Assembly: GCA_003212695.1 (NCBI GenBank)
Contig: QCPC01000016.1
Span: 1 to 36,690, forward strand
Direction of reading: 5' to 3'
DNA: 36,690 bases
From: Prochlorococcus sp. AG-436-C13
Lineage (GTDB): Bacteria > Cyanobacteriota > Cyanobacteriia > PCC-6307 > Cyanobiaceae
This document shows positions 1 through 36,690 of the stretch, piece by piece. Positions within the stretch are counted from its first letter, which is position 1. Each line of letters starts with the position of its first letter. The position numbers were made by a program, and so were the translations under genes. A model generated the notes under the pieces. It searched no databases and was not told where the DNA came from. It worked only from the letters and a program-made list of their open reading frames with translations.

Positions 1-1909
<1,909 letters not shown>

Positions 1910-1944
1910 CTAATCAGTTTATAAGAAAATAGTTAAAGGTAAAT

Positions 1945-3864
<1,920 letters not shown>

Positions 3865-3896
3865 TTAAATAAAAGGCGGCAAAAGTAAAAAATCAA

Positions 3897-6800
3897 TTAA
3901 TCCTCTTGGTAATCAGAACCTAATGATTCATATGTAGGTCTACTGGGGGTGCTTCTCCTAGGATTGACATCTTGCATTAAATCAACTTCTTTACCTTCAT
4001 CTGTATAAACACCAATATCCAAACCCAAGGATTGTAACTCTCTCATTAATACCTTAAATGACTCTGGCGTACCTGGTCTAGGAATAGGCTTCCCTTTAAC
4101 TATTGCATTTAAGGCCTCATTTCTTCCTTGCATATCATCAGATTTAACGGTTAACAACTCTTGTAATGTGTAAGCAGCACCATATGCCTCTAAAGCCCAA
4201 ACCTCCATCTCTCCCAAACGCTGTCCACCTTGTTGAGCTTTTCCTCCAAGAGGCTGCTGAGTTACTAAAGAGTAAGGTCCAGTAGAGCGAGCATGAATTT
4301 TGTCATCAACTAAGTGAACCAATTTAAGAAAATGAGAATAACCAACTGCAACCGGCTGATCAAAAGCCTCTCCTGTTCTTCCATCCCTTAATAAAAGCTT
4401 ACCTGGATCATCAGGGTTATATACCCAATCTTTGCCCGGTTGCTTAGCAGCTTCTTTCAAGTAAAGCTGAACAGTTTCATATGACTTTTCAGCGCCATAC
4501 ATTTCATCAAAAGGTACGACTTTAACTCTACATCCCAAATTAGCTGAGGCCCATCCCATAAGAAGTTCAAAAACCTGTCCTACATTCATTCGACTTGGCA
4601 CACCAAGAGGATTAAGAACGATATCTACAGGAGTACCATCAGGCAAGTAAGGCATATCTTCTCTAGGCAATATTCTGCTAATAATTCCTTTGTTCCCGTG
4701 GCGACCTGCCATTTTATCGCCTACTTGTATCTTGCGACGTTGAGCAACATAAACACGAACAACCATATTTGCTCCCGGAGGAAGTTCGTCTCCTTGCTCA
4801 CGGGTATATATCCTGACATCAACTACTCGACCTTTTTCTGTACTAGGGACTCTTAAAGAATTATCTCTGACATCTCGAGCTTTTTCTCCAAATATTGCTC
4901 GTAAGAGTTTTTCTTCGGGAGGCTGATCAGACTCACCTTTAGGGGTTACTTTACCTACAAGGATGTCACCGCTTTCTACAAAAGCACCAACTCTAATAAT
5001 ACCCATTTCGTCTAGATGTCCCAAAGTATCCTCAGCAATATTTGGAATTTCCCTAGTAATTTCCTCGGGTCCTAATTTTGTTTGACGAGCTTCTATTTCA
5101 TATTTTTCTATATGAACAGATGTATAAAGGTCATCTTTAACTAATCTTTCACTAACAAGAATTGCATCTTCATAGTTATATCCTTCCCAAGGCATATATG
5201 CGATAAGTACATTTTGACCTAATGCAATTTCACCACCCTCACAGGCAGAACCATCAGCTAAAACTTGTCCAACTATTACTGGATCTCCATTTCTAACAAT
5301 TGGTCTTTGATTGAGGCATGTATCTTGATTAGATCTTTGATATTTTTGTAGTTCATGTATATGTTCTTTCCCTTCTTCATCAGTCACAATAATAGAGTTT
5401 GCATCGACATATGTAACAGTTCCATTTACCTGAGATATAGGAACCATTCCAGAATCTCTTGCAACTTGAGTTTCCAGACCTGTACCAACAAGAGGACGCT
5501 CAGGTCGTAAAAGAGGTACTGCCTGTCGCTGCATATTGGATCCCATTAAGGCTCTATTTGCATCATCATGTTCCACAAATGGAATAAGCGATGTAGCTAC
5601 AGAAATTACTTGAACTGGAGAAAGTTGCACATAATCAACTTGCTCAGGAGGAACCTTTTCAAAATCCTGTCTATATCTGACAGGTATTAAATCAGCAATT
5701 ATTCTTCCATCTTTATCTGTTGCAACGTCACCAGGCGCAACTCTACATTCATCCTCTAAATCAGCAGAAAGATAAATAGGATCTCCCTTTTTAATAACTC
5801 GACCTTCTTCTACTTTCCAAAACGGTGTCTCAATAAACCCATATGAATTAACTCTTGCATGAGTAGCAAGAGAATTAATTAAACCTGCATTTGGTCCCTC
5901 AGGAGTCTCTATAGGACATAAACGTCCATAGTGAGAAGGGTGAATATCTCGAACTGCAAAGCCAGCTCTTTCTCTAGTTAAACCTCCTGGGCCTAAAGCA
6001 GAAATACGCCTTTTATGAGTTAACTCAGCCAATGGATTTGTTTGATCCATAAACTGACTAAGTTGGCTAGATCCAAAAAACTCTTTAATTGCTGCAACTA
6101 AGGGTTTTGGATTAACAAGCTGAGCAGGAGTTAAAGAGTCAGTTTCTCCAACTGTCATTCTTTCTTTAATTATTCTTTCTAATCTATTTAGACCTACTCG
6201 AACTTGATTCTGAAGAAGTTCACCAACAGACCTAACTCTTCTATTACCAAGATGGTCTATATCATCTAAACTTGCCCCTCCAACATCAAGCTCTAAATTT
6301 ATTAAATAATCTATAGTAGAAAGAACGTCTTCATGCGTTAACGTTCTAACTGAATTTGGAATAGTTAATCTTAGTTTTTTATTTATTTTATATCTACCAA
6401 CTCTTCCAAGGTCATAACGTTTAGCATCAAAAAACCTACTTTGTAGTAACTGCTGTCCGCCACTTACAGATGGAGGTTCACCAGGTCTTAACTTCTTATA
6501 AAGTTCTAACAAAGCTTGATCTTCTGAGCTTATTCCTTCATCATCTGCTGCCTGAATAGATTTTTTATAAAACTCTGGATGTCTTAACTTATCTATTACA
6601 TCATTATCAGAGAGACCCATTGCCCTCATAAGTACATGAGCATTTATTTTTCTAGTTTTATCTACACGAACATGCAAAAGATCGTTCTTATCAGTCTCAA
6701 ACTTTAACCATGCACCTCGGTTTGGAATAACACTTGCATTATATGTTCTTCGCCCATTCTTATCCTGTTCATCTTTAAAATAAACTCCAGGACTTCTTAC

Positions 6801-7187
6801 AATCTGATTAACAATTACTCTTTCTGCACCATTAATAATAAAAGTACCTCTTTCAGTCATCAAAGGAAGTTCACCTATAAAAACTTCTTGTTCTTTAATT
6901 TCTCCTGTTTCTTTGTTAACCAGCCTACATGTGACATACATTTGCGAAGCAAAAGTTGCATCTCTTCTCTTGGCTTCTTCAACATCATGACGAGGTCGCT
7001 TTAGCCTATATTCATTCCCAATAAAGTGAAGTTCTAGCTTGCCTGTGTAATCAGTAATTGGAGAGAAATTTTCAAGTTCCTCTATTAGACCTTTATCTAA
7101 AAACCATTTAAAGCTTGCCCGCTGAACCTCAACCAAATCGGGCAGGTATGTAGCGGTCTTAGCGACCTGAATCGCGCTTCTACTCAT
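3897..7187 (-). CDS. rpoB: RNA polymerase beta subunit
   Basis: This is the full-length 1096-residue beta subunit of RNA polymerase. It forms the active-site cleft with RpoC1/RpoC2 and is the usual rifampicin target. Visible family signatures include the rifampicin-pocket region around [20 protein letters not shown] and [18 protein letters not shown], the conserved [13 protein letters not shown] segment with active-site lysines, and the C-terminal HSTG-like segment ([20 protein letters not shown]) with [17 protein letters not shown]. The start [18 protein letters not shown] uses ATG. It is the first gene of the rpoB-rpoC1-rpoC2 operon, behind a 282-base gap that must hold its promoter. The rplJ/rplL genes that precede rpoB in many bacteria are absent here; a TatD gene lies upstream instead. 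Confidence 0.99.
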
Positions 7188-7469
7188 TCGAGAACCTGCT
7201 GCTTGCTTATAAAGGAAATGGGATCTTGGGACTCTTCTAAATAAAACGAATTGTTCTAAACCACTATCCTTAAAGCCTCTTTAAAAATAAAAAGGCAAGA
7301 AAGAAAAATTAAGTGGCTCAATGAATTCGAATCAGAAAGACAGTTAGAGACAAAAACTCTTGCAGAAAGTAAGGCTTCCCAAGGTAAGGACGCAGAAAAT
7401 CCACGCAAAGCCCAAGACAATATTCAATATTACACTCAATACGTTTTTTTAACTATATAAATGTCCAAT
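7188..7469 (-). promoter_or_regulatory. rpoB upstream/leader region
   Basis: This 282-base gap separates the TatD gene from rpoB, both on the minus strand, so it should carry the rpoBC1C2 promoter and 5' leader. No clear -35/-10 pair could be fixed by eye. Read on the plus strand it contains a stop-free stretch (7260-7460) reported under findings. No repeat or hairpin terminator of note was seen. Confidence 0.4.
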
Positions 7470-8258
7470 TCATGGTAAACCAAACAATACTCTTGAATTG
7501 GCAGTGCTGCTCTTTGCTACAGAAGAAAAAGTTTGCCCTCTTATCTCGGCAATTCTGGAAGCAACAAATTCGACAAAAGCAGGTTCATTTCTCTTCCCTC
7601 TTCGCGGCACAGGAGCCAAAAAAGGAGAGTCTGTTTCGATTAAGAAACGGTCTTGTGGAACTGCTAAAGCACATTTATGAATTTGGGTGGCCTTTGGGAA
7701 AGTAACAGTTCCGCTAAAACTTATATAAAGACCTAAATCCAGAAATTGATTCATCTCTTCTTCAGTCCCCCCCCAACAGTGCATTACCCCTCTAACTAAT
7801 CGTCCTTCTTTCTCTAAATTTTTAAGCAAATCAATCATAGGAGAAGATGCATCCCTACAGTGAATGATTACTGGCAAATCCAACTCATTTGCCAAAGAAA
7901 GCTGAGGTTTAAGAACGCCAATTTGCTCATTTAAATTACTATCTTTAAATAAATCCAAACCTAATTCCCCTATTGCAACGACCCTTGGATCTTCAAGTGC
8001 AGCGCTTCTCAAAATATTTATTGTTTTATCACCTTCCCATGATTTTATATCTAAAGGATGAACTCCCACAGAGTAACGAAGCTCTGGGAATCTATCCGCT
8101 AATGACTTAATTGATGGGATTTCTGAAGGTTCAACGCATGCATGAAGCAAACTTTTGACACCTGCTGACCTCCATCGAAAAGCTACTTCTTCCAAATCAT
8201 CTTTAAAAGATGAAAAAACAATATGGCAATGACTATCTATAAGAGGGGTTCTTGTCAC
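7470..8258 (-). CDS. TatD family metal-dependent DNase
   Basis: This 262-residue protein belongs to the TatD family, whose members are metal-dependent 3'-5' exonucleases/DNases of the amidohydrolase fold. The metal ligands are visible in order: the HxH motif in LIDSHCHIVF near the N-terminus, the glutamate in VAIGELGLD, the histidine in PVIIHCRDAS, the histidine in GVMHCWGGTEEE, and the terminal aspartate in LIETDSPFLAP. Length is normal. The start is a GTG at 8256-8258, directly upstream of the conserved TPLIDSHCH. It lies 60 bases after rpsT on the same strand and upstream of rpoB, an arrangement known from marine picocyanobacteria. A run of eight G on the coding strand (7767-7774) encodes the Trp-Gly-Gly of the HCWGGT motif. 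Confidence 0.93.
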   Translation of the reverse strand: MTRTPLIDSHCHIVFSSFKDDLEEVAFRWRSAGVKSLLHACVEPSEIPSIKSLADRFPELRYSVGVHPLDIKSWEGDKTINILRSAALEDPRVVAIGELGLDLFKDSNLNEQIGVLKPQLSLANELDLPVIIHCRDASSPMIDLLKNLEKEGRLVRGVMHCWGGTEEEMNQFLDLGLYISFSGTVTFPKATQIHKCALAVPQDRFLIETDSPFLAPVPRRGKRNEPAFVEFVASRIAEIRGQTFSSVAKSSTANSRVLFGLP

Positions 8259-8318
8259 TTTTAGAAAAAATTTATAAATATTTGATTCAGAACTTTTCTG
8301 AAATAAATGAGAATTTTT

Positions 8319-8618
<300 letters not shown>

Positions 8619-8740
8619 TTAAAAACAAAATTCACTAATTAATTCATGATGATAACCTAGAAGCTTACTAAAGAAAAATTCTTGTCCAAAAACAAGACAA
8701 TTATCTGAAGAAGGATCTAAAGTTAAGGAAAGAAACTCAA

Positions 8741-10072
8741 GTGAAAAGATTGGAGGAAAGCAATCAAATATTGGGATGGATTGATGATCCCGAACTTGCT
8801 TTAAGAAAGCTAGATGAAATTTCTTCTCGCACTTCCTTACACGCTAAATTAAAAATAAAAGCTTCAGTTGAGGAAATACTGAATGATGTAAAGGTATGTA
8901 GAGACAAGGCATTAAAAAGATTAACTCAAAAATTTGATGGTTTTTCCCCAGACCCCTTAGAAGTACCTTCTAAGAAAATAATAAAGGCTTGGGAACAAAC
9001 TCCAAGACCCTTACAAGAAGCATTATCAATAGCAAAGGAAAGAATCGAATCCTTCCACAAACATCAATTTCCAAAAGATTTATTTATTACAGGTGTTTAT
9101 GGCGAGCGACTAGGTAGAAGATGGAATCCTGTAGAAAAAGCTGGCATTTACATACCAGGAGGGAGGGCATCATATCCAAGCACGGTTTTGATGAATGCAA
9201 TACCTGCAATGGTTGCAGGTGTAGAACAAATTTACATGGTCACACCTGCCAATCGCATAGGCGAAATAGATAAAACAGTTTTAGCAGCAGCTCATATAGC
9301 AGGAATTAATAAAATTTTCCGCGTTGGTGGTGCTCAAGCAATAGGCGCACTAGCATATGGAACTGAATCAATTCCTCGTGTAGATGTTATTACTGGACCA
9401 GGCAATATTTATGTAACTTTGGCTAAAAAGTCTGTGTATGGCCAAGTTGGTATTGACTCTCTAGCAGGACCAAGCGAAGTTTTAATAATCGCAGATAAAA
9501 GTGCTAATGAAGAACAAATAGCTAGTGATTTATTAGCGCAAGCAGAACATGACCCTCTTGCTTCAGCTATATTATTAACAACAAATGCATCCTTTATAAA
9601 GACGATAAACTTAGAACTAAATAAGCAGCTTAAGGAGCATCCTAGGGCAGATATTTGTATTCAATCACTAAGAGATTGGGGACTAATGATTCTTTGCAAG
9701 GATCTTGATACTTGTGCAGATTTAAGCAATAAATTCGCACCAGAACATTTGGAATTATTAATTGAAAAACCTAATGACTTTACTCCTAAAATAAAAAATG
9801 CTGGTGCAATATTTATAGGTCAATGGAGTCCAGAAGCTACCGGTGACTATCTTGCTGGGCCAAACCATACACTGCCTACTTCTGGCACAGCACGATTTAG
9901 CAGCGCGTTAGGAGTAGAAACATTCATGAAAAGTACATCAATAATTAATTTCTCAAAAAAAGCATTAGAAAAAACCAGTAATGAGATAATAGAATTAGCT
10001 AATAGCGAAGGCCTGTATAGTCATTCAAACTCTATAAAAGTAAGATTATCTAAGACTTCTTTAACTGAGTAA
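8741..10072 (+). CDS. hisD: Histidinol dehydrogenase
   Basis: HisD catalyses the last two oxidation steps of histidine synthesis, L-histidinol to L-histidine, with NAD and a zinc ion. The 443-residue protein is the usual length. Signatures are [40 protein letters not shown], the segment [12 protein letters not shown], and the catalytic Glu-His pair in [10 protein letters not shown] (Glu335/His336). [17 protein letters not shown] near the end is also typical. The start is GTG at 8741, with the purine-rich AAGGAAAG upstream. It stands alone rather than in a his operon, as in other cyanobacteria. Its last 23 bases overlap convergently with the 3' end of rpiA. Confidence 0.97.
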
Positions 10073-10763
10073 CAGTTGTTGAGCCATTATCAACTTTACC
10101 TACCAAAACTTCATCAGTTAGATTGACAAACAAGCCATTCTCTAAAACTCCTGGAAAATTGTTAATTTGCGATTCGAGTTTTTCAGGTTCAGTTATTCCA
10201 TTCTTAAAGCTTACATCTAGGACTAGATTACCCTGATCAGTTACAACTGGGCCTGCCTTCTTTTGAGCCATTCTAAGATCAGATTCACCACCAATATCTT
10301 TTAATTTGCTTTGTACTAATTGCCAGGAAGTAGGTAATACTTCAACAGGCAACTTAAATTCTAAATTCAGCTTTTCGACCAATTTTGTTGAGTCGACCAC
10401 AACTACAAAACGATCTGCAATTGATGCAACTAATTTTTCTTGAACATGACAAGCTCCACCTCCTTTAATCAACTGGAAATAAGGATCTACTTCATCAGCC
10501 CCATCAATAGCCAAATCAAGTTTGCTAACAGCTGAAAAAGCGACTAAAGGAATTCCTAACTGTTGAGCAAGGACCTCACCTTGGAAAGAAGTAGCTACAC
10601 CAACTACTTCTTTAAGAGAACCTTCTTTGATTTTATTTCCCAAAGATTTAATCATTAAAGCGGCAGTAGACCCAGAACCAAGTCCTAGTAACATTCCATC
10701 TTGTATTTGGTCTACAGCAGCCATAGCTACTGCTAATTTCATTTGCGATTGTAAATCAGTCAT
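10050..10763 (-). CDS. rpiA: Ribose-5-phosphate isomerase A
   Basis: RpiA interconverts ribose 5-phosphate and ribulose 5-phosphate. In a cyanobacterium it serves both the Calvin cycle and the oxidative pentose phosphate pathway. The 237-residue length is normal. The phosphate-binding loop [16 protein letters not shown], the DGADEVDP motif, and [15 protein letters not shown] with the catalytic glutamate are all present. The start is [22 protein letters not shown]. It ends inside the last codons of hisD on the other strand and lies 31 bases after the Deg protease gene, possibly sharing its transcript. Confidence 0.97.
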
Positions 10764-10794
10764 ATTAAAAAAGCTTTCAATAATTAATGCATAC

Positions 10795-11916
<1,122 letters not shown>

Positions 11917-12039
11917 TTAAGTCGTGATCAATAAATAAGATTTTAATGCTGACAACAAAGCAAGTGCATTAAAGATGCATATAAAAAGTGCATTCCAACT
12001 AAAAACTTGCGAAAATATAGAAAAAAAAAGCTCATCCAC

Positions 12040-12045
12040 TAGAAT
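12040..12045 (+). promoter_or_regulatory. Candidate -10 box (TAGAAT) of the rimP-nusA-ylxR-infB operon
   Basis: TAGAAT lies 95 bases before the rimP start and would place a transcription start near 12051-12053, at the beginning of the hairpin series described separately. No -35 box at the normal distance is visible; a TTGCGA occurs 27 bases upstream, which is too far. This is inference only. Confidence 0.3.
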
Positions 12046-12063
12046 TATTATGCCTGAAGGTTA

Positions 12064-12119
12064 CCTCCATCATTGGAGGCAGTTTAAATATTAAACCTGT
12101 TGGGCATAAAAAACCCAAC
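12064..12119 (+). promoter_or_regulatory. Three tandem hairpins in the rimP leader
   Basis: Three perfect inverted repeats follow each other with almost no spacing. They are CCTCC/GGAGG (12064-12068 with 12075-12079), GTTTAA/TTAAAC (12082-12087 with 12091-12096) and GTTGGG/CCCAAC (12099-12104 with 12114-12119). The last ends 15 bases before the rimP TTG and is not followed by a T run, so it does not look like a simple terminator. A structured, possibly regulatory 5' leader of the rimP-nusA-infB transcript is the likeliest reading. It could also be processed into a small RNA. I do not recognise it as a known riboswitch. Confidence 0.5.
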
Positions 12120-12134
12120 CCAAATTATTATCTC

Positions 12135-12602
12135 TTGTCAAACCGATTCTCAAAAGATATAGAGCAGATAGCTGCAAATACAGCTTCTATAGAAGGTTAT
12201 AAAGTAGTTAGAATTAACTTTTTTGAACACCTAAAGCCTATGACAATTCAAGTTCAAATTTGTCTTAAAGAAGGTGGGGATGTTTCTTTGTCTGATTGCG
12301 CACGTTTAAGCAAACCAATTGGAGAAGCTATCGAGCATTCAAAATTACTCGATATTGCTTATGTTTTAGAAATCAGCAGTCCTGGCCTAAATGATATTCT
12401 TAAAACTGATAAAGAATTTGAAACTTTTAAAGGTTTTCCTATTGAAGTATCTAAGAAAGGCGAAACTGATTCTCAAGTCATTCAAAGTGGTCTATTACAC
12501 ACAAGATCAAAAGAACACTTGCTAATAAATGTCAAAGGGAAAATCAGTAAAATACCCAGACATCATGTAATGCAGGTGCGGCTAATCAGCCCCACTTCAT
12601 AA
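12135..12602 (+). CDS. rimP: Ribosome maturation factor RimP
   Basis: RimP is needed for 30S subunit maturation. The protein has about 155 residues with the usual two parts: an N-terminal alpha/beta domain (SIEGYKVVRINFFEHLKPMTIQVQI...DVSLSDCARLSKPIGEAIE, quoted in pieces) and a C-terminal Sm-like barrel. The marker YVLEISSPGLNDIL (family pattern LEVSSPG) is present at about residues 76-89. The start chosen is TTG at 12135-12137, because the next in-frame ATG would remove conserved sequence and no ATG or GTG lies in frame closely upstream. The true start is therefore somewhat uncertain. It is the first gene of rimP-nusA-ylxR-infB, 45 bases before nusA. Confidence 0.92.
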   Translation: MSNRFSKDIEQIAANTASIEGYKVVRINFFEHLKPMTIQVQICLKEGGDVSLSDCARLSKPIGEAIEHSKLLDIAYVLEISSPGLNDILKTDKEFETFKGFPIEVSKKGETDSQVIQSGLLHTRSKEHLLINVKGKISKIPRHHVMQVRLISPTS

Positions 12603-12647
12603 CAAAAACATCAACTTCAAAAAACCAAATCTCATTTTCCATCATCG

Positions 12648-14072
12648 ATGGCATTAGTTTTACTCCCCGGACTCAATAATTTAATCGAAGACATAAGTGA
12701 GGAGAAAAAGCTCCCTGCCCAAGTCGTTGAAACTGCTCTTAGGGAAGCTCTTCTTAAAGGTTATGAAAGATATAGAAGGACTCTTTATATTGGTATTAAT
12801 GAAAATCCATTTGAAGAGGAATACTTCAGCAATTTTGATATTGGCTTAGACCTTGAGGAAGAAGGATACAGAGTATTAGCAAGCAAAATAATTGTTGAAG
12901 AAGTTGAAAGTGAAGACCATCAAATATCCTTGGCAGAGGTCATGCAAGTTGCTGAAGATGCTCAAGCTGGTGACACAGTTGTCCTTGACGTAACCCCAGA
13001 GAAAGAAGAGTTTGGGAGGATGGCTGCTTCCACTACCAAACAAGTTCTTGCGCAGAAGTTACGTGATCAGCAGCGAAGAATGATTCAAGAAGAATTCGCA
13101 GATCTTGAAGACCCTGTTCTAACAGCTCGAGTAATACGATTTGAACGTCAATCTGTAATTATGGCTGTCAGTTCTGGGCTGGGAAGACCAGAGGTTGAAG
13201 CTGAACTACCAAGAAGAGACCAACTCCCGAATGATAATTATCGCGCAAATGCCACATTTAAAGTATTCCTTAAGGAAGTTAGTGAAATACCAAGAAGAGG
13301 TCCCCAATTATTTGTAAGCAGAGCAAATGCTGGGTTAGTAGTTTATTTATTTGAAAATGAAGTACCAGAAATTCAAGAAGGTTCGGTCAAAATTGTTGCT
13401 GTTTCTAGAGAAGCAAATCCACCTAGCAGATCTGTAGGTCCAAGAACAAAAGTTGCTGTTGATAGTATTGAAAGAGAAGTTGATCCAGTAGGTGCATGCA
13501 TCGGATCAAGAGGGTCAAGAATCCAACAAGTAGTCAATGAACTTAGAGGAGAAAAAATCGATGTAATTCGTTGGTCTTCAGATCCAGTTCAATACATCTG
13601 TAATTCACTTAGTCCTGCAAGAGTAGAAGTTGTAAGGCTTGTAGATCCTGAAGGTCAACATGCCCATGTTCTTGTGCCACCTGACCAATTAAGTCTTGCA
13701 ATTGGTAGAGAAGGACAAAACGTAAGGTTAGCTGCAAGATTAACTGGATGGAAAATTGATATAAAAAACTCTCATGAATATGATCAATCTGCTGAAGACT
13801 CAATTGTTTCAGAACTTATTTCACAAAGAGAAGAAGAAGAGGCTCTACAAAAACAAGCAGAAGAAAGGCTAGCTGCTGAGCAAGCAGCTAGAGCAGAAGA
13901 AGATGCTCGCTTAAGAGAGCTGTATCCTCTTCCTGAAGATCTTGAAGAAGGAGAAGAATCTCTAATAGAAACAAACGAATTAGACAATATTGATGAAAAT
14001 ATGAATGAAGAAAACATTCAAGATTCTTATGATACTGACCAAACCAATGCCGATGAGGATAGAGCCCGGTGA
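12648..14072 (+). CDS. nusA: Transcription termination/antitermination factor NusA
   Basis: NusA binds RNA polymerase and nascent RNA and controls pausing, termination and antitermination. The 474-residue protein shows the N-terminal polymerase-binding domain ([20 protein letters not shown]), an S1 domain around residues 130-200, and two KH domains. The KH domains are marked by [20 protein letters not shown] and, further on, [20 protein letters not shown]. The last ~75 residues are very acidic and low in complexity (a Glu/Asp/Asn tail) in place of the proteobacterial repeat domains. The stop codon overlaps the GTG start of ylxR, so the two are translationally coupled. Confidence 0.97.
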
Positions 14073-14347
14073 GACAAAACCCCGTCCTGCGTCGTTGTGT
14101 TTCTTGTAGGCAGCTTTTAGATCGAAAGCAGCTCTGGAGAATAGTCAGAGACTTTCAGGATGGTGTTGTTCTTGATAGAGGCATGGGAAGATCAGCTTAC
14201 CTATGTCCCAATGAGAACTGCTTAAAAGAAGCCTTACAACGAAAGCGTTTACAAAAGGCCTTAAGGTGTCAGGTAAATGAAAGTGTTATCGAGGTACTTC
14301 AAAATCGATTGAATCACAGCAATGATTCAATTACTAAGGCAATATAA
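14069..14347 (+). CDS. ylxR: YlxR family RNA-binding protein (RnpM-like)
   Basis: This small basic protein of 92 residues belongs to the YlxR family, found between nusA and infB in many bacteria. In Bacillus subtilis the family member has been linked to RNA binding and RNase P modulation, so a related role here is inference. Family marks are RRCVSCRQ near the N-terminus, DRGMGRSAYLCPNENCLKEAL in the middle, and the Arg/Lys-rich helix QRKRLQKALR. Start is GTG at 14069-14071, overlapping the nusA stop (GTGA). A hairpin terminator-like element follows at 14354. Confidence 0.92.
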   Translation: MRQNPVLRRCVSCRQLLDRKQLWRIVRDFQDGVVLDRGMGRSAYLCPNENCLKEALQRKRLQKALRCQVNESVIEVLQNRLNHSNDSITKAI

Positions 14348-14353
14348 AAGAAG

Positions 14354-14376
14354 AACCTCGAATAAAAGAGGTTTTT
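14354..14376 (+). terminator. Hairpin with short T run between ylxR and infB
   Basis: AACCTC (14354-14359) pairs with GAGGTT (14368-14373) around an 8-base loop and is followed by TTT. The stem is short, so it is more likely a weak or partial terminator/attenuator that lowers read-through from nusA-ylxR into infB than a full stop. Confidence 0.45.
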
Positions 14377-14409
14377 ACCAAAAAATTGCCAAGCATTCAC
14401 TAAAAATTA

Positions 14410-17400
14410 ATGACCAGCAGCGGCAAAATCAGAATCTATGAGCTTTCCAGAGATTTGCATCTGGATAATAAAGAGGTGCTAGACGCTGCTAAAAAACTTT
14501 CAATCTCTGCGAAAAGTCACAGCAGTTCTATTAGTGATGAAGATGCAAAAAAAATTAAGACTTTACTTTTAAGCAAAAGCAATAAAAAAGATGATTCATC
14601 TAAGACAAAACAAAAATCAAATAAAGAAATACTTACTCTAAAAAAAGCAGTTAAATCTTCCCTTAAAGGATCAATTGCAAATGATCATCAAGATAGAAAT
14701 TTAAAAAGCAAGACAGATAAAAACAATAAATCTTCTATAGATCTTCCAAAAAAAACAATTGCTAAGTCTCCTAGTAGACCAACGACTCTGAAAGTAAGCA
14801 AAGACAAAAAACCTTCTCCACTATCTGAAAACAAACCTTCTCTTTCGTCCCCAAAGCCTCCTATATCTCCTGCACCTCAAACTCAAAAAGTTCAAGCACC
14901 TATTCCAAGGAATTCTGCTATAGATACAAACAATATTAAAACTAAACAACCCAAAGCGAAGCCAAAAATTATTGGCAAACCAAAATCAGCCTCACAAATA
15001 AATTCTAATGAATTAATTAAAAAGCCTTTAACACCGACTCATATCAATCAATCTAAAAAAATAGAAAGGCCTAATCCCCAAGTGCCTCAAAGACCAATAG
15101 CACCTCCTCCTCGTCCAAAAGTACAAAAAGTACAGCCTATATCCACTCAGCAAACAAGGACTTCGAAACCTTCATTACCTATTTCAAATCAACGCACGAA
15201 TATTCCTCAAAGAAATTCTTCGGGAGAAAAACGAGGCAATAAACCAGCAATTAATTTGCCAAACAAGCCAACGCCTGGCCAACCTCCATCTAAAGGTAAT
15301 CGTGTAGAACTAGTTGGAGCACCCATAAGACGCAATAATAAAAAAGCACCTACTAATCCCATTAGGAGAGGGTCTAAAGATCGCGATTTTCGACCTGGGG
15401 TTTCAAAGCAAAACCATCCATCAAATAGACCAGTTGGACAAAGGAAACCTGAAGGAGTTGATCGTTCTCCAAAAATGCGTCCTAGGCCAGGGATGCCTCT
15501 TGGAATGCGTAAGCCAGTTTCGCCAGGGGAGCTTATGCAATTGCAGAAGCCCTCTAATAATGTTACTCCTCCTATCAAGAGAAATGAAATATCCAAAGGC
15601 GGTAAAAGAGATAGTAGTACCCCAACACCTAAACCTCCCAGCAATAGACCTACTCCTTCGACTGCACCTAAAAGGCCGCCGTCTAGAGCAGGAGCAGCAA
15701 GCTCAGCCAGGAAGAGAAAACCTGATTGGGATGATGCAGCTAAGCTAGAGGCTTTAAGAAACAAATCACCTCAAAAACAACGACAAAAGGTTCACATAAT
15801 CGGGGAGAATGATGATGCTCTAACCACAGAGACCAGTGGATTTGCCGGTGGTCAACAAGCAATACTAGTTTCAGCAAGTTTAGCTCGTCCCTCAACTCCG
15901 AAATCAAAGGCCAGCAAAAGCGGTGCTTCCAAGCCAACAGGAGCAATTAGAAAGCGAAAAAAAGAATCTACTCGTCAAAGACAACGTAGAAGGGCAATGG
16001 AATTGCGTGCAGCGCGTGAAGCAAAGCAAGTACGTCCTGAGATGATAATTGTTCCCGAGGAGAACATTACCGTTCAAGAACTTGCTGACAAACTTAGTGT
16101 TGAAAGTTCCGAAATCATCAAGTCTCTATTCTTTAAAGGCATAACAGCTACCGTAACTCAGTCGTTAGATCTACAAACCATTGAAACTGTCGCCGAAGAA
16201 TTCGGCGTACCTGTATTACAAGACGATGCAGAAGAAGCTGCAAAGAAAACTGTAGAAATGATCGAAGAGACAGATTTGAAACATTTAATCAGACGCCCAC
16301 CTGTTGTTACAGTTATGGGACATGTGGACCATGGGAAAACCAGCCTATTAGATGCAATTCGTAAATCCAGAGTCGCTGCTGGAGAAGCGGGTGGTATTAC
16401 TCAACATATTGGTGCTTATCAAGTTGAAGTGAATCATGACAAAAAGCTGCGCAAGCTTACTTTTCTAGACACACCTGGTCATGAGGCTTTTACAGCAATG
16501 CGTGCAAGAGGTACAAAAGTAACTGACGTAGCTGTTCTTGTAGTGGCAGCAGATGATGGTGTAAGGCCTCAAACCTTAGAAGCAATTAGTCACGCTCGAG
16601 CAGCGAAAGTTCCTATTGTGGTTGCAATAAATAAAATAGACAAAGAGGGAGCCTCTCCTGATCGCGTAAAAAAAGAATTATCTGAACAAGAACTTGTAGC
16701 TGAAGACTGGGGAGGAGATGTAGTAATGATGCCTGTAAGTGCCATTAAAGGAGAAAATATAGACAAATTATTGGAAATGATTCTTCTTGTCACTGAAGTC
16801 GAAGATCTTCAAGCAAATCCAGACCGTCTAGCCAAAGGGACTGTAGTAGAGGCACATTTAGACAAAGCAAAAGGTCCTGTTGCAACATTGCTTGTTCAAA
16901 ATGGAACACTTAGATCAGGAAATGTTCTAGCAGCTGGCCCCGTACTTGGGAAAGTGCGTGCTATGGTTGATGAAAATGGGAAGAGGCTAAAAGAAGCTGG
17001 GCCATCATGCCCAGTAGAAGCTCTTGGCTTTAGTGAAGTTCCTACAGCAGGAGATGAATTTGAGGTTTATCCTGATGAGAAATCTGCAAGAAGTGTAGTT
17101 GGAGAAAGAGCATCTGATGCTAGAGCTACTAGACTGGCTCAACAAATGGCTTCAAGAAGAGTTTCTCTTGCCTCTATTTCTAGTGAAGCTAATGATGGAG
17201 ATTTAAAAGAGCTAAATCTTATTCTTAAGGCTGATGTTCAAGGAAGTGTAGAAGCAATTCTAGGCTCTTTAGAACAGTTGCCCAAAGATGAAGTTCAAGT
17301 AAGGGTTCTACTTTCTGCACCTGGAGAGATAACAGAAACTGATGTAGATCTTGCTGCGGCATCAGGAGCAGTAATTATTGGCTTCAATACTTCCATGGCT

Positions 17401-17820
17401 TCTGGAGCAAAAAGAGCAGCAGATGCTAATAGCGTTGATGTTCGAGAATATGAGGTAATCTACAAACTTCTTGAAGACATACAACTAGCAATGGAAGGGC
17501 TACTAGAACCAGATTTAGTGGAAGAAAAAACCGGGGAGGCCGAAGTAAGAGCTATTTTCACTATCGGCAAGAGTGCAGTAGCAGGTTGCTATATAACTAG
17601 TGGTAAGCTACAAAGAAATTGTAAAGTCCGAGTTAAAAGATCTGGAGAAATAGTTTTTGAAGGAGATCTTGACTCCTTAAGACGTAATAAAGATGTAGTC
17701 AAAGATGTATCAAGCGGATTTGAATGTGGAATTGGCTGCGATAGATTTGCTAATTGGAAAGAAGGTGATCTAATTGAAGGTTATAAATTGGTAACTCAAC
17801 GCAGAAAATTGACTACTTAA
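14410..17820 (+). CDS. infB: Translation initiation factor IF-2
   Basis: IF-2 is the GTPase that places initiator tRNA on the 30S subunit and promotes subunit joining. The protein is 1136 residues, long even for a cyanobacterium. Residues 1-~550 are a Lys/Pro/Ser/Gln-rich low-complexity region, with a small N-terminal IF2 domain at the very start ([20 protein letters not shown]). A second IF2_N domain ([20 protein letters not shown]) precedes the GTPase core. G motifs are all present: GHVDHGKT (637-644), [17 protein letters not shown] and SAI. The C-terminal barrel that binds fMet-tRNA follows ([20 protein letters not shown]). It is the last gene of the rimP operon. Start is ATG at 14410. Confidence 0.98.
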
Positions 17821-17872
17821 AAAGCAAATATTATCTACTAAGAAACAGTTAACAAAAAAATCTAATTAGACT

Positions 17873-18109
17873 TTATTCACTCTTAGTACGATCTAAAACA
17901 ATGAAAGTTAGAAAAATCAAAAAAGCACTTAATTGGATTACAAAATCATTAAACAACACATTTTCACCAGCCAATGATCTAAGACCCATTATCAAAAGTC
18001 CAATTCCTGCAGATGCAGTTAATGCTATCCAAATAACTTTCCTAATCCCCTTAAAAGGATTTTTTGATTCATTTAAAAGTTTTTCACGAAGTTTAGGATC
18101 TAAATTCAA
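17873..18109 (-). CDS. Small two-helix membrane protein, DUF3493 (LPA3-related) type
   Basis: This 78-residue protein begins with a polar segment MNLDPKLREKLLNESKNPF, then KGIRKVIWIALTASAGIGLLI and a second hydrophobic stretch LSAFLIFLTFIVLDR. This gives two predicted membrane helices at about residues 25-44 and 54-71. The pattern of acidic/basic lead (P-L-x-x-L...E...P..G.R...) followed by two helices resembles DUF3493, a cyanobacteria/chloroplast family that includes plant LPA3, connected with photosystem II assembly. The family call is from memory of the pattern and the function is inference. The only usable start is TTG at 18107-18109. It is convergent with infB, and its start lies 18 bases from the tRNA-Thr gene on the other strand. 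Confidence 0.72.
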   Translation of the reverse strand: MNLDPKLREKLLNESKNPFKGIRKVIWIALTASAGIGLLIMGLRSLAGENVLFNDFVIQLSAFLIFLTFIVLDRTKSE

Positions 18110-18127
18110 GGTAAAATTCCGTTAAGA

Positions 18128-18199
18128 GCCGGTGTAGCTCAGAGGTAGAGCAACTGATTCGTAACCAGTAGGCCAGCGGTTCAATTCCGCTCACCGGCA
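18128..18199 (+). tRNA. trnT: tRNA-Thr (anticodon CGT)
   Basis: This is a complete cloverleaf of 72 bases without encoded CCA. The acceptor stem GCCGGTG (18128-18134) pairs perfectly with CACCGGC (18192-18198). The D arm is GCTC/GAGC. The anticodon arm is ACTGA-TTCGTAA-CCAGT, with anticodon CGT at 18160-18162. The T arm is AGCGG-TTCAATT-CCGCT. The innermost anticodon-stem pair is an A·C mismatch (18157/18165), noted under findings. A strong hairpin terminator follows at 18234. Confidence 0.96.
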
Positions 18200-18233
18200 T
18201 TAGTTTTTGAGAATAAACTCAACCAAACAATAT

Positions 18234-18265
18234 AAAAAGAAGGAGCTAATAAGCTCCTTCTTTTT
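18234..18265 (+). terminator. Strong, symmetric Rho-independent terminator after tRNA-Thr
   Basis: A perfect 14-base-pair inverted repeat has arms 18234-18247 and 18252-18265 around an AATA loop. The left arm begins with five A and the right arm ends with five T, so it can work in both directions. It most simply ends the tRNA-Thr transcript and would also block transcription entering from the right. Confidence 0.85.
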
Positions 18266-18299
18266 ATCAAGTTATAAAATAACCATCGATTATTGTAAA

Positions 18300-18622
18300 T
18301 AGAAATCGAAGCTTCTGGCTTCGGCACCTGGGGCCAAGTTTCTAGGGGTTAGGCCTATTCTCCTGTAAGGGCACCTATACGATGCAATAGAAGTATCGAC
18401 TGAATTGACGCACCTAAATCATTGATCCTTGTCGCTTCAGACGAAGGCCTACATTTTATTGAGACTGTTGGAGCAGGGGCCAGAGGTCATGCTGCTTCTA
18501 ACAAATACTCAGGTGGAGTATCTACCATAATTAGGCTCCTCCTTGAATTCGATACATACATCTTTGCTGTATCTGCCCATCAAAGCAATCAGTCTTTATG
18601 CGCATTGCATTTTAAATTTTTC
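18300..18622 (+). ncRNA. Candidate structured RNA, or relic gene, in a GC-rich intergenic block (strand uncertain)
   Basis: Between the tRNA terminator and the next gene there is no convincing protein gene, yet the base composition jumps: positions 18301-18540 are about 47% G+C by hand count in an AT-rich genome. Short perfect hairpins recur: CGAAGC/GCTTCG (18307-18312 with 18318-18323), CTTC/GAAG (18435-18438 with 18443-18446), GGTGGA/TCTACC with one G·T (18512-18526) and GATACA/TGTATC (18551-18556 with 18568-18573). The block ends with GCAAT/ATTGC (18585-18589 with 18604-18608) followed by a T/A-rich tail like a terminator. A 68-codon frame from a TTG at 18422 to 18628 exists on the plus strand, but I recognise no family in it. 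It does not match tmRNA, RNase P RNA or SRP RNA by their usual consensus motifs. Confidence 0.35.
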
Positions 18623-18654
18623 CGTTAGATAATTGTTGTTTGTTCAATTTAAAT

Positions 18655-18795
18655 ATGCAAGTGAATCCTACGGATTCAAGAGCAATAACAGCAAAGGCTT
18701 CTTAAGAAAATTTAGCAGAAGAAAAACACCAGCCTATTACTTCATCTTTTCCATCTAGCTATCAAAAGGAAGAAAGTATATTTAGAGTTTTATGA
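18655..18795 (+). pseudogene. Short interrupted reading frame (possible gene remnant)
   Basis: An ATG at 18655 opens a frame reading MQVNPTDSRAITAKAS, then TAA at 18703, and the same frame continues for 29 further codons (ENLAEEKHQPITSSFPSSYQ...) to TGA at 18793. The residue composition is protein-like and not what random AT-rich DNA would give, which suggests a decayed small gene or a gene with a point nonsense change. No family is recognised and chance cannot be excluded at this length. Confidence 0.25.
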
Positions 18796-18866
18796 ACGAA
18801 AAGAGAGACTTTAAGCTATTATTTCTCAATCAATTAGTGATTTATTAAGAATCCAATAAATCAAAG

Positions 18867-20468
18867 ATGAGCCTGAAATTATCTTCTGCCAAGAATATAG
18901 ATAATGCAAAAGTATTAATTATTCGACTTCCATGTAATCCAATCTTTCCTATTGGGCCAGTATATCTTGCCGATCACCTTCATAAATGCTTTCCGAAACT
19001 ACCTCAAAGAATTCTTGATCTTGCTGCTTTACCAGTTATCGATGTTGAAAGAATATTAATAGCCAATATCAAAATTTTCAAACCTTCATTACTGGTATTT
19101 TCATGGAGAGACATACAAATATATGCTCCTGTTGATGGTAGAGGAGGAAATCCCTTACAACATTCATTCGAAGCCTTTTATGCAAAGAACCCTTTTAAAA
19201 GACTTAGAGGTGCATTTGGTGGAATGAAATTAATGCAAAGCCATTATGGAGAACTCTGGAGAAATCAACGATTAATCAAAAGTGGGCTCAAGGAAGCAAA
19301 AACTTTCAATAAAGATGCTAGGGCTGTCATAGGTGGAGGGGCAGTTAGTGTTTTTTATGAGCAACTTGGCAAATCTCTACCAAAAGGAACCATTGTTTCT
19401 ATAGGAGAAGGAGAGCCCTTATTGGAAAAACTACTTCTTGGGGAAGATATATCTCAAGAAAGATGTTATGTAGTTGGGACACCACCTCGCTCTGGCCTAA
19501 TACATGAACAACCAATAAGTCCTACTAAAACTGCTTGCGACTACTCATACATTTCTTCTATCTGGCCTCAAATGAACTGGTATCTCGAAGGAGGTGATTT
19601 CTACATAGGAGTTCAAACTAAAAGAGGTTGCCCTCACAACTGTTGTTACTGCGTTTATACAGTTGTTGAAGGCAAACAAGTAAGAGTCAACTCTACTAAT
19701 GAAGTTATCAAAGAAATCAAACAACTATATGAACTAGGGATACGAAATATATGGTTTACAGATGCACAATTTATTCCTGCTCGTCGTTATATAGAAGATG
19801 CTAAAAAACTTCTCAAGGCAATTTATGACGAGAAAATGACTGGCATACGTTGGGCCGCATACATTAGAGCAGATAATCTTGATGCAGAACTAGCTAAATT
19901 AATGGTAGATACAGGGATGAGTTATTTTGAAATTGGCATAACTTCTGGATCACAAGAATTAGTTAGAAAAATGCGTATGGGCTATAACTTGCGAACAGTT
20001 TTGCAAAATTGCATTTTGCTTGCTGATGCTGGCTTTACTGATCAAGTCTCAGTGAATTACTCATTCAATGTTATTGACGAAACTCCAAAGACTATTAGAC
20101 AAACTGTTGCTTATCATAGAGAATTAGAAAAAATTTTTGGGGAAGACAAAGTTGAACCCGCAATTTTCTTTATAGGCCTGCAACCTCATACTCATCTAGA
20201 ACAATATGGTTTTGAACAAGGTTTAATAAAGCCTGACTATAATCCTATGAGCATGATGCCATGGACAGCTCGTAAACTTTTGTGGAACCCTGAACCAATG
20301 GGAAAACTTTTTGGGAAAATATGCTTAGAGGCATTTGAATTGTCCCCGGACAATTTTGGTAGAACTGTTATAAATCTGCTGGAAAGAGACTATGGTATTG
20401 CCCCCCTTGAAGAAGCATTACGAGCACCATTGGAAGGTCGACCCGCATTAGCCAAAGCAGTACGATAG
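18867..20468 (+). CDS. Radical SAM protein with N-terminal cobalamin-binding-like domain, function unknown
   Basis: This 533-residue protein belongs to the radical SAM superfamily. The iron-sulfur cluster motif CxxxCxxC is at Cys255, Cys259 and Cys262 (RGCPHNCCYCVY). The first ~230 residues look like the Rossmann-type domain that in related enzymes binds cobalamin (IIRLPCNPIFPIGPVYLADH..., later AVIGGGAVSVFYEQL and VSIGEGEP), although no DxHxxG motif is visible. The later part has features of the radical SAM barrel (FEIGITSGSQELVRKMRMGYN). Members similar to this are widespread in cyanobacteria with no assigned reaction known to me. Its last 79 bases overlap convergently with the CPBP protease gene. 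Start is ATG at 18867. Confidence 0.88.
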   Translation: MSLKLSSAKNIDNAKVLIIRLPCNPIFPIGPVYLADHLHKCFPKLPQRILDLAALPVIDVERILIANIKIFKPSLLVFSWRDIQIYAPVDGRGGNPLQHSFEAFYAKNPFKRLRGAFGGMKLMQSHYGELWRNQRLIKSGLKEAKTFNKDARAVIGGGAVSVFYEQLGKSLPKGTIVSIGEGEPLLEKLLLGEDISQERCYVVGTPPRSGLIHEQPISPTKTACDYSYISSIWPQMNWYLEGGDFYIGVQTKRGCPHNCCYCVYTVVEGKQVRVNSTNEVIKEIKQLYELGIRNIWFTDAQFIPARRYIEDAKKLLKAIYDEKMTGIRWAAYIRADNLDAELAKLMVDTGMSYFEIGITSGSQELVRKMRMGYNLRTVLQNCILLADAGFTDQVSVNYSFNVIDETPKTIRQTVAYHRELEKIFGEDKVEPAIFFIGLQPHTHLEQYGFEQGLIKPDYNPMSMMPWTARKLLWNPEPMGKLFGKICLEAFELSPDNFGRTVINLLERDYGIAPLEEALRAPLEGRPALAKAVR

Positions 20469-21268
20469 AAAAAAAGAATCAATAAAAGGCAAAGAATACC
20501 TGTAAAACTTCCTATAGGATTAGGAGAAAATCTACCAGGTCCAATTAGCCATGTAGGTGTAGTTTTTGATATATCTATGATATCTACGTTAATAAAAAAC
20601 CATAACCCAACTAACCCTCCATGTAAACCTATACAACCACTTATAGATCCATTATCTAATATTCTTCTTATGCCAAGAACTAAGCCCAATAAAAACAAAC
20701 CAAACAAAAGAGCAATCAACTCAAAAAGACCTAAGTCTAACTTCAAAAATGCAATTATATGAGAAAAACTAAAGAACATTGCCTGCACAGGGATACCCCA
20801 AATTGGGCCTAGCAAAAGATTCGCCTCATTCCATAACCAACCACGAAAAATTAGTTCTTCTGCAAATCCCACAACAAGGCCCAAAAAAATTGCATTCAAT
20901 AAATATGTAAAACCTAAAGGATCAGCAAATTCAACCCAACGGCCATAAAAAATTGGTATTAAAATAAAGAATATCAATGCTACAGCCATAATTAATCCCT
21001 TTAAGTAGGTCTTATAAAAAAAAGTCTTATTTACAAAACCAAGTCCCAAAGAAAGCCAGGTTTCTTGTTTTTTCCATCTAAACTCTGCCCAACTAGGAAG
21101 AAGTATTAAAAACAAGCCAAAGGTAAAAAATGTCCCCAAAAGATCGAGTTTATTTTGCTCTTGAATGAAAGGAAGGAGACGAAAAGGTTGGGCTAATATC
21201 CAACCCAATAAATATAAAATAGGGAAAAATGATAATGTTGGAATCCAACTGCGACGACGTTGTCGCAA
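20390..21268 (-). CDS. CPBP family intramembrane metalloprotease (Abi/Rce1-like)
   Basis: This 292-residue multi-spanning membrane protein has about eight hydrophobic segments. The CPBP (CaaX protease and bacteriocin-processing) motifs are in order: EExxxR as AEELIFRGW (Glu137, Glu138, Arg142), FxxxH as FFSFSH ending at His170, and a further His216 in GCIGLHGG. In this family these residues bind zinc and cut within the membrane; the substrate is unknown. The start is uncertain: the TTG at 21266-21268 is used, but the frame is open back to 21313 without an ATG. The C-terminal ~25 residues are encoded antisense to the 3' end of the radical SAM gene. It follows clpS by 32 bases on the same strand. 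Confidence 0.87.
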   Translation of the reverse strand: MRQRRRSWIPTLSFFPILYLLGWILAQPFRLLPFIQEQNKLDLLGTFFTFGLFLILLPSWAEFRWKKQETWLSLGLGFVNKTFFYKTYLKGLIMAVALIFFILIPIFYGRWVEFADPLGFTYLLNAIFLGLVVGFAEELIFRGWLWNEANLLLGPIWGIPVQAMFFSFSHIIAFLKLDLGLFELIALLFGLFLLGLVLGIRRILDNGSISGCIGLHGGLVGLWFFINVDIIDISKTTPTWLIGPGRFSPNPIGSFTGILCLLLILFFYRTALANAGRPSNGARNASSRGAIP

Positions 21269-21300
21269 CCAATTCTCCCAACGTACAGGAATTAAATAAA

Positions 21301-21612
21301 TCAGCTTTCTAATTCAATAGTACTTGTTAAACCTTTACTCTTAAGGGATTCTGAATAAAACTCAGCTGGCTCTATATCGCAAACTATTACTAAGCCTATT
21401 CCAGTTTCATGTGTTTCCAGCATTATTGCCATTGCATCTTGCTCACTTAACTGTGGAACAACCTGTCGCAAGGTTTTCACAACATAATCCATAGTATTAA
21501 CAGGATCATTGTGAAGCAGAACCTTATAGCGAGGAGATGTCTTCCTCACTCCCTGCACTTGTTTTTCAATAACAGCAGAACCACTAGAGTTGCTGCTAGG
21601 ATTGCCCACCAT
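21301..21612 (-). CDS. clpS: ATP-dependent Clp protease adaptor ClpS
   Basis: ClpS delivers substrates bearing N-end rule degrons to ClpA/ClpC for degradation. The 103-residue length is normal: a flexible N-terminal extension (about 25 residues) that enters the Clp ATPase, then the folded core. Core signatures are YKVLLHNDPVNTMDYVVKTL, LSEQDAMAIMLETHETG and CDIEPAEFYSESLKSKGLTS. Asp/Asn in the HNDPVNTMDYV segment line the degron pocket. Start is ATG at 21610-21612. It lies 59 bases after dapL on the same strand and is followed by the CPBP protease gene. Confidence 0.96.
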   Translation of the reverse strand: MVGNPSSNSSGSAVIEKQVQGVRKTSPRYKVLLHNDPVNTMDYVVKTLRQVVPQLSEQDAMAIMLETHETGIGLVIVCDIEPAEFYSESLKSKGLTSTIELES

Positions 21613-21671
21613 GAAAAAACACCTAATTAAGCAAACGGTAGATTCATCTGAATTTTATAACAGAACGAAAG

Positions 21672-22898
21672 TTAAATACTAGCAATCCTTCGCATAGCTT
21701 CTTCTACATTATTCCTGCTATTAAACGCAGACAATCTAAAATATCCTTCTCCAGCGGCACCAAACCCACTACCAGGAGTACCTACAATATTTGCTTTATT
21801 AAGAAGAAAATCAAAAAATCCCCATGAATCCATCCCATTAGGAGATTCTATCCAGACATATGGAGCATTTTCGCCTCCATAAACTTTATAACCCGCAACA
21901 GTTAATTTTTCTCTAATAATTGCTGCATTTTCCATATAAAAACTAACAAGATTTTTCGTCTGAGATTGTCCTTCTAATGAATAAACTGCCTCTGCACCTC
22001 TCTGAACAATATAGCTAACTCCATTGAACTTAGTGCTTTGTCTACGATTCCATAATGACCATAAATCGATCTCATCTCCTTTTACAGTTTTACCCTGAAG
22101 ACATTTTGGAATAACAGTGTAAGCACAACGTGTTCCTGTAAATCCAGCATTTTTAGAAAATGAGCGAAATTCAATTGCACAATCTTTTGCTCCTTGAATT
22201 TCAAAAATTGAATGAGGTAATAAAGGGTCTTGAATAAACGATTCATAAGCTGCATCAAAAAGAATTAAAGAATTATGTTCTTTGGCAAAAGTCACCCAAT
22301 TAATTAATTGCTCTTTACTTGCAACTGCTCCAGTTGGGTTGTTTGGAAAGCATAAATAAATCAAATCAACTGGCTCAGAAGGTAGTTCAGCTTTAAACCC
22401 ATTTTCGGCATTTAAAGCGATATAAGAAAGCCCTTCATAATGTCCCGTAAGTGATGCATCTCCTGTTCGACCAGCCATCACATTGCTATCTACATAAACC
22501 GGATATACCGGATCAGTAACAGCAATTCTATTTCCTGCTCCCAAAATATCCAGAATATTACTGCTATCACATTTTGAACCATCTGAGACGAAAATTTCTT
22601 CAGCAGAAATTGCACAACCTCTCTTCTTAAAATCATTTTCGGCTATTGCTTCACGCAGCCATAAATATCCTTGTTCAGGACCATATCCTCGAAAGCCTGC
22701 ATTAGTGCCCATTTCGTCAATTGCCGCTTTCATAGCCTTGCAGCATGCTTGGGGCAAAGGCTCAGTCACATCGCCAATACCCAAGCGAATAAGACTTGCT
22801 TCTTTATTAGATTCACAAAAAGTGTTTACTCTTCTGGAGATCTCCGGAAAAAGATAACCAGCTTTAAGTTTTAAGTAATTGCTGTTGACCTGAACCAC
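21672..22898 (-). CDS. dapL: LL-diaminopimelate aminotransferase
   Basis: DapL converts tetrahydrodipicolinate directly to LL-2,6-diaminopimelate using glutamate as amino donor. This is the short lysine/peptidoglycan route used by cyanobacteria, plants and some other bacteria. The 408-residue fold-type I PLP enzyme starts [17 protein letters not shown], a hallmark of this family. Other marks are [38 protein letters not shown], and the Schiff-base Lys249 in [17 protein letters not shown]. Start is GTG at 22896-22898. It is divergent from the large radical SAM gene with 96 bases between starts. Confidence 0.97.
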
Positions 22899-22994
22899 GA
22901 TAATAAAAATTTAAGCCTTTTATATACTGCCTTGAAAAGGTACCTAAGTGAAGAAAAAATGCATACGATATAGAAAGAAAATTATTTTTCTGCT

Positions 22995-25676
22995 GTGTCT
23001 ACTGTAATAAATTCTTCCATCAAGAACAAAAAGCTAATTGAGCCAATTCAATTTGAGCAATTAGTAGATACGACTATCCATAAACCAGGCCAATATATGG
23101 GGAATGAGCTTGGCAGCAAACAACATAATTGGGAAGCAGCAACTGTTCATTGGGCTCTTAGCTTCCCAGAACTCTATGAAGTAGGCGCCAGTAATCTGGG
23201 ACATATAATTTTATACTCAATTATCAACAAAATTCCTGGTCAATTATGCGATAGAGCATATCTGCCAGAATCTGATTTAGCCAAACGTTTGAGAAAAAAA
23301 TCAATAGCTTTATTTGGAGTGGACACACGATATGAATTAAAGAACTTTGATCTGCTTGGATTCAGTCTTAGTTATGAGCTAGGAGCAACAAATATTTTAG
23401 AAATGCTTGATTTAGCGCAAATAAATATATACGCAAAAAAACGTCAAGACATGCAGCTCAATGATCCCAATTCAATTCCATTAATATTTGCAGGAGGGCC
23501 TACTGCAACCAGCAATCCAGAACCATACGCGGATTTTTTTGATTTCTTTGCTCTGGGTGATGGAGAAGAACTACTACCTGAAATTGGTCTGATAATGTAC
23601 CAAGCAAAAAAATTAAACTTAACAAGGTCACAAGCACTCCTCACTCTTGCTGAAGTCCCTGGGGTATATGTTCCTTCGCTATACCAATCATCTAAAGATT
23701 TCTTATCTATCAAGCCATCACATCCCTCAGCCCCAAAAAGAGTTATGAGGCGAGTAGCTAGACCGATACCCCATTATTCAATGGGGTTAGTACCAAATGT
23801 TGAAACAGTTCATGACCGCCTAACAATTGAGATTAGAAGAGGATGTACTCGAGGGTGTAGATTTTGTCAGCCAGGTATGCTTACTCGACCAGCTAGGGAT
23901 GTTGATCCAAATGAAGTAATTAAGGCTGTAGAAACTGGAATGGAAAAAACTGGATATAGCGACTTTTCACTACTTTCTCTTAGTTGTAGTGACTATTTAT
24001 CTCTCCCTGAAGTAGGGGTAAAACTTAAAAATAAACTTAATGGTAAGAATATCAGCTTACAATTACCTAGCCAAAGAATCGATAGATTTGACGACAATAT
24101 TGCTCATATAGTTGGTGGAGCCCGTAGGCCAGGTTTGACATTTGCTCCTGAAGCTGGAAGCCAACGGCTTAGAGACATTATTAATAAAGGACTAACAAAT
24201 GAAGATCTTCTTTCAGGAATTAGAAAAGCAATGGAGAACCAATATCATAAAGTTAAGCTCTACTTTATGATAGGGCTGCCCGGGGAGCGAGATGAAGACA
24301 TTTTAGCAATTGCTAGAACATGTAGATGGCTCCAGGTAGAATCCAGAGATTTAGGGAAATTAAATTTAAATATAACTATTAGCAACTTCACTCCAAAGCC
24401 TCATACTCCTTTTCAATGGCATAGTGTCTCTACTGATGAATTTTCAAGAAGACAAAACCTTTTAAAGGATACGTTTCATAATCTAAAAGTTCGAAACATA
24501 AAAGTAAACTATACCGATGTAAGGATCTCCGCTATCGAAGATTTTCTAGGTCGAGGAGATAGGCGTCTCGCCGCTGTAATTGAATCAGCTTGGAAAAGTG
24601 GAGCTGGAATGGATGCATGGTTTGAATCTCAAGAACGAGCCTATAAAGCATGGACTCATGCAATTTCAAAAGCAGGCCTAAGCAAACAACTAAGAGAATT
24701 AGAAATGGGAAATTGGAGATCGGCTTTAGCACTTAATAAACAAGAGCTAAGTGATTTTTGCGCGAAACCACTACCTTGGGATCATATTGATACCGGTATA
24801 GAAAAAAAATGGTTGATAAAAGATTTACAAAATGCTCTTAATGTACAAACAGTACCCGACTGTTCATTCCACAGCTGTAGCAGTTGTGGTGTTTGTGGTG
24901 CAGAGTTAGGTCATAATCAAGTAATAGCTGCTCAACCAATACCTATCAGAGAGGAGACTATTCCTCCGCAGATAGAAAGGCAATGCCGAATAAGGGTTAA
25001 GTTTTCTAAGACAAAGCCAATGCATCTAATAAGTCACCTCGATTTAATTCGATTATTAGAAAGATCTTTACGGCGAAGTCACTTGCCGGTTAGTTATTCA
25101 GGCGGCTTCCACCCTCTGCCACGTTTAGAAATCGCTCTTGCGTTACCTCTGGGGATAGAAGGTTTAGGCGAATGGATGGATATTGACTTCTATAAAGAGG
25201 TCAATCCTGTGAAAATGCGAGAAAAGCTCCAAGAAACCTTACCTAAGGGAATACAACTACAAGAAGTTAATTCAATACCTATAAGCAAAACAAGTCTTTC
25301 GCAACAACTTCTACAAGCTAACTGGCGTTTCAACCTAAAAAGCAATGCAAAGCACAATCCTAATTTTAATGATTGGTATAGTGGAATTAAAAAAATCAAA
25401 AATTCCACAAAATTAATATGGAAAGATAAAGATAAAAAAGGTCGTTTTAGGGAAAGAGATATGGTTTCACAATTAAAAGACTTAGAATTAATATTTTCTA
25501 AAGAGCTCAATCTTGAAGGAAATGTATCTATTTTACTCAACTCCTTAATTTCTTCCAACGGTCAAAGCGTTAAACCAATCCATATAAAACATTGGCTGTC
25601 TAAATATCTAGGAGAAAATTTAGAGCTAGAAAATATTCAAAGGAGTGAACTCATCTTGAAAAGTGCTAAAATTTAG
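22995..25676 (+). CDS. Radical SAM protein fused to a DUF2344 domain (TIGR03960/TIGR03936 type)
   Basis: This 893-residue protein combines two units that occur as separate or joined genes next to RNase E/G in many bacteria. The first part (about 1-600) is a radical SAM enzyme, with the cluster motif at Cys284, Cys288 and Cys291 (RRGCTRGCRFCQPG) and a vitamin-B12-domain-like N-terminus. A cysteine-rich linker (CSFHSCSSCGVCGAELGH) lies at about 632-650. The last ~235 residues are the DUF2344 domain (RIRVKFSKTKPMHLISHLDL, then YSGGFHPLPRLEIALALPLG). No reaction is known to me; the constant association with rne/rng suggests a role in RNA or ribosome modification. Start is GTG at 22995. rne follows after 220 bases. 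Confidence 0.93.
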   Translation: MSTVINSSIKNKKLIEPIQFEQLVDTTIHKPGQYMGNELGSKQHNWEAATVHWALSFPELYEVGASNLGHIILYSIINKIPGQLCDRAYLPESDLAKRLRKKSIALFGVDTRYELKNFDLLGFSLSYELGATNILEMLDLAQINIYAKKRQDMQLNDPNSIPLIFAGGPTATSNPEPYADFFDFFALGDGEELLPEIGLIMYQAKKLNLTRSQALLTLAEVPGVYVPSLYQSSKDFLSIKPSHPSAPKRVMRRVARPIPHYSMGLVPNVETVHDRLTIEIRRGCTRGCRFCQPGMLTRPARDVDPNEVIKAVETGMEKTGYSDFSLLSLSCSDYLSLPEVGVKLKNKLNGKNISLQLPSQRIDRFDDNIAHIVGGARRPGLTFAPEAGSQRLRDIINKGLTNEDLLSGIRKAMENQYHKVKLYFMIGLPGERDEDILAIARTCRWLQVESRDLGKLNLNITISNFTPKPHTPFQWHSVSTDEFSRRQNLLKDTFHNLKVRNIKVNYTDVRISAIEDFLGRGDRRLAAVIESAWKSGAGMDAWFESQERAYKAWTHAISKAGLSKQLRELEMGNWRSALALNKQELSDFCAKPLPWDHIDTGIEKKWLIKDLQNALNVQTVPDCSFHSCSSCGVCGAELGHNQVIAAQPIPIREETIPPQIERQCRIRVKFSKTKPMHLISHLDLIRLLERSLRRSHLPVSYSGGFHPLPRLEIALALPLGIEGLGEWMDIDFYKEVNPVKMREKLQETLPKGIQLQEVNSIPISKTSLSQQLLQANWRFNLKSNAKHNPNFNDWYSGIKKIKNSTKLIWKDKDKKGRFRERDMVSQLKDLELIFSKELNLEGNVSILLNSLISSNGQSVKPIHIKHWLSKYLGENLELENIQRSELILKSAKI

Positions 25677-25896
25677 TTGGGTTAGTCAAAGGCTCAGCAG
25701 AGCTACTCCAACCTAAGTTATTTGGAAGAAAATTTAGCTTCTACTAAAAATTCCGGCAAGTTATATCCGGAGATTCAGCAATCAACTTTCTATAAGAGCT
25801 AATGCTCTAAACAGACCTTCCAAAACTTAGTCTTTAAACTTCACCTAACTCGCTGCAGTTTGACTGCAAATTATTTTAAACAAGCTCAATTTTTAT
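25677..25896 (+). promoter_or_regulatory. rne 5' leader with four hairpins
   Basis: The 220-base gap before rne contains four separate perfect or near-perfect stem-loops: GCTC/GAGC (25692-25695 with 25700-25703), which can be enclosed by an outer TTGG/CCAA helix; TTCCGG/CCGGAG (25751-25756 with 25767-25772, one G·T); AGAGC/GCTCT (25795-25799 with 25804-25808); and TGCAGT/ACTGCA (25854-25859 with 25863-25868), followed by an A/T-rich run. RNase E controls its own mRNA through a structured 5' leader in several bacteria, so feedback control is a reasonable inference. The first hairpin may also help end the upstream transcript. Confidence 0.5.
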
Positions 25897-27714
25897 ATGC
25901 CCAAAAAAATTGTAATTGCAGAGCAAGAGCGCATAGCCGCTTTGCTTTCTAATGAACGAGTAGACAAACTAATTGTTGCTCAAGGACGTTATCAAATTGG
26001 AGACATTTATGTAGGAAAAGTCGAAAAAGCATTAGATGGTATAGATGCTGCTTTTGTATATATAGGTGATAGTGAACAAAATGGTTTTCTCCCTGCTAGC
26101 GACCTAGGTCCTTTAAAACGTAAGCAGGGACCAGCGCGTATTACCGAATTACTAGAACTTCACCAAAAAGTCTTAGTACAAGTAATGAAAGAGCCCACAA
26201 GAACTAAAGGGCCAAGTCTATCAGGAAAAATTTCGCTCCCAAGTAGATATCTAATTCTTCAGCCTAATGGACAAGGTGTAAACGTATCTCGCCAAATAAA
26301 TATAGAAACTGAGCGCAACAGACTTAAAGCCTTGGGAGTTTTAATTAAACCTCCGGGTACGGGTCTTACTATTAGATCAGAGGCAGAAGGAGTCTCTGAA
26401 GAATTAATTATTGATGATCTAGAAATTCTTATTAAAAAATGGGAATCAATCCAACAAGCATATGATCCCCCCCCCCCCCCTACTCTTCTCAATCGGGATG
26501 AAGACTTTATAAATCGAGTACTTAGGGATCATATAAATTCTGAAATAGCTGAAATTGTAGTTGAGACAAATGAAGGTAAAGAACGTGCGAAAAGTTTTTT
26601 TAGTGAAGAAAAATCAAGTATAAAAGTCACACAATTAAACCAACCCGGAAATTTAATAGAGCAATTCAAAATTGATGTCGCAATCTTAAATGCCCTTAAA
26701 CCTAGAGTGGACCTGCCATCAGGAGGATATATAATTATAGAGCCAACTGAAGCATTGACAGTTATTGATGTTAATTCAGGGTCTTATACTCGTGCAGCCA
26801 ATTCAAGCCAAACTGTGTTTTGGACAAACTGTGAAGCAGCAATAGAAATAGCGAGACAATTAAAACTTAGGAATATAGGTGGAGTAATTATTATTGATTT
26901 TATTGATATGGAATCTCGCAGAGACCAATTACAACTATTGGAATATTTCACAGCTGCTATAAAAGATGATTCTTCACGCCCTCAAATATCTCAATTAACA
27001 GAATTAGGTCTTGTAGAACTTACACGAAAAAGACAAGGTCAAAACATTTATGAACTCTTTAGCAAAGAATGTCCTCATTGTTCTGGACTGGGTCATATTT
27101 CACATATGCCTGAAAAAGGCAGGTTTGAGGCATCTGCATCACATAGTGGCTTAATAAAAAGCGAGAAAAATATATTTAATGAAATACCTCTATCAAATGA
27201 AAAAACAACCGATAATTATATTAATAAAAACACCAATTCATCAGGCACAAGAAAAGCAAACGGTACAGATAGTAATATAGAAAATATAAATATTAAAGAT
27301 GAGAAGGAGCATATTGCTATCAAGATGTCTGATGATGAAGAATATACTTTTAGCAGTCTAGGTTTAAGCCCAACTTTACTTCTAGATATTCAACCTCAAA
27401 GTGAGAATATAACAATTGAAGTAATAAAGAGCAATGATGAAGATAATAAATCTTCAGAAGAAATAGATTCAAATCATAAACAATACAATTCCAATGTTAA
27501 TATAGATAATCCTATAAATTCAGATGATAATCAAAATACAGATTCCGTAGATTTAGAAGCAGAAGTATCAATTGATATGATTGAAGAGAAAAATAAATCT
27601 AAGGAATCTTTAGATAAGAAATTAGAGGAAGAAATTATTCCTTCAAATACCAATTCTGAGGAAGATGTTGATGATACAAGAAGACGCAGACGAAGATCTT
27701 CTGCTAAAAACTAA
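25897..27714 (+). CDS. rne: Ribonuclease E
   Basis: RNase E is the main endonuclease for mRNA decay and RNA processing. The 605-residue protein has the N-terminal S1 domain (about 35-120, GDIYVGKVEKALDGIDAAFV), 5'-sensor and DNase I-like catalytic parts. The magnesium-binding aspartates are Asp291 (TVIDVNSGS) and Asp334 (IIDFIDM). The zinc-link is Cys392/Cys395 (CPHCSGLGH). Residues ~410-590 are a disordered Asn/Glu/Ser-rich tail. It ends with RRRRRRSSA (595-603), the arginine-rich peptide known from cyanobacterial RNase E to bind PNPase, and a conserved EYTFSSLGLSPTLLL patch near the middle of the tail. Residues 191-195 are five prolines encoded by a run of 14 C. Start is ATG; rnhB follows after 18 bases. 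Confidence 0.97.
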   Translation: MPKKIVIAEQERIAALLSNERVDKLIVAQGRYQIGDIYVGKVEKALDGIDAAFVYIGDSEQNGFLPASDLGPLKRKQGPARITELLELHQKVLVQVMKEPTRTKGPSLSGKISLPSRYLILQPNGQGVNVSRQINIETERNRLKALGVLIKPPGTGLTIRSEAEGVSEELIIDDLEILIKKWESIQQAYDPPPPPTLLNRDEDFINRVLRDHINSEIAEIVVETNEGKERAKSFFSEEKSSIKVTQLNQPGNLIEQFKIDVAILNALKPRVDLPSGGYIIIEPTEALTVIDVNSGSYTRAANSSQTVFWTNCEAAIEIARQLKLRNIGGVIIIDFIDMESRRDQLQLLEYFTAAIKDDSSRPQISQLTELGLVELTRKRQGQNIYELFSKECPHCSGLGHISHMPEKGRFEASASHSGLIKSEKNIFNEIPLSNEKTTDNYINKNTNSSGTRKANGTDSNIENINIKDEKEHIAIKMSDDEEYTFSSLGLSPTLLLDIQPQSENITIEVIKSNDEDNKSSEEIDSNHKQYNSNVNIDNPINSDDNQNTDSVDLEAEVSIDMIEEKNKSKESLDKKLEEEIIPSNTNSEEDVDDTRRRRRRSSAKN

Positions 27715-27732
27715 TTAAATTAACTAAAAATA

Positions 27733-28311
27733 ATGCGCCGAAATATTGCAGGAATAGACGAAGTTGGTCGTGGTGCGCTATTTGGTCCTGTATTTGCTTC
27801 CTCAACTTCTTTAAGCAAGGAAGCTGAGGATAAATTACTAAAATATGGATTAAAAGATAGCAAGAAATTATCTCCAAAAAAAAGAGCTTTATTAGTACCA
27901 ATCATTAAATCATTGGCAAATAGCTGGTCAATAGGGCAAGCATCTGCACGAGAGATAGATTTATATGGAATAAGAACGGCCACAGAAAAAGCAATGATTA
28001 GAGCCGTTAACAAACTAAAACTAAAACCAGATTTACTTCTTATTGACGGTAATCTTTCTCTTAGACTTTGGGATGGGAAACAAGAAAATTTAATTAAAGG
28101 AGAAGACAAGTCAGCATCTATTGCTGCTGCAAGTGTTTTAGCTAAAGTTTCGAGAGATTTGCTTATTAAGCAATTGGCAATTAAATACCCAAATTATGGC
28201 TTAGAAACAAATGTTGGGTATGGAACAACTTTCCATTGCAAGCAAATAATTGAAATAGGTACTACTCCACTTCATAGGAAATCATTTCTGTCAAAAATCC
28301 AATCTGTGTAA
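27733..28311 (+). CDS. rnhB: Ribonuclease HII
   Basis: RNase HII removes ribonucleotides embedded in DNA and the RNA strand of hybrids. The 192-residue protein has the type 2 signature AGIDEVGRGALFGPV with Asp9 and Glu10, then the aspartate in LLLIDGNLSLR. The segment KGEDKSASIAAASVLAKVSRD is diagnostic of RNase HII, and the C-terminal YGTTFHCKQIIEIGTTPLHR is also typical. Start is ATG 18 bases after the rne stop, so the two are probably cotranscribed. It converges with the DUF1997 gene, with 13 bases between their ends. Confidence 0.95.
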   Translation: MRRNIAGIDEVGRGALFGPVFASSTSLSKEAEDKLLKYGLKDSKKLSPKKRALLVPIIKSLANSWSIGQASAREIDLYGIRTATEKAMIRAVNKLKLKPDLLLIDGNLSLRLWDGKQENLIKGEDKSASIAAASVLAKVSRDLLIKQLAIKYPNYGLETNVGYGTTFHCKQIIEIGTTPLHRKSFLSKIQSV

Positions 28312-28324
28312 TAAATCTTTTAAT

Positions 28325-28840
28325 TCAATCTGATTTACACCAACTTGAGAAATCGTGAATCAACTGCTGACCTACTCTTGCCTTAATGCCCAACAAAATT
28401 CCATTAAGAATTGAATGACCAGTTGATTCTAATAACTTGGGGGGAATCAATTTCAATAAAGGGGGTTGACTTACACTGACACCTAAAAAAGCTTCACCTA
28501 CCAGGCCATTTTCAGTGGCAATTAAAGTTGCGTCAAGCATTAATTCAAAGTCATCAACTAATCCAAGCCCTTTAAGCTCACTATCAGTTGCATGCATTTG
28601 CAGCTTATTACCTTCACTGTTTACAACTGCAATTGAAACAACTGGATTAACTTCCAACTGAAATACCTTGAAGCTAGTGACGTTATAACGAAAATTACCT
28701 TGTCCTAAAGAAACAAGCTTTTTCGGATCAAGCATTGCTCCAACAACCCTTTCCTGTTGTAGGAGATAATCAGGAAGTCGCTGAATATTATTTTTGACAG
28801 GTAAGTCAATTTTCTGTCTAGCATTGAAAGCCAGAGACAT
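28325..28840 (-). CDS. DUF1997 family protein, function unknown
   Basis: This 171-residue soluble protein has no signal peptide or membrane segment. It contains segments typical of the DUF1997 family of cyanobacteria and plastids: LPDYLLQQERVVGAMLDPKK, then YNVTSFKVFQLEVNPVVSIAV, and near the end GHSILNGILLGIKARVGQQLIHDF. The two-layer alternating pattern (strand-rich middle, helical end) hints at a START/SRPBCC-like fold, which is inference. Start is ATG at 28838-28840. It is divergent from pheA with only 54 bases between starts, so the two promoters must overlap or face each other closely. Confidence 0.8.
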   Translation of the reverse strand: MSLAFNARQKIDLPVKNNIQRLPDYLLQQERVVGAMLDPKKLVSLGQGNFRYNVTSFKVFQLEVNPVVSIAVVNSEGNKLQMHATDSELKGLGLVDDFELMLDATLIATENGLVGEAFLGVSVSQPPLLKLIPPKLLESTGHSILNGILLGIKARVGQQLIHDFSSWCKSD

Positions 28841-28894
28841 AACCCTTAACTAACGCGACATGATCCTATCGACACTTGCACTCTTTTTTCACTA

Positions 28895-29740
28895 ATGCCA
28901 ACTCAAGTGGCCTATCTCGGACCCAAAGGCACCTTTGCTGAACAAGCAGCATGTACTTTGGCAAAGCTAGAAAACCTTTCAGAGCCTGAGTTTATACCCT
29001 GCACAAGCCTAAGGTCAGTAGTAGAACATCTTGCCAATAAAGATTGTGAAGCTGCTGTTGTACCGATAGAAAACTCTGTAGAAGGCGGAGTAACAGCAAC
29101 TTTAGACTCTCTATGGACTTTCCCAGATTTATTTATTCAAAGGGCTGTCATATTGCCTATTCGACATGCATTAATTAGTAGCGGCAATATAAATGAAATT
29201 TCTGAGGTCTTATCTCATCCTCAGGCACTTGGGCAATGCAGTGAATGGTTAAGGAAAAACCTTCCTATGGCTATTCAATTACCAACTAATTCAACCTCAG
29301 AAGCGGTCAGGATGGTCCAAGGCAGTAAATTCAGAGCTGCAATAGGCTCAAAGGAATCATCATCGTCTCTTGAGGGCTTAAGCACAGTTGCATTCCCTGT
29401 TAACGATGCTCCAGGAAACTGTACTAGATTTGTACTTCTTTCAGATAAAGAAGAAATTAATGATGGAACTGAAGATATTGCAAGTTTTGCATTTTCTCTT
29501 CATGCAAATATCCCTGGAGCATTATTAGCGGCCTTAAAATGCATTGCAGAATTAGGCTTAAACATGAGCAGAATAGAGTCCAGGCCATCGAAAAGAGAGT
29601 TAGGTGAATACATATTCTTTATAGATATTGAATTAAAAAAAAATTCGGAGAATATTAGAGCTGAGTTAAATAAATTGTTGGAACCTCTATGTGAAAATAT
29701 TATTTACTTTGGTTCTTATAAAAATACCTTAAAAAGTTAG
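28895..29740 (+). CDS. pheA: Prephenate dehydratase
   Basis: This enzyme converts prephenate to phenylpyruvate in phenylalanine synthesis. The 281-residue length is that of a single-function dehydratase: catalytic domain plus C-terminal regulatory ACT domain, with no chorismate mutase part. Signatures are VAYLGPKGTFAEQAA, VVPIENSVEGGVTATLDSL, the HPQALGQCSEWL segment and the catalytic Thr177-Arg178-Phe179 (NCTRFVLLSD). The ACT domain (about 195-278) contains the ESRPSKRELGEYIFFIDIE pattern (here in two pieces, ESRPSKRELGEY and FFIDIE), which binds phenylalanine for feedback inhibition. Start is ATG. Its 3' end is 7 bases from the end of the convergent methyltransferase gene. Confidence 0.96.
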   Translation: MPTQVAYLGPKGTFAEQAACTLAKLENLSEPEFIPCTSLRSVVEHLANKDCEAAVVPIENSVEGGVTATLDSLWTFPDLFIQRAVILPIRHALISSGNINEISEVLSHPQALGQCSEWLRKNLPMAIQLPTNSTSEAVRMVQGSKFRAAIGSKESSSSLEGLSTVAFPVNDAPGNCTRFVLLSDKEEINDGTEDIASFAFSLHANIPGALLAALKCIAELGLNMSRIESRPSKRELGEYIFFIDIELKKNSENIRAELNKLLEPLCENIIYFGSYKNTLKS

Positions 29741-29747
29741 ATTATAT

Positions 29748-30677
29748 TCAACCTCTTGATCTAAAAACTCCAAAGCGCATAAGTCCCTTAGCAAAAGACC
29801 ACCTCATCAATAAAATAGTTGGTATCTCCCTAACACCTTGAAGAAAGGATAAAGGACCTAGTTTTAACCATATTTTAGGTCTTCTAACTCCTTCTATAAT
29901 AGACTCATTCCAAGAAGGTAGAGTATATTTAGTCCAATCATCAATATCAACCTTTCCAACACTAAATCTACTATTTAATAAATTAATTTGGAAATCCTCA
30001 ATACTAGAAAATTCAGGATGAGACCATTGATCTAGAAGTTGTTTCATAACTAATCTATCTATAAGGTTAAGGCTCTTATGATTAGATTTTCCTTTATTCC
30101 AGTCTGCAACAGCCAAAACACCTCCTGGCCTTAAAACTCTTAACATTTCATCTGCAAAAAGTTGTTTTTCTAAAATATGTGCACCTGCTTCAACGCTCCA
30201 AACTCCATCAAAGCTTCCATCAGGGAAACTTAATTTTAATGCATCCATCTCTACAAATTTACAAGTACAGTCTTCAGGTGTTAATTGAATAGCTCTTTTA
30301 ACTTGTTCTTTACTAATTGTTATTCCTAATACATTAAATCCATAAGCATTTGCCAAAATCCTTGAACTACCCCCTATTCCGCATCCAATGTCAATAATAC
30401 TTGACCCTTTAGGCAACTTATGTAAACCACTCCAAAAAACTAATTTATGTACAAAATCAATTTTTGCTTTTCTAAAGTCCTGTTTTTTTTGATTATTATT
30501 ATAATAACCCAAGTGTATATGTTCTCCCCATAATTCTTCTAATAATCTATTGTTAGTCCATGAATCATAAGATGCAGAAACACTTTGTGAAGTATTATAT
30601 TTTCTATGAGTAGATATCCATATGAATATTATTAACGCAATTAATGAAAAAAAGAATAATAGAAAAGGAAAAAACAT
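29748..30677 (-). CDS. SAM-dependent methyltransferase, MPBQ/MSBQ (tocopherol pathway) type
   Basis: This 309-residue protein has one N-terminal membrane anchor (about residues 3-22) and a class I methyltransferase domain with motif I at 94-103 (IIDIGCGIGG). Sequence landmarks resemble Synechocystis 2-methyl-6-phytylbenzoquinone methyltransferase (Sll0418) as I remember it: SYDSWTNN...WGEHIHLGYY, GFNVLGITISKEQVKRA, the WSVEAGAHI stretch, MKQLLDQWSHPEFSSIEDF and the C-terminal REIPTILLMR. That enzyme methylates tocopherol (and possibly plastoquinone) precursors at the membrane. Gamma-tocopherol methyltransferase is the main alternative. Start ATG (30675-30677) overlaps the stop of the LON-domain gene by one base (TAATG), so coupling is expected. 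Confidence 0.85.
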   Translation of the reverse strand: MFFPFLLFFFSLIALIIFIWISTHRKYNTSQSVSASYDSWTNNRLLEELWGEHIHLGYYNNNQKKQDFRKAKIDFVHKLVFWSGLHKLPKGSSIIDIGCGIGGSSRILANAYGFNVLGITISKEQVKRAIQLTPEDCTCKFVEMDALKLSFPDGSFDGVWSVEAGAHILEKQLFADEMLRVLRPGGVLAVADWNKGKSNHKSLNLIDRLVMKQLLDQWSHPEFSSIEDFQINLLNSRFSVGKVDIDDWTKYTLPSWNESIIEGVRRPKIWLKLGPLSFLQGVREIPTILLMRWSFAKGLMRFGVFRSRG

Positions 30678-31339
30678 TAATTATTCTTTTGATCAACATT
30701 AGAAAGAGTATCTTTTAAGGCTGTTCTTGCGGCTAATTGCTTGCGAGTATGATCAAGCATCTCGTATTCACGTTTCAATCGATTAGAAGTATCTAATGTT
30801 TCCAATAATCTTTGCTGCTCTTCAGCAACTGACCCCCCTAAATGAGATGCTATCCAAAAAGATAATTCTCTAGGCATTCTTGGCAACTCTTCAGGCAAAC
30901 TCCTTTCTGAATCAGTTAATTTACCAGTTAATAAAACAACATCTTTTAGGGCAAGCAAAACAGAATTAGAAAGATCATTTAATGCATTTTGATCACAAGA
31001 AACATCATCATCTATCCAACTAACCATTGCAGAATAAAAAGGAGCTTCTCTAATGATCTCAAGAATACGAAAACGCTGCTGACCAAGAGTAACAATATTG
31101 CTTCTCCCATCTTCAGATGTTTGGGATTTAATAATTTGTGCACAACACCCTACTCCTTCCATTTTCTTTGTATTTGGATTTAATCTTACAACTCCAAAAC
31201 GGCTATCAGCTTCTAAAGCCGTTTGAAGCATTATTCTGTACCTTGATTCAAAAATATGAAGAGGCAAAACCTCCTGAGGGAAAAGAACAACATCAGGAAG
31301 CGGAAAGAGAGGCAGCTCCCTGACAGATATATCGGTCAC
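30677..31339 (-). CDS. LON substrate-binding-domain protein
   Basis: This 220-residue protein consists of the N-terminal (substrate-binding) domain of Lon protease without ATPase or protease parts. The signature is RELPLFPLPDVVLFPQEVLP followed by LHIFESRYRIML. Later features are the RFGVVRL, GVGCCAQI and RFRILEI strands and a helical C-terminal half (residues ~120-215) with many Glu/Arg/Leu heptads. Stand-alone proteins of this kind are common in cyanobacteria with no agreed function; a role as a substrate adaptor is inference. Start is GTG at 31337-31339. It is coupled to the methyltransferase by the one-base overlap and lies 66 bases after rpsJ on the same strand. Confidence 0.92.
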   Translation of the reverse strand: MTDISVRELPLFPLPDVVLFPQEVLPLHIFESRYRIMLQTALEADSRFGVVRLNPNTKKMEGVGCCAQIIKSQTSEDGRSNIVTLGQQRFRILEIIREAPFYSAMVSWIDDDVSCDQNALNDLSNSVLLALKDVVLLTGKLTDSERSLPEELPRMPRELSFWIASHLGGSVAEEQQRLLETLDTSNRLKREYEMLDHTRKQLAARTALKDTLSNVDQKNN

Positions 31340-31405
31340 GGGAATCTTGCGAAAAACATATATAGATACTACTTAAATCTTTTGCCTATTGAGACATTTC
31401 CAACA

Positions 31406-31726
31406 TCAAAGCTTAACTTCAATATCAACTCCACTTGGTAAATCAAGTTTCATAAGAGCATCTATGGTTTTAGCAGAGGGGTTGTATATATCAATAATCC
31501 TTCTATGAGTACGTGTTTCAAAATGCTCTCTAGAATCTTTATCTACGTGAGGAGAACGTAACACACAATAAATCTTTCTCTTTGTAGGAAGAGGAATAGG
31601 TCCTATTGCTGTAGCAGCAGTATTATCAGCTGTTTCAATTATCTTTTCACATGAAAGATCTAACATTCGCCTATCAAAAGCTTTAAGGCGTATTCGTATC
31701 TTTTGCTGAGCTATAGCAGTTGACAT
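31406..31726 (-). CDS. rpsJ: 30S ribosomal protein S10
   Basis: S10 is a 30S head protein that also acts as NusE in antitermination complexes with NusB. The 106-residue length is normal. Signatures are [20 protein letters not shown], the [20 protein letters not shown] segment and the C-terminal [20 protein letters not shown]. Start is ATG at 31724-31726. It is the last gene of the str cluster, behind tuf. In cyanobacteria it sits here rather than at the head of the S10 operon. The 136-base gap to tuf has two hairpins described separately. Confidence 0.98.
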
Positions 31727-31746
31727 AATCTGAAATCCGTTAGTTA

Positions 31747-31813
31747 ACTCTTAAAAAGAGTAAGAAAATTAATTGTCTAGGTTCTAGTTAGCTTCACCTG
31801 AGCAAAGCTAACT
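31747..31813 (-). promoter_or_regulatory. Two hairpins between tuf and rpsJ
   Basis: The larger has a perfect 9-base-pair stem, AGTTAGCTT (31786-31794) with AAGCTAACT (31805-31813), and a 10-base loop. The smaller is ACTCTT/AAGAGT (31747-31752 with 31756-31761), about 20 bases before the rpsJ start. In the direction of transcription the large stem is not directly followed by T residues, so it is more likely a processing or attenuation element, or a stabiliser of the tuf mRNA end, than a full terminator. Confidence 0.5.
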
Positions 31814-31862
31814 CAGTAAATCTAACCGATGGTCAGATCATAAATACACCATTATGAAAAAT

Positions 31863-33062
31863 TTATTTAATAATCTTAGAAACAACACCTGCCCCAATTG
31901 TTCTGCCACCTTCACGAATAGCAAACCTCATACCCTGCTCAATTGCAACTGGACAAATAAGTTCTCCAGTCATTTTAATCCTGTCACCAGGCATGACCAT
32001 CTCAACACTGCTTCCATCATCGGCCGTAAATGCAGTGATTTGGCCAGTTACATCTGTTGTCCGTATATAAAACTGCGGACGATAACCTGCAAAAAATGGT
32101 GTATGCCTTCCGCCTTCTTCTTTCTTTAGGACATAAACCTCGCCTTCAAATTGAGTATGAGGAGTAATAGAACCTTTTTTCACAAGCACCATTCCTCTCT
32201 CTATATCCTCTTTTTGTATTCCTCTCAAAAGGAGTCCGACGTTATCACCTGCCATTCCTTCATCAAGCAATTTGCGGAACATTTCAACACCAGTAACTGT
32301 TGTCAGGCGCGTATCACGAATCCCAACTATCTCTACCTCTTCTCCTACAGTTACCTTCCCTCTTTCAATTCTTCCAGTGGCTACTGTACCTCTACCAGTG
32401 ATAGAGAAGACATCCTCTACTGCCATTAGGAAAGGCTTGTCAACTTCCCTTTCTGGCTCTGGAATAGATTCATCTACAGCTTTCATTAATTCATCTATTT
32501 TTCCTTCCCAATCTGCTTCTCCCTCAATAGCTTTTAAACCAGATACTTGAACAATTGGAATTTCATCTCCAGGAAAATCATAACTATCCAAAAGTTCTCG
32601 TATCTCCATCTCGACCAATTCAATTATTTCTGGATCATCAACCATGTCACACTTATTGAGAGCAACAACAAGAGCTGGAACCCCTACCTGTTTTGCTAAA
32701 AGAATGTGTTCTTTTGTTTGAGCCATTGGCCCATCTGTAGCGGCACATACCAAAATAGCTCCATCCATCTGAGCCGCACCTGTGATCATATTTTTCACAT
32801 AATCAGCATGTCCTGGACAGTCAACATGGGCATAGTGCCTGCCCTCTGTTTCATATTCAACATGAGCTGTATTAATTGTGATACCGCGCTCTCTTTCCTC
32901 AGGAGCACCATCAATATCACCATAATCTTGGACTTCTGCCTGCCCTTTCTTCGCCAACACACTTGTGATGGCGGCTGTAAGGGTAGTTTTGCCGTGATCA
33001 ACATGCCCTATTGTCCCAATGTTGACGTGAGGCTTGTTTCTTTCGAACTTCTCTCTGGCCAT
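31863..33062 (-). CDS. tuf: Elongation factor Tu
   Basis: EF-Tu is the GTPase that brings aminoacyl-tRNA to the ribosome. The 399-residue protein shows GHVDHGKT (19-26), the switch segment [23 protein letters not shown] and NKCD, followed by domains 2 and 3 ([20 protein letters not shown], then [20 protein letters not shown]). The N-terminus [20 protein letters not shown] is the standard cyanobacterial start at ATG. It is located 46 bases after fusA in the str cluster. Only one tuf copy is seen in the window. Confidence 0.99.
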
Positions 33063-33108
33063 TTGTTTAAAGAATCAGTTTAATAATAGACGATTGATGT
33101 CGAAGATA

Positions 33109-35184
33109 TCAGGAATTGCCCTGATTCTTAGAGATGATTGCTTCAGCAACATTACGAGGAACTTCCTCGTACTGGCTAAACTCCATTGAAAATATACCTC
33201 GACCTTGTGTCATAGAGCGAAGTTGAGTGGCGTAACCAAACATTTCCGCTAAAGGTACTTTCGATTGAACCTTAGAAACTCCATCATCTATTGATTGCCC
33301 TTCTACCTGGCCTCTCCTAGAAGAAAGGTCACCAATAATAGAACCAAGGAAATCTTCAGGAACTTCTACTTCTACTTTCATCATCGGCTCAAGCAAGACA
33401 GGATTACATTTTTTTACTCCGTCTTTAAATGCCATAGAGCCTGCGATCTTAAACGCCATCTCTGATGAATCAACATCATGAAAAGAACCATCTACCATAG
33501 TCACCTTTACATCAATCAAGGGATAACCTGCTAATACACCAGATTCACAAGTTTCTTTCATTCCATTAGATGCTGGTCCAATAAATTCCTTTGGAACTGC
33601 ACCACCAACAATCTTGTTGACAAATACAAAACCAGATTCAGGTTCTCCAGGCTCCATTTCAATAACAACATGACCATATTGACCTTTTCCTCCTGTCTGA
33701 CGAGCATATTTGCCCTCTCCTTTAGAACTTGATCTAATTGTTTCTCGATAAGAAACCTGGGGAGCACCTATATTTGCCTCAACCTTGAATTCACGAAGCA
33801 TTCTATCTACAAGAATTTCCAAATGCAGTTCTCCCATACCTGCAATAACAGTTTGATTAGTTTCCTGATCGGTTCTTACTCGGAATGTTGGATCTTCTTC
33901 TGCCAAAGAAACTAAAGCCTTTGAAAGCTTTTCCATATCCCCTTTAGTCTTAGGCTCTACAGCAACTGATATAACTGGCTCTGGAACAAAAAGTGTTTCA
34001 AGAACAATCGGATCTTCCGTTGAACATAATGTGTCCCCAGTAGTTGTATTTTTCAGGCCAAGTACAGCACCCAAATCACCAGCTCGCAGCTGATCAACTT
34101 CCTCACGATCATCAGCTTTTAAAACAACTAATCTTGATATTCTTTCTTTAGCATCTTTTGTGGAATTGAGCACATAACTTCCTTTCTCTAGGACTCCTGA
34201 ATACATCCTCACAAAAGTCAACTTTCCATAAGGGTCAGCCATTACCTTGAAAGCTAAAGCACTAAATGGAGCCCCATCTTCCGAAGGCCTTACATCCTCT
34301 TTGCCATTTGGCAACAATCCCTGAATTGGAGGTACATCGATAGGTGCTGGCAAATAATCAATTACTGCATCTAAGACGAGTTGAACACCCTTATTTTTAA
34401 ATGCAGACCCACATAGCATTGGAACTAATCCATGTTTAAGAACTCCTTCTCTAATTCCTTTTTTTAATTGTTCTGTAGTTAATTCTCCATTTTCAAGAAA
34501 ATGTTCAATCAACTCTTCATCAGTTTCTGCAACAGTTTCCATTAAAGTACTGCGCCACTTCGCAGCTTCATCTTTCATACCATCAGGAATATCTGTCTCT
34601 TCTATATCAGTTCCTAGATCATTTTTATAGATATAAGCTTTATTCCCAACAAGATCAATAATGCCTGACAAGTCGCCCTCAGCTCCTATAGGAAGCTGTA
34701 TAGGAGCTGCATTAGCCTTTAAACGATCCTTAATTTGGCCATATACCTTAAGGAAATCTGCTCCTGTCCGATCCATCTTATTAACAAATACCATTCTAGG
34801 AACCGTATAACGATCAGCTTGCCTCCAAACAGTTTCAGACTGTGGCTGAACTCCTCCAACAGCACAGAATACAGCTATTACTCCATCCAGAACTCTCATG
34901 GACCTTTCAACTTCAATAGTGAAGTCAACGTGTCCTGGAGTATCAATAATATTGATTCTATGATCCTGCCAACTAGTTGAGATTGCAGCAGCAGTGATTG
35001 TTATACCTCTCTCTCTCTCTTGAGCCATCCAATCAGTAACAGCTGCGCCATCATGAACTTCACCGATCTTGTGAACTACACCTGAATAGAAAAGTATCCT
35101 TTCAGTAGTAGTGGTCTTTCCAGCGTCAATATGCGCTGCAATACCAATATTTCTTACACGTTCTAGGGGGAAGGCACGAGCCAC
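33109..35184 (-). CDS. fusA: Elongation factor G
   Basis: EF-G is the GTPase that drives translocation on the ribosome. The 691-residue protein has AHIDAGKT (17-24), [18 protein letters not shown] and NKMDRTGAD, then domains II-V. The domain IV tip region ([19 protein letters not shown]) and the domain V end (GFMSQYEEVP-like [15 protein letters not shown]) are in place. Start is GTG at 35182-35184 ([15 protein letters not shown]); no closer ATG fits. It lies between rpsG (92 bases upstream) and tuf. Confidence 0.99.
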
Positions 35185-35276
35185 AGCTATTTCTCCAGTT
35201 TCAATGGGTTAAAACGGATGTGACTCTACAGGTCAATAGGTAAAAGTGAAAGCATTTAAATTTATATCTAAAAAAA

Positions 35277-35747
35277 TCAATACCGATAATGAGCAAAAGC
35301 TTTATTAGCTTCTGCCATTTTATGGGTTTCCTCACGCTTCCTCACTGCGTTACCAGCTTCGTTAGCTGCATCCATTAATTCACCAGCCAGCTTATGAGCC
35401 ATACTTCTTCCATTTCTAGATCGAGAAAAATTAACAAGCCATCTCAAAGCCATTGCAGTCCCTCTTTCCTGACGAACTTCCATGGGAACTTGATAAGTTG
35501 CACCACCCACTCGCCTTGCTCTTACTTCTACTAGAGGAGTTGCATTCTTTATAGCTGTTTCAAAAAGTTCTATAGGGTCTCCTCCCGTTCGCTCATTTAT
35601 TAATCCAAACGCTTGAGACAAAATTCTTTGAGCAGTAGATTTTTTACCATGCTTCATTAATCTTGCAACCATCATTGTCGCAAGACGATTATTAAATTGA
35701 GGATCAGGCAGAACTGGTCTTTTTTCGGCTGCGTTTCGTCTAGACAT
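35277..35747 (-). CDS. rpsG: 30S ribosomal protein S7
   Basis: S7 organises the 30S head around the 3' domain of 16S rRNA. The 156-residue length is standard. Signatures are [23 protein letters not shown] (at the N-terminus, in two segments), [20 protein letters not shown] and [21 protein letters not shown]. Start is ATG at 35745-35747. It follows rpsL by 43 bases. S7 is the translational repressor of the str operon in E. coli; whether this applies here cannot be read from the sequence. Confidence 0.99.
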
Positions 35748-35790
35748 AAGGATTAAATAAAGAAATAACTAATAATTAATTAAGAATTAT

Positions 35791-36165
35791 TTATGATTTA
35801 GGAGATTTGGCACCGTATTTAGAACGTGATTGCCGACGATCCTTAACTCCTGCTGTATCTAACGTCCCTCGAATTATGTGGTAACGAACGCCAGGGAGAT
35901 CTTTTACTCTTCCCCCCCGTAACAAAACTACGGAATGTTCTTGAAGATTATGACCAATACCAGGAATATACGCAGTTACTTCGAAGCCCGAAGTCAAGCG
36001 AACCCTAGCAACCTTGCGCAAAGCAGAGTTAGGTTTCTTGGGAGTTGAAGTATAAACCCTAGTGCATACACCTCTGCGTTCTGGGCATGATCTCAATGCT
36101 GGCGACTTTGTTTTGCGAGTAAGGCGCTGTCGCTCAGTTCTAATTAGCTGTTGAATGGTTGGCAT
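35791..36165 (-). CDS. rpsL: 30S ribosomal protein S12
   Basis: S12 takes part in decoding and is the site of streptomycin resistance changes. The 124-residue protein shows [40 protein letters not shown] (with the Lys of [11 protein letters not shown]), [20 protein letters not shown] and the [13 protein letters not shown] loop. Start is ATG at 36163-36165. It is the first gene of the str cluster and is divergent from gltB. A run of seven G on the coding strand (35912-35918) encodes the Gly-Gly of LLRGGRV. Confidence 0.99.
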
Positions 36166-36221
36166 CGAAGATTGACTAGGTCAGTAATCAGTAAAATTTG
36201 GACCCGAATCCATAGTCTTCT

Positions 36222-36227
36222 ATTCTA
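36222..36227 (-). promoter_or_regulatory. Candidate -10 box (TAGAAT) of the rpsL operon
   Basis: On the minus strand TAGAAT lies about 57 bases before the rpsL start codon and is a good match to the bacterial -10 consensus. No -35 box at normal spacing is clear. The call rests on the motif and its position only. Confidence 0.3.
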
Positions 36228-36421
36228 CTAGCTCGTGTGCAATAAGGAGAATTTTACTAAAATCATTTATGTCTATTCGAAGCTATTAGAGAAAAAAACA
36301 CTCAAACAATTGATTTATCACTCTTCACGTTTTAGAACAATTAAATACATCCATCTAGGATAATTTATACCTATGGCAACTCTTTTCTTACTAAGGCGCA
36401 TCTAAAACTTTGGTTGCATTC

Positions 36422-36690
36422 ATGCCTAACAAATCACATATTTCTAATTGGCCATACTGCGATAGCAGTTCTCCAAGTTCCTTAACAGAAGAAAGGGATT
36501 CTTGTGGAGTAGGGTTTTTAGCTCAAATTGAAGGCAAAGCAAGCCACTGGATACTTCAACAAGCACTTAGAGGACTTAAGTGCATGGAGCATAGAGGAGG
36601 CTGTGGAGGAGATGGTGACTCAGGAGATGGGGCCGGTATCCTTTGTGCCATTCCTTGGACTTATCTAGAAGAAGTTTGGCCCGAAGCAAA
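36422..36690 (+). CDS. gltB: Glutamate synthase (probably ferredoxin-dependent), N-terminal part, cut by right edge
   Basis: The first 89 codons of the large glutamate synthase subunit (GOGAT) are visible. This enzyme turns glutamine plus 2-oxoglutarate into two glutamates in nitrogen assimilation. The translation from ATG at 36422 runs MPNKSHISNWPYCDSSS...ERDSCGVGFLAQI. Cys28, in the CGVGF motif, would become the N-terminal nucleophile of the glutaminase domain after removal of a 27-residue propeptide. HRGGCGGDGDSGDGAGI is the next conserved block. The rest lies outside the window, so the ferredoxin versus NAD(P)H type is not decidable from this part; ferredoxin-dependent is inferred from the lineage. 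It is divergent from rpsL with 256 bases between starts; no clear GTAN8TAC NtcA site was found. Confidence 0.93.
   Translation, partial: MPNKSHISNWPYCDSSSPSSLTEERDSCGVGFLAQIEGKASHWILQQALRGLKCMEHRGGCGGDGDSGDGAGILCAIPWTYLEEVWPEA

Follow-up and report, generated by a model that had tools for sequence, protein, structure and literature searches.

Yfr103 is the closest described counterpart of the locus analysed here. According to PMC5069720, it comprises seven paralogous noncoding RNAs (ncRNAs) of 290–328 nt in Synechococcus CC9605, which together account for 55.2% of mdRNA-Seq reads; in some picocyanobacterial populations it is the transcript of highest abundance, and its function is described as enigmatic. 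The homologues named there belong to marine Synechococcus, including RCC307 and WH7803, and to Prochlorococcus SS120, NATL1A, NATL2A, MIT9303 and MIT9313. The RNA has a conserved structure, responds to both light and temperature in MIT9313 and is preceded by an imperfect palindrome that spans positions −29 to −58 relative to its start (PMC5069720). Yfr6 of MED4 and SS120, as outlined in PMC1242208, is also a long Prochlorococcus RNA (244 nt), but is set apart from the present RNA by its description, with a possible 33-residue reading frame and other genomic places; among four strains its northern signal appeared only in MED4 and SS120. That source also describes Yfr7 as a separate RNA of about 175–200 or 300 nt.

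Locus and composition

The window, i.e. the whole stretch of 36690 nt that was analysed (contig QCPC01000016.1 of Prochlorococcus sp. AG-436-C13), contains a block flanked by a tRNA-Thr gene on one side and a radical-SAM gene on the other. In all likelihood this block is a Yfr103 gene, a free-standing ncRNA gene of about 310–340 nt on the forward strand, the link to Yfr103 being made through the published description. The initial annotation had proposed an RNA gene here, and we support that reading because family-wide conservation of the DNA is not accompanied by a conserved reading frame, because its helices covary and because its size, its hosts, its copy number and the element upstream are compatible with those described for the ncRNA Yfr103. 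The segment from helix P1 through the T-rich tail (18308–18622; ends estimated) measures 315 nt, within the published Yfr103 range of 290–328 nt. The locus is organized as follows.

18128–18199: tRNA-Thr gene, preceding the block
18239–18265, forward strand: terminator-like 9 bp hairpin with a T run, following tRNA-Thr (judged from the sequence)
about 18306–18618, forward strand: Yfr103-type RNA gene, with estimated ends (BLAST conservation within the genus about 18306–18613, model match 18306–18501)

The G+C content at 18301–18540 is 47.1%, compared with 37.6% for the whole window, and exceeds that of 99.1% of the sampled 240-base stretches in the window. The flanks are AT-rich (25.0% G+C at 18200–18299 and 29.5% at 18623–18866). 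The recount (47.1%, with flanks of 25–30%) thus reproduces the earlier hand estimate of about 47% amid AT-rich intergenic DNA, and the tRNA and terminator-like hairpin listed above place the block just 3′ of tRNA-Thr and its putative terminator, as had been noted. A tRNA-Thr gene adjoins the copy in six of eight tested loci of the genus (both loci of genome G004 are without it) and was not found in three loci from other genera. Between infB and tRNA-Thr, a DUF3493 (Low PSII accumulation1/Rep27) protein of 78 residues is encoded on the reverse strand (17873–18109; PF11998, E = 1.1e-16).

Single-sequence evidence and known-RNA searches

Taken by itself, this sequence points to an RNA by its composition only. 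The hairpins named in the initial annotation are present, but their number does not exceed chance: the block contains five perfect hairpins with arms of five bases, versus 2.8 ± 1.8 in dinucleotide shuffles, and 40 of 200 shuffles reach as many. Nor does the single sequence fold better than expected by chance, with fold-energy z scores of −0.93 on the forward strand (19 of 100 shuffles equally good) and −1.09 on the reverse strand (15 of 100).

A small-protein gene is scarcely credible as an alternative. Its one attraction is the open frame of 68 codons at 18422–18628, but this frame stops after 11–40 codons in all nine relatives compared, a Pfam search with it gave no match and single-base insertions and deletions interrupt the block, insertions being common within it. 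The block was initially said to encode no recognisable protein, and a search for a protein homologue in Pfam or a conserved 68-codon frame in the nine relatives, either of which would have told against an RNA gene, found neither.

At gathering score, the families of Rfam 15 matched tRNA only in the window; with E values up to 5, sub-threshold matches touched just the left edge of the block, e.g. SraG on the reverse strand at 18237–18338 (E = 0.69). ARAGORN called no tmRNA and Rfam gave no match to RNase P or SRP RNA in the block, in line with the original remark that signatures of these three RNAs are missing. The proposed Rfam scan therefore yielded no family, and the accompanying guess of a Yfr family was nonetheless apt. 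Rfam has no family for this RNA. The covariance model R1 described below and its structure allow it to be annotated in most of the family, from freshwater to high-light-type lineages. A distant-mode search of a phage collection gave no match to the block.

Conservation and distribution

BLAST searches of 60 genomes with 18260–18640 as the query found the block in 29 of them. These are nine of the 14 genomes from the genus (the present one among them) and 20 of the 23 from other genera of the family, versus none of 23 elsewhere in the class. Absence of the block from close relatives had been named as evidence against an RNA gene; it is instead found widely among them, the matches within the genus spanning about 18306–18613. 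The five genus genomes that match neither by BLAST nor by model are 71–89% complete. A core-pattern scan of genome contigs returned at least 120 stretches; among the matches listed, 119 are cyanobacterial (including Prochlorococcus, Synechococcus, Cyanobium and Vulcanococcus) and one is from Verrucomicrobiales. This Verrucomicrobiales contig and three viral contigs with the search pattern are without a model match up to E = 10 and were taken as chance occurrences.

The covariance model R1 (189 positions) was built from the 40-row alignment A5 and matches the window at 18306–18501 with 161.1 bits (E = 2e-51). It matches 349 of 400 family genomes, representing 55 of 59 genera, and 233 of the 251 family genomes that are at least 90% complete with at most 5% contamination. 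Among 388 genomes of the class, scanned with the same search filters, 64 gave a match, all 64 from this family. Copy numbers from the family-wide scan are lower bounds, as stricter filters were used and at most six candidates were scored per genome. A fuller scoring of ten genomes, nine from genus g57 and one from g24, gave two to five copies in each.

Several genomes show distinctive arrangements. In G109 (contig 1, 2268036–2269129), three copies of identical score, spaced 450 bases apart in head-to-tail orientation, form a small tandem array. Genomes of genus g79 (e.g. G120, G143 and G394) contain two copies of equal or nearly equal score, 4.5–26 kb apart. Five genomes of genus g9 (G021, G098, G125, G147 and G165; 95–99% complete) gave no match to the model at E = 0.001, the best value for G021 being 0.0176, and this genus may have lost the RNA.

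Conserved secondary structure

The 151 pattern matches included 142 with enough flanking sequence, from which 123 distinct cores were aligned; three of the 123 are not the RNA. Of 81 representatives, 71 entered alignment A4 and 40, from three subgroups, entered A5 and the model. RNAalifold gave poor structures on the mixed alignments A3 and A4, and a consistent structure was obtained by folding the subgroups; structure-free covariation statistics were dominated by differences between subgroups. In the architecture derived from the subgroup foldings, P1–P4 close onto a three-way junction of P5, P6 and P7, which is followed by hairpin P8 and the terminator-like stem P9. The elements in the window, all on the forward strand, are as follows.

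18308–18312, forward strand: 5′ strand of P1, pairing with 18494–18498; two-sided changes in four of five pairs
18315–18318, forward strand: 5′ strand of P2, pairing with 18487–18490; 18315–18490 is C–U here
18323–18337, forward strand: 5′ strand of P3/P4, GGCACCTGGGGCCAA, with the GGG side of the internal loop, pairing with 18468–18481; columns invariant in A4
18352–18355, forward strand: 5′ strand of P5, pairing with 18446–18449; two-sided changes in four of four pairs
18360–18393, forward strand: P6 arm, with outer stem 18360–18363/18390–18393 and inner stem 18371–18375/18381–18385; one mismatch in each here
18396–18444, forward strand: P7 arm, with stems 18396–18402/18438–18444 and 18407–18409/18431–18433; two-sided changes in nine of nine pairs
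18410–18430, forward strand: apical loop of P7, 21 nt, GCACCTAAATCATTGATCCTT, defined by motif search and alignment A6
18468–18481, forward strand: 3′ strand of P4/P3, TTGGAGCAGGGGCC
18512–18542, forward strand: P8 hairpin GGTGGAG...CTCCTCC, predicted in the subgroup foldings, with the commonest strand types tabulated among 118 copies
18585–18622, forward strand: P9 stem GCAATC...GCATTGC with T-rich tail, a probable terminator, present in many rows of A3

Standard pairs account for 39 of the 42 conserved pairs in the window. CTGGGGC and GTTGGAGCAGG are invariant in the 71 rows of A4, as is most of GGGCACCT..CG.TGCA. The sequence of the P6 arm is near-invariant (GGGCACCT..CGATGCA); two-sided changes occur in all four pairs of its outer stem and in none of the inner stem. 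We also considered a pseudoknot between CACCT and AGGTG, a pairing that covariation cannot test because the CACCT of P6 is almost constant.

A5, which was aligned with MAFFT and not fitted to the model, shows two-sided changes in 17 of 42 pairs and 43 cells, versus 6.0 pairs and 8.3 cells in shuffles. When the structure was slid along this alignment, 9–15 pairs and 14–27 cells had two-sided changes, and 28.3–47.5% of cells were paired, compared with 90.6% in the unshifted structure; the number of further pair types (35) was equalled by one slid version (35). The larger alignment A7 (101 rows) shows two-sided changes in 27 of 42 pairs and 335 cells, versus 18.3 pairs and 76.7 cells in shuffles and 13–20 pairs and 42–90 cells in slid structures, but consists of 101 matches from 99 author-chosen sources fitted to the model and is therefore biased towards it. 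A comparison of relatives for covarying stems had been proposed at the outset, and such stems are seen (335 cells versus 76.7 in A7). Some individual hairpins were first assigned differently: the strands of those at 18307–18323 and 18435–18446 pair elsewhere in the conserved long-range structure, in P1 and P7, respectively. The hairpin at 18512–18526 overlaps P8, and the GCAAT/ATTGC stem is retained in many relatives (alignment A3).

This architecture bears on a 6S-like RNA that would bind RNA polymerase. Yfr7 is 6S RNA. The present RNA resembles it as an abundant structured cyanobacterial RNA (abundance from PMC5069720), but differs in giving no Rfam 6S match at gathering score or up to E = 5, in forming a three-way junction and not one long bulged hairpin, and in being longer than most Yfr7 signals; we regard a 6S-like role as improbable.

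Comparison with Yfr103

The RNA resembles Yfr103 in its length of about 300 nt, the presence of Synechococcus paralogues, overlapping hosts and a conserved secondary structure; an imperfect palindrome upstream of Synechococcus copies may be a further resemblance. RCC307, a published Yfr103 host, carries the core pattern, and the matching genomes also include those that we take to be SS120, NATL2A and WH7803. Several Synechococcus copies are preceded, about 55–87 bases upstream of P1, by an imperfect palindrome of 30–32 nt (AGGCCGCC...GACGGCCT); if this is the published palindrome, the RNA would start about 26 bases before P1. Other copies have neighbouring conserved sequence further upstream. 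Inverted repeats scoring at least 9 lie upstream of 50 of 116 copies, versus one of 116 after shuffling.

The present copy also differs from the described Yfr103. One copy was found in this incomplete assembly (79.4% complete), compared with the seven paralogues reported for CC9605; its P7 arm carries the 21 nt loop, which occurs in seven of 59 sampled genera; and the inverted repeat upstream of it looks like the terminator of tRNA-Thr (18239–18265).

Diverged copies and the relocated P7 loop

Genus g17, which we take to be the high-light Prochlorococcus clade, with its 1657990-base genome presumably that of MED4, is represented by six genomes, four of them single contigs of 1.64–1.78 Mb. Each has one diverged copy (E = 5e-17 to 1.5e-10). 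These copies keep most pairs of P1–P6, many with two-sided changes such as C–G to A–U in P3, where the outer pairs become A–U or U–A; the exceptions are one U–U and one A–G opposition, and P1 of the putative MED4 copy did not align. All nine P7 pairs are absent. The P7 loop GCACCTAAATCATNGATCCTT is instead found upstream of the core, in a hairpin with a copy-specific stem (A6); in the putative MED4 copy the first three letters of the loop differ and 18 nt are kept.

A search of 121 genomes with a 23 nt motif covering the loop, allowing up to two mismatches, gave 25 occurrences in 21 genomes and seven of 59 genera, and the reversed control gave none. The 24 places with a listed model match (all except that in G062) each lie inside the match or just 5′ of it.

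The Prochlorococcus hosts of Yfr103 named in PMC5069720 include no high-light strain, and the putative MED4 place (about 979830–980180) is absent from Table 1 of PMC2518516; it may appear in Voigt et al. (2014) or in an additional file of PMC3898218. A diverged Yfr103-type copy in high-light-type genomes, with the arm gone from the junction and its loop upstream, is apparently unreported. We tentatively suggest that high-light Prochlorococcus, putative MED4 included, might keep a diverged Yfr103 in which the P7 loop is a portable recognition module for a partner that cannot change, although we put this at somewhat less than an even chance. If so, one of the most abundant cyanobacterial RNAs of the ocean would contain a portable module.

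Possible function

A base-pairing small RNA is a possible but rather unlikely explanation, in which the P7 loop, whose complement AAGGATCAATG resembles a ribosome-binding site and start codon, would block translation of mRNAs. The loop is nearly invariant across seven genera while the remainder diverges, it is held in a hairpin loop at both positions and partial complements recur within genera (AAGGAGCCATGATTTA in three of four g79 genomes and AATGATCAATGATTTA in three of four g17 genomes), but relatedness alone may explain such recurrence within a genus. Complements with at most one mismatch outside the RNA numbered 12 in 15 genomes, versus seven for the reversed control, and 10 versus 11 in a second search; none was common to two genera, judged by matched letters, and across these 15 genomes no antisense target shared by different clades was seen. 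Moreover, most sampled genomes are without the loop (motif in 21 of 121).

We prefer an RNP scaffold or sponge of high abundance to such a regulator. The proposal that the RNA acts in trans, as an abundant RNA or a scaffold for an RNP, is one that we put close to, but below, an even chance. In this reading, a common partner would sit on the invariant P3/P4 core (CTGGGGC/TTGGAGCAG) and on the hairpin GGGCACCT..CG.TGCA, and the P7 arm would present a clade-specific loop to a second partner. Yfr103 is reported as the most abundant transcript of picocyanobacterial populations at sea (PMC5069720), and the P3/P4 core and the relocated P7 loop are the features of interest for functional tests.

A cis-acting leader or riboswitch would agree with a structured RNA that has a terminator-like end, but the downstream genes differ in identity and strand among the clustered loci, none being consistent, which makes this highly improbable. 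A repeat or mobile element that serves no function in the cell is also very improbable, if slightly less so: many genomes hold several copies, including the g79 pairs (4.5–26 kb apart) and the three G109 copies (450 bases apart), but the two-sided changes, the tRNA-Thr neighbourhood in six of eight genus loci and the conserved sequence upstream of Synechococcus copies speak against it.

A 92-base portion of the RNA contains the hexamer GCACCT three times, at 18324 (P3), 18371 (P6 arm) and 18410 (P7 loop), compared with 17 occurrences on the same strand across the whole window.
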